Assembly: GCA_023511455.1 (NCBI GenBank)
Contig: JAIMBJ010000016.1
Span: 1-64,000 of the forward strand
Reading direction: 5' to 3'
DNA from: Bacillota bacterium
Lineage (GTDB): Bacteria; Armatimonadota; HRBIN16
Length of the DNA: 64,000 nt
Shown here: one piece after another, positions 1-64,000 of the stretch
How the letters are laid out: the number at the start of each line of letters is the position of its first letter
Position numbering within the stretch: position 1 is the stretch's first letter
The notes under the pieces: model-generated
What the model was told of the DNA's origin: nothing
Seen by the model: only the letters and a program-made list of their open reading frames with translations
The model's database searches: none
Position numbers and translations under genes: made by a program

Positions 1-109
1 TGTCTGAGTATATGCCCGCTGTGGGGGGGTAGCGGCTGGTAGCCCTTGACAAACAACATAGACTTCAGCATGACAAACCGTCGTCGTTGTTCCTTTAATT
101 CTGATCCGT

Positions 110-787
110 CTACTTATTCCTCAGGCGAAAGAGCCGCTTTGCCTGGTTCGGGGCGTGTCCGTCCAGCAAGATGCGGGCAATATCGGCGTACATGCGCAGG
201 CGAGCCACGGTGCCGCGCAGGCGTCCCAGCTTCTCCTCCTTCATCGGATGGGTGACACCCACCAGAGGTACATACTGCACTCGCCACCTCTGGCGAACCG
301 CCCAGCGCGTAATCTGCGTTTCCACCCCGAAACGGGCAAACTGTACGTTTGGCACCTCCAGAAACAGTTCCCGCCGGATGGCGCGCTGACCGCTAACGAA
401 AGGAAACAGCTTCTGGGCAAGGTCGGTTGCGCGTCTACCTCCGCGAAAAATCCCCAGCGTCATGTCGGCATCGTCGCGGTATACAGGTTCCACCAGGCTA
501 TCGACGTGTTCTGGGGTGAGTCCGATCAGGTCGGCGTCCAGAAAGACAATCAGCGGCGCGTCCGTGTGGCATGCACCCACGTGCATCGCCCCGCCCTTGC
601 CGAGGTTCTGGGGAAGTTGCAACGCGCGCACCCCATCGAAATGGCGCGCCACTTCGTACGTGCCGTCTACCGAACCATCGCTGACCACCAGGATATCGTC
701 CACCAGCGAAGCCGCACGCACTGCCTCCAGCACCCGGGGCAGACGGGTCTCCTCGTTATAAGCAGGGATAATTGCGGTGACTCTCAT
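110..787 (-). CDS. Family 2 glycosyltransferase
   Basis: A 225-residue GT-A fold glycosyltransferase that should transfer a sugar from a nucleotide- or lipid-linked donor. The N-terminus carries the family signature (AIIPAYNEE at 5-13), an SDGSVDGT loop at about 36-43 and the acidic donor/metal motif FLDAD with D84 and D86. There is no C-terminal membrane segment, so it is probably cytosolic or peripheral, and it is short for the family, essentially the catalytic domain alone. Its ATG overlaps the stop of the upstream M48 gene (ATGA), so the two are translationally coupled. The acceptor cannot be inferred. Confidence 0.88.
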   Translation of the reverse strand: MRVTAIIPAYNEETRLPRVLEAVRAASLVDDILVVSDGSVDGTYEVARHFDGVRALQLPQNLGKGGAMHVGACHTDAPLIVFLDADLIGLTPEHVDSLVEPVYRDDADMTLGIFRGGRRATDLAQKLFPFVSGQRAIRRELFLEVPNVQFARFGVETQITRWAVRQRWRVQYVPLVGVTHPMKEEKLGRLRGTVARLRMYADIARILLDGHAPNQAKRLFRLRNK

Positions 788-1560
788 TGCCCCGTCGCCG
801 CGCTGGCAGGTTGTCGGTCGGGCAGTTCTGCAATCAGCTTCTTCGCCCTCAGGATACGGTTTTCGGTCAGCGGGTGGGTGCGCAGGTTCGCCAGCAGTCC
901 CTTCATGGGGCTTTTCTCCAGTTTCTGCAGCTTCTCGAAGAAGCGCACCAGCCCTTCGGGGTCGTATCCGGCGGCGTGGGTATAGTGGATACCACGCCGG
1001 TCGGCATCGTATTCGTCATCGCGACTGTACTGCAGCATGACCAGCGAGGTCGCAATGCTTGCCACCTTCTGAGTGCTGCCCTTTGTGCCCAGAGAGATGG
1101 CGAGGTCTGCCAGGATGCTGCTGGATATCTGCTTTGCCGCATGGCGTGCCACGATATGTGCGACTTCATGCGCGATGACCGATGCCAGCATATCCCTGTC
1201 ATCCCCGACCTGCTCCATCAAACCGCGAAAGACGTACACCGGACCGCCGGGCAGAGAAACGGCGTTAATCTCTTTGGTATCCAGCACCTTAAAGGTGAAC
1301 GGAAAATCCGGCGCACGTTTGCCTTCCACCCGCCGCATCCCCTCCAGCACACGCTGCCCAATCTCCTGCACCAGCGCCACGCGCTCGGGGTTGGTGTCCA
1401 GCTTGTACTCCTTCTCAATCGCTGCTGAGCCTTCTTTGCCGATCTGGATTTCGTCCTGTTTGCTCAGCAGGTTCGTGCCGCGACAGCTCATCAGCGAGAG
1501 CATCCCCGGCACGAGGAGAAGGAGTACCCCTATCCGTATCAGCCACGCGGTGCGTGTCAT
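784..1560 (-). CDS. M48-family zinc metalloprotease, lipoprotein
   Basis: A 258-residue M48 (BepA/LoiP-like) peptidase, likely anchored outside the cytoplasmic membrane and acting in envelope protein quality control. The N-terminus is a lipoprotein signal peptide with lipobox LMSC (Cys26). The zinc site is HEVAH at 131-135, the third ligand is probably E183 in the DDEYDAD motif, and the usual THPLTENR motif sits near the C-terminus. It overlaps both neighbours by 4 bases, placing it between a small coiled-coil protein and a glycosyltransferase in one transcript. There is no TPR extension of the BepA kind, so the family is clear but the substrate is unknown. Confidence 0.9.
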   Translation of the reverse strand: MTRTAWLIRIGVLLLLVPGMLSLMSCRGTNLLSKQDEIQIGKEGSAAIEKEYKLDTNPERVALVQEIGQRVLEGMRRVEGKRAPDFPFTFKVLDTKEINAVSLPGGPVYVFRGLMEQVGDDRDMLASVIAHEVAHIVARHAAKQISSSILADLAISLGTKGSTQKVASIATSLVMLQYSRDDEYDADRRGIHYTHAAGYDPEGLVRFFEKLQKLEKSPMKGLLANLRTHPLTENRILRAKKLIAELPDRQPASAATGQ

Positions 1561-1925
1561 GGTGTCTTCTCCTGTTTACCTGACCAGAAGCGTGCCAGCT
1601 CCTTGCGCGCAGTGTCCAGCATCTGCTGCACTTGCTGCAGGGCATGCTGGGTGTCACCGTTTTGGTGGGCGGCTTCAGCAATCGCTCTGCTACCCAGTTC
1701 CATCTCCTTCTTCGCCTCATCCAGCTTACCTGCGCTCATTAGCTGTAAAGCGCGCTGCAGATGACGTTTCGCCTCCGCGATGCCTGCCGACTCCGCCCTG
1801 TTCTGCTGGCTGGCAAGCTTCACCTGTATCTGTTCCACCCGCTGGCGGATGTCGTTCAACTGCAGGTGATTATACACCACTCCTGCACACGCTGCTACCG
1901 CCAGCAGCAAAGTAACAAACCGCAT
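1557..1925 (-). CDS. Small membrane-anchored coiled-coil protein
   Basis: A 122-residue protein of unknown function. Residues 1-18 form a hydrophobic signal/anchor; the rest is predicted helical and rich in Q, E, A and R, consistent with a coiled coil. Its stop overlaps the start of the M48 peptidase by 4 bases and its own start lies directly after the stop of the GNAT gene, so it is part of a compact operon. A role as partner or regulator of the adjacent protease is only a guess from position. Confidence 0.72.
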   Translation of the reverse strand: MRFVTLLLAVAACAGVVYNHLQLNDIRQRVEQIQVKLASQQNRAESAGIAEAKRHLQRALQLMSAGKLDEAKKEMELGSRAIAEAAHQNGDTQHALQQVQQMLDTARKELARFWSGKQEKTP

Positions 1926-2933
1926 TTACGACGCCCCCTTTCCGTGCAGACGCGCCTGTAACCGCCACCACAGGCGGGTTTCCCAGTCTACCCGTTTTCG
2001 CCACGCCCATGCAAGCGTGCCCTGCGCCCAGCAGGCTCGCCGATGCCACTGTACCTGCGGCTTCCAGCGATACTTGTACGGCTCGTCGCCACGCAGGAAG
2101 TCAAACACGACGCAACCCTCCTCTATCGCCCGACGGATGGCGTAGGCGGTCAGCACCGTGCCCATGCTGTAACGGGCAAGCGACGGTTCAAACCCTCCCA
2201 GATAGTAATACGCGCGCCGCCCAAAGTGAAACACATACAGCACCGCCCGAATCGCTCCGTCTATGCGGAGGGTGTGCAGCCGCAGCCAGCCGTTTCGTTG
2301 CGCGACGGTCGCCCACTCGCGATGGAACTGTCGCACGCACGGGTGGTAAAAGCCACCCGGTAGCCACCGCTGTCGCCAGCGGCGCGTATGCAGGGCGAAC
2401 AGGGCTTCCATTGCCTCGGGTAGCTCTGTTTCCGACGCTGTGTCAAGGTGCACCTCTCCCAGCTCGCGCGTCATCTGTCGCTGCGCGTAGCCGATGTTGA
2501 AGCGCGTCTTTTTACTTAAAGACCCCCAATACGCCTCCCACGTTTCAGGCAACAGCACGTAAGGGCACTTTTCCTGCCACACGACCTGCCAGCCGCGCGC
2601 CTCGGCAACGCGCACCATCGCCGAACCCTCCGCCAGCTGGTGCAGGTCGGCACAGCGCTGGCTCTCCAGCCATTCTGCGACCGCTCCGGCAACGGCGTGG
2701 TCGTACCCGCAAGCGGCGATGATGCCCAGCCGGTCGGAAATACCTGTGCCTGCCCAGCGCAGTACTTTACCCATCGCCGTCCGGCGGGTGTACAGCGGTG
2801 CAATGCCGACCGTTTCTCCGCCGTCCTGCACGCACAGCACCCGCGCTTCTGTTCCCTTGCCAAGGTGCTTCCACCACAGGCTCACCCACTCCCACGTCTG
2901 GAAAAGCGAAACCTGTGGGTTCACCGCCTGCAT
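1926..2933 (-). CDS. FemAB/CelD-like GNAT acyltransferase
   Basis: A protein of the Acetyltransf_6 (BioF2/CelD/FemAB-like) GNAT group, often found with cell-envelope or polysaccharide genes and thought to acylate such products. The start SLFQTWEWVSLWW, the central KKTRFN and the C-terminal FDFLRGDEPYKYRW are typical of the family. The ATG given here (2933) lacks a Shine-Dalgarno and clips a conserved N-terminal strand. The same frame stays open for 25 more codons and encodes IRVVVAGEDWQESLRCPWRE, which matches the usual family N-terminus. The only well-placed initiator there is an ATT at 2993 behind GAGGAGG, so the true start is probably upstream. Confidence 0.82.
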   Translation of the reverse strand: MQAVNPQVSLFQTWEWVSLWWKHLGKGTEARVLCVQDGGETVGIAPLYTRRTAMGKVLRWAGTGISDRLGIIAACGYDHAVAGAVAEWLESQRCADLHQLAEGSAMVRVAEARGWQVVWQEKCPYVLLPETWEAYWGSLSKKTRFNIGYAQRQMTRELGEVHLDTASETELPEAMEALFALHTRRWRQRWLPGGFYHPCVRQFHREWATVAQRNGWLRLHTLRIDGAIRAVLYVFHFGRRAYYYLGGFEPSLARYSMGTVLTAYAIRRAIEEGCVVFDFLRGDEPYKYRWKPQVQWHRRACWAQGTLAWAWRKRVDWETRLWWRLQARLHGKGAS

Positions 2934-3098
2934 CTCACGCCATGGGCATCGCAGGCTCTCCTGCCAATCCTCACCGGCAACAACGACCCGAATGCCAGCA
3001 TCCTCCTCTTACCGCCTGATTATATCCCGTTACCAAGCAGGGCGTCAACCGTGCGCCGTTTCGGAGTGTGTGTCGGCACAGGCTGTGCAGGCAACCGT

Positions 3099-3377
3099 TC
3101 ACACCCCCGTGCGCAGCAGAAAGTACAGCGACACCATGAACCATACCCCGCCCACAAAGCCGATGGCCAGCCCGGCTATCCCCAGCATCTCCCAGCGCAT
3201 CAGCAAGCCGAACATGCCTAAAGCGTAGCCCAGCAACGTGCTCACGCCCGACGCTATCACCTGTCGCTGATACCGTTTGCGCTGCGGATGCTCGATGATG
3301 AAGCCGCACTTGGGGCAGGGCAGTGTCGGGTCGCCGACCTCTGCCGCGCACTTGGGACACCGCGTTGGTGCAGTCAA
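3099..3377 (-). CDS. Zinc-ribbon membrane protein, two TM segments
   Basis: A 92-residue protein with an N-terminal zinc ribbon (C7, C10, C21, C24 in two CPKC knuckles) followed by a basic linker and two hydrophobic helices at about 41-60 and 64-88. This architecture is common among small bacterial membrane proteins of unknown function. The gene sits 10 bases after the sugar isomerase-like gene on the same strand and probably shares its transcript. Function not recognised. Confidence 0.72.
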   Translation of the reverse strand: MTAPTRCPKCAAEVGDPTLPCPKCGFIIEHPQRKRYQRQVIASGVSTLLGYALGMFGLLMRWEMLGIAGLAIGFVGGVWFMVSLYFLLRTGV

Positions 3378-3387
3378 TGCCTCTCCC

Positions 3388-4194
3388 TCAGTATTTGCTC
3401 AGGAACTGCAGCCCCTGGCGTAAAGACTCTACCACATTTTGCCCGCTTTCGTCTTCCACGGCATACCAGCCGTCGTAGCCGATGGATTTCAGCAGGGCGA
3501 TATACTCATCCCACGGCACTGCCCCCTGCCCGACGGTGGGTCTTTTCGTTTCGGGATGGTGGTCTTTGGCGTGGGTGTGGACGATGTAGGGCGCGAGCTC
3601 GCGCACGCCCTCCAGCACGCCGTACCACAGCAGGTTGGCGGGGTCATAGTTGACCTTCAGTGCGGGGCTGCCGATGTCCTCAATGAACTTGCGCAGCACA
3701 GGCGCAGGCTCCATGCCAGTCTCGATACAGAAGATGCCGCCCACCTTCTCGGCGTGCCGCACTATCTGCTCGATGGCGTCGCGGATGATGGGGTAAATGG
3801 GGTCGTTTTTGTCCTCTGGAATGACGCCCGGGTGGGTGGTGACGATGGGTGCGCCCATATCGACCGCCAGTTCGATACACCGTTGCGTCTTCGCGATGCG
3901 CTCGTCGATGCCTTCCGCTTCATCGAGGCCGCCGAAGCGCGTGGGTCCCGACATCTGCGCGCAGAAACCGCTGATTTGCAGTCCGAAAGATTCCACCCGT
4001 TTGCGCCATTCGGTGCGTTGCGCACCGACGCACACATCGGGGTCCAGCACGCAGGGACCGTAGCTCGCCACGTTCCACAGCTGCACACCCTGAAAGCCGA
4101 TTTCCGCCGCCGTCTGCAGGGCGTTCATCAGCCCCTCTTCCGTCTCCCCTGCCGACAGCGACCACAACGCCACACCAACCTTCAATGAACCCAT
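3388..4194 (-). CDS. Sugar phosphate isomerase/epimerase-like TIM barrel
   Basis: A 268-residue member of the AP-endonuclease-2/xylose isomerase-like TIM-barrel family, which interconverts ketoses or inositols using a divalent metal. Metal-site motifs are visible: CIETGMEP, KVNYDPANLLW, HTHAKDHH and the C-terminal AVEDESG. I start at 4194 (MGSLKVG) because an AGGAGTGGAGAA ribosome-binding site lies just upstream, while the longer frame begins with non-family sequence. It follows the tubulin-like operon after 69 bases and may be separate from it. Substrate unknown; the family is very common in bacteria that use plant sugars. Confidence 0.86.
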   Translation of the reverse strand: MGSLKVGVALWSLSAGETEEGLMNALQTAAEIGFQGVQLWNVASYGPCVLDPDVCVGAQRTEWRKRVESFGLQISGFCAQMSGPTRFGGLDEAEGIDERIAKTQRCIELAVDMGAPIVTTHPGVIPEDKNDPIYPIIRDAIEQIVRHAEKVGGIFCIETGMEPAPVLRKFIEDIGSPALKVNYDPANLLWYGVLEGVRELAPYIVHTHAKDHHPETKRPTVGQGAVPWDEYIALLKSIGYDGWYAVEDESGQNVVESLRQGLQFLSKY

Positions 4195-4263
4195 TTTCTC
4201 CACTCCTGTGCGATAAAGTGTGTCGGGGATACAGTTGGGCAAAGGGGCAGGGAGTTCCTTGTT

Positions 4264-6360
4264 TCAGGGCATCTGGACTTCTCGGCTGCAAATGCGTCCA
4301 GTTACAACGGGCGCATAAACGATGTGGTCGCCGACGGGCACCTGTGTTTGGAAACCGTTACGGTAGGACACTCCGTCCAGCAAAAGTTTCCAGCCCTCAT
4401 CGGGGGGCTTCTCACACGGCCACAGTAGTGCCGTCGAGGATTCCATTGCGTCACGCATCTGTTGGGTCAACCACACCTCGTAGGCGTCTTCACTTCCCAT
4501 GAGATGACGCAAGTAGAAGCGTGGGTCCCGGTATTCGCGCTGCATCCACTGGTTAAGCAGCAGCCTGCGCAGATAATTCTGCACTTCTTCCGCCCTTTCG
4601 AGCAGGTCACTGACCCCACCAATGCCCAGATGCTCCAGTGCCTGCCTGAGAACAGCTTTCAAATCGCGCTTTCCCCAGAGCTCCTGCACGACAGGTACGA
4701 GCTGGCGAAACGAGCGAACAATGAAGCGCACATGTGGGGGAGAAATCAGTACGAACGCTCGCACTGCCGCTTCCCATGAGAGTCTTTTACCCTGCAGATG
4801 CTGCGCCAGCGACTCCACGTTCTCTTGTTCTTCCTGGACCAGAGCAAGCACTCGCTCAAAGGCACTTTTCAAGGCTATGATTGCATGAAAACGCAATATT
4901 TCAGTATGGTAGGAACGCAACTTTTGCAGATAGTTTTCCCAGGCTACTTCCAGTTCCTGTCGTCTTCGGTGGTAGTGCTGACATGCCCAGACTGCTCCTG
5001 CAAGCGGGGGCAGAACCGCAGCGATAGACCAGACAATTTGCACATAACTCACCACGTACGATGATAGCGTCAACGCAAACAGTGAGAGTAGCGCCCACCC
5101 AACTAACGAGACAAGCATCGCCCACTGCAATAGCTCCTGCCACTTGGGCAGGCGTGCCAGGGCATTTTCGAACTGCTGTCTCGCCGATTGAAGGGCTTCG
5201 CTGGAAGGTTCTTTAACCTCTAACTTTGCGATAGTCCAAGCTTCCAAACCCTGTAACAGATGAGCCAAAATAGACCTCATAATCGGAAGGGAACCGACTA
5301 CCGCCAACAAGCTATTCTGCAGCGTGCTCTGCAGGTGTTGTCGGAAACCGTTGACTAACTCGTCCGCAACGGTCCGCAGTGACTGCTCCCAGAGAGGCAG
5401 TTTCTCATTCCGCCACTGCTCGTGCCATGTATCCGCTTCGTTGAGCCAATGATGAGGATCCCGTCCGATAGGTGGGGTGCTATCGATTAAGGAGAGCGTT
5501 AATCCGGCGCCCGCTTTGGCAATATTTTGCAGCGGCGAAATCAGCTTGTGCCACCACCCCTCTTCCTGCGGCAACAGGTCGGTCGGAATTGGTGGCGCCT
5601 CTTTTACTTCGGTGCTGACCAGCTTGAAGACATCAGACAGAAACCAATGCGCCAGCGTGTCTTCAATCTCTGGCAGGGGGAGTACTACCAGCCCAAACCC
5701 TACCGAGCGAGGAGTAGTAGATGAGGGCAAAGGCTCACGAAATAACCAGTGCTCGTTTCCGTAGTCCGCATGTTGAAGCGCAGAAAGCAAGAGATAGGGT
5801 AAGCTCACAGACAGGTCGTCCATAGACAGCATCGAGCCATCGGAGCGCATTCGTCCGATGAGCCAGCGCGAGGCCACCGTTACCCAACGGGTGCTTTCCA
5901 CGCTTTTCAGTGTCGAGTAGATGGGTGAAGAGTCGCTGAACTGCTGATGTATAACCATGACATGCAGTCGGACGGGCACTGGCTCCCGCAAATATGCTGA
6001 ACCTTCGTCCAGCAGATGGACGACTTCGTCTATACTGGACAAGTGTTCGTCATCGAACAACAGCAATGCCTGAACAAAAAGATAGCCACCATCGGGCCCC
6101 ACACTGGCTCCTTCATCCAAAGCGGCTTCAAGGTTGCTCTGCAGGCGTATGCGGTACATCCATTCGGTCAGGGGGTTGACGAAGTTCTCACCTGGGGCGT
6201 TGGGGACGTGTACTGCTTGCAAGCTACCTTTCTGGTAGGCTCCTAAGGCAGTTACGTGCCGGGCGGGCAGGCGGAAAGAACGAAGCAAACGATTCGTCCT
6301 TTCCACCGTCTGGCACGGTAAGTCACCCGCTCCAAGCACTATGGTCGGATATACCACCAT
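4264..6360 (-). CDS. Partner protein of tubulin-like GTPase, central membrane hairpin
   Basis: A 698-residue protein I do not recognise by family. The first 30 residues (TIVLGAGDLPCQTVERTNRLL) look like the opening strand, loop and helix of a Rossmann or tubulin-type fold, but without a clear GGTGSG motif. Residues about 60-250 are mixed alpha/beta. Two strongly hydrophobic helices at about 411-435 and 438-460 form a membrane hairpin, followed by a long charged helical region (465-700). It is the last gene of the operon, 18 bases after the tubulin-like gene, so it probably acts with it as a membrane tether or adaptor. That role is inference from order and topology only. Confidence 0.75.
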   Translation of the reverse strand: MVVYPTIVLGAGDLPCQTVERTNRLLRSFRLPARHVTALGAYQKGSLQAVHVPNAPGENFVNPLTEWMYRIRLQSNLEAALDEGASVGPDGGYLFVQALLLFDDEHLSSIDEVVHLLDEGSAYLREPVPVRLHVMVIHQQFSDSSPIYSTLKSVESTRWVTVASRWLIGRMRSDGSMLSMDDLSVSLPYLLLSALQHADYGNEHWLFREPLPSSTTPRSVGFGLVVLPLPEIEDTLAHWFLSDVFKLVSTEVKEAPPIPTDLLPQEEGWWHKLISPLQNIAKAGAGLTLSLIDSTPPIGRDPHHWLNEADTWHEQWRNEKLPLWEQSLRTVADELVNGFRQHLQSTLQNSLLAVVGSLPIMRSILAHLLQGLEAWTIAKLEVKEPSSEALQSARQQFENALARLPKWQELLQWAMLVSLVGWALLSLFALTLSSYVVSYVQIVWSIAAVLPPLAGAVWACQHYHRRRQELEVAWENYLQKLRSYHTEILRFHAIIALKSAFERVLALVQEEQENVESLAQHLQGKRLSWEAAVRAFVLISPPHVRFIVRSFRQLVPVVQELWGKRDLKAVLRQALEHLGIGGVSDLLERAEEVQNYLRRLLLNQWMQREYRDPRFYLRHLMGSEDAYEVWLTQQMRDAMESSTALLWPCEKPPDEGWKLLLDGVSYRNGFQTQVPVGDHIVYAPVVTGRICSREVQMP

Positions 6361-6378
6361 GAACGCGTCTTCCCAGCC

Positions 6379-9300
6379 TTACCAGTCAGACTTGCGCAAG
6401 AAGTCGATATAGGATTGTATAGCTTTTCGTTGCTCGCTGATGTGGTCCCGAACACGCTTGCTTTCGGTAGCATTCTGCAGGTCCAAGAGTCGCGACTCGT
6501 ACTCTTCCATCTGCTGCAAGATTGACTGCCGTCCCAGCAACTGATGCAGCTGTTGCTGCGCCCGCTTCAGCTCTTCCACCTTGCCTTTGTCATGCAGGAT
6601 CTTGCGATAGGCGACTTTCCAGTCACTGCCCAGCACTTCGCTCTCCTGCTCTATATGCTTGACCAACCGCTTTTGCCATTCAGAAGGCAGTTTTTCCTGA
6701 AGCGCAATCTGCCACTCGCTCTTATACTTGGGTATCAAGTGGTCCTGCCACCTCTGGACGTTGTAGTAGAACGTGTTCCCCCTCAGCGCGATGTAGCCAT
6801 AAGCCAGTGCCCAGCTCCACAGCACCTTGTGTTCTTCCTCCTGTTCTACCGGTTCCAGCAAAGGCAGGCGGTCAAAGAATCGTTTGTCGACATGAAGACG
6901 TGCTCGCACGCCATCTTTTGTGATGCGTCGCTCGTAACAGGTGCGCATGGAACGAGTGCTGCGGAGATAATATGCACGGGCCCCATAGGTGCGGGTCATC
7001 AGGGTAAGCGCAAAGGGATACCCGTCTTCGCGATACTCCACGCGCGTGTAGCCGCGTTTTTCCGCAATCTCGCGAACTTGCTGCCGATATTGGTCAAGCT
7101 CATCTCCATCGGCGCTGCCGTTGCTAGCGTAGGGTATGCTGGCGACCAAAATACTTTCGTATCGCTGTTCGCCGGGGGGCTGGCTGGTGCTCCAGTAGGG
7201 CTGACAGGCGTCAAACAGTATCTGTAACTTCCTGTCAACGTATTCCTTTAGCGGAACGCCGTTTTGCTGTCGTTCCTCCTGGGACTGAAACTTGATTAAC
7301 TCCAGGACGTTAGCGTGCTTTCGCAAGACGGGGCTGAGCACCTCAACCGCTGCAGACAGCCATAGTTGTGCTTCTGTGTCAACGTCAATCTCCGTGCTGG
7401 ACAAATTGCCAAAGGCCGGGTAGTGCTTATAGTTCTGGCGCAGGCGATAGTGCTCTTCCCGTATCTTATCAAAAGATATCTGTGACTTAATGGATTCGTA
7501 GAATCTCGGGAAGTCCTTAGACAGTATCACGAACCACTCCAGGTCGTAGCCATAGTAGCGTGCTCCGTTGGTGTTGCACAAATTCTGCAGGCGCAGACGG
7601 GTATTCTGCTGATGTTGCTGCCAGTGGCTGACCAAATCTGCCCATTCGCTGAGCTGTCCGTGTAACTTCAGTTCCTGAAGAGCACTGAGCGCAATCTCGG
7701 CTGCGAGCGCTTTCAGACGGTGCTGTGCATACTTCCGCAGAGTGTCACACGCTTGCTGCACCTCCTGTTGCAGCTGGTCATTACCCATCCACAGTTCCCA
7801 AACTCTCGGTTTTGCCTGTTTGAGTTGACTGCACGCTTGCTCGAACTCTTGCTCGCAGGTTTTCGCCTGTGCACGCTCCTGCTCGGCGGTCTGCTGAAGG
7901 TCGCGTTGCAATTCGTTCAGGTAGTTTCCCAGATCCACAAAGAACTGACGAGCACGGTCGTGACCGCTAGCTGTCAGAACCTGTTCCGCACGGTTACCAG
8001 CTTCCTTAAGCGCTTTGTCGAATAACGTCCGGGCGCGTTCTTCTAACCGTTGCTTTAGCGAAGGTATCCAATCATTGCCGATGCTATCGAACAGCCTGCG
8101 CAACTCCCGCTCTGCATAGTCCGCTTTTTGCGACAATTTCGTCTGTCCTGCTCCCTCAGCCTCCTGAAGGATTTCCGCCACTTCTTTGGTTTTGAAAGAT
8201 AAGGGGATGCCGTGATCATCCTGAAGGAGGTAATCCGTTACCAGCTCGTTCGTCTCTGTCTGCACCAGATGGTTTGTCTGCACAAAGGTCTTGATTTGCT
8301 GCTGCATGTCGGACCCATGGGATTGAGCGTTCTGAGCCTCCTGATCCATCAGCTCCAGCGCTGAGCGTGCTGCACAGTAGCGGGTCAGCTCCTCAATAGG
8401 CACAGCGAAATTGGTAACGCCCAGCGAGTTCAATAGACGGGGTTGACCCGTTTCCGCACACGGCATCGTCTCAATCACGGCCAGTGAGTTGCGTTTGGCA
8501 CTGCGGGCATGCGCCCCTAACGGAGAGCCTATGTCCAGCATGATGCTGCGCGCAGTCATCTCGAAGACGTAACGTTTGTTGGAGATGGTGTTGCCGCCGC
8601 TGTTGACCCCCTCTACCAGAAACACCTCATCAAACAGGGGCTGCCGAAGTGTGTAGGAACCAATAGTGCGATATGTGAACTCCCACTGGTTGTCTTCTTC
8701 AAAGGTCTTGTGGTTGCAAAGGTACTCCAGCTCCATCAGGCTGGCGTAGCCGTTGGCTTCAATCACCTCCCACATGGATGGGCTGATACCAGCTTCATGA
8801 CGGAACACAGTTGGTAGATAGAAAATACCGACGATTTCTCCGTCCAGTCCATAGCGATCAAAGATGTAACGAATAACTGCTGCGGTGTCCATAAAAATAC
8901 CGGACCCCGTACCGCCACACAGTGAAGAGATAACATATACGCGCGGAATGGACTGAGTAATCTCGACGTGTTGCGAGGCACCCTTCATCATAGCCTGCAC
9001 ACGTTCGCGCACCTGCATGATGTGGTGAATGGCTGGTTCCAGGTAGTTCGTAAAAAGGTTATCAAACGAGGCGTGGAACGCGAAACGCCCTGCGGGGCGG
9101 ATCCCTGCCGCTCCGCTCGCATCTCGCAACAATACCACGTCATTGCTTCCATCCCAAAACTGTTCGAAGTATGGATGCAGCTTGGGATTGCGTCTCAGTT
9201 CGTCAAGGAGCTGCTCCGGGTAGCGCACCGAGATCGGAGCGCGCTCGTGCTGTTCCGCTTTTGCCAGCTCGCCGTCCTGAATGTATTGTGCTTCGTCGGT

Positions 9301-9492
9301 GTCGATGAACAGAAACCGTATCAGGTTATCGACCTGATATCGCTCGTGCAAGATGCGTTTGACGCGCCGTGCGGTCTCTACCCCGCTACCTCCCAGTCCC
9401 ACCACGAGTGTGGGACGAAACTGTCCTCCCTCGCAGTACTGCACTGCCGAGAAAGACTTCTGTACAGCTTGCTGCAAGACATGATTGCTCAT
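6379..9492 (-). CDS. Tubulin/FtsZ-superfamily protein with coiled-coil C-terminus
   Basis: A 1037-residue protein of the bacterial tubulin-like type (Pfam 'Tubulin_2'-like). The N-terminal GTPase region shows VVGLGGSG (31-37), the acidic strand FLFIDTDEAQ (about 60-70) and the tubulin signature GGTGSG at 193-198, preceded by YVISSLC. Roughly residues 420-650 are glutamine- and charge-rich and likely coiled coil, with further helices to the C-terminus; this is about three times the length of FtsZ. The ATG at 9492 has AAAGGAGG seven to eight bases upstream; the longer frame overlaps the upstream gene. It lies between two membrane proteins in one operon, suggesting membrane-linked filaments or a nucleotide switch rather than cell division. 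Confidence 0.87.
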   Translation of the reverse strand: MSNHVLQQAVQKSFSAVQYCEGGQFRPTLVVGLGGSGVETARRVKRILHERYQVDNLIRFLFIDTDEAQYIQDGELAKAEQHERAPISVRYPEQLLDELRRNPKLHPYFEQFWDGSNDVVLLRDASGAAGIRPAGRFAFHASFDNLFTNYLEPAIHHIMQVRERVQAMMKGASQHVEITQSIPRVYVISSLCGGTGSGIFMDTAAVIRYIFDRYGLDGEIVGIFYLPTVFRHEAGISPSMWEVIEANGYASLMELEYLCNHKTFEEDNQWEFTYRTIGSYTLRQPLFDEVFLVEGVNSGGNTISNKRYVFEMTARSIMLDIGSPLGAHARSAKRNSLAVIETMPCAETGQPRLLNSLGVTNFAVPIEELTRYCAARSALELMDQEAQNAQSHGSDMQQQIKTFVQTNHLVQTETNELVTDYLLQDDHGIPLSFKTKEVAEILQEAEGAGQTKLSQKADYAERELRRLFDSIGNDWIPSLKQRLEERARTLFDKALKEAGNRAEQVLTASGHDRARQFFVDLGNYLNELQRDLQQTAEQERAQAKTCEQEFEQACSQLKQAKPRVWELWMGNDQLQQEVQQACDTLRKYAQHRLKALAAEIALSALQELKLHGQLSEWADLVSHWQQHQQNTRLRLQNLCNTNGARYYGYDLEWFVILSKDFPRFYESIKSQISFDKIREEHYRLRQNYKHYPAFGNLSSTEIDVDTEAQLWLSAAVEVLSPVLRKHANVLELIKFQSQEERQQNGVPLKEYVDRKLQILFDACQPYWSTSQPPGEQRYESILVASIPYASNGSADGDELDQYRQQVREIAEKRGYTRVEYREDGYPFALTLMTRTYGARAYYLRSTRSMRTCYERRITKDGVRARLHVDKRFFDRLPLLEPVEQEEEHKVLWSWALAYGYIALRGNTFYYNVQRWQDHLIPKYKSEWQIALQEKLPSEWQKRLVKHIEQESEVLGSDWKVAYRKILHDKGKVEELKRAQQQLHQLLGRQSILQQMEEYESRLLDLQNATESKRVRDHISEQRKAIQSYIDFLRKSDW

Positions 9493-9506
9493 GGCGTAAC
9501 CTCCTT

Positions 9507-10694
9507 TTACGTTAATTGAGTAAAACGCCAATAAGTCCATATCTGAATAATCAACAGGACTGCAGATGCCAATATAAGGGTCCTTTTGAGCCTGGTCGAA
9601 ATCTTGTGGCGAGGCACACGAGTAGAGCCGTCTTTTATACAGGAGGTGTAGTAGATCTTATAACCTCCAGGCAATGACAAAGTGTCATCTTCCTTGACCG
9701 TGTCGGGGATATGTTCGCCGTGTTCTCCAGCAACATGCAGTAATCGCTGCCCGGGTTGTGCGACCAGTTGAATCTTCGCGTTCGGTATGTCGTAGGAGAC
9801 GGGGGCTAGTTTATTAGGCTTGATTTCCACTTTCTGCTCCCCATTCGGCGCGACGATGCGCAGCTCGTGACGATACAACGTTACCTTTTTGCCGGGCACA
9901 AGCAAAGCCACCAGCAGGAGTAACGCAGAGAGATACAGCCATCTCCATGAGACCGTAGTCACATCCACCCACATGTTGTATGGTTCCGATTCAATCCAGC
10001 GTCCATTGCGTAACGTCTGCGCACTAACAAAAAGCTGGTACTTGCCCGGACGAGGAAACTCAATCCGAACAGAAAATTCACTGGAGGGTTTCTCCGGTAC
10101 AACTATACTCGCAGCAGGCTCTGACCAGCAGCGAATGCGCACGTCATCTCGCGTTGGAGTATATGTCCTTTTCTCCGAACCAACAAGCAACATGCCTGAC
10201 AGTTTGCTATGAGAGGTTACACTTGAGTTCGGTTTCGGCGAAACAATCTGCACATAGGGAACCTGTTCTACCGAGAAGGTAACTGTTTCGCTCCACTTCT
10301 CGACACGTGTCCCCCGCGCGATGTCCTGCTGCTCCAAACGAGTTGTCAGGCGGAAACGCCCGGGTTGTTTAATCGTATACTTGTTGGTAAAGATGCCATC
10401 GTTAGCAGCAGAATCAGACTCTATCCCGTCATCACGCAAGGAAACGCGTTCCACCAACCGTCCGTCTTCAGTGAGCAGAACGGCGGTTGCGAAGTAGCGA
10501 ACTGTAGAAGAGGAAGGAGCCGCTCGAACCTCGATGCGGATGGTGGGAGCCGACTGCCCCCATGCATATAAATCCCCATGCCCGGGCGAAATAAACTCGG
10601 GCACAGGAGGAGACTGCTGCGCCAGCACGAAACATGTGCACCACAACCATAACATGCCAGTCAAGACTGTGCAGGATACACCTTGCCTGAACAT
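9507..10694 (-). CDS. Membrane protein with exported beta domains, tubulin-like operon
   Basis: A 395-residue protein, first gene of the tubulin-like operon. Residues 1-25 are a signal peptide or anchor. An exported beta-rich part (about 30-245) includes the RDDG..SDSAANDGIF motif (87-102) seen in 'choice-of-anchor' and von Willebrand A-linked domains. A first membrane helix lies at 252-268 and a small beta domain (270-365, LSLPGGYKIYY) would be cytoplasmic. A second helix spans 371-388. The topology offers a cytoplasmic loop that could contact the tubulin-like protein encoded 14 bases downstream. No von Willebrand A domain is present. Function unknown. Confidence 0.78.
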   Translation of the reverse strand: MFRQGVSCTVLTGMLWLWCTCFVLAQQSPPVPEFISPGHGDLYAWGQSAPTIRIEVRAAPSSSTVRYFATAVLLTEDGRLVERVSLRDDGIESDSAANDGIFTNKYTIKQPGRFRLTTRLEQQDIARGTRVEKWSETVTFSVEQVPYVQIVSPKPNSSVTSHSKLSGMLLVGSEKRTYTPTRDDVRIRCWSEPAASIVVPEKPSSEFSVRIEFPRPGKYQLFVSAQTLRNGRWIESEPYNMWVDVTTVSWRWLYLSALLLLVALLVPGKKVTLYRHELRIVAPNGEQKVEIKPNKLAPVSYDIPNAKIQLVAQPGQRLLHVAGEHGEHIPDTVKEDDTLSLPGGYKIYYTSCIKDGSTRVPRHKISTRLKRTLILASAVLLIIQIWTYWRFTQLT

Positions 10695-11027
10695 GCTACA
10701 CCCTCGCAGGTTATCTCATTTACTTTTACAGACACTCTATTTTATAAAATGTTTCAACAAAAGTCAACCTCATCCTGCCAAAAACCGGAAAAATTGCTTG
10801 CGCAGGGGCAGATAATGACCTTTACCTCTATGCTCTCAGAACGGCAAAAAACCTGAAACATTGCCCCCCGCCTGTGCATCCAAAAAGTGAAAGAGAATCC
10901 GCAGAGCGTTTCCGCGAGGATGTTCGCGACCAGCAGGCTTTCCCGTAGAACAGATGCTCGCCCAGGAGGGTGAGCGAGAGGAACATGTGCTTTCGCGTAC
11001 TTAGAAAGCATGGAGGTTCAATGTACC
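10695..11027. other. Divergent intergenic region
   Basis: A gene-free stretch between the tubulin-like operon (leftward) and the 11028 gene (rightward). It holds the leftward promoter at 10739-10767. No convincing rightward promoter was found; a GATAAT lies near 10811 but lacks a matching -35. Short frames here have no family character. Confidence 0.6.
10739..10767 (-). promoter_or_regulatory. Sigma70-type promoter of the tubulin-like operon
   Basis: On the minus strand a TTGACT -35 box (10762-10767) and a TAAAAT -10 box (10739-10744) are separated by exactly 17 bases in an A+T-rich patch. The predicted transcript start, near 10732, is about 40 bases before the ATG of the first operon gene. 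This is the only strong promoter seen for the three genes. Confidence 0.72.
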
Positions 11028-11810
11028 ATGAGTTACCCTTCCACCTTCCGGTTTTTTTCGCACGTGGAAGTGGATGGTCTGGATGAAGTGCCGTTCGAGG
11101 ATAGCGAGATCCTGCGTCTGCCCAACCCGCAGCGTCTGAAGCAGCTGGAAGACCTGCGGATAGAGTTTCTGAACCGCTGGCAGGCTGGAGATGACATAGA
11201 AGAGGTGCTCACGCGTATCTTTGCCGTGCCAACAGATGCCTTTCTGCCGGCGTTTCCACCGCGCTATATCGTGGGCTATAACGTGCAGTGCCCGGTGCAG
11301 GCAAGGATATTTCGCCGGGTGATGCACGACCTGGACCGCTATATCGCCGTGCTGTCGCGCTTTGCCCTGCGCGTGCGGGTGCTGTCGGTGGCACAGCCGC
11401 TGCCGGAACATCCCGACGGCTATCCCGACATGCCAGGCGTGCTGCGCACCATCCGTTATCTGGGCGATGGACGCTGGCTCCAAGCGGTGCGCGACTTCGA
11501 GCGGGAAAGGCGCGACACCCTGTGCTGGCGATACCTGCCCTGCTCACTGGTCACGGACGGTGCAGTGCCCGAGTCCATGGCGGATGCGCTGGAACTGCTG
11601 TTGTACAAGGCGCAAATCGTGCGTATCCTCGCCAGTGACCCTGTGGGCGAAATGCATGAGGCTGTGGCAGAAGGCGCGGATGAATATGTCCATGCGCTGA
11701 GCAGGCTGGTACAGGCGGTGCGGCGTCGGAGGCGTCAGGAGCGCTTCAAAAAGTTTGCTCTGTCGCCTTGTCGCTATCCTGCGACGAGACGGCAGTGGAC
11801 CACCTCTTAA
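11028..11810 (+). CDS. Hypothetical helical protein
   Basis: A 260-residue soluble protein that I do not recognise. It is rich in charged and aromatic residues, largely helical, with no signal peptide or membrane helix. The last 40 residues are very basic (VRRRRRQERFKKF), which would suit nucleic-acid or membrane-surface contact. I chose the ATG at 11028 because GGAGG lies 11 bases upstream; an ATG at 11010 would include the Shine-Dalgarno itself. It is a single gene closed by a strong terminator. Confidence 0.68.
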   Translation: MSYPSTFRFFSHVEVDGLDEVPFEDSEILRLPNPQRLKQLEDLRIEFLNRWQAGDDIEEVLTRIFAVPTDAFLPAFPPRYIVGYNVQCPVQARIFRRVMHDLDRYIAVLSRFALRVRVLSVAQPLPEHPDGYPDMPGVLRTIRYLGDGRWLQAVRDFERERRDTLCWRYLPCSLVTDGAVPESMADALELLLYKAQIVRILASDPVGEMHEAVAEGADEYVHALSRLVQAVRRRRRQERFKKFALSPCRYPATRRQWTTS

Positions 11811-11860
11811 CGGAACCTCGGGCATAGAGCATAGGGCCGCTCTCAAGCTCTCTGATGATT

Positions 11861-11891
11861 GCGGCAGGGTGCGAACCCTGCCGCTTTTTTT
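11861..11891 (+). terminator. Rho-independent terminator
   Basis: A perfect 10-bp stem (GCGGCAGGGT, 11861-11870; ACCCTGCCGC, 11875-11884) closed by a GCGA tetraloop and followed by seven T residues (11885-11891). It ends the 11028-11810 transcript just before the convergent GH4 gene. Confidence 0.92.
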
Positions 11892-11893
11892 CC

Positions 11894-13195
11894 TCATGCC
11901 TTGCCAATCGGTATCATCTCGCCGTGTGCTTCCAGCAGGTCGTCCACCAGCGACCAGATTTCGTCCAGCGTCAACTCCGCCGCGGTATGGGGGTCGAGCA
12001 TGGCAGCGTGGTAGATATGCTCACGCTTACCAGTCAATGCGGCTTCCACCGTCAGATACTGCACGTTCACGTTGGTGGAGATGATAGCCGCCAGCTGAGG
12101 CGGCAGGTCGCCGATACGAATCGGCTGCACGCCGTTTTTATCCACCAGACAGGGAACCTCCACGCAACAACCCGGCAGCAGGTTGGTAATCAGTCCGTCG
12201 TTGCGCACGTTGCCGTACACCACGCGCGGGATGCCCGTCTCCATGCTGTGGATAATCAGCGAGCCGTACTCCATACTGCGATGCACCTCTATCGGCTCGT
12301 CGCTTTCGAACTCCACGCGCATCCGCTCCCAGCGGGCGATGACCTCTTCGCACCGACGGATGTATTCGTCCAGCGGGATATTGAACCGCTCGATGAGGTC
12401 GGGACGGTCACGGCGGATGAAGTAGGGCACATACTCCGCATAGTGCTCGCTGGACTCGGTGACAAAGTAACCCAGCCGCATCATCATCTCGTAGCGCACG
12501 CGATTGTAGTGCGGCACACGCCCCTCGAGATATATCTGCCGCAGCGCGGGATACAGGTCCTCGCCGTTGCGCTCGAAACGCAGGAAGAAGGCATGGTGGT
12601 TGATGCCAGCGCAAACGTAGTTGACCTCCTCCAACGGGATTTTGAGGTCTTCCACCGCCAGCGACCACGCCGTGCCCTGCACGCTGTGGCACAGCCCCAC
12701 CACTTTCACCTTCGACGCGCGGTACCACGCCCAGACGTTCATCGCCATCGGGTTGGTGTAGTTGATGAACAGCGCGTGGGGACACAACTCCTCCATGTCC
12801 CGCGCAATGCTCAGCAGCACGGGGATGGTACGCAGCGCGCGCATGATGCCTCCCACGCCCAGCGTGTCGGCAATCGTCTGACGCAAGCCGTACTTCTTGG
12901 GTATCTCGAAGTCAATCACGGTGGACGGTTTGTAGCCGCCAACCTGAATGGTATTGATGACGTAATCCGCGCCGTCCAGCGCCTCGCGCCGGTCCAGGGT
13001 AGCGGTGATGGTAGGATGCGCGTTGACCGCCTTTGCCACCTTTTCCGCCACCCGCTTCGCGGTGTGCAGGCGGTCGGGGTCGATATCCATCAGCGCAATG
13101 TGCGACTCTGCCAGCTCGGGGAAGCTCAGGATGTCGCCCAGCAGGTTCTTGGTGAACACGACGCTCCCTGCGCCAATGATGGTAATCTTCGGCAT
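11894..13195 (-). CDS. GH4 alpha-glycosidase (alpha-galactosidase/alpha-glucosidase type)
   Basis: A 433-residue glycoside hydrolase family 4 enzyme, which cleaves alpha-glycosides by an NAD+ and Mn2+ dependent redox mechanism in the cytoplasm. The dinucleotide-binding loop is GAGSVVFT (8-15). Further landmarks are NPMAMN (148-153), the metal-binding Cys169-His170 in GLCHSVQGT and His200-His201 in AGINHH. The start at 13195 (MPKITIIG) has AAAGGAGC upstream; the longer frame adds 15 non-family residues. Its neighbour is a divergent GH20-like gene, so a sugar-degradation role fits. Whether it takes alpha-galactosides, glucosides or uronides cannot be told from sequence alone. Confidence 0.9.
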   Translation of the reverse strand: MPKITIIGAGSVVFTKNLLGDILSFPELAESHIALMDIDPDRLHTAKRVAEKVAKAVNAHPTITATLDRREALDGADYVINTIQVGGYKPSTVIDFEIPKKYGLRQTIADTLGVGGIMRALRTIPVLLSIARDMEELCPHALFINYTNPMAMNVWAWYRASKVKVVGLCHSVQGTAWSLAVEDLKIPLEEVNYVCAGINHHAFFLRFERNGEDLYPALRQIYLEGRVPHYNRVRYEMMMRLGYFVTESSEHYAEYVPYFIRRDRPDLIERFNIPLDEYIRRCEEVIARWERMRVEFESDEPIEVHRSMEYGSLIIHSMETGIPRVVYGNVRNDGLITNLLPGCCVEVPCLVDKNGVQPIRIGDLPPQLAAIISTNVNVQYLTVEAALTGKREHIYHAAMLDPHTAAELTLDEIWSLVDDLLEAHGEMIPIGKA

Positions 13196-13322
13196 AGAAT
13201 GCTCCTTTCCGTTATTTTTGCTTTGGTTTCGGCAGGGCACGGCTCGCTTCCTGCCACGCGAAAGACAGGAATACCTCTTCCATTCGCGAATCTATCCGTA
13301 GAATCTGCGAGGAGGCGTACCG

Positions 13323-14312
13323 ATGGCAGCCCCGAAAAACGCGAAATGGCAAGCCGTGCACATCATGGCGCCCAGCCCGGAGGACGTACCGTTGCTCAAC
13401 AGCGCAATCGACAAAACGCTCGCCGCGCTGGGCATCAATGTGCTGATTCTGGAGGTCAACTACGGCTACGAATACCGCTCTCATCCTGAACTGCGGATGA
13501 ACGGCGCGCTCAGCAAGGGCGACATCCGCGACATTCTGGCGACATGCCGCAAGCACCGTATCCGCCTCATCCCGCAGTTCAACTGCCTCGGGCATCAGTC
13601 ATGGGCGAAGACCACCTTCCCCCTGCTGGTAAAATATCCTGAGTTCGACGAAACTCCCCAAATCCCACTGGATAACCCTGACATCTACTGCCGCAGCTGG
13701 TGTCCGTTGCATCCGAAGGTGAACGAGGTGGTCTTCGCGCTAATGGACGAACTCATCGAGGCGTTCGAAGCCGATGCCTTCCACGTGGGCATGGACGAGG
13801 TGTTCCTTATCGCCAGTGACCAGTGTCCGCGCTGTCGCGGCAAGAACCCCGCCGACCTGTTCGCCAAAGCGGTCAAGGACTATCACCAGCACCTCGTCAA
13901 GAAGCGCAAACTGACCATGTTGATGTGGGGAGATAGATTACTGGACGACTCGGTGATGAAGTACGGCAAGTGGGAAGCCAGCCAGAACGGCACCGCGCCC
14001 GCCGTGGACATGATTCCCAAAGATATCATCATCTGCGACTGGCACTACGAGCTGCGCGACGAGTACCCTTCCGTGCCTTTCTTCCAGCAGAAGGGCTTTC
14101 GCGTGTTGCCTTCCAGCTGGCGCAACGTGCAGGCGGCACTGGCTTTGCGCGACTATGCCCGCAAGAACGCCACCGATAAGATGATCGGGCACCTGTGTAC
14201 GACTTGGTCCAGCGGCGGCGACATCGCCCGCGCTTTGCTGGATGACCCCAAAGCTTCCGACAGCGCCAAACAGGCGGTGCAGGCACTGAAGGCGGTGGTG
14301 CAGGCAGGTTGA
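13323..14312 (+). CDS. GH20-like TIM-barrel glycosidase
   Basis: A 329-residue protein resembling the catalytic barrel of family 20 beta-N-acetylhexosaminidases. The key motif is HVGMDEV (154-160), matching the H-x-G-x-D-E element in which the Asp-Glu pair (D158, E159) supports substrate-assisted catalysis. QFNCLGHQSW and a WGDR strand also fit. It lacks the usual N-terminal GH20b domain and any signal peptide, so it is a minimal, presumably cytosolic form. GAGGAGG lies 7 bases before the ATG. Substrate uncertain. Confidence 0.76.
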   Translation: MAAPKNAKWQAVHIMAPSPEDVPLLNSAIDKTLAALGINVLILEVNYGYEYRSHPELRMNGALSKGDIRDILATCRKHRIRLIPQFNCLGHQSWAKTTFPLLVKYPEFDETPQIPLDNPDIYCRSWCPLHPKVNEVVFALMDELIEAFEADAFHVGMDEVFLIASDQCPRCRGKNPADLFAKAVKDYHQHLVKKRKLTMLMWGDRLLDDSVMKYGKWEASQNGTAPAVDMIPKDIIICDWHYELRDEYPSVPFFQQKGFRVLPSSWRNVQAALALRDYARKNATDKMIGHLCTTWSSGGDIARALLDDPKASDSAKQAVQALKAVVQAG

Positions 14313-14363
14313 CATGCCGATGGTGAAGATAGTAAGCTAACAAGCGGTGCGATAGGGAGGGGG

Positions 14364-14615
14364 ATGAGAATGAGCCTTCTCATACCAGACGAAGTCTTGC
14401 AGGCAGCACGCATGACGGAAGGAGAGATGCGACAGGAACTGGCTGTGCTGCTCTTCCAGCGGGAGAAGCTTACGCTTGGACAGGCAGCTGACCTCGCACA
14501 AATGAACATCCTTCAGTTCCAGCAACTGCTTGCAGCCAGGCAAGTGCCACTGCACGATGACATTACGGACTTTGAACAGGACTTGCAGACACTTCGGGAG
14601 ATGAGGAAGTCGTGA
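14364..14615 (+). CDS. UPF0175-family antitoxin-like protein
   Basis: An 83-residue protein of the UPF0175 family, small helical DNA-binding-type proteins usually paired with a PIN-domain toxin of the DUF3368 type. Family features are the SLLIPDEVLQAA start, the REKLTLGQAADLA helix and the VPLHDDITDFEQDLQTL tail. Its stop overlaps the GTG of the next frame by 3 bases (GTGA), the usual antitoxin-toxin coupling. The toxin is broken, so this is an orphan antitoxin. The frame itself looks intact. Confidence 0.84.
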   Translation: MRMSLLIPDEVLQAARMTEGEMRQELAVLLFQREKLTLGQAADLAQMNILQFQQLLAARQVPLHDDITDFEQDLQTLREMRKS

Positions 14616-14889
14616 CTGTTGTTAGCAACACCTCGCCAATTATGAACCTGGCGAGGGTAGGACACTTACAGCTCCTTCAGCAGCTTTACCAATGGATGAG
14701 CGCATCGGTCGCAGAGTTGCACAACGGCTTGGGCTTCGGTTTGTTGGTGTACTAGGGATACTGGTCCAAGCCAAGCAGAAGCTGCTCATTGCCGAAGTAA
14801 AGCCCATACTAGATGACCTCGTAGTGCGAGCGGGTTTCTGGATAGCACCTTCACTCCGCGATAGAGTGCTCGATGAAGTCGGAGAATAA
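14612..14889 (+). pseudogene. Decayed DUF3368 PIN-type toxin, internal deletion
   Basis: Starting at the overlapping GTG, the first 27 codons read VTVVSNTSPIMNLARVGHLQ..., the canonical N-terminus of a DUF3368 PIN-like toxin with its first catalytic Asp position replaced by Asn (SNTSP versus SDTSP). At about 14692 the family match jumps to another frame (+2), reading DERIGRRVAQRLGLRFVGVLG...DEVGE, the family C-terminus. The middle third, about 70 residues with the remaining acidic catalytic residues, is missing. The toxin cannot be functional. Confidence 0.82.
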
Positions 14890-14917
14890 GAAGATTGCGT
14901 CCTGCCATTGAAGTGAT

Positions 14918-14948
14918 GGGCTACGAGGACAGTTCATCCTCATAGCCC
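14918..14948. terminator. Hairpin between convergent genes
   Basis: A 12-bp inverted repeat (14918-14929 and 14937-14948) with a 7-base loop and a single C/A mismatch that becomes a G-U pair in minus-strand RNA. It sits between the toxin remnant and the convergent DUF4038-type gene. There is no clear T run on either side, so termination activity is likely but not certain. Confidence 0.5.
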
Positions 14949-14994
14949 ACGATGTCCCAATGGTTTTCTGATCAGGTTTCTATTACCTCTTCCA

Positions 14995-16602
14995 TTACGT
15001 TCCGCTTTTCAGTATCAGCAGCCAGTCCTGAAACTTCGGCAAGACGGGTGTCGTCCAGTCGCCCTGCTCGTCGCCTCGCGCTTCGCCAAGCGACATCTCC
15101 TGCCCCGTTGCGGGGTCGAACAGGAAGGCGCGGTAGGACATGCCCGGCTCCAGCGATTTAACCGTGACCCGCCACTGATATGCAGGAACGTAGATGAATC
15201 GCAACTCGCCCGGGATGCCCGCGGCAAAGGGCAGGAAGTAGTTCTGTTCGTTCCAGTGCGGCTCAACCCATTCGGGATGCGGCTCGATGCGCCACCACTC
15301 GTAGCGCTCCAGCAGCCGCTTCGCCATACCCAGCTGCGCGGAGCCCGGCAGCTGATATGCCTCTTCCCACGGAGTATCTCCCCACGCCATGCCGTGCGGC
15401 GAGGGTCCATATGGCTTTTCACGCGTGTTCACCTGCCAGATGCCGTTCGCGCCGTAGGTGAAGCCCTTCGCACCGTTCAGCCAGCACGCCCAGAACATCA
15501 GCCGCTGCACCTCCTGCCGGCTCGCCTCGCCGATGCCCTCGTAACACACCTCGCCTTCCACAACAGGCATGACCGGCTCGCGATGGTACGACCGAACCAC
15601 CTGCTGAATGGTGTTGGGCAGGCTGGTGCGGTCGCCGTGCCCTGTCTGCAGCATATCGAAGTCCAATACCGAATCGGAGAGGCTATCGCGGGCGGAGACA
15701 GACGGGTGCGCGGTTACCGGATGCCCATAGGGGTCTACCTCCCGCACGTATCGCGCCACCTCTTCCCACATGCCTCGGGTCTTTTGGGCGTAGTCCTCGT
15801 GCCATTCGCGCGGGCGGGAATGGTCGTCATAGAAAGGCATCAGTATCTCGCCCGCCAGACACCATACCACCGGATACGCTCCCCAGCGTGCAATAATATA
15901 GCGCCAGTGTTGCTTCATCTTCTCCACGCCCAGCCAGTGGATGTAGTATCCCCAGCAGCCCACAATGCACGGCACCAGCCCGCTCCTCACCAGCCACCAG
16001 ATGCGCAAATCCGCCATGTCGAAGTATTGGGGATTGATGCGCTGCCAGCCCTCTTCCCACGGGAAACCCGCTTCGTTCGCGCTGCGCTCATCGAACGCTG
16101 CCATGTCGGGATACAGCCCCGCCACAATCTGTATGACGCTGAACCCCTTCTGCGCGCGGTCAGCGGTCAGCGTGGCGAAGTCACCCGGAAACCGCAGCCG
16201 CTTGCACAGCCCCATCCACCACGTATCACCCAGCCACAGGAAGGGCGTGCCGTCGCGGTGTTGCAAGTAACGACCGTCGGCAGACACCTGCAACCCACCG
16301 CGCCGGAACAGAGGGTTGCTTCCTTCGTAAGGGACAGCGGTCAGTGTGCCTTCTATACCATGCAGAGTGGCATTGGCGGTGTCGGTGCAAATCGTGCGCC
16401 AGCGGTACTCTCCCGCCTGCGAGGGCGCAAAGCGCACCCGCCATTCCTGCTCGCCCGCCCAAAAAGCGGGCACTCTCTGTTCGCTGCCATCCGGTGCGGT
16501 GAAAACAACGTCCAGTTGCACCTCGTTGAATGGGTCGGAATAGGGACGCGAAGACACGAGTCCCCATTCTAGGGGGCAGTTGACCTGTGCGAAATAGTGC
16601 AT
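14995..16602 (-). CDS. DUF5060/DUF4038 glycoside hydrolase-like protein
   Basis: A 535-residue protein with the two-part layout of apiosidase-like (DUF4038/GH140-type) enzymes. An N-terminal beta domain (about 1-85, DUF5060-like, EWGLVSSRPYSDPF) precedes a TIM barrel opened by FLWLGDTWWMGL. Candidate catalytic acids are the Glu of CLAGEILMPF and the Glu of VVEGEVCYEG. A C-terminal beta domain (about 440-535) holds the RAFLFDPATGQE motif. No signal peptide is present, so it likely acts on imported oligosaccharides. The ATG has a GGAGG just upstream. Exact substrate unknown. Confidence 0.85.
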   Translation of the reverse strand: MHYFAQVNCPLEWGLVSSRPYSDPFNEVQLDVVFTAPDGSEQRVPAFWAGEQEWRVRFAPSQAGEYRWRTICTDTANATLHGIEGTLTAVPYEGSNPLFRRGGLQVSADGRYLQHRDGTPFLWLGDTWWMGLCKRLRFPGDFATLTADRAQKGFSVIQIVAGLYPDMAAFDERSANEAGFPWEEGWQRINPQYFDMADLRIWWLVRSGLVPCIVGCWGYYIHWLGVEKMKQHWRYIIARWGAYPVVWCLAGEILMPFYDDHSRPREWHEDYAQKTRGMWEEVARYVREVDPYGHPVTAHPSVSARDSLSDSVLDFDMLQTGHGDRTSLPNTIQQVVRSYHREPVMPVVEGEVCYEGIGEASRQEVQRLMFWACWLNGAKGFTYGANGIWQVNTREKPYGPSPHGMAWGDTPWEEAYQLPGSAQLGMAKRLLERYEWWRIEPHPEWVEPHWNEQNYFLPFAAGIPGELRFIYVPAYQWRVTVKSLEPGMSYRAFLFDPATGQEMSLGEARGDEQGDWTTPVLPKFQDWLLILKSGT

Positions 16603-16778
16603 GGTTGACCTCCTGCCTGCTGTCTTCGAACTCCCTCCGCCAGATAATGCACCTGACGGATTTGCCCGGCATGATGAACCTCATCTTCGACAGCAGACAG
16701 GAAAATCTCCTCTGCAGAAAGCCCCTTGCCGTGACAGCAGGTCATCCTGTCCAAGAGCAGGAGGTTGTTCAGGCGTGC
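16569..16778 (-). pseudogene. C-terminal remnant of a DinB-family protein
   Basis: The minus-strand frame reads ARLNNLLLLDRM...LSAEEIFLSAVEDEVHHAGQIRQVHYLAEG, which matches the C-terminal helices and metal-binding HxxxH region of DinB/YfiT-like proteins (EVHHAGQI). The N-terminal half, with the first metal-binding His, is missing. Upstream of it, the frame runs into the terminator hairpin of the neighbouring gene. The frame then continues into the start of the DUF4038-type gene. I read it as a truncated relic; a short functional protein is unlikely. Confidence 0.5.
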
Positions 16779-16794
16779 TTCTGCATAAAGTGAT

Positions 16795-16826
16795 GCCGGA
16801 ACAGCCACTTGGTGGTCTGTTCCGGC
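16795..16826 (-). terminator. Terminator hairpin after the post-COAP-like gene
   Basis: A strong inverted repeat: GCCGGAACAG (16795-16804) pairs with CTGTTCCGGC (16817-16826), extended inside by CCAC/GTGG with one bulge. It lies 23 bases past the stop of the 16849-17595 gene; the minus-strand tail has only a few T residues (ATCACTTTA). Confidence 0.66.
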
Positions 16827-16848
16827 GCGCATCAGGAATCGCTATGAG

Positions 16849-17595
16849 TTATCGGCTGGCATGTATCACGATATTTCCACCGGCCAGTTCGCTCCAATCG
16901 GCAAACACCAGCGTGCCATCCTGCTCATATACCCACAGCGCAAAGAAATCCGCTCGGCCAGGCTCACCCCAGTCCCACACCATTGCGTAAAAACGGTATA
17001 GACCGGAGCCGTTGAGAGTCGCCCAGCCGCTGAAGTAACCCTCGTTCAAACTCGGAGCATACACCCAGTCGATAGCGAAGGATTTTACGTTCATGCCCAG
17101 TCCATGACGCTGGTATTCCAGGCTACCTCGCACACTGCCGTTGCGTTGCACCTGGGCGACGAAGCCGAAAGTACGACGGTGTCCATCCGCCTCGATCCAA
17201 CCGCCGCCGGTGATGAAGCCGCGCGCATCGGGCTGGTAAACCGATACCAGTAACACCTGTGTCTGGCTGAGCAGGTTGCCACTGGAGTCATAGCTGAATA
17301 CCCACACGGTAAAGGTGTCGGCAAAAGGTGGCGTCCATACGGTGCTGGCTGTTCCATCCTCACCGACGGGCAACATCGTACTGCGGAACACGACGTTACC
17401 GTGCGAGTCAAGCACGTGAAACTGTGCCCAATTCGCTCCAGGTTCAACGGCGGCACTTACCTGCAGCTCCTGTCCCACTGGCACCGGTTCAGATACGCCA
17501 GCATCGCCACCTACGACCACTCCGGCAGAGAACGCGGCAGGCATGAGAGCCATCATTGCGAGCATCGGAAATACGTGATGGAGAACCCTTCTCAT
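16849..17595 (-). CDS. Secreted beta protein, post-COAP-like domain
   Basis: A 248-residue exported protein. Residues 1-24 are a signal peptide ending AFSA. Residues 28-125 look like an Ig-type fold. The second half starts with FITGGGWIE and continues with FGFVAQVQRNGSVRGSLEYQ, the pattern of the 'post-COAP' beta domain found in secreted proteins of Armatimonadota and Acidobacteriota. No catalytic residues are evident. It stands alone between serC and a truncated DinB gene and ends at a hairpin. A cell-surface or matrix role is a guess. Confidence 0.72.
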   Translation of the reverse strand: MRRVLHHVFPMLAMMALMPAAFSAGVVVGGDAGVSEPVPVGQELQVSAAVEPGANWAQFHVLDSHGNVVFRSTMLPVGEDGTASTVWTPPFADTFTVWVFSYDSSGNLLSQTQVLLVSVYQPDARGFITGGGWIEADGHRRTFGFVAQVQRNGSVRGSLEYQRHGLGMNVKSFAIDWVYAPSLNEGYFSGWATLNGSGLYRFYAMVWDWGEPGRADFFALWVYEQDGTLVFADWSELAGGNIVIHASR

Positions 17596-17710
17596 TTTGC
17601 ACTCACCTCCGACAGAGAGTATTCCCTACTCTCGCCGGTGCCCAGCTCGCATTCCTGCCGGATTCACGCCCCGCAGGATGCTGCCGTTTTGGCAGCACAT
17701 CAACCGGCGG

Positions 17711-18805
17711 TCAAGCGTGCTTTTGGCGAAAATGTTCCATAAACTCCACCAGTGTGCGCACGCCCTCGAGGGGCATCGCATTGTAGATACTGGCGCGGAT
17801 GCCGCCCACCGATCGATGCCCTTTCAACTCGTGCAAGCCCGCCTCCTTTGCCTCTTTGACGAATTGCGCCTCCAGCTCTTGGCTGGGCAATCGCCAGGTG
17901 ACGTTCATCAGCGAGCGACTGTCGGGCTGCGCGTGACCGCGATAAAAGCCCTCGCTGCGGTCTATCGCCTCGTAAAGCAGCTGTGCCTTCTGCCGGTTGA
18001 TGGCGTGCATCTGCTCCAGCCCGCCGATGTTCTCCAGCAGCCAGCGCGTCACCAGCATCACCATGTACACGGCAAACACCGGCGGCGTGTTATACAGCGA
18101 ACGGTGTTCCGCGTGCACCTTGTAATTGAGCATGGTGGGCAAGTCGTCGGGAACCTGTTCCAGCATATCCTGCCGGATGATGACGATAGTGACGCCTGCC
18201 GGTCCCACGTTCTTCTGCGCGCCCGCGTAGATCAGTCCGTAGCGCCTGACGTCTATCGGGCGCGAGAGAAAGTCCGACGAGGCATCGCACACCAGCGGCA
18301 CCTCACCCGTCGCCGGCTCGGTGGGGAACTGGATGCCCTGTATCGTTTCGTTGGAGGTGAAATGCACGTAGGCGGCGCTGGGGTCTATCTCGTATTCGCC
18401 GCGTTTGGGCACGCGGCTGTAATTGTCTGCTTTGCCATCCCAGACGATTCGCACCGCTCCTTCGCGCTGCGCCTCTGCCAGCGCACGTTTCGCCCACGAA
18501 CCGGTCACGATGTAGTCTGCGGAACGACCGGGGCCGCGCAGAAAGCTCATGGGAACCTGCGAAAACTGCAGGCTGGCTCCTCCCTGCAAAAAGAGCACGT
18601 GATACTCTTCCGGCAGGTTCAGCAGCGCGCGGATGTTCGCTTCTGCCTGCGTAATCATCTCCTCGAAGGTTTTGCTGCGGTGACTGATTTCCAGCACCGA
18701 CGCACCCACTCCGGGCAACGCCAGCAGATTCTGCTGCACCTCCTGCAATACCGGTAGCGGCAGTGTCGCCGGACCCGGTGAAAAGTTAAACACCCGTTCC
18801 ATCAT
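17711..18805 (-). CDS. serC: Phosphoserine aminotransferase
   Basis: A 364-residue PLP enzyme that converts 3-phosphohydroxypyruvate and glutamate to phosphoserine, and serves the parallel step of pyridoxal phosphate synthesis. It begins with the family signature FNFSPGPATLP; the PLP lysine lies in YAGAQKNVGPAG; HRSKTFE and the C-terminal GGIRASIYNAMPLEGV match SerC. I start at the ATG at 18805, which has AAGGTG five bases upstream; a GTG two codons earlier is possible. serA and serB are not adjacent, so the gene appears to be transcribed alone. Confidence 0.95.
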   Translation of the reverse strand: MMERVFNFSPGPATLPLPVLQEVQQNLLALPGVGASVLEISHRSKTFEEMITQAEANIRALLNLPEEYHVLFLQGGASLQFSQVPMSFLRGPGRSADYIVTGSWAKRALAEAQREGAVRIVWDGKADNYSRVPKRGEYEIDPSAAYVHFTSNETIQGIQFPTEPATGEVPLVCDASSDFLSRPIDVRRYGLIYAGAQKNVGPAGVTIVIIRQDMLEQVPDDLPTMLNYKVHAEHRSLYNTPPVFAVYMVMLVTRWLLENIGGLEQMHAINRQKAQLLYEAIDRSEGFYRGHAQPDSRSLMNVTWRLPSQELEAQFVKEAKEAGLHELKGHRSVGGIRASIYNAMPLEGVRTLVEFMEHFRQKHA

Positions 18806-18867
18806 CGGCACACCTTGTTGCTGTAGTCACCTAAATATTACCAAATCGCCGACACCAGCTGCATCGG

Positions 18868-19872
18868 CTACTCCACCCATGTTCTGGAATCGTGCTGGAT
18901 ATGCAGCGTATACTGCTTTCCATCCCCTGTTCGGCAGCGCATTGTGGCGAGATAGCCTTCCGATGTGAGTGTCAGTGCAATCGGTTCGCAGCCGGGCAGG
19001 TTTCGGGGCGTCCATCCCAGCTCCCGCAGGTCATTCGCCCAGCGTCGATGCTTCTCGTAGAACTCTTTCTGGGCATAATACAGGCGGGTCAGCTCCATTC
19101 GGGCAGGGAAGGTCTCATCGGGACGGAAGCGTGCCCTGCCAGGTTTCGCCGTGCTGAATTGCACATAGCCCCACGTCTCAGGACGATGCATATCGATCAC
19201 CCCTTGCGGTGACCACACCCAGTTGTCCTCCGGCGTGTTGGGCACTTTTCGATATCGCCCGTTCTCGATAACCACCTTCCATTCCACCCGCGAGAAGTTG
19301 ACGCGCCACTGGTCGCCCTCACGTGGTGGGCAGGGACACCCCGCGTACTCCGCCAGTGCCTTCCACGGAATGGCAATTTCCACACTCCAGCCCCGGTCCA
19401 CATCATACGGGTTGTTCAACGTACCGTCCACATGCACCGCCGTTTTCAGTCCGGCAATGTCCCAGTCGATCAGGGCAGTGCCCCCGTCCTTGTATGGCGT
19501 CTCGAGGCGCAGGTCAAACACGGTATTCAGGGCGTTCAGTTCCAGCTCGTAGTAGTTGTGGTTGTCTCCATCGGGGTCGATGAACACTTCGAAGTCGTTG
19601 TCGTGGTAGATGATGGAGTCGCGTTTGGTGAGTGTTGCCCATACATGCGGCTCTTCCATGTCCGCGCCCACATAGAAATACTCGTCGTCCCACAGCATCT
19701 TCGCCCGCGTGCGGAAACGGGGTCGCGGACGGACGTCACCCTCGATATCCACAAACTCCTCCGTCCATGCCGTATCCGCCCATGCCGGGTCGTCCAGCCT
19801 CCCGTCGATTGCCAGCGGTTTCCTAACGCGGTAGCAGATATAGTGACGCGGGTATACCAGCGGTTTGCTCAT
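18868..19872 (-). CDS. CBM9-like carbohydrate-binding protein
   Basis: A 334-residue protein with a family 9-like carbohydrate-binding fold over most of its length. Signatures are IDGRLDDPAWADTAW near the N-terminus, the central WDDEYFYVGADME, EVFIDPDGDNHNYYELELN and WSVEIAIPWKAL. There is no signal peptide and no attached catalytic domain, as in many stand-alone proteins of this group. It starts 16 bases before the end-to-end linked GH10 gene would stop, with GAGGTGG five bases before the ATG, so it is probably co-transcribed with the xylanase. Ligand unknown. Confidence 0.84.
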   Translation of the reverse strand: MSKPLVYPRHYICYRVRKPLAIDGRLDDPAWADTAWTEEFVDIEGDVRPRPRFRTRAKMLWDDEYFYVGADMEEPHVWATLTKRDSIIYHDNDFEVFIDPDGDNHNYYELELNALNTVFDLRLETPYKDGGTALIDWDIAGLKTAVHVDGTLNNPYDVDRGWSVEIAIPWKALAEYAGCPCPPREGDQWRVNFSRVEWKVVIENGRYRKVPNTPEDNWVWSPQGVIDMHRPETWGYVQFSTAKPGRARFRPDETFPARMELTRLYYAQKEFYEKHRRWANDLRELGWTPRNLPGCEPIALTLTSEGYLATMRCRTGDGKQYTLHIQHDSRTWVE

Positions 19873-19887
19873 AGCAACCACCTCGCC

Positions 19888-21177
19888 TCACTGACGCTCA
19901 TGCGAAAGAGTAAGTTGCCAGCGGTTCTGCCCGCCCTTTTGCAGGTGCAGGTCGTAAGTATATTGCCGTCCCCGATAGGTGGCTTCTACCTGGTATTGTC
20001 CAAAAAAGCCCCGCAGGCGGAGAGTACCATCCTTTGCTGTCTTGCCGGATACCTGTGTCTTCCATTCTTCAGTAATGAGGTACCTCACTCGCTCCCAGGC
20101 GGGTTTTGGATTTCCCTGCTCGTCCAGCAAGCCGGCGTTCTCTTTCCATGCTTCGCTGCCAACCAGCCCGAAGTAGACAATCCCTGCCACCCTGGGATGT
20201 CCGAAAGCCACGCGGTAAAACTCCTCGACGGCTTCCGCCTGATGCTGTGGGTTCCACATACCCCTGCGATGTTTTCCCTGTATCTGCTGATTCGGGCTGG
20301 AGTCATAGCACAGTTCCGTAAAGTACACCGGCAGCCGAAGTTCAGTGCCAAAGGTCTCGCACGCCTGCCACACCTCTTCGGGCGACGGCCAGTAGGTTGC
20401 CTGCATATCATGCGCCTGAATGCCCACCGCGTGCAGCGGTATCTTCTTCTCCTGCAACGTCTCCAGCAGGCGCACGAACCGGTCCTGCATCTTCTTGTCG
20501 ACAAAAAGGTCGTACTCGTTCACCAGCAGGGGGGCGTTCGGGTTAGCTTCGTGCGCCCAGCGCAGTGCGTCGGCAACATAGCGGTATACCACATCGAGCG
20601 GCTCGTCATCATAGCGGTTGGGTTTGTTCCAGTTGCCCCATGCGCGGCAATGCACCGGCTCGTTCACCACATCCCATATCATGCCCACATCGCGGTAGTC
20701 CCGTACCTCGCGCTGTACCCGTGCTTTCAACAGCTCGTACTGGCGCGATGGCGTGTATCGGAAAAGCCACAAGGGCAGTCCCGTCTTCGGGTATTCGCCG
20801 TACTGCCGTGTCCACACCAGCATGTGCCCGTAGAAGCGGCGGATGCCGTTGGGAATGCACCACTCGTGGATGAATCGGCGTCGCTCCTCTACCAGCGGCT
20901 TGCCCTCATCCGGTTCATATTGCCCCCAGTTGAACTCGAGCAGCTCCACAAAGTTGAACACACCCTTCACATACTGCAGGGTGCGCTCATGACGATAGTG
21001 GCGCGGTCGCAAAGGCACTCCGAACAGAAAATCGTGGCTTCGCAGAGATACCCGAACGGGAACGCCTGCGGCAGGAGAACCGTTGGGCAGAAGGAACTCC
21101 AGAATCGCCTCTCCCTTGCGATTCTTCTCTATTCCCTCTGCCGCCAGCGCCATTGCGTCGAACACCGGGTGCTCCAC
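19888..21177 (-). CDS. GH10 endo-beta-1,4-xylanase-like enzyme
   Basis: A 429-residue family 10 glycoside hydrolase. An N-terminal beta module (about 15-55, AILEFLLPNGSPAAGVPV) precedes the barrel. The acid/base Glu lies in WDVVNEPVH, the nucleophile Glu in VYFTELCYD, and GHMLVWTRQYGEYP and AHDMQATYWPSPEE are typical. A short C-terminal beta module follows. There is no signal peptide, so it would act on imported xylo-oligosaccharides unless exported another way. I start at the GTG at 21177, with GAGGAGG nine bases upstream and a strong promoter before it; the longer open frame is only antisense to the neighbouring protease. Confidence 0.88.
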   Translation of the reverse strand: MEHPVFDAMALAAEGIEKNRKGEAILEFLLPNGSPAAGVPVRVSLRSHDFLFGVPLRPRHYRHERTLQYVKGVFNFVELLEFNWGQYEPDEGKPLVEERRRFIHEWCIPNGIRRFYGHMLVWTRQYGEYPKTGLPLWLFRYTPSRQYELLKARVQREVRDYRDVGMIWDVVNEPVHCRAWGNWNKPNRYDDEPLDVVYRYVADALRWAHEANPNAPLLVNEYDLFVDKKMQDRFVRLLETLQEKKIPLHAVGIQAHDMQATYWPSPEEVWQACETFGTELRLPVYFTELCYDSSPNQQIQGKHRRGMWNPQHQAEAVEEFYRVAFGHPRVAGIVYFGLVGSEAWKENAGLLDEQGNPKPAWERVRYLITEEWKTQVSGKTAKDGTLRLRGFFGQYQVEATYRGRQYTYDLHLQKGGQNRWQLTLSHERQ

Positions 21178-21206
21178 AAAACGTGTCCTCCTCTGCCGTT
21201 TCCAAA

Positions 21207-21236
21207 AGTATACGCGGATTGCTGTATACCTGTCAA
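21207..21236 (-). promoter_or_regulatory. Sigma70-type promoter of GH10-CBM9 genes
   Basis: On the minus strand a perfect TTGACA (21231-21236) and TATACT (21207-21212) are separated by 18 bases. The predicted transcript start is near 21200, about 20 bases before the GTG start chosen for the GH10 gene, which supports that start. Confidence 0.78.
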
Positions 21237-21291
21237 TAAGCAGGATTCCCTCCACGCGAACCGAATAGCATGCGCACGGGAGGTGCAGGTT

Positions 21292-22176
21292 ATGGAAGGC
21301 TTTTTCGCGGCAGTGGTGAACCAGATATTCTGGCTTTTCCTCATTTACTCTTTCCTTGCGCCTATCATCAAGCAGCGGATGCTGGAGGCGGCGCGTCTGC
21401 AGGCGATTGCGGCTTTCGAAAAGACGCGCGGCTCCCGCGTGATTGCGCTGATCCATCGGCAGGAAGCGCTGGCGCTGTTTGGCATCCCGGTGTTCCGCTA
21501 CATCAATATCGAAGACGCCGAGGACTTGCTGCGCGTGGTACGCATGACGCGACCGGACCGCCCTATTGACCTCATCCTGCACACCCCTGGCGGACTGGTG
21601 CTGGCAAGCGAGCAGATTGCGCGCGCCCTGTGCAACCACCCGGCAAAGGTAACGGTGTTCGTACCCCATTATGCGATGTCAGGTGGCACGTTGATTGCTC
21701 TCGCCGCTGATGAAATTGTCATGGACCCGCATGCCGTGCTGGGACCCGTAGACCCGCAGCTCGGAGACTATCCTGCTGCATCCATCCTGCGCGCGGTCGA
21801 GATGAAACGTCCGGAGCGTGTGGAAGACCGCACGCTGATCCTGGCAGACGTGGCGCGCAAAGCCATCTGGCAGGTGCGTCGCCTTCTGGAGGAGATACTC
21901 TCCGCCAAAATGCCTCAGGACAAAGCGAGGGAACTGGCTGCACTGCTCAGCGAGGGCACCTGGACGCATGACTATCCCATTTGTGCGGAGGAAGCGAAGG
22001 CGCTGGGACTGCCGGTCAGCACCGATTTCCCCGAAGAGGTTCATCGCCTGATGGCGCTATATCCACAGCCTGTGCAACGCAAATCCGGTGTGGACTATGT
22101 GCCTGTGCCCTACGAGCCCGATACGCGCCCGCAGCCCGCACCGCGCCGTCGCACCCGAGGTAGTCGTATCGTGTGA
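21292..22176 (+). CDS. SDH-family (ClpP-class) membrane serine protease
   Basis: A 294-residue protein of the serine dehydrogenase proteinase family (ClpP/crotonase fold, SppA-like). An N-terminal membrane helix (about 8-25) precedes LIHRQEALALFGIPVFRYI. The catalytic Ser lies in HYAMSGGTLIALAADEIVMDP, with DLILHTPGG before it. These motifs and the length are characteristic of the family, which is thought to handle membrane or peptide substrates. GGGAGG lies 8 bases before the ATG. The coding sequence is contained in a much longer open frame whose 5' part is antisense to GH10 and CBM9 genes and is not real. Confidence 0.88.
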   Translation: MEGFFAAVVNQIFWLFLIYSFLAPIIKQRMLEAARLQAIAAFEKTRGSRVIALIHRQEALALFGIPVFRYINIEDAEDLLRVVRMTRPDRPIDLILHTPGGLVLASEQIARALCNHPAKVTVFVPHYAMSGGTLIALAADEIVMDPHAVLGPVDPQLGDYPAASILRAVEMKRPERVEDRTLILADVARKAIWQVRRLLEEILSAKMPQDKARELAALLSEGTWTHDYPICAEEAKALGLPVSTDFPEEVHRLMALYPQPVQRKSGVDYVPVPYEPDTRPQPAPRRRTRGSRIV

Positions 22177-22185
22177 AATGAAACT

Positions 22186-22213
22186 CCCCTCTCCCGAAGT
22201 TTCGGGAGAGGGG
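22186..22213. terminator. Palindromic intergenic element acting as terminator
   Basis: A perfect 13-bp inverted repeat (22186-22198 and 22201-22213, arms CCCCTCTCCCGAA and its complement) with a 2-base GT centre. It lies between convergent genes. The flank GGTGGTGAGGG resembles the flanks of the element at 24393-24474, so it may belong to a repeat family rather than being a simple terminator. Confidence 0.72.
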
Positions 22214-22226
22214 CCGGTGGTGAGGG

Positions 22227-24260
22227 CTACTCATCCCCAATCGCGCCGAAGTTCTGCACCAGGATGCCGAAGTCGAACAGGGTGACCTCCTCATCCCCGT
22301 CCAGATCGGCGTTCGCGTTCCAGTTGCTGTCGCCGGGCATCGAACCGAAGGCTGCCACCAGCTCCCCAAAGTCGAAGAGCGTTACCTCATTATCTCCATC
22401 GATATCGCCGTTGGTGAGGGTGACGTCCTGTCCTGTCAGCTCCTCAGCGACACCCAAGGTGACGCCCGTCAGGTTCACCCGCAGCCAGTGGCTGGCTTTG
22501 AAGGAGACCTCATAGGTGCCCGGTTCCACATACAGGTAGTAATTTCCGTTGCGGTCGGTGAAGATGGTGCGGGTCTCTTCAATGCCACCCTCCTTGCGCA
22601 GGCGCACCGAGACAGGCACCAGCGACGGATCGCCGCCATAGTCGCCCAGTGTGAGAGTGCCGCGAACAACCGCGAGCTTGCCATACAACGTGAACGCGCA
22701 GTTCCAGCGGTCCTTCGGGTCCTGCCCTGCTTTGGGTTGAATAGCGGTGGGGGCGAACACCTCGAAGCCCGGATCAGGGAATCGAGCCGACCGCCACATG
22801 AAGTCCTGTTCCACCTCCGAGGGCTGCAGGTCCGCACCGGTCAGCCACGCCAGCGCACTGAAGCCGGTGGTGTTGCCAGCACCAACGCCCTCCGAGTAGA
22901 TGGTCAGGTAGTAGTCGCCCTCTGGCAGGAAGATGTCCAGATTGGAATAGCGGTGTAACCAGTTCTCACCGCCGGGGATGCGTGGGTCATCCATGCCTGC
23001 GGTGTAGGGTCCCAGCACGCCCTGAGCCACCTGGTCGCCGTCCACCGGGCGGTTCAAACCGGTGCGCCGCCAGATGATGTAGCGCACGTTCGCGCCCTGG
23101 TAGCCTTCCACGATAAACCAGCTGGCATCCACCTGGCTGATTCGCGCCCCGCCCGCCGGGATGCTGAACGGAATGGCAGACCACCGCTGCGGCAACGCCG
23201 CTGAGTAGTTGCCGGAGATATAACCGAGGTACACCTCTTGATTGTTGTTAAGAACGGTCTTTGGCGCGCCAGTGTCCCAGACCACCTTCTTGGACGAAGC
23301 GTACTCGGCGGTCACGATGTGGTTTTCACCCAGCGTCAGCGACAGCTCGCGGTCGCCGGAGTAGTCGGTGTCGTCGATCTCCCAGCGGTCAAACTCGTTG
23401 CCGTCGGGCGCGAAGCGCGCCGCCGTGACCGTCACCGACGAGTTCGCGGGGTACACTCGCGCGAACGGAGTCACGCCGTTGCCCGTGTTCACCAGGTCGG
23501 CGGGTGCGGTCACTTCCACTCCGTCGTACGGGTTGTCACCGAGAACAATCAGTGTGCGGGCGGGTGCGGTGAACGGGGTGAGCCTCCAGCTAAGCACATC
23601 GTTGTTCTGGTATGGGAAGAGGGTGCGTCCACTAAAACCAACCCACGCCGCGCCACTGCTGTCCAAAATGCCGGCTGCCGCGAGGTCTAACGCGACCGCA
23701 ATAAGCGTCTTGTCATCCAGAGTCACCGTCAGCCAGCCTCCCGCGTAGTCCACGCGCAGGGTATGCACCGCCTCGTCGTTGATGTTGATTGTTCTGGCAA
23801 AAGGTTGAGTCTCGACAACCGCCGTGCCGTTCAACCAGACGGACACCATGTTGGGGAAATTGCCCTGAGGCAGGGTGTATAGCGTGGAGAGGCTCACGGT
23901 GAGGGTGCCCGCGGCTCCTCGCTCGCCCACGTTCAGTGTTGGCGAGACGTTCTGCACGTGGAACGCCATCCCGATGCCCAGACCGTCCTCCGGGGAAGGT
24001 CCGTGCATCTGGAACTGGAAAGTGGTGGAAAAACCGTGGGTCAGGTTCTGCTTGGTGGTGTACCAGGCAGCTCCCTGTTGGTTCATCCGGTTCTCAGTGA
24101 GGCGAAGCCGGTTTGCTGTGACCTGAGCGGTGCCCACCAGATTCAGTCCCGCGGAGGAGCTGAAGTTGGGGTAGTTCACCTGCGCAAAGGCGGGGACGAC
24201 GGCAAATGCCACAAATGCCCAGCACAGCAAGCCGATGACGAACCGTAAAGTGCGTGACAT
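22227..24260 (-). CDS. Secreted lectin-like protein with C-terminal dockerin pair
   Basis: A 677-residue exported protein. Residues 1-27 are a signal peptide (AVVPAFAQ). Residues about 28-235 resemble an L-type (legume-like) lectin domain: NYPNFSSSAGLNLVG, DGLGIGMAFHVQN, GWLTVTLDD. Next come a beta domain with FDRWEID...VTAEY (InlB-like, about 240-330), a region of unknown fold, a carboxypeptidase-regulatory-like domain (about 545-610) and two dockerin-type calcium loops. The loops are DIDGDNEVTLFDFGEL and DLDGDEEVTLFDFGIL. This tail is typical of Armatimonadota secreted proteins. No cohesin is seen in the window, so the dockerins may serve surface attachment in another way. Confidence 0.82.
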   Translation of the reverse strand: MSRTLRFVIGLLCWAFVAFAVVPAFAQVNYPNFSSSAGLNLVGTAQVTANRLRLTENRMNQQGAAWYTTKQNLTHGFSTTFQFQMHGPSPEDGLGIGMAFHVQNVSPTLNVGERGAAGTLTVSLSTLYTLPQGNFPNMVSVWLNGTAVVETQPFARTININDEAVHTLRVDYAGGWLTVTLDDKTLIAVALDLAAAGILDSSGAAWVGFSGRTLFPYQNNDVLSWRLTPFTAPARTLIVLGDNPYDGVEVTAPADLVNTGNGVTPFARVYPANSSVTVTAARFAPDGNEFDRWEIDDTDYSGDRELSLTLGENHIVTAEYASSKKVVWDTGAPKTVLNNNQEVYLGYISGNYSAALPQRWSAIPFSIPAGGARISQVDASWFIVEGYQGANVRYIIWRRTGLNRPVDGDQVAQGVLGPYTAGMDDPRIPGGENWLHRYSNLDIFLPEGDYYLTIYSEGVGAGNTTGFSALAWLTGADLQPSEVEQDFMWRSARFPDPGFEVFAPTAIQPKAGQDPKDRWNCAFTLYGKLAVVRGTLTLGDYGGDPSLVPVSVRLRKEGGIEETRTIFTDRNGNYYLYVEPGTYEVSFKASHWLRVNLTGVTLGVAEELTGQDVTLTNGDIDGDNEVTLFDFGELVAAFGSMPGDSNWNANADLDGDEEVTLFDFGILVQNFGAIGDE

Positions 24261-24392
24261 CGTGGTACGTCCTCCTTTCCAGGTCTACGGATTCTACAGG
24301 TATACCGCTGCTATACAAAGTATATGACAAACACCAGAAAAGAGCAAGGGGGCTGGGACCTTTTGCAAGCAGTGGGGGGAAAACGAGGTCTA

Positions 24393-24474
24393 CCTAACCC
24401 CCTCCTCCCTTCCCTGCGAGGGAAGAGGGAGTGCGACGCGCCTCTCCATGCAGGAGAGGGGCAGGGGGTGAGGG
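24393..24474. repeat. G+C-rich nested palindromic intergenic element
   Basis: The region downstream of the TPR gene carries two stacked hairpins (CCTCTCC/GGAGAGG around 24441-24459 and CTTCCCT/AGGGAAG around 24410-24426). These sit inside an outer pair of CCCCCT/AGGGGG arms. The composition and the flanking GGGGTGAGGG echo the element at 22186-22230. It may act as a terminator for the leftward TPR gene. Confidence 0.55.
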
Positions 24475-24479
24475 TAAAA

Positions 24480-26996
24480 TCATCCTCCGGACGAAGACTC
24501 TCCCAGCCGCTGCAGGCTCTCCTTGGCGATAGTGTTGTTCGCGTCCCGCTTCAGCACCTCGCGGTACTGCTCGATGGCTTTCTGCTTCTGCCCCGCCTGC
24601 TCGTACATGCCTGCCAGGCGAAGGCGTGTGGGGATGTCCTGCGGAAAACCTGCCAGAATGCGCTCGTAGATGCCTGCCGCCTTCAGCGGTTCGTTGCGCT
24701 TCTCGTGAATCTGCGCGATGCTTCGCAATGCCTGCACATCCGTACCATCGATTTGCAAGACCTGCTCGTAGCTTCTCAGCGCGTCCTCTTCCTGCCCGGC
24801 TTCCTGCTGCAGCTGCGCCAGCGCGAGCCATACCCCTTTCTGCTTCGCGTGCTTCTGCGCCAGGGACGCCAGCATCGCCACTCCCTCCGCCGCTTTACCC
24901 CTGTCGCGATAGAAAGAGACCAGCGCACGGATAGCCGCCTCGTTGGATGCATCCCGCTCCATATAGGGCGTGACCAGTGCGGGGAACTGCTCCTCTTGTT
25001 TCAGCTGGGTCAGTGCGCGCAGCAGCCCGCTATATGCGCTGGGTTCGGTGGGGGTGATGGACAGAATCTCTGCGTAGACCTGTCTCGCCTCCTGCCACTT
25101 CTGCTGTTCCTCGTAGGTGCGCGCCAGCAGGGTGCGCAGGTAGGTATCTTTAGGCAGCTCCTTCATCCCTTGCTGGTAAACGGCTATCGCCTCCTCCGTG
25201 CGCTGGTGTTTCTTGTACAGGGAGGCGAGCATCCCGTAAAGGCGCGGCTCTTTGGGCTGGCGGGCGATGAGCTTGCGGTATTCCTTCACGGCCTCTTCGG
25301 TTTTGCCCTGATTCTCCAGCAGGCGCGGGATGTTTACGAGGTAGAACATATCGTTGGGGTTGAGTTTCTCGACCTCCCGCAGAGCCTGCAGGGCATCGTC
25401 CAGTTTGTTCTGCCGCTCCAGCGCGATGGACAGTCTCCACCATGCAACCACGTTCTTGGGATTGTTCTGCACCACGCGCCGCAGCTCTTGAGCGAGCCCG
25501 GCGAAGTCGCCATCCGCTTCATAAAGGTCTGCAATGGAGAAGATGACCTGCGAGTTGTTGGGTTCGATGTTCAGTATCCGTCGGTAGTAAGTCAGCGCCT
25601 GCCCCTTACGCTTCAGCCGGTTGCACGCCAGCGCGGCCCCATTCAGCGCGCCCAGATGTTTGGGGTCTATCCGCAGGATGCGTTCGTATCGCTTGAGCGC
25701 CTCTTCCGGCTGGTTCGCCTGCGCCAGCACGTCCGCCACCTGCATCAGCACTCCCACGTTGTTGGGGAACTTGCGCTCCGCCTGCTCCAGAACGCTGAGC
25801 GCCTGCGGCATCTTGTCCCGTTGTATCCACACCCGCGCGCTGCGCAACAGGGGCTCGGGGTTGTTCGGCTCTTGCTTTTGCCACTGTTCGTACTCTTTGA
25901 GTGCGTCGTCCCAGCGGCCCTGCGTCTCGGCGATGTAACCCAGACCCATCAGGGCGTTCTTGTCCTGCGGCTGCATCTGGCGCAGCTTCTCGTATTCCCG
26001 CTTCGCGTTGTCCAGCTGGTTCTGGTTCAGCAGGCACAGCGCGAGATTCGCCTGCGCTGCGACGTTCTTCGGTTGATACTGCAGCACCTTGCGAAAGGCA
26101 ATCTCCGCCTCGCGATACTGTTGCAGGTTGAAATGCGTCTGCCCGATGGCGAACCACACCCCGGCGTCGTTGGGATGTGCTTTTGCCAGCTTTTCCAGCA
26201 GCTGCAGAGATTCTCGGTGCTGATTCATCCGCCCCAGCACCATCGCCAGCCGCAGGGTCAGGTCTTCATTCTGGGGTTGAATCGCCAGTGCACGGCGGTA
26301 GGCGTCGCGGGCTGGAGGCAGGTCGCCTGCTAAATCGTATGCCATACCCAGTCCCGCCCATGTAGCCGGGTTTCGGGGTTCCTGTTCGCTGAGCTTTTTC
26401 AGGACGGGTATCGCCTTGCGTGGCTGTCGCATCTGCAGGTATACATACGCGAGGTTGAACTGTGTGTTAGTGGCTTTGGGGTTCAGCTGGCTGCTGCGCA
26501 ACAGGCTCTTTTCCGCTTCCGCCCAGCGCCGCTGGGAGAGGTAGATAACGCCCAGCACGAAGTGCCCTTCTGCGCTGTTCGGAGCCAGCTGCACTCCCTT
26601 TTGAGCCATCTGCGTGGCTTCGCGCCACTGTTTTTGCTGGGCCAGCACTGTGGCGAGCCGAAAATACCCTTCGGGCACTTTGGGCATCGCCTTCACGAAC
26701 AGGCGGAACTGCGCTTCGGCGGCTTTCCAGTCGCCCTGCGCGATGTAGATTTCACCCAGGTTGAAGCGCGCCATCGGCGTGTTGGGCTGCAGCTGGAGCA
26801 GTTCCTGATAGGCTGCGATGGCTTCCTTCGCCTTGCCTGCCCTCTGCAGCGACAGCGCCTTCTCGAACAGAGCGATAATCTTCTTATCCTTCTCCGAAAG
26901 CTGCGGGGGCGCGGCGGGCGGTTTCTGTGCCTGCCCCCATGCCAGCGAAGCCAGGAAGATGTATACTGAAATCAGGATAACCGGTCGTTTGCTCAT
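24480..26996 (-). CDS. Exported TPR-repeat protein
   Basis: An 838-residue protein made almost wholly of tetratricopeptide repeats (about 20 units of 34 residues from residue 40 to the end), with a signal peptide in residues 1-22 (SLAWGQA). TPR consensus is easy to follow, for example AIAAYQELLQLQPNTPMARFNLGEIY. Such arrays act as protein-binding scaffolds, often in envelope assembly or polysaccharide export. It lies 65 bases downstream of ribF on the same strand and may be reached by readthrough from that operon. Partner unknown. Confidence 0.9.
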   Translation of the reverse strand: MSKRPVILISVYIFLASLAWGQAQKPPAAPPQLSEKDKKIIALFEKALSLQRAGKAKEAIAAYQELLQLQPNTPMARFNLGEIYIAQGDWKAAEAQFRLFVKAMPKVPEGYFRLATVLAQQKQWREATQMAQKGVQLAPNSAEGHFVLGVIYLSQRRWAEAEKSLLRSSQLNPKATNTQFNLAYVYLQMRQPRKAIPVLKKLSEQEPRNPATWAGLGMAYDLAGDLPPARDAYRRALAIQPQNEDLTLRLAMVLGRMNQHRESLQLLEKLAKAHPNDAGVWFAIGQTHFNLQQYREAEIAFRKVLQYQPKNVAAQANLALCLLNQNQLDNAKREYEKLRQMQPQDKNALMGLGYIAETQGRWDDALKEYEQWQKQEPNNPEPLLRSARVWIQRDKMPQALSVLEQAERKFPNNVGVLMQVADVLAQANQPEEALKRYERILRIDPKHLGALNGAALACNRLKRKGQALTYYRRILNIEPNNSQVIFSIADLYEADGDFAGLAQELRRVVQNNPKNVVAWWRLSIALERQNKLDDALQALREVEKLNPNDMFYLVNIPRLLENQGKTEEAVKEYRKLIARQPKEPRLYGMLASLYKKHQRTEEAIAVYQQGMKELPKDTYLRTLLARTYEEQQKWQEARQVYAEILSITPTEPSAYSGLLRALTQLKQEEQFPALVTPYMERDASNEAAIRALVSFYRDRGKAAEGVAMLASLAQKHAKQKGVWLALAQLQQEAGQEEDALRSYEQVLQIDGTDVQALRSIAQIHEKRNEPLKAAGIYERILAGFPQDIPTRLRLAGMYEQAGQKQKAIEQYREVLKRDANNTIAKESLQRLGESSSGG

Positions 26997-27061
26997 GCTT
27001 TCTGCTCCTCCATGCTGGAGTCTTTGGGAAGGTCCGGCGGGAGCCGTGTGCCTCGCGCCGT

Positions 27062-27982
27062 CTAAACCATCAGCTCCGCCACCTGCTTTACGTCTCTGTC
27101 CATCTGCTCTTTCAACGCCTGCAGGGATTCGAATTTGCGCTCGTCGCGCAGCCGGTGGAAGAAGGCGAGATGCACTTCCTCCCCATAGAGACTGCCGGAG
27201 AAACCCAGCAGGTACGCTTCGACGGTACGGTTCTTACCGTCTACGGTCGGACGTACGCCCACGCTGATTGCCGCGGTGTACACGTTGCCCGTGCGCACGT
27301 GCAACAGTCGTCCTGCGTATATGCCATCTCGCGGTACCACCTGTGGCGCAAGCGGCTGCAGGTTCACGGTTGGGTAACCCAGTTTCCTGCCCAGCCGTTG
27401 TCCGCGAACCACCACGCCCTCCAGCACGTACGCCCTGCCCAGCATGGCAGATGCCTCGCGCACCTCGCCTTCCAGCAGCGATTGTCGGATGCGGCTGCTG
27501 CTGATGCGCTCATCGCGATAGAGCACGTCGGGCACCGCTTCCACCTCGAAGCCGAAACGGCATTGTACCTCTCGCAGGTAATCCACATTGCCCATCCGCC
27601 GATACCCGAAGCGAAAATCTCTGCCCACCACAATGTGACGGGCGTTCAGCCGCTCGTGCAACACGAAGCGCACGAACTCGTCGGGCTGCAACATGGCGAG
27701 ATGGCGGTCGAAGCGCATCAGCAGAACGTGCTGCACGCCGTTCTCCTGCAGCAGGCGCAGACGGCTGGTCAGGGTGGTCAGGTAGGGTGGCGATTTTTCG
27801 GGTCGAATGGCTTCCTGCGGGTGGCGGTCAAAGGTCACTGCGACGGCGGGAATGCTCAGCTGATGCGCTCGCTGCACCGCTGCGGAGATAATTGCCCTGT
27901 GTCCCTGGTGAACTCCATCGAAGACACCGATGGTCACCACGCTGGCACGCAGGCTCATCGGGCGGGGAGCAAGACTGCTCAC
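27062..27982 (-). CDS. ribF: Bifunctional riboflavin kinase/FAD synthetase
   Basis: A 306-residue enzyme that phosphorylates riboflavin to FMN and adenylates it to FAD. The N-terminal FAD synthetase domain has the nucleotidyltransferase motif TIGVFDGVHQGHRAI; the C-terminal kinase domain shows GRKLGYPTVNL and GIYAGRL. The GTG at 27982 is preceded by GAGGAGG at 7 bases and overlaps the truB stop by 4 bases. It is the last member of the nusA-infB-truB operon, a common position for ribF. Confidence 0.95.
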   Translation of the reverse strand: MSSLAPRPMSLRASVVTIGVFDGVHQGHRAIISAAVQRAHQLSIPAVAVTFDRHPQEAIRPEKSPPYLTTLTSRLRLLQENGVQHVLLMRFDRHLAMLQPDEFVRFVLHERLNARHIVVGRDFRFGYRRMGNVDYLREVQCRFGFEVEAVPDVLYRDERISSSRIRQSLLEGEVREASAMLGRAYVLEGVVVRGQRLGRKLGYPTVNLQPLAPQVVPRDGIYAGRLLHVRTGNVYTAAISVGVRPTVDGKNRTVEAYLLGFSGSLYGEEVHLAFFHRLRDERKFESLQALKEQMDRDVKQVAELMV

Positions 27983-28917
27983 CCCAAATCCTCCTCTACG
28001 CTGCGAGGGTGGTAGAGAACGCGCTCACCGAACACCTTGTAGGGCCACACCTCGTCGCGGCGCACCGTGGCGATGGCGAAGAGCTCGCCCGCCGCGTCCA
28101 GCACGGCAATATACGGCGGTTTCTCTGCTGGCAGCGGCACGGGTGGGAAGGGCTTTGGCTTGACGAAACTGCCCAGCCGAAACAGGCGCAACACCCGGGG
28201 ATGTGGTCTCCAGACAGGAAGGATACCCTCCACTGCCTGCGCCATTGGGATGAGGTGTTTATCCCCACCTTCGGCTTCCAGCTGTTGCAGGGTGACCGCA
28301 TCCTCCGCGCGGAACGCGCCGATTGCCGTTCGCACCAGCGATTTCATGTATCCACCCACATCCAGCGCATCGCCGATATCCGCGCAGAGCGTACGGATAT
28401 ATGTTCCGGTGGAGCATTCCACCTCTATCTCCGCTTCTGGATGTTCGCCGGGCGAGAAGTTCAGCAGTTGCAGGCGATAGACGGACACCTTGCGAGCCTC
28501 TCGGGGAACCACCTTGCCCTCTCGTGCAAGCTCGTACAGGCGTCTGCCCTCGTGATGCACCGCGGAGTGCATTGGAGGTATTTGCTCTATCTCTCCGGTG
28601 AAGCGGGGTAGCGTAGCCTCCACCATCTCACGGGTGACACCGCTGGCATCCGTGCTGGCAATCACCTCGCCCTCCGCATCTTGCGTGGTGGTCTGTATGC
28701 CCAGCACCATCGTAGCCCGGTAGGTTTTGGGCAGCCACTGCAGAAACTCGTTCAGCCGGGTGGCTTTGCCCAGGCAGATGAGCAGCACTCCCTCCGCGCC
28801 GGGGTCCAGGGTGCCGCTGTGTCCCGCCCGTCGCACATTCAGGATGCGGCGCACGGCGTCCACCGCCTCCCGCGAGGTCATGCCCGCTGGCTTGTAGAGG
28901 TTGAGCAGTGCATCCAT
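27979..28917 (-). CDS. truB: tRNA pseudouridine(55) synthase
   Basis: A 312-residue TruB enzyme that makes the universal pseudouridine at position 55 in the tRNA T-loop. The N-terminus LYKPAGMTSREAVD and the catalytic motif HSGTLDPGAEGVLLICLG (nucleophilic Asp in GTLDP) are diagnostic, and GTYIRTLCADIG follows. A C-terminal PUA-like extension (about 235-312) is present. Its first 40 bases overlap the end of nrnA and its end overlaps ribF by 4, showing a tightly coupled operon. Confidence 0.95.
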   Translation of the reverse strand: MDALLNLYKPAGMTSREAVDAVRRILNVRRAGHSGTLDPGAEGVLLICLGKATRLNEFLQWLPKTYRATMVLGIQTTTQDAEGEVIASTDASGVTREMVEATLPRFTGEIEQIPPMHSAVHHEGRRLYELAREGKVVPREARKVSVYRLQLLNFSPGEHPEAEIEVECSTGTYIRTLCADIGDALDVGGYMKSLVRTAIGAFRAEDAVTLQQLEAEGGDKHLIPMAQAVEGILPVWRPHPRVLRLFRLGSFVKPKPFPPVPLPAEKPPYIAVLDAAGELFAIATVRRDEVWPYKVFGERVLYHPRSVEEDLG

Positions 28918-29873
28918 TCCCGCAGAGCCTCAATCACTTTCCTCTTCGCCTCGTCGATACCACCGTTCACCCAGAAGCCTGCCGCCATGCGGTGACCGCC
29001 ACCCCCGAACTTCTCCGCCAGCTTCGACATATCGATACGCTCGTCGCGGCTGCGAACGCTTACACGCACCCGACCGGGTTTTACCTCTCGCAATAACGCA
29101 AGCACCACGCTGTCGCGTACCGCCCGCAGCTGTGTAATGATGCCTTCGGTGTCTTCATCGGTAGCCTCCAGCTCGGTGAAATCCTCGTAGCTGAGGTAAG
29201 ACCACACCAGCTTGCCTTCTTCCTCCTGCCGGATGTGTTCCAGGGCGCGTCCCAGCAGTCTCACACTCGGAAAAGAGCGTCGCTCGAAAACCTCTTCCGC
29301 AATCTGCGCGGGCGATGCTCCCGCTTCCATCAGAGTTGCGCTCAGGCGGAAGGTGGCTGGCGAGACGTTCATATAGCGGTAAAGACCGGTATCGGTGATG
29401 ATACCGGTGAGCAGGCAGGTGGCAACGGCTGGCGTGATGGGCACATCCATCACGTTCAGCAGGCGGTAGACGATTTCGGCGGTGGCGGCGGCTCTGGACT
29501 GCTGGATGCGGATGTCTCCAAACGCGCCTTCGGTCACGTGGTGGTCGATGTCCACGATAATCCGCGCCGAGAACACCGCATCCCTGGCTTTACCGATGCG
29601 CTCGGGCATGCCGGTATCACACACTACTGCCACGTCGAAGCCTCTCTGCTCGGTAGCGGTGAGAACCTTCTCGGAGCCGGGCAGGAAGCGGTATATCTCC
29701 GGCACGCCGTCACTGCTCAGCGTGATCACCCGCTTGCCCAGGCCCTCCAGCACGGATTGCAGGGCAAGCGCGCAACCCAGCGTGTCGCCGTCGGGATTGA
29801 GATGGCAGGCGAGAACCACGCTCTTCGCCTCCTGAAGTACCTGAGCAACCTGTTGCAGGTGGCGTCGAATCAT
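28878..29873 (-). CDS. nrnA: DHH/DHHA1 phosphoesterase (NrnA-like nanoRNase)
   Basis: A 331-residue DHH-family phosphoesterase of the NrnA type, which degrades 2-5 nt RNAs and dephosphorylates pAp. Metal-binding motifs are NPDGDTLG, VVCDTG and DIDHHV. The C-terminal DHHA1 domain ends with the substrate-binding GGGGHRMAAGF. It lies in the standard place between rbfA and truB and overlaps both. Whether nanoRNase or pAp phosphatase activity dominates here is not predictable. Confidence 0.92.
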   Translation of the reverse strand: MIRRHLQQVAQVLQEAKSVVLACHLNPDGDTLGCALALQSVLEGLGKRVITLSSDGVPEIYRFLPGSEKVLTATEQRGFDVAVVCDTGMPERIGKARDAVFSARIIVDIDHHVTEGAFGDIRIQQSRAAATAEIVYRLLNVMDVPITPAVATCLLTGIITDTGLYRYMNVSPATFRLSATLMEAGASPAQIAEEVFERRSFPSVRLLGRALEHIRQEEEGKLVWSYLSYEDFTELEATDEDTEGIITQLRAVRDSVVLALLREVKPGRVRVSVRSRDERIDMSKLAEKFGGGGHRMAAGFWVNGGIDEAKRKVIEALREWMHCSTSTSQRA

Positions 29874-30214
29874 CCCTGTTCCAGTTGACGCAGCAGTTCG
29901 TGCACGCGCATTCCCGCTTCGATGCCCTCATCCGGCTCGAAATGGATTTCCGGCACGACGCGCAGGTGCGCACGACGCCCGAACTCGCCGCGAATACGTC
30001 CCGCAAGGTTCCTGAGCACATCGAGGGCTTTGTCGCGTGCCTCGGTACCACCCAGCGCACTGACGTATACCTTCGCATGGCTCAGGTCACGTGAAACCCT
30101 CGCCTGCGTGATGGTAACCCCCTCGAGGCGTGGGTCTTTCAACTCGTTTCGCACGATGTCGCTGATCTCGGTCACCAGCAGGCTTTCTATCTTGGATACT
30201 CTGTTGCTACTCAT
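29870..30214 (-). CDS. rbfA: Ribosome-binding factor A
   Basis: A 114-residue 30S maturation factor that helps process the 16S rRNA 5' end and is important in cold growth. The KH-like fold motifs ISDIVRNELKDPR, VSRDLSHAKVYVS and HFEPDEGIEAGMRVHELL are all present. It starts one base after the DUF503 gene and overlaps nrnA by 4 bases, as in many operons of this type. Confidence 0.94.
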   Translation of the reverse strand: MSSNRVSKIESLLVTEISDIVRNELKDPRLEGVTITQARVSRDLSHAKVYVSALGGTEARDKALDVLRNLAGRIRGEFGRRAHLRVVPEIHFEPDEGIEAGMRVHELLRQLEQG

Positions 30215-30215
30215 T

Positions 30216-30500
30216 TCACCACAACTCCATATTGACTTCGACCACCTCGATGCGTGGGTCGGCGTATAAAAAGTCCAGAGCCTTGTTCAACACGCTGTTG
30301 ACGTGTTGCCGGTCATTGCCCACGCAGGAGAAGCCGAGTGTTGCTTGCTGCCACTCGTCCAGATGATCCACCTCGGCAGCAGAGAGGTTGAACCTGTTGC
30401 GCAGGGTGTCCAGCGTACTGCGCACCACATGCCGTTTCTCTTTGAGAGAGGTCGCTTCGTAGAGGTGCAGCTCTACCGTCAATACACCCACGACCATCAT
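30216..30500 (-). CDS. ylxP: DUF503 (YlxP-like) family protein
   Basis: A 94-residue YlxP-like protein, implicated with RbfA in ribosome assembly in firmicutes. The pattern VGVLTVELHLYEATSLKEKRHVVRSTLDTLRNRFN is split around the typical SLKEKR motif, and AEVDHLDEWQQATLGFSCVGND completes it. It precedes rbfA as usual, but a 106-base gap containing an interspersed repeat separates it from infB. Confidence 0.9.
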   Translation of the reverse strand: MMVVGVLTVELHLYEATSLKEKRHVVRSTLDTLRNRFNLSAAEVDHLDEWQQATLGFSCVGNDRQHVNSVLNKALDFLYADPRIEVVEVNMELW

Positions 30501-30533
30501 GGCACCTGTATACCTGTCCAGTTTCAGTCTTCT

Positions 30534-30558
30534 GGAGGACGAGGCTCCCGCCGAGCCG
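30534..30558 (-). repeat. 25-bp interspersed repeat, copy 1
   Basis: A 25-base element with core GAGGCTCCCGCC in the infB-ylxP gap. The reverse strand at 35576-35600 repeats it with only two mismatches (positions 6 and 20). It contains a short GC-rich inverted repeat and lies outside coding sequence. The strand label is arbitrary; the core as written is on the plus strand. Confidence 0.6.
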
Positions 30559-30606
30559 AACGGTGCGAGCCGTACTGCACGAGTATCGGTCAGGCGTCTC
30601 TATCCG

Positions 30607-32571
30607 CTACGAGACCGCCGTTGCACTCCGCTGGGTAATCGTATGACCCGCGCGAGACACTTCCCGTTTCTCAAAGCACTCGATGAGGTCACCTTCCGCG
30701 AAGTCCGAGAAGCCGTCCACCATGATACCGCACTCGTAACCCTGCGCAATCTCACGCACATCGTCTTTGAGGTGGCGCAGGGAGACGATTTTGCCGGTGT
30801 GCAGCAGGTCTTTCTTGCGCCACACACGCGCCTCGGCGTTGCGTACGACCTTGCCCTCGGTCACGTAGCACCCGGCGACCGTGCCGCGTGGCAGGTTGAA
30901 CACGGCACGCACCTCCGCTTTGCCCAGCGGGAACTCCTCGATCACCGGCTGTAGCATGCCCAGCATCGCCGCCTTGATGTCTTCGACCAGCTCGTAGATG
31001 ATGCGGTAGGTGCGCACTTCCACGCGCTCCTGCTCCGCGACACGTTGCGCTTCGGGCTCCACGCGCACGTTGAAACCGATAACCAGCGCGTTGGATGCCG
31101 ACGCCAGCATGATGTCGGACTCGGTGATGTTACCCACCGCCGCGTGCAGCACCCGCAGGCGCACCTCCGGATGCTCCAGCCGCTCTAGCGACGTACGCAC
31201 AGCCTCCACCGAACCGTGCACATCCGCCTTCAGCACCACCAGCAGCTCCTTGATTTCGCCTTCCTTAATCAGCCTGCTGAGGTCTTTCATGGTGACGCGA
31301 GCGCGCTGGCTGGCAAGCTTCTCCTGACGGTGGCGCTGCTCGCGCTCCATCGCAATCTGTCGGGCAGTGCGTTCATCCTTCACCACTTCCATCTTCTCGC
31401 CTGCGTTCGGCACCGAGGACAAGCCGATGACCTCCACCGGCATGGCGGGCGTGGCTTTAGGCACGCGGTTGCCCCGGTCATCTATCAACGCCTTAATCTT
31501 TCCATGCGCCTCACCCGCCACCACTGCATCGCCCTGCTTGAACGTTCCCTGCTGAACGATGATGGTAGCGACGGGACCTCTGCCCTTGTCCAGTTTGGAT
31601 TCGATAACCACCCCCTCGGCGGGAGCGTTCGGGTCGGCTTTCAGCTCCTGAACTTCGGCAACCAGCAGGATGGCTTCCAGCAAATCGCCCAGCCCAATGC
31701 GCTGTTTTGCGGATACCGGCACGAAGATGGTATCGCCACCCCACTCTTCCGGAACCACGCCCAGCTCCGCCAGCTGTTGTTTGACACGGTCGGGATTGGC
31801 TTCGGGTTTGTCTATCTTGTTGATGGCCACGATAATGGGAACGTTCGCCGCTTTGGCGTGGTTCAATGCCTCTATGGTCTGGGGCATCACGCCATCGTCG
31901 GCGGCAACCACCAGCACCGCGATGTCGGTGACCTGTGCGCCGCGCGCACGCATGGCGGTAAAGGCTTCATGCCCCGGAGTATCCAGAAAAGTGATTTTCG
32001 CCTTCTCGCCGGCGTGTTCTACCTCCACCTGATACGCGCCGATGTGCTGGGTGATGCCACCGTATTCGCCTTCCGCGACGTTGGTACGCCGGATGGCGTC
32101 CAGCAGGGTGGTCTTTCCGTGGTCGACGTGCCCCAAAATGGTTACTACCGGCGGGCGGGGTTGCGGACCACCCGTCGACGCGGTACGGGGACGTGCGCTT
32201 TCGGGTACTTCCGGCTCCTTCGCCTCCGTCCAGCGGACGCTGTAGCCCAGTTCATAGGCGACTCGCTCGATCTGGTCGGCGGAGAGCTGCTGATTCAGCC
32301 CCGCCAGCACCCCGACCTTCATCAGTTTTTGCTGTATCTGCGTGGACTGTACCCCCAATGCCTGAGCCAGTTCGCGCACGGTCATCGTCGGGGGCAACTC
32401 GACTTCGGGGTGCCCTTTGTCCAGCACGGCGCGCACCGCTTGCGCCGTGGAGATGTCAATGAGGCTGTCAGCGTTCTTTACCTCCACGCCCAAGTCGGTG
32501 AGCGTGCTGAGCAGCTCCGCAACGCTCATCTGCAGGTCTTTCGCTAAATCGCCAACGCGAATCCGGTTCAC
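30607..32571 (-). CDS. infB: Translation initiation factor IF-2
   Basis: A 654-residue initiator-tRNA-binding GTPase. Two N-terminal IF2_N modules ([12 protein letters not shown] and [12 protein letters not shown]) are followed by a short linker, then the G domain: G1 [17 protein letters not shown] for G3 and [11 protein letters not shown] for G4. The C-terminal domains are complete ([20 protein letters not shown]). It is shorter than E. coli IF-2 because the N-terminal linker is reduced, as in many non-proteobacteria. Its start overlaps the ylxR stop by 4 bases. Confidence 0.97.
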
Positions 32572-32861
32572 GAGCGAGTCACCTCCTCTTCTTCCGCCTG
32601 TGCAGCCAGCTGCAGCAGCTCCTGTGCCGTGTGCGCCGGCAGGGCTACTTTGAGCGAACGCTCCAGCTTGTTCGCTTTCAACGCTTTCTCCACGCAGGAT
32701 ACGCTCCGGCAGACGTACGCGCCGCGTCCCGCCTTCTTACCGGTCAGGTCTACTTCCACCGTGCCTTCTGGAGTGCGCACGACGCGCATCAAACCTCTCT
32801 TCGGTGCGGCGGTTCGACACGCCACGCACGTTCGTATCGGTGTATGTTTACGTGCAGGCAT
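32568..32861 (-). CDS. ylxR: YlxR/RnpM family RNA-binding protein
   Basis: A 97-residue DUF448 protein, recently described in Bacillus as a modulator of RNase P (RnpM). It has the family motifs RTCVACRTAAPKRGLMRVV and GRGAYVCRSVSCVEKAL. I place the start at the ATG at 32861 with TGGAG upstream; a TTG at 32891 that overlaps the nusA stop (TTGA) is also possible and would add ten residues. The standard position between nusA and infB supports the call. Confidence 0.9.
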   Translation of the reverse strand: MPARKHTPIRTCVACRTAAPKRGLMRVVRTPEGTVEVDLTGKKAGRGAYVCRSVSCVEKALKANKLERSLKVALPAHTAQELLQLAAQAEEEEVTRS

Positions 32862-32887
32862 CGCGGACTCCAGAACTGTTTTTTCTC

Positions 32888-33967
32888 TCAAGACGCGCTT
32901 TCCTTTTCCTCTTTGCCTGTCGCCAGAGCGTCTTGAGCGGTTTGAGATTCGCTTCGAATGTCTATTTTCCAGCCGGTCAATCGCGCTGCCAACCGTACGT
33001 TTTGCCCCGCTTTGCCGATAGCCAGCGAGAGCTGGTCGTCAGGCACGATGACCAGTGCGCTTTTTTCGCTCTCGTTCAGCTGCACTTTCGAAACCTTTGC
33101 GGGGCTCAACGCCTCCGCAATAAACTGTGCTGGTTCGGGATACCAGCGGATGATATCTATCTTCTCGTCGTACAGTTCGTTCACCACCGCCTGCACCCGC
33201 GTTCCGCGAAGACCCACACAACTGCCTACCGGGTCGATGTTCGGCTCCTTCGCCCACACGGCGATTTTGGAGCGTGCGCCCGGCTCTCGCGCAACCGCTT
33301 TAATCACCACGCTTCCCTCGCGCACCTCGGGTACCTCCAGTTCGAACAGGCGACGGATGAGGCTGGGATGACTGCGCGAGACGATGATGCGCGGCGCCTT
33401 GGTGGTGCGCTCCACACGTAGCAGGTACACACGCAGGCGGTCATGCGGGCGATACGGCTCGTTCGGCACCTGCTCCTCTGGCGGCAGGATAGCCTCTACC
33501 CTGTCGAGATCAATGATGACGTTCGGACCCTCTCTGCGCTGTACGAAGCCGGACAGTATCTCTCCGACGCGCTCCTGGAACTCCTGATATATCTGTTCCC
33601 GCTCCGCCTCGCGGATGCGTTGCACAATCACTTGCTTGGCGGTCTGTGCCGCGATGCGTCCGAAGTCGTCCAAGTCGACCGGCACCGACACGGTGTCCCC
33701 TATCTCCGCCTCCGGTTTGAACTTCCTCGCCTCTTCCAGAGAAATCTGGGTATGCGGGTTTTCGACCTCTTCCACCACTGTGCGCTCGCAGAACAATCGC
33801 ACCCCCGCCTTGCTGGAATCGAGGCGCAGACGCACATCGCCGACCGCTCCGCAGTGCTTCTTGTAGGCGTTGGTCAAAGCGGTCTCCAGCGCCTCCCACA
33901 GCACCGCCAGAGGGATGTCCCGCTCCCGTTCTAGCGCACGCAGTATTTCAATGAACTCGCTGTTCAT
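32888..33967 (-). CDS. nusA: Transcription termination/antitermination factor NusA
   Basis: A 359-residue NusA with the N-terminal RNA polymerase-binding domain (about 1-125), an S1 domain (about 130-200, GEILSGFVQR) and two KH domains (CVGLRGTRVQAVV and LAIGKAGQNVRLAARL). No C-terminal acidic repeats are present, as in Gram-positive forms. It is the first gene of the translation operon. rimP, its usual upstream partner, is missing from this position. The leader carries a terminator-like hairpin that may make expression self-controlled. Confidence 0.96.
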   Translation of the reverse strand: MNSEFIEILRALERERDIPLAVLWEALETALTNAYKKHCGAVGDVRLRLDSSKAGVRLFCERTVVEEVENPHTQISLEEARKFKPEAEIGDTVSVPVDLDDFGRIAAQTAKQVIVQRIREAEREQIYQEFQERVGEILSGFVQRREGPNVIIDLDRVEAILPPEEQVPNEPYRPHDRLRVYLLRVERTTKAPRIIVSRSHPSLIRRLFELEVPEVREGSVVIKAVAREPGARSKIAVWAKEPNIDPVGSCVGLRGTRVQAVVNELYDEKIDIIRWYPEPAQFIAEALSPAKVSKVQLNESEKSALVIVPDDQLSLAIGKAGQNVRLAARLTGWKIDIRSESQTAQDALATGKEEKESAS

Positions 33968-34000
33968 GGCTGCCCTCTATCCGATTATCTTCCGTCAGGG

Positions 34001-34032
34001 TAAGAAAAAGAGTGGGCGAGCCTGCCCACTCT
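34001..34032 (-). terminator. Terminator-like hairpin in the nusA leader (possible attenuator)
   Basis: AGAGTGGGC (34009-34017) pairs with GCCCACTCT (34024-34032) around a 6-base loop. In minus-strand RNA the stem is followed directly by UUUUUCUU. It lies between a predicted minus promoter (34099-34128) and the nusA start, about 34 bases upstream of the ATG, so a leader transcript would meet it before translation. It could instead stop leftward readthrough from 34450. Confidence 0.75.
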
Positions 34033-34098
34033 CTTTCGAGATGATTGCTACCCCCTTATGCCGCCCTACCTGCTCATCATACCCTTCAACCGACTATA

Positions 34099-34128
34099 AG
34101 TATATCACATCCATACTCCTTGATGCAA
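34099..34128 (-). promoter_or_regulatory. Predicted promoter of the nusA-infB operon
   Basis: On the minus strand TTGCAT (34123-34128) and TATACT (34099-34104) are spaced by 18 bases. The predicted transcript would start near 34092, giving a leader of about 125 bases that contains the terminator-like hairpin. Confidence 0.58.
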
Positions 34129-34213
34129 CCACCGGGAAACGTCGCTGGGCAGGAGGTAGGCGTTGCCACCACAGAGAAGAAAAGTATAAAATCCTCTGCA
34201 GGGAGAAAGGCGG

Positions 34214-34408
34214 ATGGCAAAACATACCACAGAAGAAACGGAAGGACGAGTGCGGACCACCGTTGAGCTCGAGCCCGGCGAGCGTGTGGCATTATGCCGG
34301 TGCTTCAAGTCCAGCAAGTTTCCCTTCTGCGACGGCACGCACCGGCAATATCAGGGAGTGGGTCCTGTGATTGTGCAGGCACCGGCAGAGAAGGCACAGC
34401 AGGGATAG
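34214..34408 (+). CDS. CDGSH-type iron-sulfur protein
   Basis: A 64-residue protein with the CDGSH motif that binds a [2Fe-2S] cluster with three Cys and one His (C28, C30, C39, H43 in CRCFKSSKFPFCDGTH). Small single-motif proteins of this kind are thought to carry electrons or clusters. It is a monocistronic gene on the plus strand, followed by a hairpin terminator at 34414-34445. GGGAGAAAGGCGG lies upstream as a ribosome-binding site. Confidence 0.9.
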   Translation: MAKHTTEETEGRVRTTVELEPGERVALCRCFKSSKFPFCDGTHRQYQGVGPVIVQAPAEKAQQG

Positions 34409-34413
34409 TCCAC

Positions 34414-34445
34414 CGGAGCCGCGGGAAGCACTCACCGCGGCTCCG
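34414..34445. terminator. Hairpin between convergent genes
   Basis: A perfect 11-bp stem (34414-34424 with 34435-34445) and 10-base loop, directly after the CDGSH gene and before the stop of the convergent 34450 gene. It lacks a T tract, so it may act as a bidirectional or Rho-assisted terminator. Confidence 0.6.
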
Positions 34446-34449
34446 TGAG

Positions 34450-35484
34450 TCAGCTATACTGCAGGGCAATGCGGTGGAACGCCCGTCGGATGGCTTCGCC
34501 TTTGGGCTGAAGAGAGGGATGCGGCTGGAGCCTGGGCGGGGTGCCCCAGATATAGCCATTCAACACGTAGCCCTTCTCCGCCCATTCCAGCATTACTTCT
34601 TCCTCCACCACGCCTTCCACATTGATGGGCGTGGCGATGATTTGCTGTTCCGGTCGCCGCACGCTTTCCAGCCATTGCAGGGTCTCTGGTTTGGAGTATT
34701 CCGCCAGCAAGCCATCGCTCTCGTTCACCATCGGATGATTCACCCACAGCGGGTCGGCAGGCTTCCAGTACGGTGGGTTGAAGGCGATTCGGGTGGCGGG
34801 GCTTGTCTCTTTCACCGTTTTGCGGATGCGGGCGAAGAACCGCGCCAGTACCTCACGCTTGTAGGTCAGGCTCTCCTCTGGCGTAATCTGCGAGCTATCT
34901 TCAGGCATCTCCCTGCCAATAATCTCCCGAAACGGTTGTTTCACAAACCAGGCGGGTTGCATGTGGAAACCGCTGTCCAGATCGCCGTAACAGAACCAGT
35001 CGAACAGTATCCAGTCTACGGGGAACTGCTCCAGAAACTCTTCCACGCGCGCACAGAACAGGTCTGCCCAGGGCGACTCCGGTGCAAGGAAGCCGTGCCA
35101 CCAGTTCCTGCGGCTTTCCGGTATCACCCAGTCATGGCGGTACGCGCTCATCGCCACATCTGCACCGACGCAGAAGTAGCTCCAGAAGGGCAATCCCGCT
35201 TCCTGTGCCAGCTCATACAGCCTGGGCAGCAGTTCCCTTCCCGGACCCGGCGGCACCGGCCCCAAACGGGTGGGATAGAAAGCGTAACCGCCGTACGTAT
35301 ACGCCTGCAGGAAGATGGCGTTGTTGCCCATCTCCAGATGCCAGTCCAGATACTCTCTGGGGTCTATAAACGCCCAGTCCTGCGGCGTGCTCGGGCCGGT
35401 AAAGGGGTGAGGCGCATCATGTACCGACCAGTTCAGGTCGAACATGAGCAGTAAGGTTGGTTTCTTCTTCGGTTGTTCGGGCAT
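34450..35484 (-). CDS. Putative TIM-barrel glycosidase-like protein
   Basis: A 344-residue soluble protein with barrel-like strands: LLLMFDLNWS, AIFLQAYTYGGYAFYP, DWILFDWFCYGDL and RIAFNPPYW. The DWFCYGDLD segment and the late INVEGVVEEEVMLEW look like active-site loops of a glycoside hydrolase clan with acidic residues, but I cannot assign a family. The start at 35484 has AAGGAGACC 7 to 9 bases upstream; the longer frame is repeat-derived junk. It lies downstream of an S9 peptidase on the same strand, separated by a palindromic repeat. Confidence 0.7.
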   Translation of the reverse strand: MPEQPKKKPTLLLMFDLNWSVHDAPHPFTGPSTPQDWAFIDPREYLDWHLEMGNNAIFLQAYTYGGYAFYPTRLGPVPPGPGRELLPRLYELAQEAGLPFWSYFCVGADVAMSAYRHDWVIPESRRNWWHGFLAPESPWADLFCARVEEFLEQFPVDWILFDWFCYGDLDSGFHMQPAWFVKQPFREIIGREMPEDSSQITPEESLTYKREVLARFFARIRKTVKETSPATRIAFNPPYWKPADPLWVNHPMVNESDGLLAEYSKPETLQWLESVRRPEQQIIATPINVEGVVEEEVMLEWAEKGYVLNGYIWGTPPRLQPHPSLQPKGEAIRRAFHRIALQYS

Positions 35485-35548
35485 GGTGTTATGGTCTCCT
35501 TTTGGTTCACGAAGGGCGAAACGACTGGTAAGCCGAGCCCCCAGCCAA

Positions 35549-35568
35549 CCTCCCCGCAGGCGGGGAGG
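35549..35568. repeat. Palindromic intergenic hairpin
   Basis: CCTCCCC and GGGGAGG (35549-35555, 35562-35568) form a 7-bp stem with loop GCAGGC. It sits in the same intergenic gap as copy 2 of the 25-bp interspersed repeat, downstream of the S9 peptidase, for which it may be a terminator. Confidence 0.6.
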
Positions 35569-35575
35569 CGTTTCA

Positions 35576-35600
35576 CGGCTTGGCGGGAGCCTCGCCCTCC
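35576..35600 (+). repeat. 25-bp interspersed repeat, copy 2
   Basis: Inverse-orientation copy of the element at 30534-30558 with 23 of 25 bases identical, again in non-coding DNA. Its neighbour is a perfect palindrome at 35549-35568, so the whole segment 35540-35610 looks like a composite intergenic repeat. The strand label is arbitrary; here the core reads on the minus strand. Confidence 0.6.
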
Positions 35601-35613
35601 AGCTGGCGGTCAC

Positions 35614-37632
35614 CTATTCGCTACTGAGATGTTTCTTCCACCAGTCCAGAATCTGTTGCAGACGGTGCACGCGCAAATCGGGCGGACCGGAGCGCGACAG
35701 CCCGTGACTGCTCTCCAGCGGATAGCGCACCAGCACCGCTTCCTTCTTCTGCACTTTGAGCGCGGCGAACAGCTGTTCTGCCTGCTCTATCGGGCAGCGC
35801 AGGTCTCCCTCACTGTGGATAATCAGCAGTGGCGTATGGATGTTACCCGCGTACTTCAGCGGCGAGTGCTCCCACAGATGCTCTGGCTCTGCCCATGCGT
35901 TGCCCCGGAAGTAGTCGCCGCCGGGTAGCAGGGGAAAGTCGCATGTTCCCGCCATGCTATGCAGGTTCACCACGCTGCGGTCGGTGATGGCAGCGCGGAA
36001 GCGGTCGGTGTGTGACACCACCCAGTTGGTCATATAGCCGCCATAGGAACCGCCCATCACGCCCATACGCGTCTCGTCAATGTAGCCGCGTGTCAGCTGG
36101 GCATCTACCGCCGCCATCAGGTCGGTGTAGTCAGGTCCGCCCCATGCGCCCTTGATGGCAGCGGTATGCGCTTCTCCATAGCCTTTGCTTCCGCGTGGGT
36201 TGGTGTACAGCACCACGTAACCCTGCGCCGCCAGCAGCTGGAACTCGTGGAAGAAAACCCAGCCGTACTGCGCGTGCGGTCCACCGTGGATTTCCAGTAT
36301 CAGCGGATATTTCTGCGCGGGGTCAAAATCAAGAGGATGCAGTATCCAGCCGTGCACTTCATTGCCATCGGGCGAGAGGCAGGCGAACTCTTCAGGGGTC
36401 TGTATCTGCACCTCCGCCAGCCAGTCGGCATTGAATCTGGTTATCGCTTCAGCGTTCTGGATTGCCCCATCCCCCAGCGTGCCGGCGAACACCTCGTGCG
36501 GTTGGGTGGCTGTGCCCTCGCACCACGCGATGCGCCTGCCGTCTGCGCTGAGGGAGAAGCCGGTGATGTCCGCACGCTCCCCTCGCAAGAAAACGGGTTC
36601 TCCGCCCTCGGCGGAGATGCTGTAGAGCACTGTGCTGCCTCTGTCGCTGGCGAGGAACAGCAGCTGCTTGCCGTCAGGCGTCCAGACGGGACGGCTTCCC
36701 CCGCCCACGTCGCGCATGTCGCTGAGAGTGAGGTTTCCGAGCGAGCGGTCAAAGCCTTCCATGATGTCTCGTGCGGTGCCGCTAATCAGGTCGGCAACCC
36801 ACAGGTGGTCGTTGGTCACGCCCCAGATGTCGTCCACCTTCGTATGACCGACGTAGGCGATGCGCGTGCCATCGGGAGAGAAGGCAATATCGCCCTTGGG
36901 ACCTTTCGGCGTGTCCACACGCTGCAGGTCCCCTCCTTCCGCGGGAACCAGCCAGATGTCCACCAGATTGGGGTTCAGGTCGGGGTCTTCACTGCGGTTG
37001 CACACGAAGGCAATCTTGCTGCTGTCGGGAGACCAGCTCAGGCTACCGCAGGAGGTCACCTCGCTGGTCAGCGGTTTTGCCTCGCCGGTTTTCGCGTCAG
37101 CCACCCAGACCTGATAGTACTCGCCGTCAAAATAGCCTGCGCCGTCCAGCCTGTAGAACGGGCGTGTGATGATGCGGGGCGGGGTGGAGAACCCCTTCTC
37201 CTTGCGTTCCTTTGCCGCCTGCTCGCGCCACGGTTCGGGCGTCAGGCGAAAGGTGAATGCGACCTTCGTGCCGTCCGGCGACCAGACAATCTCGCCGATG
37301 CTACCTTCTTCCAGCGAAGTCAGTGCGCGCGCCTCGCCGCCGTCCACCGGTATCAGGAATATCTGTGCCTTCGGCTTCTGGCGGTTGCTGACGAAGGCAA
37401 TGGTTTTGCCATCCGGCGACCAGCGCGGCTGGCTGTCGGCGACCTCGCCACTGGTGAACTGGCGCACCTCGCGCGTGCGCAGGTCGCACAGATACAGATG
37501 GCTGAAATACTTGTTCTTCTCGCGGTCAGCGTACTTCACCACGCATACGACGCGCTGGCCGTCGGGCGAAATCTGCGCATCGCTGACCAGCCGAAGCCGA
37601 AACAGGTCATCGATGTTTATCGCTCTGGGCAT
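35614..37632 (-). CDS. S9-family prolyl oligopeptidase-like (acylaminoacyl-peptidase type)
   Basis: A 672-residue serine peptidase. The N-terminal two thirds form a TolB/WD40-like beta propeller with repeated SPDG motifs (for example WSPDGTKVAF). The C-terminal alpha/beta hydrolase domain has the nucleophile Ser529 in GGSYGGYM, Asp610 in SEGDLRCP and His643 in SSHG. No signal peptide is seen, so it probably trims cytosolic peptides. GGAGGAGG lies before the ATG. The exact specificity among S9C-like enzymes is uncertain. Confidence 0.92.
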   Translation of the reverse strand: MPRAINIDDLFRLRLVSDAQISPDGQRVVCVVKYADREKNKYFSHLYLCDLRTREVRQFTSGEVADSQPRWSPDGKTIAFVSNRQKPKAQIFLIPVDGGEARALTSLEEGSIGEIVWSPDGTKVAFTFRLTPEPWREQAAKERKEKGFSTPPRIITRPFYRLDGAGYFDGEYYQVWVADAKTGEAKPLTSEVTSCGSLSWSPDSSKIAFVCNRSEDPDLNPNLVDIWLVPAEGGDLQRVDTPKGPKGDIAFSPDGTRIAYVGHTKVDDIWGVTNDHLWVADLISGTARDIMEGFDRSLGNLTLSDMRDVGGGSRPVWTPDGKQLLFLASDRGSTVLYSISAEGGEPVFLRGERADITGFSLSADGRRIAWCEGTATQPHEVFAGTLGDGAIQNAEAITRFNADWLAEVQIQTPEEFACLSPDGNEVHGWILHPLDFDPAQKYPLILEIHGGPHAQYGWVFFHEFQLLAAQGYVVLYTNPRGSKGYGEAHTAAIKGAWGGPDYTDLMAAVDAQLTRGYIDETRMGVMGGSYGGYMTNWVVSHTDRFRAAITDRSVVNLHSMAGTCDFPLLPGGDYFRGNAWAEPEHLWEHSPLKYAGNIHTPLLIIHSEGDLRCPIEQAEQLFAALKVQKKEAVLVRYPLESSHGLSRSGPPDLRVHRLQQILDWWKKHLSSE

Positions 37633-37939
37633 TACGGGCCTCCTCCTGATTGCTGATGGACTACTCCACCGTTTTCGCAGATGTCCGTCTTAGAGAATCA
37701 GGCTCTTCCGAGCCGTCAAGTATGAACGGCGCATCCATCGGAAAGGCGATACTGTATTCTTCGTTGCGACGAGCGTAAAACCTTTCCGGACAGTGTGTGG
37801 CCGGAGGCAGCTGGAAATACGGTACAATAAGTGGTGGCGAACAGAGTCACGGCAGTAACCGCCGTTTCTCACGGAGCGCAACTTTTTGAAGGTGTTTGGT
37901 GTCTAATAAGAAATGAAGGAAACGAGGAGGTCGTTCCAA
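37633..37939. other. Divergent intergenic region
   Basis: About 300 bases between the leftward S9 peptidase and the rightward methionine-rich protein gene. I see a TACAAT near 37823 on the plus strand without a good -35 and a TTGACG on the minus strand with a poor -10. No gene, RNA or repeat was recognised. Confidence 0.55.
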
Positions 37940-38866
37940 ATGCGCTGGAGAACAATTGCGGCTATCGTAGCGTTATCTGTTTGTGCGGCGATCCCGCTGT
38001 GGGCGCAGCAGGAGCCGGGCGAGCCTCAGCCGCCGCCGGAGCCACCTTTAGAGGTACCTTTGGAGCCTGTCATGCCACCCCCACCGCCTGCGGAGTTACA
38101 GCCGCCCGTTGAGCTGCCTCGTCAGCAAATACGCCAGCAGGGTCAGCAGGCTGGCAGTAACGTGCGTCGGGTGCTGGAGAGCATTGCAGAGCGGTTCAAA
38201 CTGCAAGTCGTGGTGGACCCGCTGTTGCAGGCGCGTGTGACACCGCCTGCTGAAGCGAACAGCGCTCAGGCAGCTCTGGACGCAGTCGTCAAGCAAATCC
38301 CCGGTTCGGCATGGCGCAAGGTGTATCTGCGGGCAGATATGGAACTGCCAGCCTCTGAAACGCTGGTCAACTGGGTACGCACCCTCGTGAATCTGGAGGC
38401 GCAAGGGTTGATGATTGCGGATGCCAGCGGCAACCGCATTACCTCGTTCGTGCGCAACGTGACCGTTTCGCCGGATTTTGAGCAACAGCTGGGTCAGATG
38501 GTTCCAGCGTTCAAGACGCGACCGGTGTATGTGGTGTTCTACCAGCAACCGATGCTGGCGCAGACCGGACAGCGCACGGGGCAGGGGCGCGGGCGCGCGG
38601 AGGATTTCCTGGCGCTGGAGCAACAGCGGATGCAGATGTTCCTGCAGATGTCGCCGGAGGAGCGCCAGAGGGCGATACGGATGGGCATCCAGATGTTCAT
38701 GAATATGGACCCTTCGGTGCGCATGCAGATGATGCAGGAAGGGATGCGCATGTTCATGAACATGTCGCCCGAAGAGCGCAGGATGCTGATGGAACAGGGA
38801 ATGCAGATGTTCCAGCAGATGTTTCAGGGACCACCTCCCGGTCCGCCACCGGCACCCGGACGATAA
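37940..38866 (+). CDS. Secreted proline- and methionine-rich repeat protein
   Basis: A 308-residue exported protein of unknown function. A signal peptide (1-22, IPLWAQ) is followed by a Pro/Glu-rich spacer (about 25-60) and a globular part (80-215) with VVVDPLLQARVTPP, reminiscent of secretin/TonB short N-terminal-type domains. The C-terminus has three tandem 19-residue Met-rich units. GAGGAGG nine bases before 37940 supports this start over the ATG at 37913. An ECF sigma factor and zinc anti-sigma factor follow, so it may be a member or target of that stress circuit. Confidence 0.72.
   Translation: MRWRTIAAIVALSVCAAIPLWAQQEPGEPQPPPEPPLEVPLEPVMPPPPPAELQPPVELPRQQIRQQGQQAGSNVRRVLESIAERFKLQVVVDPLLQARVTPPAEANSAQAALDAVVKQIPGSAWRKVYLRADMELPASETLVNWVRTLVNLEAQGLMIADASGNRITSFVRNVTVSPDFEQQLGQMVPAFKTRPVYVVFYQQPMLAQTGQRTGQGRGRAEDFLALEQQRMQMFLQMSPEERQRAIRMGIQMFMNMDPSVRMQMMQEGMRMFMNMSPEERRMLMEQGMQMFQQMFQGPPPGPPPAPGR
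38636..38824 (+). repeat. Three 57-bp in-frame repeats encoding Met-rich units
   Basis: Units at 38636-38692, 38693-38749 and 38750-38806, then a partial unit to 38824. Each encodes 19 residues of the form MF-x-x-M-[SD]-P-x-x-R followed by a Met-rich helix. Methionine makes up roughly a third of the residues in units two and three. Confidence 0.85.
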
Positions 38867-38872
38867 AAATCG

Positions 38873-38896
38873 GGAAGGCGCGCCTGCGCCTTCCCC
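38873..38896 (+). terminator. Hairpin between secreted protein and sigma factor genes
   Basis: GGGAAGGCGC (38873-38882) and GCGCCTTCCC (38887-38896) form a 10-bp stem with a GCCT loop right after the stop of the Met-rich protein gene. No T tract follows, so readthrough into the sigma factor gene is plausible. Confidence 0.58.
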
Positions 38897-38921
38897 GACA
38901 GTGCGTGAGGAAGGGTGACAA

Positions 38922-39569
38922 ATGGTTCTGGCGATTGGCACGCCCTCGGAGGCAACACAGGAACTGGCATTTAACATGGTAGCACCGCTGGACGAGGACC
39001 TCTTACTGGTTCGTCGCTGCGGCGACGGGGATGCCGCAGCCTTCGAGAAGCTCTATCACAAGTACGTACGGCTGGTATACAGCGTGGTGTACCGGATGGT
39101 GCCCGGTGAGGAGGCCCACGACCTGACGCAAGAGGTATTCATCCGCGCGTTCAAGAACATCCGCTCTTTCCGTGGAGACAGCAGCTTCCGTGCCTGGCTG
39201 TTGCGTATCGCGCACAACCTGTGTTGTAATCGCCTGCGCGACATGAAGCGAGAGAAAGCCGATTCGCTGGAAGAGATGGCGGAGCGAGAGAACGGCAGCT
39301 ACGAGCCGGTTTCCGACGATGACCTGCAGGCACACGTGGAGCGCGAGGAACTTCAACGCAAAGTGCGGGAGGTGCTGGCACGCCTGCCGGAAGATTACCG
39401 AACCATGCTGGTACTTCGCGACTTCGAGCAACTGAGTTACGAAGAGATCAGCCACATTACGGGATTGACCATCGCCAATGTCAAATCGCGCTTGCACCGC
39501 GCGCGTTTGGCTTTTAAGCGTCTGTTTGAGCCTTATTATCAGGCGTACTATCAGGGGGTAGGTGAGTAA
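38922..39569 (+). CDS. ECF-type RNA polymerase sigma factor
   Basis: A 215-residue sigma-70 family ECF factor that directs RNA polymerase to stress or envelope-response promoters. Region 2 includes FEKLYHKYVRLVYSVVYRM and DLTQEVFIRAFKNI, and region 4 the helix-turn-helix YEEISHITGLTIANVKSRLHRAR. AGGAAGGG precedes the ATG. It is followed two bases later by a zinc anti-sigma gene, the usual pairing. Its regulon cannot be told from the window. Confidence 0.94.
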   Translation: MVLAIGTPSEATQELAFNMVAPLDEDLLLVRRCGDGDAAAFEKLYHKYVRLVYSVVYRMVPGEEAHDLTQEVFIRAFKNIRSFRGDSSFRAWLLRIAHNLCCNRLRDMKREKADSLEEMAERENGSYEPVSDDDLQAHVEREELQRKVREVLARLPEDYRTMLVLRDFEQLSYEEISHITGLTIANVKSRLHRARLAFKRLFEPYYQAYYQGVGE

Positions 39570-39571
39570 CC

Positions 39572-39973
39572 ATGCGTTGCGACGAAGTACAGGAACGACT
39601 GAGCGCGCTGATTGACGAACAGCTGAGCCCGCAGGAGTACGAGCAGCTACAGCATCATCTGCACACTTGCGAGGCTTGCTTCCGGGAGTATCAGGAGCTG
39701 CGCCGGTTTGTAGAGTTCTGCCGACAGCTGGAAGCGCCAGAACCGAAAATCGACCTGTGGCGTGAGTTCCAGCCGATGCTCGCCGAGATCGTCGCCGAAC
39801 AGAAGATACCGTTCGCGCAGCGGTTGCGCCGCCAGTGGAACCGTCTGGTGTCGCAGCTTTGCTACGGCATCATCCTGTTCCTGCAGGTGGTGACGTATCA
39901 GTTGACCATCACGCTGTCGCGTTACATCGTGGAACCTGAGCGTGCGGCATACGGTCGCCCGGCACAGGGGTGA
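39572..39973 (+). CDS. Zinc-finger anti-sigma factor
   Basis: A 133-residue protein with the ZAS anti-sigma motif H29-x3-C33-x2-C36 (HHLHTCEACF) near the N-terminus, which holds its cognate ECF factor inactive. A hydrophobic stretch near 95-115 may place it at the membrane. It is coupled to the sigma factor gene upstream and overlaps the NfeD-like gene downstream by one base (TGATG). The zinc site could make it redox- or metal-sensitive. Confidence 0.88.
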   Translation: MRCDEVQERLSALIDEQLSPQEYEQLQHHLHTCEACFREYQELRRFVEFCRQLEAPEPKIDLWREFQPMLAEIVAEQKIPFAQRLRRQWNRLVSQLCYGIILFLQVVTYQLTITLSRYIVEPERAAYGRPAQG

Positions 39974-40653
39974 TGGCGGTGAGTATCGAAAGCGTGATAC
40001 AGTGGTTGCAGACACCTTACGCGACTGTACTGCTCACCTTTATCGGGCTGGCGTTTCTGGTGGCAGAATTTCTGACCCGTCCGGTGTGGTCGTGGGTGGG
40101 CACGGTGGGAATGCTGTTTCTGGGGATGGTGTTTGTGGCTCACCTCTGGAGCGGCTCACACTGGTGGGGTATGGTGGTGTTTGCGCTGGGCGCGGCACTG
40201 GTCATTGTAGAGACACACGTCCTGCCCGGACGGGGAATATTCGCGTTGCTCGGCTTCCTGTGCATCTTCGCAGGTATGCGTGAAGCGATTATGATCGAGT
40301 CGCACCCCCTCTTTGCGCTGGTGGTCTCATCGATACTGACCCTGATGAGCATGGTGGTCTTCTTCGTTTATCTGCCCAAGAGCCATCTATGGCGCGAGAT
40401 GCAGCAACGGATGCAGATGTCCATGCCTGCCAGCTGGGAGGCTCAGCGCAAGCTCCTGGGCGCAGAAGGCGTTACGCTCACAGACCTGACGCCGGGCGGC
40501 ACCGCGCGGATTGGCGATGTGAACCTGCATGTGTTGACCGAGCAGGAGTTCTTACCCGCCAACACCCCTGTGCGCGTGGCGGATGTGCGTCCCGACGGTG
40601 TGGTGGTGGAGCCGTTAAACAAGCCCACGCGCTCGGAAGTGGAACACGGTTAA
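39973..40653 (+). CDS. NfeD-like membrane protein
   Basis: A 226-residue membrane protein with about four to five hydrophobic helices (15-140) and a C-terminal OB-fold NfeD domain (about 155-220; LLGAEGVTLTDLTPGGTARIGD, FLPANTPVRVADVRPDGVVVEPL). NfeD proteins partner with membrane ClpP-class proteases or SPFH proteins. Neither lies adjacent here, though a ClpP-class SDH protease is encoded near 21.3 kb. The gene shares a base with the anti-sigma stop, so it is probably under the same ECF-controlled transcript. Confidence 0.88.
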   Translation: MAVSIESVIQWLQTPYATVLLTFIGLAFLVAEFLTRPVWSWVGTVGMLFLGMVFVAHLWSGSHWWGMVVFALGAALVIVETHVLPGRGIFALLGFLCIFAGMREAIMIESHPLFALVVSSILTLMSMVVFFVYLPKSHLWREMQQRMQMSMPASWEAQRKLLGAEGVTLTDLTPGGTARIGDVNLHVLTEQEFLPANTPVRVADVRPDGVVVEPLNKPTRSEVEHG

Positions 40654-40663
40654 CCTCCTGCGC

Positions 40664-41494
40664 CTATCGGTGGTGCCTCGCCCAGAAGTGGAAGTGCCCC
40701 TGTAGCCACGTTGCCGTCTCCATCATGGACGGCCCCTCATGGATAATGTTTTGCCCTTTTTGCACGGTGCCTGCCACCACGTAGGGCGCAGGATTCCACC
40801 GATGCCAGCCGCGTTCCTCGATGAGAGCCGCGATGTCCACCGGGTAATCGGGTTCCGTGTGGAAAAGCAGCACATCGGGTCTCGCTATCTCTACCTGCGC
40901 CAGATCCGGTGAAAAGTAGGCGCGGCGGTCTCGCCCGAAGATATTGTCTCCTCCGGCGGCTTCCACCAGATCGTGGATGAAGCTGAGCGCGCCCACCGTG
41001 CGCATGTGCTTGCCAAACCACAGTTCGATGTACACGCGCGGGCGGCGTAGTGGGGCGGACAGGTAGAGCGTTTGAAACTGCTGTTCCCACCGTTGGCGCA
41101 GGCGGCGGGCAGACTCCACCTCGTTCAACAGCCCACCCAGGAGGTTCAGGTTCTCCATGACTCCACTGACACTGCTTGGCAGCGGCAGGGCGTATACCGG
41201 ATAGCCCTCTTGCGCCAGACGGATACCCAGCGTACGCTGGATACCGCTAGTGAGCAATATCAGGTCGGGATTTATCTGTTGAAGCAGTTGTTTGTCGACG
41301 CGCAGGTAATCGCCTGCTATGGGCAGGTTGTTCTGGGGGATATAGCGGGAACAGTATGCGGAGATGGCAGCCACGCGATGCCCATAACCCATCTCGAAAA
41401 TGGTCTCGGTCAGGGAAGATGCCAGACAAACAATGCGCTGCGGACGTTCCGCCAGCTCGATATCCACACCCAGGGTTTCACAGAAGACTCGCAT
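40664..41494 (-). CDS. BtuF/FepB-like binding protein lacking a signal peptide
   Basis: A 276-residue protein with the two-lobe fold of class III periplasmic binding proteins that bind cobalamin or iron-siderophores. Signatures are RIVCLASSLTETIFEMG, LLQQINPDLILL and the C-terminal TVQKGQNIIHEGPSMMET. It starts directly at the mature fold with no export signal. Partner permease and ATPase genes are absent. It is probably a stand-alone cytosolic cobalamin-binding protein; a missed upstream start is unlikely since the upstream sequence does not encode a signal peptide in frame. Confidence 0.84.
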   Translation of the reverse strand: MRVFCETLGVDIELAERPQRIVCLASSLTETIFEMGYGHRVAAISAYCSRYIPQNNLPIAGDYLRVDKQLLQQINPDLILLTSGIQRTLGIRLAQEGYPVYALPLPSSVSGVMENLNLLGGLLNEVESARRLRQRWEQQFQTLYLSAPLRRPRVYIELWFGKHMRTVGALSFIHDLVEAAGGDNIFGRDRRAYFSPDLAQVEIARPDVLLFHTEPDYPVDIAALIEERGWHRWNPAPYVVAGTVQKGQNIIHEGPSMMETATWLQGHFHFWARHHR

Positions 41495-41634
41495 GAATCG
41501 CCTCCCTCCACGGTTTGCCGTTCACAGTGTAGCAGTACTTGCGACGGTTGTAAACAGGCTGGTGCAGTACCGCGAGGGAGCGAGGCGGGGTGCCCTGTGT
41601 GATACAGGCAAGGCGTCAATGGGGGGATGAAGGC

Positions 41635-42012
41635 TTACAGCTCGCGCACCACACGGGCGGGCAGAGTCTGTCGCTCGGACAGAATCTGCTCGACGCGCTC
41701 CTGCACCATCTGTTCCATCTGGGCATGAAGCGTTTCCAGCTCCTGCTGGAGTCGCTCTACCTTGTCCAGCAGGTCGAGAATAATTTCCACCCCGGCAAGA
41801 TTCACCCCTAAGTCGCGCGTGAGGCGCTGAATCTGGCGCAGACGCTCGATGTCCGCCTGCGAATACAGGCGGTTTTTCTGGTTCACACGCTTGGGACGTA
41901 TCAAGCCCATGCGCTCGTACATGCGCAGCGTCTGCGGATGCATATCACACAACCTCGCTGCCACGCTAATCAGATAGACCGGTTCGTGCTTGTCGCGAAT
42001 GCTGTCTGCCAT
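41635..42012 (-). CDS. hspR: MerR-family heat-shock repressor HspR
   Basis: A 125-residue MerR-type repressor. The N-terminal winged helix has [30 protein letters not shown], typical of HspR, followed by a coiled-coil dimerisation helix. HspR with DnaK as co-repressor binds HAIR operators. It is the last gene of the dnaK-hsp20-dnaJ-hspR cluster, and a HAIR-like site overlaps the dnaK promoter, so it would control its own operon. The start at 42012 has AAGGGGGG upstream. Confidence 0.93.
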
Positions 42013-42034
42013 ACAACATCCCCCCTTGATACCA

Positions 42035-43072
42035 TTACACACGAGTCGTTGTTGCCGTGCCGTGCAGTTGTGCCAGCTGCTGCAGCAGCTCGCGCTCGCG
42101 AGTGGTCAACGTGCGAGGCACGGTAATACGCGCCCGAGCGTACAGGTCGCCATAGCCGCCGCCTTTCAAGCGAGGCATTCCCTGACCGGCGAGCCGAAAC
42201 ACCTGCCCGCTTTGCGTGCCAGCAGGCACCTTCATGGTCACACTGCCCTTGAGAGTGGGCACGCGCACCTCGCCTCCGAGCGCGGCGGTGGTATACGGAA
42301 TGTCCACATCCACATACACGTCGTCGCCTTTACGCTCGAAGGTAGGATGCGGGCGCATGCGTACAATCAGGAACAGGTCGCCGCGCTGCCCACCACGTCC
42401 GGTCAGTCCCTCGCCCGCGAGGCGAATTTTCGAGCCGTCCTGCACTCCTGCAGGGATGCGCACCTCCAGCCTTTTGCTGCGAGGTAGCGTTCCTCGTCCG
42501 TGACAGTTGGAACACACCTGTCCCATGGTGAAGTAGCCGCTGCGTGTGCGTGCTGCTCCCGTACCGCCGCACTGTGGGCAGGTGTCTTGCAGGGTCACGG
42601 ACAGCGGTTTGGTTGCTCCGGTATACGCCTCCTCCAGCGAGACCTCTATCGGATATTCCACATCCAGCGAGGCACCGAATACTGTGTCGAAATCTGCCTC
42701 GGCGGTACGGCTGCGCCCGAACGCATCGCCAAACAGCGTGGCGAACAGGTCACCCAGCCCGCCGAAGCCGAAGTTGCGCAAATCCTGCCATCCGCCACCG
42801 CTGGAGAACCCACCAGGCTGTTGTTGCTGCTGTTCGCTGTAGTATTTCCACATCTCGCCGTACTGGTCGTACTTGGCGCGCTTCTCCGGGTCGGAGAGCA
42901 CCTCGTATGCCTCGCTGATCTCTTTGAACTTCTCCTCCGCGCTCTTATCACCTGGGTTGACATCCGGGTGGTATTTGCGCGCCAGTCGGCGATACGCCTG
43001 CTTGATCTCCTTTTCGGTGGCGTTGCGCGGTACACCGAGTATCGCGTAGTAGTCCTTGTATTTGAAGTTCAT
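42035..43072 (-). CDS. dnaJ: DnaJ-type J-domain co-chaperone with reduced zinc region
   Basis: A 345-residue J protein that stimulates DnaK ATPase. The J domain (about 5-70) has the HPD motif at 35-37, followed by a Gly-rich linker and the C-terminal peptide-binding domains. The zinc region has only two CxxCxGxG-type motifs (CPQCGGTG and CSNCHGRG) in place of the four found in classical DnaJ, making it intermediate between DnaJ and CbpA. It lies between hsp20 and hspR, separated from hsp20 by a terminator. Confidence 0.93.
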
Positions 43073-43117
43073 CGTTGCCTTGCCACCTTCTTACCGATGG
43101 TATTGCTCATATTGCTT

Positions 43118-43154
43118 GAAAAAGGGGCAGGGCAGCCTGCCTGCGCCCTGCCCC
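43118..43154 (-). terminator. Rho-independent terminator between hsp20 and dnaJ
   Basis: GGGGCAGGGC (43124-43133) pairs with GCCCTGCCCC (43145-43154) with an 11-base loop; minus-strand RNA then reads UUUUUC. It would end most dnaK-hsp20 transcripts before dnaJ. Confidence 0.82.
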
Positions 43155-43182
43155 TCCCGTTGCACAGGCGAAGGTAGGGGAA

Positions 43183-43638
43183 TTATCCCGCCTTCACCTG
43201 CACCTTCTTCGGACGCACCTGCTCCGCTTTGGGCAGGGTGATGGTCAGCACGCCGTCCTTGTAATGCGCCGTCACCTTCTCGGCGTCGATCGGCGTGCCG
43301 AGCGTGAACGAGCGCTGGAACGTGCCATACGCCCGCTCGATGCGCACGTAGTCCTTACGGCGCTCCTCGTCCTGGAACTTGCGCTCGCCTTTCACGCACA
43401 GCGTGTCGCCCGTCAACTCGATCTCCACCTCTTCGGGCTTCACGCCGGGCAGCTCCATGTTAATCGTGATTTCGTTGTCGTCCTCGCGCACGTCCACCGC
43501 AGGCGCCCACACACGAGGCAGCGTGGGCTCGGTGCGGCGCGCCGCAGCGTTGCCGAAGAACTGGTTCATCAACTGGTTCATCTCACGCTCGAAGCGAGTC
43601 AGCATGTCCACCGGATCCTCCCATCGCACCAATGCCAT
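43183..43638 (-). CDS. Hsp20/alpha-crystallin small heat-shock protein
   Basis: A 151-residue ATP-independent holdase that keeps unfolded proteins soluble. The alpha-crystallin domain runs from about 40 to 140 (WAPAVDVREDDNEITINMELPG, GVLTITLPKAE). The C-terminal IxI-type motif is weak. It occupies the place between dnaK and dnaJ where grpE is found in the actinobacterial operon. AAGGAGG lies upstream of the ATG. Confidence 0.94.
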   Translation of the reverse strand: MALVRWEDPVDMLTRFEREMNQLMNQFFGNAAARRTEPTLPRVWAPAVDVREDDNEITINMELPGVKPEEVEIELTGDTLCVKGERKFQDEERRKDYVRIERAYGTFQRSFTLGTPIDAEKVTAHYKDGVLTITLPKAEQVRPKKVQVKAG

Positions 43639-43686
43639 CGTTGGTCACCTCCTTCTCCGTTGAAGTGATTTTTGGTGCTATCTGGA

Positions 43687-43711
43687 CTGCCCGCGGGGAT
43701 GCCGCGGGCAG
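43687..43711. other. Hairpin between dnaK and hsp20
   Basis: CTGCCCGCGG (43687-43696) and CCGCGGGCAG (43702-43711) form a perfect 10-bp stem with a 5-base loop just past the dnaK stop. No T tract follows on the minus strand, so it may be a processing or stability element rather than a terminator. Confidence 0.6.
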
Positions 43712-43721
43712 TGGTGTCCGA

Positions 43722-45551
<1,830 letters not shown>

Positions 45552-45618
45552 ATCTATCCTCCGTGTGGATGATTGCGTTTGTCGTGCGTTTTCATTATCG
45601 GCTGTTTTTCCGTGCATG

Positions 45619-45647
45619 ATTATACCACTTGAGTGTATCTTTGTCAA
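45619..45647 (-). promoter_or_regulatory. Consensus promoter of dnaK
   Basis: On the minus strand TTGACA (45642-45647) and TATAAT (45619-45624) are spaced by 17 bases: a fully consensus sigma70 promoter. The transcript would begin near 45612, about 60 bases before the dnaK ATG. Confidence 0.9.
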
Positions 45648-45650
45648 GTG
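45626..45650. promoter_or_regulatory. HAIR-like HspR operator
   Basis: CACTTGA (45626-45632) and TCAAGTG (45644-45650) form a perfect inverted repeat with an 11-base centre. This matches the HspR operator CTTGAGT-N7-ACTCAAG in the first half (all seven) and in five of seven bases of the second. It covers the -35 box and spacer of the dnaK promoter, as expected for HspR repression. Confidence 0.85.
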
Positions 45651-45760
45651 ATTTGAGAGGATTTTTTGAGGAAATTTTTCATGCATCCATCCGCGAAGCG
45701 AGGAATCCTTGAGAGTGGTTTCCGAGTCCAACTCTTTAGACCGCAGGAGGTAGGTGAACG

Positions 45761-47116
45761 ATGTCCAAACGTTTTGTGGTCATTGGTGGTGGTTCGGTAG
45801 GCGTGTTTGCCGCGCGGGAGGCGGCACGGTGGGGTGCGGAGGTAACGCTCATCAGTGAAGGTGAAATCGGCGGACGCGCCACGTGGGATAGTCTGGTTCC
45901 CAGCAAGGTGCTGCTGGCTGCGGCAGACACCATTTTGGATGCACGCCATGCGGCGTATCGTGGCGTGCAGGTTGCCGTCTCCGACGTGCGGGTTGGCGAC
46001 CTGATGGAGCGTATCCGACAGCGTACGCACGAGTGGGGCGCGGCGCAGAAAGCGTTGCTGGAACAGGCGGGTGTGCGGATAGTGTACGGGGTCGCCTCTT
46101 TCGCCGATGCGCACACCCTGAAAGTGCAGACCCCGCAGGGAGGTGAACAGCAACTCGGCTTCGATGTTGCCCTCATAGCCTCTGGTTCCGTGCCCATCTT
46201 TCCCCCCAGCATGAAGCCCGATGGCAAACGTATCCTTGCTCCACGCTTCATGAGCAGCCTGTCCTCGTTGCCCGAACGGCTCATCATGGTAGGCGGAGGC
46301 GTTACGGGCAGTGAGTTTGCCTACCTGTTCCGCGTGTTGGGCTCGGAGGTGACGGTGCTAACCGACATGCCGCGCTTGCTGCCCCGCGCCGACGAGGAGG
46401 TTTCGCAATCGCTGGAGCGCGCCTTCGAGCAGATGGGCATTCGCGTCATGCTCTCTTCCCCGGTAGAAAGTGTGACGGCGACGCCCAGCTGGGTTCACGT
46501 GCAGCTGCACGACGGCAGGACGTTTGACGCCACCCACGCTTTCATCGCCATCGGCAGGCGTGCAGACCTGTCGCGCCTGAATCTGGAGGCGGTGGGCTTA
46601 CAACCCACACCGCAGGGCGTCCCTGTGAACGAGTACCTGCAGTCCCCAGTGCCCCATATCTATGTCGCCGGTGACGCGGCTGGCGCGCCATTCACCGTGA
46701 ACCGGGGGTGGGCTCAGGCACGGGTGGCGGTGCGTCATGCGCTGGGGGTGCCGGTAGAACCGTTCCGCCCGGAGCTGGTGGTGGAAGCGGTGTATACGCA
46801 GCCGCAGGTGGCGCAGGTTGGGCTGACGGAGGCACAGGCGCGGGAGCAGGGGCTCAGGGTCAAGGTGCTTCGTGCCCATCACGCCGACAACCTGAAGGCG
46901 CAGCTGCTGGGCGAGCGGGAAGGGTTCGTCAAACTGGTGGTAGAGGAAACCACCGACCGACTGCTGGGAGGCTCGGCAGTGGGCGCACATGCAGCAGACG
47001 TACTTGCGTCTCTGGCGGTGGCGATGGCACTGGGTGGAACGTGGGAGACTCTGGCTTCGGTCTATCCTGCCCATCCCACGCTGGTGGAACTGCTCACCGA
47101 GGCAGCAAGGGGGTAG
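45761..47116 (+). CDS. Lpd/mercuric reductase-family flavoprotein lacking the redox disulfide
   Basis: A 451-residue FAD/NAD(P)-binding flavoprotein of the dihydrolipoamide dehydrogenase fold. The FAD motif is [13 protein letters not shown] (6-18), the NAD(P) motif is [15 protein letters not shown], and YVAGDAAG and the dimerisation domain with [11 protein letters not shown] are present. The active-site segment [13 protein letters not shown] (37-49) has Ala40 and Leu45 where the redox Cys pair should be. It is therefore not a disulfide reductase; quinone or transhydrogenase-type chemistry, as in Rv3303c-like proteins, is more likely. It is divergent from dnaK. Confidence 0.88.
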
Positions 47117-47184
47117 AAGCGGTTGTTTTCAGGCTCCTCGAATCTGCGTCCGAAACTGCCGAAAATCCTTTTCGGGAGGAGACG

Positions 47185-47562
47185 ATGAGAGAGCAACCCG
47201 AGGAGCCTGTGTCGCGCAGGGAACTGAGACGGCAGGTGTTTCGCTGGATACGCATCCATCAGGTTTACCTGCTACCCAACGGGCGTCGCTGGCGCACGAA
47301 AACGCTGTATCGCCGCCGAACCTCACAGGAGCAGCAACCAGTGGAGGTGCAGTACTTTTGTGCCCTGCACCAGCATATTCGCCTGGCACTGTTGCAGACT
47401 CCGGTCGACCATTCGTTACCGGGTGTGGTTCGGACGCCGCATCCGGAGCGCCCCGGACGGTTCCTCATCCTGTTTTGCCCCGAGTGCTGTGGCGCAGGAT
47501 ACCATCGTCTCCATTTCCCCATGCCGGCTCCCTCCAACGATTTGCACATCCCGCCCGGGTAG
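47185..47562 (+). CDS. Hypothetical basic protein with Cys-rich C-terminus
   Basis: A 125-residue protein I do not recognise. It begins at an ATG with GGGAGGA upstream. The first half is very basic (RRELRRQVFRWIRIHQ) and the second holds two Cys patches (YFCALHQH and LFCPECCGAG) that could bind a metal. It sits between the flavoprotein and fhs on the same strand with short gaps. Confidence 0.6.
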   Translation: MREQPEEPVSRRELRRQVFRWIRIHQVYLLPNGRRWRTKTLYRRRTSQEQQPVEVQYFCALHQHIRLALLQTPVDHSLPGVVRTPHPERPGRFLILFCPECCGAGYHRLHFPMPAPSNDLHIPPG

Positions 47563-47620
47563 GAAACTTCCTGCTTTGCAGTGAAGCTACTAAGAGCATC
47601 TTCCGCAACAGGAGGTTCAC

Positions 47621-49288
47621 ATGCCGTTACCCATTCGCGACGTGGCGAATCTGTTGGGATTGCTCGATGAGGAGCTGATACTTTACGGAGAATACAAAGC
47701 AAAGATCCGCCTGAGTGCCATAGAGCGACTGTCAACGCGTCCGCAAGGAAAGCTCGTTGTGGTCACCGCCATTACTCCTACACCTGCTGGTGAAGGCAAA
47801 ACAGTCACCACGCTGGGACTGGGCGATGCTCTGCGTTTTATTGGGGAGCAGGCTGCCGTGTGCATCCGTGAGCCCTCATTAGGACCGGTCTTCGGGGTGA
47901 AGGGAGGCGGTGCTGGTGGAGGGCGCGCACAGGCGTACCCGGCGGATGACATCAACCTGCATTTCACCGGCGATATACACGCGGTCACCGCAGCGCATAA
48001 CCTGCTGGCGGCGATGGTGGATGCGCATATTTACCACGGCAACGCGGCAGGTTTCGATGCACATGGTGTGTGGTGGAATCGCGTGCTGGACGTGCCAGAC
48101 CGTTCCCTGCGGCGGGTAATTACCGGTCTCGGAGGCAAGTCCAACGGGATACCGCATGAGACCGGTTTTGAAATCACTGCCGCCTCTGAAATCATGGCAG
48201 TTCTCTCTCTCAGCACAGACCTCAGCAACCTGCGTCGCCGGTTGGGGCAGGTAGTGGTGGGTGTGACACGCGACGGGGAGCCCATCACTGCAGAAGCCAT
48301 TGGCGCCGCTGGCGCGATGACATTGTTGTTGAAAGATGCGCTGATGCCTAATCTGGTGCAAACGCTGGAGGGTACCCCCCTTCTGGTACACACCGGTCCT
48401 TTCGGCAACACGGCGACGGGTTGCAATTCAGTACTGGCTGATCGAATAGCTTTATACACATCGGATTATGCGGTGACAGAGGCAGGATTCGGTTCTGATT
48501 TGGGCTTTGAGAAGTTCTGCCATATTGTGTCACCCGTGCTGGGCAAATCACCCGACGCTGCGGTACTGGTAGCTACCGTGCGCGGTCTGAAAGTGCACAG
48601 CGGTCACTTCAAAGTGGTTTCTGGCAAGCCTTTACCGGTAGAGCTGGAGCACGAAGACCTGGACGCACTGGAAAAAGGCGCAGAAAACCTGCAAGCACAC
48701 ATCCGTATTGTGCACCGGTTGGGCGTTCCGGTGATAGTTGCGATTAACCGATTCCCAACCGATACAGATGCGGAAATAGAGCTGTTACGCAGGCTGGCGA
48801 TTGCTGCGGGTGCAGAGGGCGCGGCGGTATCCGAATGTTTTGCGCGTGGTGCAGAGGGAGGTATCGCGCTGGCAGAGGCAGTGCGGGATGTTTGTAAACA
48901 GTGCAACAGCCGGTTCCAACCTCTCTATTCCGTCGATGACTCTTTGCAGCAAAAGATAGAGACCATCGCCACGCAGGTGTACGGCGCGCAGGCGGTGCAC
49001 TATGAGTCCGGAGTACGCCCACAGCTAAAGCAGTTCGAGAAGTGGGGGTTCCGCCATCTGCCCATCTGCTTTGCGAAGACGCAGTTCTCTTTATCTCACG
49101 AACCGGGCTTGAAAGGGGCTCCGAGTGGCTTCACCCTGCCGGTTTCGGAGGTGCAGCTGGCGGCGGGGGCAGGGTTTGTGCGCGTGCTGTGCGGGGACAT
49201 CACGACCATGCCGGGATTACCGGCTGAGCCGGCTGCAAAACGTATGGATGTGGACCCCACCGGACAGGTGATGGGTGTGTCGTGGTAG
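47621..49288 (+). CDS. fhs: Formate--tetrahydrofolate ligase
   Basis: A 555-residue enzyme that makes 10-formyl-THF from formate, THF and ATP, feeding purine and formyl-Met synthesis. The ATP loop is TPTPAGEGKT (52-61). FGVKGGGAGGG, the DINLHFTGDIHAV segment and GFGSDLGFEKF are hallmark sequences, and length is normal. AGGAGG lies 8 bases before the ATG. No acetyl-CoA pathway genes are nearby, so a one-carbon housekeeping role is most likely. Confidence 0.97.
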   Translation: MPLPIRDVANLLGLLDEELILYGEYKAKIRLSAIERLSTRPQGKLVVVTAITPTPAGEGKTVTTLGLGDALRFIGEQAAVCIREPSLGPVFGVKGGGAGGGRAQAYPADDINLHFTGDIHAVTAAHNLLAAMVDAHIYHGNAAGFDAHGVWWNRVLDVPDRSLRRVITGLGGKSNGIPHETGFEITAASEIMAVLSLSTDLSNLRRRLGQVVVGVTRDGEPITAEAIGAAGAMTLLLKDALMPNLVQTLEGTPLLVHTGPFGNTATGCNSVLADRIALYTSDYAVTEAGFGSDLGFEKFCHIVSPVLGKSPDAAVLVATVRGLKVHSGHFKVVSGKPLPVELEHEDLDALEKGAENLQAHIRIVHRLGVPVIVAINRFPTDTDAEIELLRRLAIAAGAEGAAVSECFARGAEGGIALAEAVRDVCKQCNSRFQPLYSVDDSLQQKIETIATQVYGAQAVHYESGVRPQLKQFEKWGFRHLPICFAKTQFSLSHEPGLKGAPSGFTLPVSEVQLAAGAGFVRVLCGDITTMPGLPAEPAAKRMDVDPTGQVMGVSW

Positions 49289-49344
49289 TCTGTTCGCCTG
49301 GGCAAGCCGATAATAAGAGCAGAATCCCTTCAGAGGTGAACAAC

Positions 49345-49725
49345 ATGTCGTTCATGAGTTGGCAAACAGACTACCAGATTGGTGTGGCGGAGATAGATAA
49401 CCAGCACCGGCGTCTGGTAGAAATGGTGAACTCTCTCCATGAAGCAATGAAGTCCGGTACAGGCAAAACGCTCGTCCCCAAAATACTGAATGATTTGGTG
49501 GAGTATACGGTGTCTCACTTCAGCACGGAAGAGCGTTTTATGCAGGAGACCCGTTATCCTGAGTATCCTCTGCACAAACGCCAGCACGAGGAGCTGACAC
49601 GACAGGTTCTGCAGATTAGGGCACAGATAGACAGCGGCAGCCCTGTGAACACAATAGGGGTCATGAACTTCCTGAAGAACTGGCTGGTCAACCACATCCT
49701 TGGTTCCGACAAGAAGCTGGGTTAG
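49345..49725 (+). CDS. Bacteriohemerythrin
   Basis: A 126-residue single-domain hemerythrin, a four-helix O2-binding protein with a di-iron site. All seven ligands are in place: H21, H58, E62, H77, H81, H117 and D122. The N-terminal WQTDYQIGVAEIDNQH is typical. The start at 49345 is preceded by AGAGGTGA. It follows fhs by 56 bases and is closed by a strong terminator. It could deliver or sense oxygen. Confidence 0.95.
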   Translation: MSFMSWQTDYQIGVAEIDNQHRRLVEMVNSLHEAMKSGTGKTLVPKILNDLVEYTVSHFSTEERFMQETRYPEYPLHKRQHEELTRQVLQIRAQIDSGSPVNTIGVMNFLKNWLVNHILGSDKKLG

Positions 49726-49760
49726 TATATCATCAGTCAGCGCAAAGCGGCGTAGCCTCT

Positions 49761-49791
49761 CAGGGCACTGCCCTGCTCTGGCAGTGCCCTG
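49761..49791 (+). terminator. Terminator hairpin after bacteriohemerythrin
   Basis: A perfect 12-bp stem (49761-49772 with 49780-49791; arm CAGGGCACTGCC) with a 7-base loop; the tail CTTCAATC has few T residues. Confidence 0.72.
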
Positions 49792-50044
49792 CTTCAATCG
49801 AAATTGCCGTCACTGTAAACGTCATCTTTACCACGAGGACGGGTGAATACTCGCTGCTGGTGCGACTGCATAAAGGGGGCATGTTGTTTATCTTGGTCTT
49901 TCTCAGATGCTTGCGAGACTATCGACATATTATTGCGTTACAAAGTAACACTGGTAAGCACGTGTGATTCCGGGCTTTTCCGGAGATACGCAATTGAAAG
50001 ACCAACTTGCACCTTGACCGACCGGCAAGAGCAACGTTTTCTCG
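49792..50044. other. Intergenic region downstream of hemerythrin and parB
   Basis: About 250 bases between a terminator and the parB stop. It contains a small GTTAC-AAA-GTAAC palindrome near 49936 and a short open frame with no recognisable family. I see no gene, promoter or parS-like site here. Confidence 0.5.
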
Positions 50045-50899
50045 CTACCTCGTGATGGTATCGACAATACGGGAGAGGTCCTCCATATCATAGAAATGGA
50101 TTTCGATGGTACCCCTGCCGTTGTGGCAATGTATTTGCACGCGCGTAGCGAGGGTATTGCGCAGAGTGTCTTCCAGCGCGATGATATGAGGGTCGGGCGC
50201 AGATGTTTCACGTGAAACACCTGGTGGAGTGCCCGATTCCTTTTCCCGACCGGCAGCACGCGCCGCGCGTTCAGTCTCCCGCACGGTCCATCCCAATCGC
50301 AAGACACGGTGGTAAATGTCCAGCCTTGTCCCTTCCGGCGCCATGAGTAAAGCGCGCGCGTGTCCCTCCGTAATCTTTCCCTGCCGAAGGCCCTCTATAA
50401 TCTCGGCATCCAGTGTTAGCAAACGCAAAGTGTTCGCCACCGCAACGCGGCTCTTGCCCACCTTTCGAGCCACCTGTTCCTGTGTAAGGCCGAATCGCTC
50501 CATCAACATGCGATACGCCATGGCCTCTTCAACCACGTTAATGTCCTCGCGTTGCACGTTTTCTACAATAGCCAGCTCCAGACGCTCCTCTTCGCTTACC
50601 TCGCGAACAATCGCTGGAATCGCACTCAGACCCGCGAGCCGTGCCGCACGCCACCGTCTTTCTCCAGCTATCAGCTGGTACTTACCCTCAGGGAGCGGCT
50701 GAACAATAACCGGCTGAAGCACACCGTGTTCACGAATGGACGCTGCCAGTTCTTCGATGCTTGTACCGTCCATATCACGTCGTGGCTGGTCCGGGTTCGG
50801 CACAATCAAAGCCACCGGAATCTCCGTTGATCCCTCGCCGGCGCTCTCCACATCTGCAATCAGTGCAGACAAACCCTTACCCAGTCCTCTGCGCATCAT
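50045..50899 (-). CDS. parB: Chromosome-partitioning protein ParB
   Basis: A 284-residue CTP-dependent DNA clamp that loads at parS and spreads. The N-terminal CTPase motif GERRWRAAR (about 78-86), the LELAIVENVQREDIN box and the helix-turn-helix LTQEQVARKVGKSRVAVANTLRLL are present. The C-terminus is the dimerisation domain (IEIHFYDMEDLSRIVDTI). The sequence PGVSRETSAPDP is encoded across the parS site. Its start overlaps parA by 23 bases. Confidence 0.95.
   Translation of the reverse strand: MMRRGLGKGLSALIADVESAGEGSTEIPVALIVPNPDQPRRDMDGTSIEELAASIREHGVLQPVIVQPLPEGKYQLIAGERRWRAARLAGLSAIPAIVREVSEEERLELAIVENVQREDINVVEEAMAYRMLMERFGLTQEQVARKVGKSRVAVANTLRLLTLDAEIIEGLRQGKITEGHARALLMAPEGTRLDIYHRVLRLGWTVRETERAARAAGREKESGTPPGVSRETSAPDPHIIALEDTLRNTLATRVQIHCHNGRGTIEIHFYDMEDLSRIVDTITR
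50204..50219. promoter_or_regulatory. parS centromere-like site
   Basis: TGTTTCACGTGAAACA, a perfect 16-base palindrome identical to the bacterial parS consensus, lies inside the parB coding sequence. It is a ParB loading site and suggests that this locus is near the replication origin. Confidence 0.96.
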
Positions 50900-51653
50900 C
50901 CCCCATCACCTCCATGGCAAACTGCCGGTAAGCCTCCGCACCCCTCGACTTCGGGTCATAAACCACCACCGGTAAGCCAAAACTGGGCGCCTCGCTCAAC
51001 CGTACATTGCGCGGAATCACTACGGGCGAAACAATGTCCCCAAAATAACCCCGCACTTCCTCCTCCACCTGCTGAGCCAACCGCAAACGAGGGTCCTTCA
51101 TCGTTAACAACACATGAGCGATGCGTAAGTCCGGATTCAGACGCCGACGCACGAGTTCGATCGTGCGCATCAGCTGCGACATCCCCTCCAAGGCATAATA
51201 CTCGCACTGAATGGGTACTATCGCCTCTTCACATGCCGTCAAACAGTTTATCGTCAGCAGACCCAGCGACGGAGGAGTGTCTACAAAGATATAGTCATAC
51301 CTGTTCTTCAACGGTTCCAGCGCGTGCTTCAGTACTTGCTCCCGACTGATGCGCGTCATCAGCTCGATCTCTGCGCCTGCAAGGTCTATTGTGGAGGGCA
51401 CGATGTCCAGCCCGTCTATAGATGTGCGCATCACCACTTCATCGACAGGCAAATCGTCTACCAGCACGTGATAGATGCTGCTGGGCAACTTGTTCTTTTC
51501 AATGCCGACCCCACTGGTCGCATTGCCCTGAGGGTCCACATCAACCAGCAAAACCCGGCGATTCGCCAGGGCGATAGCAGCTGCCACGTTGACCGCCGTG
51601 GTGGTCTTGCCCACTCCACCCTTTTGATTCACAATCACGTACAGCGTGCCCAT
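50877..51653 (-). CDS. parA: Chromosome-partitioning ATPase ParA (Soj)
   Basis: A 258-residue deviant Walker ATPase that moves ParB-parS complexes. The P-loop with signature lysine is NQKGGVGKTTTAVN (8-21); DVDPQGNATSG (Walker A') and FVDTPPSLG (Walker B) follow. It overlaps parB and is divergent from the exopolysaccharide operon. gidA, gidB, and dnaA are not in the window. Confidence 0.96.
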   Translation of the reverse strand: MGTLYVIVNQKGGVGKTTTAVNVAAAIALANRRVLLVDVDPQGNATSGVGIEKNKLPSSIYHVLVDDLPVDEVVMRTSIDGLDIVPSTIDLAGAEIELMTRISREQVLKHALEPLKNRYDYIFVDTPPSLGLLTINCLTACEEAIVPIQCEYYALEGMSQLMRTIELVRRRLNPDLRIAHVLLTMKDPRLRLAQQVEEEVRGYFGDIVSPVVIPRNVRLSEAPSFGLPVVVYDPKSRGAEAYRQFAMEVMGDDAQRTG

Positions 51654-51714
51654 ACGCGCATCGTCTCCTCTGGTCTTTGGGCTTCCACATCACAAATGCT
51701 GATTCCTTCTCTCA

Positions 51715-51743
51715 TTGACTTTTCCCTCACCTGTTGCTACACT
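51715..51743 (+). promoter_or_regulatory. Promoter of the exopolysaccharide operon
   Basis: TTGACT (51715-51720) and TACACT (51738-51743) are spaced by 17 bases. A transcript would begin near 51750, right at the earliest in-frame TTG, which favours the downstream GTG at 51776 as the kinase start. Confidence 0.74.
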
Positions 51744-51775
51744 GAAAGCAGTTGCTCAGGAGGTTCCACAGAGCT

Positions 51776-53983
51776 GTGTCCGGTGAACGCGCCCTGTTAT
51801 CGCGAATGTTAGACATCCTGTGGAGAAGGCGCAGATACGCGCTGACATGTTTCGCGCTGGTTGTGCTGGGTACCGCTGCCATCACTTTCACGGCACGTCC
51901 TGTCTATCGCGCGAAGGCGGTGGTGCAGGTCGAACAGCCTTCGGGCTTTGTACTGCGGACGGACGTCTTCGGTGCGGGTTTTGCTCGCGTGGTGCCTCAA
52001 GAGCAGGCGGAACTCATGGACACCTATTCTTATAAGATGCTTGTAGATTCCGTAGTCACTATATCGCACCGTAGCGGCATCCTACTGTCCCAATACAAAA
52101 ATACAGAACACGTCAAGTCTCTTTTTGAAGGCATACTGTGCCAGACTCCGAATCCTGTGGACACGGAGGGATGTATTCTATCGCGCGCTGCTCAGATAGA
52201 GGGGCGCAAGCCCGGTGAACCCAAAGACGAAGATGAATTCGAGCAGGAGCTCAGCGCACGTTTGATAGAGGATACCGGTCTCATCGAACTGTTCGCCGAA
52301 TCCACCTCACCGCGCCGCGCACAGGATGCCGTGAACGCAGCGGCACTGGTTATCGTCTGGCAAAACGAGCACGTGCGCAAGGAGGAGGCGCGGAACACCG
52401 TCCGCTTTATCCGTAACCAGCTGGAAGCGCCAGGAGGGGTAAAGGAACAATTAAATCAAGCCGACGAGAAACTGGCGTCTTTCAAGAGGAAAAAGCAGTT
52501 TCTGGACGCAGGGGAACAGATGCGCGCGCTGATGCTGCAGATGGTAGAGATGAGCAACCGACGCTGGCAGGGCAACCTGCGCCTGACCGACCTGCGTACG
52601 CGCCTGGCTGCCACGAGACAGAGGCTGGGGCAGGAACCTTCTACGGTCATTTCACCCACCATCTACGAAAACCCAACGGTGCAGGAAATCAAGAAGCAGC
52701 TCGTAACAGCGGAAGCGGACCTGCTGTCGCTGCAGGCACAGTTCACCGAAGAGCATCCTCGGGTGCAGTCCGCCATCGCTCGCGTGGAAGCACTGCGAGA
52801 GCGGCTCCGGCAAGAAGCGGCGCGCATCGAAAGCGTGCAGCGTTTGCCTAACCCTGTGTATCAAGAGTTATACAAAAGCGTTGCCTTGCTGTCCGCCGAT
52901 ATTGTGGGGCAAGAGGCACAGATAAGTGCACTCGAACAGGCGATGGAGAATATCCGGAAGCAGATGCTGGCAGTGCCAGAACTGGAAAAGCAACTGACCC
53001 AGCTGCTACGTCAACGACAGGCTCTGGAGAAACGTTACCTGTTCCTCGTAGAGCGATTGCAGGAGGCAGAACTCACGCAGGCGGTGAAGCTCGGCAACGC
53101 CCGCATCGTGGATCTGGCGCAGCTGCCGGGCAAGCGTGTCAAACCCCGACGAATCATGAACATCCTGATGGGCATGCTACTCGGTGCTTTGCTGGCAGTG
53201 GGCTTCTCTCTGTTGCTGGAGCAACTGGACCGTCGCCTTACCTCCGCGCAAGCGGCTTCAGAATGGCTGAACGCACCTCTGCTGGCTACCATTCCTGCGT
53301 TGCGTGACGGGGCAAACACCCCTGTGCTGACGGAGCCTGTTGCCGTTGAAGCGTTCCGTAACCTGCGCGCCAACATCCGGCTCGCGAGCCTCCCTCGTTC
53401 TGTGCCCGTGCTGATGGTCACCTCCGCGTCCGATGGCGAGGGCAAGACCTTTGTCTCCAGGCATCTGGCGGAAAGCATGGCGCGCTCGGGGCGGCGTGTT
53501 CTTCTGGTAGATGCCGACCTGCGTCAGCCGATGCAGCACCATCTTGAGGACGTGGCACCATCACCAGGACTCACCGAATTCCTTCTCGGCGAGAAGACAC
53601 TGGATGAATGTGTTCGTGCCACGCGTATGAATAACCTCTGGCTGTTGCCGTCGGGGAGTGTTTCCTCTGGTTCACCCGAATTGCTGGAGAGTGCCAGCCT
53701 GCAGGATATGATAGCGCAGCTGCGAAGCGAATATGACACTCTTATCCTCGATGCACCACCAGCAGGACTGTTCGCCGACGCGCGAATGCTGGCTCTGCAC
53801 TGCGATGCCATCCTGCTGGTCGTTCAGCCGGGCACCACTCTGCGCGACGAAGCTCTGCGTGCGGTAGAAACTGTCCGTGCTGTGCCGGAGGCAAGGCTGC
53901 TGGGCATTGTTGCCAACAAGGTGCCCGTCTCCATCAACAGCCGGCAGTCCCACCATCCTTCAATAAGGAGGCGCAACTCGTGA
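51776..53983 (+). CDS. Wzz-type chain-length protein fused to BY-kinase
   Basis: A 735-residue inner-membrane polysaccharide co-polymerase and tyrosine kinase fusion (Wzc/EpsB type). The Wzz part spans two membrane helices (about 25-42 and 460-480) with long coiled coils between. The kinase has Walker A SASDGEGKT, Walker A' VLLVDADLRQP and Walker B LILDAPPAGL. The C-terminal tail lacks the usual Tyr cluster (it ends in His/Arg/Ser), so autophosphorylation control may differ. The GTG at 51776 follows AGGAGG by 12 bases; it heads a three-gene operon. Confidence 0.9.
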   Translation: MSGERALLSRMLDILWRRRRYALTCFALVVLGTAAITFTARPVYRAKAVVQVEQPSGFVLRTDVFGAGFARVVPQEQAELMDTYSYKMLVDSVVTISHRSGILLSQYKNTEHVKSLFEGILCQTPNPVDTEGCILSRAAQIEGRKPGEPKDEDEFEQELSARLIEDTGLIELFAESTSPRRAQDAVNAAALVIVWQNEHVRKEEARNTVRFIRNQLEAPGGVKEQLNQADEKLASFKRKKQFLDAGEQMRALMLQMVEMSNRRWQGNLRLTDLRTRLAATRQRLGQEPSTVISPTIYENPTVQEIKKQLVTAEADLLSLQAQFTEEHPRVQSAIARVEALRERLRQEAARIESVQRLPNPVYQELYKSVALLSADIVGQEAQISALEQAMENIRKQMLAVPELEKQLTQLLRQRQALEKRYLFLVERLQEAELTQAVKLGNARIVDLAQLPGKRVKPRRIMNILMGMLLGALLAVGFSLLLEQLDRRLTSAQAASEWLNAPLLATIPALRDGANTPVLTEPVAVEAFRNLRANIRLASLPRSVPVLMVTSASDGEGKTFVSRHLAESMARSGRRVLLVDADLRQPMQHHLEDVAPSPGLTEFLLGEKTLDECVRATRMNNLWLLPSGSVSSGSPELLESASLQDMIAQLRSEYDTLILDAPPAGLFADARMLALHCDAILLVVQPGTTLRDEALRAVETVRAVPEARLLGIVANKVPVSINSRQSHHPSIRRRNS

Positions 53984-55044
53984 AAGGACTGATACTGAGC
54001 GGCGGCAAAGGAACCCGCCTGCGCCCGATTACCTACACCGGCGCGAAGCAACTTATCCCGATTGCGAACAAGCCGGTGCTTTTCTACGGCATCGAAGCCA
54101 TCCGCGACGCGGGTATCACCGACGTGGGCATCATCGTGGGCGACACCCGCGAAGAGATTATGCAGGCGGTGGGTGACGGTAGCCGGTGGGGTATCCACGT
54201 GACCTACATCCATCAGCCCGAGCCATTGGGGCTGGCGCATGCGGTCAAAATCGCTCAGGGATTTCTGGGCGAGGAGCCGTTCGTGATGTATCTGGGCGAT
54301 AACCTCGTCAAAGAGGGCATCACCCCCTTTGTGCGCGAGTTCGAACAGATGCGCCCGAATGCACAGATCCTGCTGGCGCACGTGCCCAACCCGCAGGATT
54401 TCGGCGTGGCGGTGCTGGACGGTAAGCGCGTGGTGCGTCTCATCGAGAAACCCAGACATCCCCCCACTGACCTCGCGCTGGTAGGAGTATACATGTTTGA
54501 CCACCACATCTTCGAGGCAGTGAACGCCATCCAGCCCTCCGCGCGTGGGGAACTGGAGATTACCGACGCCATCCAGTATCTCATCGACCACGGCTATCAG
54601 GTACGCTCGCACATCATCAGCGGCTGGTGGAAAGATACCGGCAACCTCGATGCCATTCTGGAAGCCAATCGCATCCTGCTGGAGGATATCGAACGCGATG
54701 TCCGCGCGGAAGTGGACAGCCGTTCACGCCTGCACGGGCGGGTGTGCCTCGGAGAGGGTACGCGCATCATCAACAGCGTCATTCGCGGACCTGTCATCGT
54801 CGGAGCCAATTGCCTGATTGAGAACGCGTATATCGGTCCGTTCACCTCCATCGCCGATGGCGTGCAGGTGGTCTCCAGCGAAGTGGAGCACAGTGTGATT
54901 CTGGAGGGTTGCCGCATCCTGAACATCGGCTCGCGCATGGAGGACAGCCTGCTAGGGCGCAATGTGACCGTCTGCCGCGATGAGGGCAAACCGCGCGCCG
55001 TGCGGCTGATGCTGGGAGATAACAGTCAGGTTAATCTGCTGTGA
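53980..55044 (+). CDS. rmlA: Long-form glucose-1-phosphate thymidylyltransferase
   Basis: A 354-residue nucleotidyltransferase of the RmlA-long group that activates glucose-1-phosphate to dTDP-glucose for deoxysugar synthesis. The N-terminal catalytic domain has LSGGKGTRLRPITYTGAKQL and EPLGLAHAV; the C-terminal part is a left-handed beta-helix (RIINSVIRGPVIVGANCLIE). It starts with GTG overlapping the kinase stop (GTGA). No rmlB, C or D follow here, so a different sugar or regulation is possible. Confidence 0.92.
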   Translation: MKGLILSGGKGTRLRPITYTGAKQLIPIANKPVLFYGIEAIRDAGITDVGIIVGDTREEIMQAVGDGSRWGIHVTYIHQPEPLGLAHAVKIAQGFLGEEPFVMYLGDNLVKEGITPFVREFEQMRPNAQILLAHVPNPQDFGVAVLDGKRVVRLIEKPRHPPTDLALVGVYMFDHHIFEAVNAIQPSARGELEITDAIQYLIDHGYQVRSHIISGWWKDTGNLDAILEANRILLEDIERDVRAEVDSRSRLHGRVCLGEGTRIINSVIRGPVIVGANCLIENAYIGPFTSIADGVQVVSSEVEHSVILEGCRILNIGSRMEDSLLGRNVTVCRDEGKPRAVRLMLGDNSQVNLL

Positions 55045-56240
55045 AAAACTGGTGGTATAACACCCGGTGGCTGCTCGGTTCGCAGTTCGCAGCCCGCGCG
55101 CTGGGATTGCTGAACAACGTGCTGCTGGCGAGACTGCTTGCCCCCGTCTCCTACGGTGACTTCACGCAGGCGATGGCGATTGCCGGTTCGCTGGCTCCTT
55201 TTGCCGATACAGGTATCTCCGCCATTATCACGCGCCATATTGCACGCCGTCCCCGCTCATCGGCGGTTTTGGGTGCGGCTATCGGATTGCGGATACGGCA
55301 GAGCCTCCTGCTGTGGGGTATCATGGTGCTGGGTTCATGGTGGATATACGGCGCATCTCATCTCGGGCTGGCCTTGATGCTGGCAGGTGCATACTGGGCG
55401 CTGGCGTGCATCCAGCAACTGCTGGCAGGAGTGGCTCGGGCGCGGCTACAGGCGCATATCGAGACGCGAGCCGTCGCTCTGGAAAGGGTTAGCACCGTAT
55501 TGCTGGCGGCGGCCGGCGCGCTGTGGTTTGGCTTAACGGGTGCGCTGGCTGGAGTGCTGGGGGGCGGTATCTTCGCGCTAATCACTTACCTGCGTTGTTT
55601 GCCCCTTCCTCGGGCGCGGTTGCGCTGGCGCATCTGGAAAAGACTGGTTGCACTGGGCGCGCCGCTGGCAATAGCCGATGTATGTCACGGGTTCATCATG
55701 CGGGTGGACATCCTGGCTGTTGCGATGCGCTATGGTTCGCAGAGCGCAGGCTGGTATGGCAGTGCCAGCGTGCTGTTGTGGGCAAGTAACCTCGTCGCTG
55801 GCTCGATGGCGCTGGCGCTGGTTCCTGCTGCCGCCGCGCAACGCGGTGAAGGTGCCGGGCTGGGGCTGAGAGTACTTGGCTCGATGCTGGCTACGGCGAT
55901 GGCTTTGGCAACCGCGCTTGGTGTCGGGGCGTCGCTGTGGATACCTCTGCTGTACGGCGAGGCTTATGAACCTGCCGTGCCGGTGCTGCACGTGCTGGCG
56001 TGGTGCCTGTTTCCTGCCTCGGTAGTGGCCTGGGGCAACGCTGTGTTGCTGGTGCGTCACCGAACGGCATGGGTGGGGTTGGTGGCGATAGCGGGCACAC
56101 TCTGCATGCTCGCGTGTCTGTGGTGGTGGGTGCCGCGCTACGGCTTGCTGGGGGCTGGATACGCGCAACTGGCGACCCAGTGCATCATGGCTTCCTCGCT
56201 GATGCTGCTCGTTTCGCAGGAGAAACGGCAATCCGGGTGA
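55041..56240 (+). CDS. Oligosaccharide flippase (Wzx-like)
   Basis: A 399-residue MATE/MOP-superfamily membrane protein with about 12 helices, which flips lipid-linked saccharides across the membrane. The N-terminus QFAARALGLLNNVLLARLLAPVSYGDF is typical. It starts with GTG overlapping the rmlA stop by 4 bases. It completes a short operon: co-polymerase/kinase, sugar activation, flippase. The glycosyltransferases and Wzy polymerase must lie elsewhere. Confidence 0.9.
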   Translation: MKNWWYNTRWLLGSQFAARALGLLNNVLLARLLAPVSYGDFTQAMAIAGSLAPFADTGISAIITRHIARRPRSSAVLGAAIGLRIRQSLLLWGIMVLGSWWIYGASHLGLALMLAGAYWALACIQQLLAGVARARLQAHIETRAVALERVSTVLLAAAGALWFGLTGALAGVLGGGIFALITYLRCLPLPRARLRWRIWKRLVALGAPLAIADVCHGFIMRVDILAVAMRYGSQSAGWYGSASVLLWASNLVAGSMALALVPAAAAQRGEGAGLGLRVLGSMLATAMALATALGVGASLWIPLLYGEAYEPAVPVLHVLAWCLFPASVVAWGNAVLLVRHRTAWVGLVAIAGTLCMLACLWWWVPRYGLLGAGYAQLATQCIMASSLMLLVSQEKRQSG

Positions 56241-56303
56241 AACTTCATGCGGGCAGAACGGTCATAAATAGAGGATTCCAGACGTTCATCAAGGGAGGAC
56301 GGT

Positions 56304-58034
56304 GTGAGCACTTTTTTCCGTCGTCGGTGGAAACTGTTCCTGTTCGGCTGTTTGCCGGTGCTGATTCTGCTGGGGGCTGCCAGCTGGTGGGGGTATCGCT
56401 GGCTGAATAAACCGAAACCTCCGCCGCGTCTGGTGGAAGTCAGCCGTGGTGATGTCGAGATTATCGTGGCGGAGTCGGGTGTGCTGGAACCGCTGCGCAA
56501 GGTAGAGGTCAAAAGCAAAATCGCAGGGCGTATCCTCAGCCTGGACGTGGAGGCAGGGGACGTGGTACGCGATGGGCAGCTCATCGCCCGCGTTGACCCC
56601 GTGGAGGTAGAAGCCAGCCTGCGCCAAACGGAAGCACAGCTGCGCGCGGCGCTCGCCCGATTGGAACAGGCAAAGCTGTTAAGCGGGTACCAGCCTGTGG
56701 ACACCGCCGCGCAGATCGAGCAGGCGCGAAACGCCGTGCGCACCGCCGAGATACGCTATGAGCAGGCGTTGCGTGACGCGCAGACCCAGCCTGAGGTCAC
56801 ACAGGCAGCGCTGGAGCAGGCGGAAGCCAGCTATCAGGCGGCGCTGGACAACCTGAACCTGCTGCTGAAAGTGACTCATCCCCAGCTGCGCACCGACGCA
56901 CAGGCAGCCGTCAACGAGATGCGAGCGCAGCGCGACGACGCCAAACGCCAGCTGGAGCGGCAGAAACAGCTGCTGGCAAAGGGCTTTGTGTCGCAGCGGG
57001 AGGTGGACCTGGCAACCACCCAGCTCACCGCGGCAGAATCACGCCTGCAGCAGGCGGAACAGCGTCTGCAAACTCTGGAGGAGCAGCTGCGTCTGCAAAG
57101 AGCGGATGCAGAGGCGCGGGTGAAACAGGCGAAGGCAGCTCTGGAACAGGTGCGCGCACAGGCGAAACGCGACGAGCTGCGCCAAAAAGAGGTGGAGGCG
57201 GCGCGCGCCGCACTGGAAGATGCCCGCACGAGGCTGAGGCTGGCAGAGGCAAATCGTGTGCAGTTGCCGATGCGCCAGAAAGAGGTGCAACAGGCGCAGG
57301 CGACAGTGGAACAGCTGCAAAGCGCGCTAAAGGAGGCACGTACGCGCCTGGCGGATACCATCATCCGTGCCCCGATGAGCGGCGTGGTCACCCAGCGCTA
57401 CATCGAATCGGGCGAGCTGGTCACTTCGGGCGTGGCGACCTTCTCTTCCGGAATGCCGCTGGTGCAGATTGCCGACCTGTCGCGGATGCGCATCAAACTG
57501 CAGGTCAACGAGGTGGACATCGGCAAGGTGAAGCTGGGGCAGAAGGTGGAGATACGGCTGGATGCCCTGCGCGATGAGGTGTTCGAGGGCAAGGTGCGCA
57601 AGGTGGCTCCCGCTTCGGCAGTGTCGCAGCAGGGTGTGCCGGGCGGGGCGGTTATCAAGTTTCCTGTGGAGGTGGAGATCGAAAGACCCGACCCGCGCAT
57701 GAAGCCCGGCATGAGCGCAAAGTGTCGAATCATCGTGGATCGCCGCGAGAACGTGCTGCGCCTGCCCAAAGAGGCGCTGCAGTTTGTGGACGCCTCTACC
57801 GCAAAAGTGAACGTGGTGCACCGTGAGATGGTCGACGGCAAGCCGGTGGACAAAAACGAGACGCGCACGGTGAAGGTGGGCTTGCGCGGCGACGCCTTTG
57901 TGGAGATACTGGAAGGGCTGAAGGAGGGCGAGAAGGTGCGTCCGCAGCCGTTCTCCGGTCCCAAACGCCAGCAGTTTGAGTTCAATGTCAGTGCATCTGG
58001 CGGAGAGGAACGCGAAAGGGAGCGCAGAGAATGA
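56304..58034 (+). CDS. HlyD/MacA-type membrane fusion protein
   Basis: A 576-residue periplasmic adaptor of a tripartite efflux system. The N-terminal membrane helix (10-28) is followed by a biotinyl-lipoyl half (KVEVKSKIAGRILSLDVEAGDVV) and a very long helical hairpin (about 100-350) rich in Ala, Gln, Glu and Arg. The second lipoyl half is IIRAPMSGVVTQRYIESGELV and beta-barrel domains follow. The hairpin is longer than in E. coli MacA (371 residues total). A GTG start follows GGAGGA, and its end overlaps the permease by 4 bases. Confidence 0.92.
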   Translation: MSTFFRRRWKLFLFGCLPVLILLGAASWWGYRWLNKPKPPPRLVEVSRGDVEIIVAESGVLEPLRKVEVKSKIAGRILSLDVEAGDVVRDGQLIARVDPVEVEASLRQTEAQLRAALARLEQAKLLSGYQPVDTAAQIEQARNAVRTAEIRYEQALRDAQTQPEVTQAALEQAEASYQAALDNLNLLLKVTHPQLRTDAQAAVNEMRAQRDDAKRQLERQKQLLAKGFVSQREVDLATTQLTAAESRLQQAEQRLQTLEEQLRLQRADAEARVKQAKAALEQVRAQAKRDELRQKEVEAARAALEDARTRLRLAEANRVQLPMRQKEVQQAQATVEQLQSALKEARTRLADTIIRAPMSGVVTQRYIESGELVTSGVATFSSGMPLVQIADLSRMRIKLQVNEVDIGKVKLGQKVEIRLDALRDEVFEGKVRKVAPASAVSQQGVPGGAVIKFPVEVEIERPDPRMKPGMSAKCRIIVDRRENVLRLPKEALQFVDASTAKVNVVHREMVDGKPVDKNETRTVKVGLRGDAFVEILEGLKEGEKVRPQPFSGPKRQQFEFNVSASGGEERERERRE

Positions 58035-59260
58035 GCCTGATAGACTCCTTTCTGACCGCGCTGGCAAACCTGCGCCGACACAAGCTGCGCTCGTTGCTGA
58101 CCATGCTGGGCGTCATCATCGGCGTGGCGGCGGTGATTCTGATGGTCGCGCTGGTGGAGGGCGCGCGCTCGCGCGTGGTGGAAGAGTTCCGCCAGCTCGG
58201 TTCGAGTCTGATTATCGTGGTGTACGACCCCTCCCTGCGCCAGCGCGGCGAGACGCCGGGTAGCATTGAGGGTCTGCGCATGGAAGACGCGCAGGCGATT
58301 TTGCAGGAGTGCTCCAGCGTGAAGATGGTCAGCGCGGAGTTTACCGTCGGCAACCAGAAGATACGCTACGGAGCAGAAGAGATGGACGCCACCGTCGACG
58401 GTTGCCAGCCCGAGTATCTGTATCTGCACAACCTGCAGATGGAACGCGGGCGGTTCATCACACAGGAAGACATAGATAGCTGGGCGAAGGTGTGTGTGCT
58501 GGGCAACGAGGTGCAAAAGCGGCTCTTCGGTGACCGCGACCCGATTGGTGAAACGGTGGAAATCGCGGGCGTTTCGGCAACGGTGGTGGGGGTGGTCGCG
58601 CCCAAAGGCAGGACGTTTGGCGAGGACTGGGACAAGCGGGTATTCGTGCCGATTACCTCCCTGCAGAAGCGGTTCGTGGGGATAGACCTGGTGTCGGTTA
58701 TCTTCGCGCAGCCGCGTGATCCCGATCGCACCACCGAGGCGATGGACGAAATCTGGCAGCTGCTGATGCGCCGGCATGATAACCAGCCCTACTTCCGGGT
58801 GGACAGTCAGGAACGGTTGCTCTCCTCCATCGGGCGTGTGCTGAGCATCTTCGGCTTGGTGGTGGGGGCGATTGCTGGGTTATCGCTGCTAGTGGGCGGC
58901 ATCGGCATCATGAACATCATGCTGGTCACCGTAGCCGAACGCACGCGAGAAATCGGCATCCGCAAGGCAGTGGGCGCGCGCAACCGTGACATTCTCCTGC
59001 AGTTCCTCATCGAATCGATGACCCTTTCCGGCGTCGGCGGCATCATCGGTATCTTGCTGGGATGGGGTGCCAGTCTGCTGGTGGGCTGGGTGACCCAGCA
59101 GGCGAAGCTTTTCGGTGGCGAAGGCTTAACCACGCACCTGCCCCTCTGGGCGGCGACCGCGGGCTTTCTCTTCTCAGCAACAGTGGGTATCTTCTTTGGC
59201 ATCTACCCAGCGTGGCGCGCCTCCCGCTTGAACCCCATTGAAGCGCTCCGCTACGAGTAA
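58031..59260 (+). CDS. MacB-type FtsX-family ABC permease
   Basis: A 409-residue membrane protein with the MacB layout minus the ATPase: N-terminal helix (about 17-42), periplasmic core (45-270), and three C-terminal helices with the FtsX signature GGIGIMNIMLVTVAERTREIG. It needs a separate ABC ATPase, which is not encoded in this operon. It is translated by overlap with the adaptor. The outer-membrane partner is also not nearby. Confidence 0.92.
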   Translation: MSLIDSFLTALANLRRHKLRSLLTMLGVIIGVAAVILMVALVEGARSRVVEEFRQLGSSLIIVVYDPSLRQRGETPGSIEGLRMEDAQAILQECSSVKMVSAEFTVGNQKIRYGAEEMDATVDGCQPEYLYLHNLQMERGRFITQEDIDSWAKVCVLGNEVQKRLFGDRDPIGETVEIAGVSATVVGVVAPKGRTFGEDWDKRVFVPITSLQKRFVGIDLVSVIFAQPRDPDRTTEAMDEIWQLLMRRHDNQPYFRVDSQERLLSSIGRVLSIFGLVVGAIAGLSLLVGGIGIMNIMLVTVAERTREIGIRKAVGARNRDILLQFLIESMTLSGVGGIIGILLGWGASLLVGWVTQQAKLFGGEGLTTHLPLWAATAGFLFSATVGIFFGIYPAWRASRLNPIEALRYE

Positions 59261-59305
59261 TTCTCTAAATTGAACCATTAGGGCACAAAGAACACCAGGA
59301 ACACG

Positions 59306-59327
59306 AAAGCAGGTCTTGCTTTTTTTT
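59306..59327 (+). terminator. Weak Rho-independent terminator
   Basis: AAAGCA (59306-59311) pairs with TGCTTT (59317-59322), followed by five more T residues, downstream of the permease gene. The stem is short (6 bp) but the T tract is clear. Confidence 0.6.
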
Positions 59328-59401
59328 CGATGTGGTATGATGAAATTAGAAAAGCGGGTAACGTCGCAGTCCACGTATCGGCAGGTAGGCTTGGGCAAAG
59401 G

Positions 59402-60601
59402 ATGAGACGCTTGCTAACGGTAACCCTGCTGATCGCCCTGGCGTCCAATTTGTGCATGGCGCAACAGCCAGCATACGAGTTCCCCCTGTCGGGCAGCCAG
59501 ATGTATCGCCTGCGGTGGGCACAACAGGAAGGCAGTGCCGATTTGGTGCCCTTCCCGCCCGTGCTGGGACAGCCGGTTTGTGCCCAAAAGGGAAGCACGC
59601 TGCAGTTGGGGGTTCGCTGGAACTCGCAATATTCCCGTCTTTTGGGGTGGATGCCGATACGGGTGGTGCTCAGTCGCGCGGGCACAGGGGAGGTGATTTG
59701 GGAGCACCCCCATTCTGGGAGCAACTGGCTTGCGCCCGATGCGGTGTATCCGCTTCGGGCATTGCCGGACCATGTAGAGTATGCCACGTTGTGGAGTGAG
59801 GGCTTGCTGTTGGTGTGGACAGGCTCATGGCCTCTGCCAGTAGGTGTGATGCCCTACAGCACCGTCAACACTCCTTCGGACGTGTTCGTGGTGCTGGACG
59901 CACCCAAAGCGCCGATGAGCCCAGCGTGGGTGAGTGTGCTGCGTCTCAGCTGCAGTTGGGCGAGTCTAGCCGCAGATGAGGCTACCGCTGCCCGTAAGGT
60001 GACCAATACCCTGCATCTGTGGGGCGACTATATCGAGGGACGATGGTTCGCTCGGGACTACACGGACAGTTTCGAACGGTTCTACCTACGGGCATGCCTT
60101 ACATGGTTCATGAATAACGGTCAGGTAGGGCAGTGCAACGATTTTGCAGACTTATTGTTGTGCCTGCAGACCAGCCTGGGTCTATCTAACCGCGCCGTAC
60201 AACGTACGCACTCCCTTAGTCAGCGAACCAGACCTATCGACGACGAGGAATGGACGCTGTTATACTTCAGGACTAAACCGCTGGATGTAGCGCATTGGGG
60301 CAGTTCCCACTACGACGGGGTGAGTTTCTGGACATACCATCAGTTCTGCATTGAACAAAATAGTGGGCGCGTTTGGGATTCCTGCATTCAGTTTCACCCG
60401 TCACATCGTATCGCTGTAACAGGGATGCCTCGCGAGCCAGACTACAGGGACTATCTGGTGGAGGCATACATCTTCGGTATCGTCGATGCAGTGACGGGGA
60501 TTATACTCGACGTGAGGGAGTATACGCAGCCCGACTTTTTCTGGAGACCGACACCCTCAGGTGGGTTGATCCCTGAGGTGACAGCAGAGTCAATTCCTTA
60601 A
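59402..60601 (+). CDS. Secreted transglutaminase-like protein
   Basis: A 399-residue exported protein. A signal peptide (1-20, SNLCMA, possibly a lipoprotein) is followed by a beta-rich N-terminal half (about 25-170). The C-terminal half has the spacing of a transglutaminase/peptidase triad: Cys245 in VGQCNDFADLL, His313 in TYHQF and Asp326 in VWDSC. Such folds hydrolyse or crosslink peptides. The family match is by motif pattern only. It is followed 16 bases later by another secreted protein, likely in one operon. Confidence 0.66.
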   Translation: MRRLLTVTLLIALASNLCMAQQPAYEFPLSGSQMYRLRWAQQEGSADLVPFPPVLGQPVCAQKGSTLQLGVRWNSQYSRLLGWMPIRVVLSRAGTGEVIWEHPHSGSNWLAPDAVYPLRALPDHVEYATLWSEGLLLVWTGSWPLPVGVMPYSTVNTPSDVFVVLDAPKAPMSPAWVSVLRLSCSWASLAADEATAARKVTNTLHLWGDYIEGRWFARDYTDSFERFYLRACLTWFMNNGQVGQCNDFADLLLCLQTSLGLSNRAVQRTHSLSQRTRPIDDEEWTLLYFRTKPLDVAHWGSSHYDGVSFWTYHQFCIEQNSGRVWDSCIQFHPSHRIAVTGMPREPDYRDYLVEAYIFGIVDAVTGIILDVREYTQPDFFWRPTPSGGLIPEVTAESIP

Positions 60602-60617
60602 CGGGAGGGATACACAG

Positions 60618-61670
60618 ATGATAAGACTAAAGGTTCTGACTACAGCTTGGTTGACCGCCCTGAGCGCAGTCATGCAGGCAGCGGCTCAAATCAGTCTGAC
60701 AGCGGAACCGCCCGTCGGTAAACACGAGGTGCAGGGCGTGGTGGTGGAAAACGACGGCAAGTACCAATCCACAGGCTATACCCCTGCTGACCTCTTGTTC
60801 CTGCTGTGCGAACCCGACGAAATCCCTGGCTACACAGTGGTTGTGCGGGAGTATCGTGGCCATGAGATAGACGGGGGGACGTTTGCGTGGATGGCGCCGT
60901 TCGGGCACACCCATGTCTGGCTGAACGTAGGCGGGCTGTCCTCCTCAGCCAAGCGCGAGGAGTTGAAGTGTCAGATAACCCGTCGGTGGTTTCCTCTGGA
61001 GCGCGCTCAGGCATATCTGGCACGGAAAATCGGCTCGTTCACTGAGCTGAGTAGCGGCGGTTCAATCACTGTTAGCGTGGAGCTATACCAGAAACGCGCC
61101 TCTACGAACTATGAGGATTTCCAGCGCGAGTCAGCAGCCCTATTCTATCGGGGCACGCCGTCGGGCATTCCTCTGGGCACAGAGTCGTGGTATTCGCTTG
61201 GGCCGAAAAAAAGCACTTTGTCCCTGTGCTTCGTGTATGACCGCTCCTTCGTGCGCGTGATATCGCACCCGGACCCTGCGCTTGGGGAGGCTGTGGCGCA
61301 AAGCATCCTGTATCGTTTGCTCATTCATCCCAAAGGGGTGGTGGCGCGGGCTGCGACGCCTGCGGTCACGCTCAACGGTAGACCAGTACAAAGTGCGCAT
61401 CTGACGGCGTTGAACGGCACGGTGGTGGCGCCTATTTCGGTGCTCAAACCGTTTGGGGTGACGGTGGAAGTCAGCCGCAGTGTTCACTTTTGGCATGTCA
61501 CCCTTCAGCGTGGGGAGCGGTGGATAGCTCTGGAGGCGTTTCGTCGGGAGGCGCGCACGCCTGATGGGATGCTGAAGTTAGAGCGGGCGGTGTTTCCGTT
61601 CAGGGGTGAGCTGGTGGTTCCGCTGCGGCAGGTGGCAGAGGCGCTGGGCTTGACGGTGCAGGTACAGTAA
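60618..61670 (+). CDS. Secreted protein with C-terminal stalk domain
   Basis: A 350-residue exported protein. A signal peptide (1-23, MQAAAQ) is followed by a domain of unknown fold (25-235). The C-terminus (about 245-350) resembles the copper amine oxidase N-terminal-like 'stalk' domain, with VTLNGRPVQS, VVAPISVLKPFGVTVEV and LVVPLRQVAEALGLTVQ. Such modules bind surface polymers or form adhesion stalks. It follows the transglutaminase-like gene after 16 bases with GGGAGGG upstream, suggesting a joint surface role. It is convergent with a sugar kinase gene. Confidence 0.74.
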   Translation: MIRLKVLTTAWLTALSAVMQAAAQISLTAEPPVGKHEVQGVVVENDGKYQSTGYTPADLLFLLCEPDEIPGYTVVVREYRGHEIDGGTFAWMAPFGHTHVWLNVGGLSSSAKREELKCQITRRWFPLERAQAYLARKIGSFTELSSGGSITVSVELYQKRASTNYEDFQRESAALFYRGTPSGIPLGTESWYSLGPKKSTLSLCFVYDRSFVRVISHPDPALGEAVAQSILYRLLIHPKGVVARAATPAVTLNGRPVQSAHLTALNGTVVAPISVLKPFGVTVEVSRSVHFWHVTLQRGERWIALEAFRREARTPDGMLKLERAVFPFRGELVVPLRQVAEALGLTVQVQ

Positions 61671-61682
61671 TCACCGAGTGGA

Positions 61683-62585
61683 CTACCCGCGCCGCGCTTT
61701 GAGTGCAAGGCGTGCCAGACCCTCAGCAGGCGAGGCGGTGGGTACAAGAATGTTCGCATGAGGATACTCTGCCAGCACCTTCTGGCGCAGGGGGGCGATG
61801 ACCCACTCGCCTGCCCGGAAGACGCCGCCACCCAGCACCACAGGGAAGGTCTCTTCGGGCGTGAACAGCTTGCGTGCCACCACCAGCACATCGTTGCCCA
61901 GCGTCTCCCCTGCTTCGCGGAGGATACGCTGAGCCACTCGGTCGCCGGCGTCCGCCGCTTTGCTCACCCGCACCGCAAACCCTGCCAGCACGTGGCGGGG
62001 AAGCGCGTCCCGATACACCCGCCGCGTGATTTCCCACGGGTGCTGCAGCCCGAAGTAGTCCATCATCTCTTCGCGGAGCAGCGTTGGCTCACCACGCCCA
62101 TCCGCCGCGCGTGCCACCGCCCGCAACCCCTGCAGTGCGATGTCGGTGGCGCTGCCCTCGTCGCCCAGCAACATGCCCCACCCCCCGACCGAAACATGCC
62201 GTTCCGCACCACGCCACCCCACGGTGCTGGAGCCAGTGCCCGCCACCACGCCGATGCCGTACGGCTCCAACACCCCGCCCGCTGCCAGCACCGCGCGATG
62301 CTCCGCCTCGTGGTGCCACTGCGCGTTAGGAAACGCCAGCTGGATCTCCGCACGGATAGAAGACAGGTCGGGGATGAACGTGGAATACAGCCAGACGACC
62401 TGTTGCGCGTCGACCGCCGCCGCCAGCTGCGCGCAGACCTCCGCCACCGACCGCTCGCACTCCTCCACTGGAGCGAAGTAGAGGTTGGTGCTGCCACTGC
62501 GGCCGCGCGCCACCACCTCGCCCGCCTCATTCATCACCACCCCTTCGGTCTTCGTGCCGCCGCCGTCAATGCCCACGACCAGCAT
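61683..62585 (-). CDS. BadF/BadG-type ATPase, N-acetylglucosamine kinase-like
   Basis: A 300-residue protein of the ASKHA superfamily (BadF/BcrA type), resembling eukaryote-like GlcNAc kinases. The phosphate-1 loop VVGIDGGGTKTEGV (3-16), GVVAGTGSSTVGW (phosphate-2) and VVLGGGVFRAG (adenosine) are all visible. The start at 62585 has GAGGGG upstream and shares its A with the stop of the upstream gene (TGATG). It probably phosphorylates an amino sugar in cell-wall recycling. Confidence 0.88.
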   Translation of the reverse strand: MLVVGIDGGGTKTEGVVMNEAGEVVARGRSGSTNLYFAPVEECERSVAEVCAQLAAAVDAQQVVWLYSTFIPDLSSIRAEIQLAFPNAQWHHEAEHRAVLAAGGVLEPYGIGVVAGTGSSTVGWRGAERHVSVGGWGMLLGDEGSATDIALQGLRAVARAADGRGEPTLLREEMMDYFGLQHPWEITRRVYRDALPRHVLAGFAVRVSKAADAGDRVAQRILREAGETLGNDVLVVARKLFTPEETFPVVLGGGVFRAGEWVIAPLRQKVLAEYPHANILVPTASPAEGLARLALKARRG

Positions 62586-63352
62586 CAGTACCCCTCTGCT
62601 TGCGGTAGATACGCGCTCCATGGGGAAAGGACATTGCCTTTGGAGTCGCGCTGAACCGCGATCACGCTGGCAGGCACCTCCCCGACATGTCCATCTGCAA
62701 ACAGCGTGTTAATCGTGTTGCCGTGTCGGGTGCGCAAATCCCGATAGTTGTCCCACTTACCGCCGCGCGAAAACACCGCCAGCCGCTGCACGTAGCGCGC
62801 CCCTTTGTCGCTGCGGTTGTCGGGCGTGTCGAAGCCGAGGAACAACGCCTGCTGCTCCGCTGGAATGTCAGGCAGGGGATGGGTATTCAGCCCCTTGGGG
62901 TCGCTGTCGGCAATGACCGCCAGCTGGGAACCACTCGCCGGTAGCCTGCTGGGGCGCACCCCCGACGCGGGCAAAAAGAAGCCGTAGGAAACATGCTTTT
63001 TTGCGTCCGAGTCGGGGTCGATGTACGGAGGTTCCTGCCTGGCAGGGTCTGCCGGACAGTAGAAGCGTTTGGCATCCAGATACCCGCCAATCAGCATGGG
63101 CCACGTGACCAGTTTGTTATTCCGTTGTTTGTCTGTGTAGTAAGCGAGGGGAAGGGTCTCGTCCCAGTCCAGCATGTAGGTGCGCAACGCGCTGGACATT
63201 TCGCGCATATTGCTCAGGCAGCTGGCGTTGAGCGACCGCCGACGCAGGTCCAGGTAGCCCGGCACCAGTATCGACACCACCACCAGCGCAATGCCTATCA
63301 CCCATAGCCGTTCCTTGAAGCTTGGTCCCTGTTTCTGCTGTTCTTCCTCCAA
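62585..63352 (-). CDS. H-X9-DG (DUF1559-like) pseudopilin-type protein without GFTLIE
   Basis: A 255-residue protein with one N-terminal membrane helix (about 18-35) and the C-terminal H-X9-DG motif (HGNTINTLFADGHVGEV) typical of DUF1559/pseudopilin-like proteins of Planctomycetes and Armatimonadota. The canonical prepilin cleavage motif GFTLIE is absent. The start is a TTG (63352) with AAAGGAGG six bases upstream; ATG-initiated longer frames are antisense to the neighbouring gene. It is coupled to the kinase gene. Its role is unknown. Confidence 0.78.
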   Translation of the reverse strand: MEEEQQKQGPSFKERLWVIGIALVVVSILVPGYLDLRRRSLNASCLSNMREMSSALRTYMLDWDETLPLAYYTDKQRNNKLVTWPMLIGGYLDAKRFYCPADPARQEPPYIDPDSDAKKHVSYGFFLPASGVRPSRLPASGSQLAVIADSDPKGLNTHPLPDIPAEQQALFLGFDTPDNRSDKGARYVQRLAVFSRGGKWDNYRDLRTRHGNTINTLFADGHVGEVPASVIAVQRDSKGNVLSPWSAYLPQAEGY

Positions 63353-63371
63353 TGGCAACCTCCTTTTTCCC

Positions 63372-64000
63372 TCAGTCGGGCGAGCACCACAGCGCGGACA
63401 CAGGCTGTGCCCACAGACCTTCTCCAAAAGGAACCGTCTGCTCGCCCCAGTATAATACGATACCACGCCGCAGGCTGTTGCCGACCAGCGATTGTAGTGT
63501 GCGAAGTCCCTTAAAATGGCTGGCATTTACCGTCGCGCTTGCTTTCACCTCGACACCGACCAGCGTGCCGTCCGCTGCCTCGATCAGGAAATCCACCTCT
63601 TCGCCCCGATCCGTGCGAAAATGATACAGGCGCAAGCGCTGTCTGCTGAAGCCGATTTGTTTCAGCAATTCCATCCCGACAAAGTTCTCCACCATTCGTC
63701 CCTGCAGCAGTGGGTCGGTTGCCAATCGGACCGCGTCTACCCCCAACAACATGCAGGCGATGCCCGTATCGTTCACCAGGATTTTGGGCGACTTGAGCAA
63801 CCGTTTGCCCAAATTCGCAAACCAGGCAGGCACACGTGTCCACAGGAAGAGCGTCTCCAGCAGGGTCAGATAGCGTTGAAGCGTGGTCTGGGGCACGCCG
63901 GTTTGCTGCGAGAGAGCCGCGACATTGAGCGTCTGGCACGCCTGAGCCGCAAGCAGCTGCAGCAGGCGAGGCACCTCCGCCAGCCGTTCGATATCGGCGA
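63372..64000 (-). CDS. DUF4143-type AAA ATPase, C-terminal part (cut by window)
   Basis: The visible 209 residues match the C-terminal half of archaeal/bacterial ATPases with DUF4143: a winged-helix (LNVAALSQQTGVPQTTLQRYLTLLETLFL), the LLKSPKILVNDTGIACMLLG strand and a nuclease-like DUF4143 core (EEVDFLIEA and VGVEVKAS). The AAA ATPase half lies beyond position 64000. Such proteins are common but poorly understood. The gene runs off the window in frame. Confidence 0.85.
   Translation of the reverse strand, partial: ADIERLAEVPRLLQLLAAQACQTLNVAALSQQTGVPQTTLQRYLTLLETLFLWTRVPAWFANLGKRLLKSPKILVNDTGIACMLLGVDAVRLATDPLLQGRMVENFVGMELLKQIGFSRQRLRLYHFRTDRGEEVDFLIEAADGTLVGVEVKASATVNASHFKGLRTLQSLVGNSLRRGIVLYWGEQTVPFGEGLWAQPVSALWCSPD

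Follow-up and report, generated by a model that had tools for sequence, protein, structure and literature searches.

A tubulin-like protein that is encoded between two predicted membrane proteins, in a genome whose division ftsZ lies elsewhere, raises the question of what such a protein does. The three genes concerned (P1, P2 and P3) lie in the window, which is the whole stretch of 64,000 nucleotides that was analysed, and their products were originally predicted to form a membrane-attached filament or remodelling machine. The family to which the central protein belongs, FtsZl1 (Tubulin_2, PF13809), was described in 2010 by Makarova and Koonin, who proposed a function in membrane remodelling (PMC2875224). 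FtsZl1 occurs across most lineages of bacteria and in some archaea, and most but not all of its members share an operon with a vWA protein. The reviewer Jekely put forward envelope sensing or transport signalling as an alternative function (PMC2875224).

Results

The three genes are closely packed, as had been predicted, in the order P1-P2-P3 with gaps of 14 bp (P1/P2) and 18 bp (P2/P3), and all of them are on the minus strand (Table 1). The start of P2 at 9492 is preceded just upstream by AAAGGAGG, while a longer start in the open reading frame list, at 9540, overlaps P1. The promoter that had been proposed to drive the operon is present, and it is supported because a -35/-10 pair with 17-bp spacing is repeated before P1 in three orthologues of the same genus (L033, L037 and L034); the count of promoter-like sites, taken alone, was not above chance (6 seen vs 4.0 ± 2.1 expected).

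Table 1. Positions of the operon, its domains and motifs, and the flanking genes in the window.
Feature	Position	Strand	Description
TIM-barrel-type flanking gene	3388..4194	-	Left border of variable site; 88-97% identical in congeners
P3, 698 aa	4264..6360	-	Probable degenerate paralogue of FtsZl1; without GGTGSG
Membrane hairpin in the centre of P3, residues 414-454	4999..5121	-	Hydrophobic; missing in family f31
N-terminal alpha/beta domain of P3, residues 1-262	5575..6360	-	Probably related to the Tubulin_2 domain
P2, 1037 aa	6379..9492	-	FtsZl1/Tubulin_2 predicted GTPase, predicted coiled coil, conserved C-terminal domain
Tubulin_2 domain of P2, residues 29-381	8350..9408	-	
T4 loop GGTGSG, P2 residues 193-198	8899..8916	-	Predicted GTP-binding loop
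T1 loop GLGGSG, P2 residues 32-37	9382..9399	-	Invariant in trio family
P1, 395 aa	9507..10694	-	Signal segment, Ig-like/choice-of-anchor-X exterior, 2 TM, cytoplasmic beta domain
Promoter TTGACT-17-TAAAAT	10739..10767	-	Sigma-70-type; 45 nt 5' of P1
Conserved flanking gene, 266 aa	11010..11810	+	Right border of variable site

HMM searches placed P2 in the tubulin superfamily, in agreement with the original prediction. The match to Tubulin_2 (PF13809) had an E-value of 1e-53 and 183 bits (curated cut-off 27), and P2 contains both GLGGSG and GGTGSG, the latter being preserved with small variations in the FtsZl1 proteins of the phylum. The match to the canonical FtsZ profile PF00091 was below its cut-off (E 4e-4, 21.2 bits vs 33). 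The canonical ftsZ is a separate gene of the same genome (G000:C32:20959), which supports the view that P2 is not the division FtsZ. Support for the long coiled coil consists of profile matches of residues ~380-730 to coiled-coil-type chains. In phages, P2 had one weak match (24%).

The expected membrane association of P1 is supported by a hydrophobic N-terminus (an N-terminal signal segment) and TM segments at residues 248-266 and 373-391, with the loop between them rich in Arg/Lys at both ends. P1 matched the choice-of-anchor-X model NF041940 (E 5e-10), and its cytoplasmic beta domain (residues ~267-370) is probably a degenerate FHA-like domain, with FHA matches below threshold everywhere checked. 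Neither P1 nor P3 matched a vWA domain, so that the trio does lack this domain as had been claimed; the claim that the partner itself is missing fared less well, because P1 looks like the classical vWA partner of FtsZl1 after loss of its vWA domain. This reading, which is based on sequence comparison, comes from a relative in G225, a member of another family (L172:2461-4869), that is encoded directly upstream of FtsZl1 and combines a vWA domain (6.8e-18), a P1-like Ig region, TM and FHA (0.014); the P1 profile matches it across Ig and TM with an E-value of 8e-19.

When P1 was compared with an alignment of six vWA-partner proteins, no convincing similarity was found (prob 10%). The link between P1 and the vWA partner was found through the G225 relative only.

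P3 had been described as a protein with a central membrane hairpin. The hydrophobic hairpin is present, but P3 is not simply a membrane protein and is best explained, on the strength of profile comparisons, as a degenerate FtsZl1 paralogue. With hhalign, full-length P3 matched FtsZl1 with prob 89% and an E-value of 2.4e-6 over 286 columns, and its N-domain alone did so with an E-value of 6e-5 and a score of 41.2, compared to a shuffle null of 15 ± 2 (maximum 19) and a score of 15.0, meaning no similarity, against the vWA-partner alignment. The FtsZl1 N-domain HMM matched proteins at the P3 position in the same two segments (E 2.7e-7 for P0012 and 0.02-0.04 for the P3 of G001) and ranked them ahead of all reversed decoys (0.57). 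Bridging relatives come from four other families, in which the gene for an active FtsZl1 precedes one for an FtsZl1 paralogue that lacks GGTGxG. These paralogues matched FtsZl1 with an E-value of 7e-12 over 305 columns (8e-9 when pooled with P3), one of them exceeds the Pfam Tubulin_2 cut-off (29.2 vs 27 bits), and the direct similarity of P3 to the bridging pseudo-family was modest (prob 38%, E 3e-4). GGTGSG is absent from all P3 proteins and from the four bridging proteins, and because P3 is without this T4 loop it is predicted to be a pseudo-GTPase. Pseudo-GTPase FtsZ paralogues were not found in a literature search.

Foldseek gave no match at E <= 0.001 for the P3 N-domain model, in which pLDDT falls below 50 at residues 198-255; the top 50 matches were weak and consisted mostly of tubulins, followed by vWA folds, with TM-scores of ~0.2-0.37. 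The alpha-pore-forming bundles that were matched by the full-length P3 model in PDB (E 4e-3) were rejected as helix artefacts (rmsd ~30 Å, TM below 0.2). Nothing significant was found for the P3 model in the viral fold library, and a search for P3 in plasmids found none. The P3 hairpin is lineage-specific; since all of family f31 lacks it, the predicted membrane-GTPase-membrane order does not hold as a rule.

The gene order P1-P2-P3 is conserved in several Armatimonadota families and was found in G000, G009, G004, G001, G005 and family f31, many genomes of which retain the trio. The 11-row P3 alignment was too poorly conserved for a genome-wide pattern scan, and the scan was performed with the P2 alignment instead, yielding 11 MAG loci. 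In G211, a second P1-P2 pair is present but no P3 was found behind this pair, so that P3 may be dispensable. The relatives in G032 have a STAND-TPR ATPase (9e-31) and a Cas4-like nuclease as neighbours.

The chromosomal site is empty of the cassette in two congeners (G001 and G004), and in a third (G003) it holds another FtsZl1 operon with ZorA-like (1.1e-8) and ZorB-like (1.2e-8) motor genes, together with a remnant of P3. The G+C content of the cassette is 53.7% vs 59-61%, its GC3 is 0.55-0.64 vs 0.70-0.81, and the trio shows 34-57% identity vs typically ~90% for the neighbour genes. Because this locus in close relatives holds the trio, a motor-bearing relative of it or nothing, the trio looks like an exchangeable envelope system and not a division machine, and such an accessory gene set points to a conditional role, in stress or conflict, rather than housekeeping division. 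In PADLOC, no trio protein matched any defence model; the G003-type replacement operon alone did.

The P2 proteins of G009, G002 and G005 are 66-85% identical to each other, roughly as in a fast vertical lineage, and the window copy of the trio is as far from the copies in these three genomes as from copies at other sites. This lineage-like divergence weakens the initial idea that every trio at the shared site stems from a recent allelic swap.

Discussion

We consider the chances about even that the operon encodes a variant FtsZl1 system, in which a receptor-gated tubulin GTPase and a pseudo-GTPase partner assemble at the membrane. P1 would be located in the membrane with its Ig-like domains outside and its FHA-like beta domain inside, where it would sense an envelope event and pass the signal via the cytoplasmic domain to P2. 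GTP-bound P2 would assemble on or beside P3, which would not hydrolyse GTP and may anchor the assembly to the membrane, cap it or nucleate it, and the P2/P3 assembly would then act on the membrane. P3 would be an FtsZl1 duplicate that was degraded and lost T4, with a membrane hairpin in this genus. Alpha-tubulin is a fixed partner for beta-tubulin, and offers a parallel to this role of P3. If true, one subunit of this tubulin system would be a pseudo-GTPase permanently, and assembly with a dedicated, degenerate partner would be a concrete, testable reason why filament-contact elements look missing. Given the empty site and the replacement by a motor-bearing FtsZl1 operon, the general proposal of membrane remodelling can be turned into a testable claim about conditional or conflict function.

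One tentative possibility is that the cassette serves in conflict or defence, detecting phage or envelope attack so that tubulin assembly damages or seals the membrane or blocks infection. Its presence or absence at one site, low G+C and faster divergence than the flanks are consistent with such a role, as are the ZorA-like and ZorB-like genes of the G003 operon at the same site and the neighbours of the G032 relatives. However, PADLOC did not match the trio proteins, accessory islands also carry non-defence genes, structural coevolution can likewise give fast divergence, and the trio is retained in many f31 genomes. A conflict role is compatible with the receptor and tubulin-pair explanation, and is mainly a claim about role. 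The wider proposal is of a class of bacterial systems in which a receptor of the Ig-FHA (or vWA-Ig-FHA) type controls an active tubulin GTPase that is paired with a pseudo-GTPase tubulin linked to the membrane. Such systems would be exchangeable, would act against phages or in conflict between bacteria, and would be interchangeable with a Zorya-type ion-motor version; we regard this proposal as unlikely.

That P2 filaments anchored by P1 and P3 bend the membrane or make vesicles, in line with the original prediction, appears somewhat unlikely. The tubulin family and membrane proteins do share one operon, as in the proposal made in PMC2875224, but the P3 hairpin is not conserved, FtsZl1 is missing recognisable T6-H7 filament elements according to that paper, and basic cellular machines do not usually show so sporadic and exchangeable a distribution. 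Nothing found favours remodelling over an envelope-sensing or conflict role. Alternatively, P2 could be a GTP-dependent switch scaffold that connects an exterior receptor to an output without filaments, as the Ig-like exterior and FHA-like interior of P1 and its relatives and the argument of Jekely in PMC2875224 would suggest; we find this quite unlikely, since the trio contains no kinase, transporter or output gene. It is improbable that P3 is another alpha/beta domain (e.g. vWA-like) fused to helices and unrelated to tubulin, for although vWA folds occur among the weak Foldseek matches and part of the N-domain model has low pLDDT, the FtsZl1 profile matches P3 in two distinct segments whose order is correct, the vWA-partner alignment scores far lower, and the bridging proteins align across the whole domain.

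The receptor-gated tubulin pair that we favour resembles the FtsZl1 family, as characterised in PMC2875224, in the N-terminal FtsZ-like domain of P2 with T1 and T4, its predicted coiled coil and helical C-terminus, in the exported membrane proteins of the operon and in the coexistence of canonical ftsZ. It differs in that the operon has no vWA domain and in that its third gene appears to be a GTP-loop-less FtsZl1 paralogue, which is not described in the portions of PMC2875224 considered. Compared with the vWA partner of FtsZl1, P1 aligns with the Ig-TM-FHA part and likewise lies directly upstream of FtsZl1, but it is without vWA and its cytoplasmic domain has degenerated too far for the FHA model to match. 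To canonical FtsZ (PF00091), P2 shows a distant, below cut-off superfamily relation, whereas division FtsZ in this genome is another gene. In the anti-phage system Zorya, ZorA and ZorB belong to the motor. The likeness to this motor is confined to the G003/G004 replacement operon, where a MotA-like and OmpA/MotB-like pair lies beside FtsZl1 at the same site; in contrast, the window operon is without such motor genes, and ZorC, ZorD and ZorE were not found in a search that was not exhaustive. As in the bacterial tubulin pair BtubA/BtubB and in alpha/beta-tubulin, two proteins of tubulin type are encoded or used jointly, which suggests a mixed assembly; here, P3 has lost T4 and has a membrane hairpin, and its pairing with P2 is inferred.

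Results

Organization of the gene trio and identity of P2

The original prediction of three close genes is borne out; all three lie on the minus strand, with gaps of only 14 and 18 bp. The predicted 1037-aa length of the second protein, P2, also stands, as its start is confirmed, AAAGGAGG lies just upstream, and a longer ORF would overlap P1. A promoter had been proposed for P1, and its hexamers are present, but the number of such sites is not above chance. A -35/-10 pair with identical 17-bp spacing also precedes P1 at three other loci (L033, L037 and L034); in L033 and L037 the promoter surroundings are nearly identical even though the proteins are <50% identical to those of the window. The sequence GAAACATT is present twice, is retained in empty sites, and is possibly a shared operator or junction. 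The trio has a G+C content of 53.7% (flanks, 59-61%) and a GC3 of 0.55-0.64 (flanks, 0.70-0.81).

Features of the trio, its borders and the replacing operon (window positions unless a locus is named)
Feature	Position	Strand	Remark
P1	10694-9507	-	ORF
P2	9492-6379	-	ORF
P3	6360-4264	-	ORF
TIM-barrel-type gene	3388-4194		borders trio on one side
266-aa gene	11010-11810		borders trio on other side
GAAACATT, first copy	10742-10765		in P1 promoter
GAAACATT, second copy	about 10850-10860		upstream of divergent 266-aa gene
G003 operon	L049:9062-15964		P0005 (membrane protein, vWA-like look), P0004 (FtsZl1), P0006 (ZorA/MotA-like), P0007 (ZorB/OmpA-like)
G004 operon	L051:10745-17823		like G003 operon
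89-aa ORF	L049:16008-16277		behind G003 operon

P2 proved to be a tubulin-superfamily protein as proposed, matching Tubulin_2 (PF13809) at 183 bits (E 1e-53) in a profile search, while PF00091 gave only 21 bits, under its cut-off. Both GLGGSG and GGTGSG are found in P2, the only Tubulin_2 product of this genome. The canonical ftsZ is another gene, located at G000:C32:20959, which supports the view that P2 is not the division FtsZ. Tubulin_2 is present in 84 of 291 Armatimonadota genomes. Except for coiled coils, no PDB chain matched the P2 family, and therefore no member seems, by sequence, to be structurally solved. An unannotated 9.8-kb 'Bacteriophage sp.' record contains a weak (24%) FtsZl1-like match (MT836542.1:6922-7926).

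P3 is a probable degenerate FtsZl1 paralogue

Profile comparisons provide good support for P3 as a homologue, and indeed a degenerate paralogue, of FtsZl1. By eye, its start YPTIVLGAGDLPCQTVERTNRLLRS looks like RPTLVVGLGGSGVETARRVKRIL at the T1 start in P2; likewise, its GFGLVVLPLPEIEDTLAHWFLSDV looks like LGVTNFAVPIEELTRYCAARSALEL at the Tubulin_2 domain end. The GTP-binding T4 loop has been lost. When the P3 family (11 sequences) was aligned with diverse FtsZl1 (23) using hhalign, 286 columns were in register (prob 89%, E 2.4e-6). With the coiled coils removed the score was 41.2, compared with 15.1 +/- 2.1 (maximum 19.2) for 60 column-shuffled controls and 19-20 for reversed ones. An FtsZl1 N-domain HMM was also searched against about 980 ORFs and reversed decoys, and it ranked P3-position proteins directly behind true FtsZl1, through the same two segments every time: P0012, the third gene product of the G249 operon, had an E-value of 2.7e-7 (full profile, 1.6e-12) and the G001 P3 0.02-0.04, compared with 0.57 for the best decoy and 0.69 for canonical FtsZ.

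Relatives of P0012 in G261, G255 and G044 are likewise encoded directly behind an intact FtsZl1 gene. All four proteins of this group are without GGTGxG, whereas the adjoining FtsZl1 carries GGTGAG, and three of the four have hydrophobic mid-segments. The alignment of their N-domain to FtsZl1 spanned 305 columns (prob 97.5%, E 7e-12; global 1.4e-15) and scored 89.3 against a null maximum of 18.5; pooled with P3, the group gave an E-value of 8e-9 (global 5e-12). The G261 copy is above the Tubulin_2 cut-off (29.2 vs 27 bits). This arrangement of FtsZl1 and a GGTGxG-less paralogue behind it represents four families other than those of the trio (L173, L181, L182 and L183); at the last three of these loci the next gene encodes a protein of about 350-375 aa with 4-5 TM segments.

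Structure models of P3 contain an alpha/beta domain (pLDDT 75.9 at full length; N-domain pLDDT 75.8, pTM 0.74). Foldseek returned no significant match for the N-domain model; by our count, tubulin or BtubA structures made up about two thirds of the best 50 non-significant PDB entries, and vWA domains about a quarter. The models only hint at the same homology.

P1 resembles the vWA partner of FtsZl1

P1 matched NCBIfam choice-of-anchor X (5e-10). The FtsZl1 gene of G225 is immediately preceded by a gene for an 802-aa protein with vWA (6.8e-18), P1-like Ig repeats (P1 profile, 8e-19), TM and FHA (0.014, below cut-off). The P1-like protein of G249 is without vWA, and we read its cytoplasmic part, LLLGNHPRADIKLP, as FHA-like. 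Given these two architectures, the simplest reading of P1 is that of a vWA partner of FtsZl1 minus its vWA domain, with a cytoplasmic part that probably represents a degenerate FHA-like domain.

Conservation and exchange of the trio

The trio has identical order and strand in the congeners G009, G004, G001 and G005; in G002, P1 and P2 are followed by the contig end. In G005, a few-contig assembly, frameshifts split all three genes (L036), likely through sequencing error, although they may represent real decay. The trio is also found in unrelated gene neighbourhoods in another family, f31 (G212, G200, with P1 detected by tblastn, G211, G197, G204 and G202). The predicted central membrane hairpin of P3 is seen in the window, but the segment is wholly missing in f31 and is therefore not a defining part of P3. 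One f31 genome has a second P1-P2 pair with no P3 recognised behind it (G211 C20, L174:6394-10750). P3 occurs in 16 of 291 genomes, representing six genera and four families. When GTDB representatives were scanned using the P2 alignment, 11 loci emerged, of which the lineage-named ones belong to Armatimonadota (Fimbriimonadales/Fimbriimonadia and Chthonomonadia).

In G001 and G004 the two border genes are adjacent, about 290 bp apart, and the trio lies elsewhere in the genome. In G003 the interval is filled by another FtsZl1 operon, behind which 50-60 residues of the 89-aa ORF match the P3 C-terminus, apparently a remnant of a replaced trio. In the G003 and G004 operons the membrane protein is exported and FtsZl1 has GGTCSG. 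Window genes are mostly 80-97% identical to those of G003; the trio proteins reach 34-57% with same-genus orthologues, except for the P3 C-terminus (87% in the closest genome, G007). Fast vertical evolution explains the divergence of the G009, G002 and G005 copies. The window trio is, however, as distant from these as from copies at other sites, which makes exchange at the site likely, though not proven. A single stretch in G032 (L038:8880-19820) encodes a P1 relative, a STAND-TPR ATPase (PADLOC 9e-31), a small OB-like protein, FtsZl1 and a Cas4-like PD-(D/E)XK nuclease.

Discussion

The FtsZl1/Tubulin_2 family is already known, having been named by Makarova and Koonin, 2010 (PMC2875224), whose article proposes membrane remodelling and leaves filament formation undecided. 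The open-access literature searched contained neither the tubulin/pseudo-tubulin pair nor the vWA-less receptor; the third gene may nevertheless appear as an uncharacterised family in the supplementary tables of the 2010 paper (families A1-B9).

The gene content and order of the trio, its conservation, its differing occupancy of the site and the loss of T4 from P3 are direct observations, and the mechanism proposed from here on is inferred. P1 would relay an exterior signal to the cell inside, P2 would bind GTP and then assemble, and the T4-less P3 would be a fixed partner, an anchor or a cap. The output may be either membrane remodelling or an attack on an intruder. We lean slightly toward a conflict role, as a tentative reading appreciably short of an even chance, because of the accessory distribution of the trio and its replacement by a motor-bearing operon. 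The G003 and G004 operons resemble Zorya in that an ion-motor gene pair of the Zorya type lies beside the tubulin-like gene.
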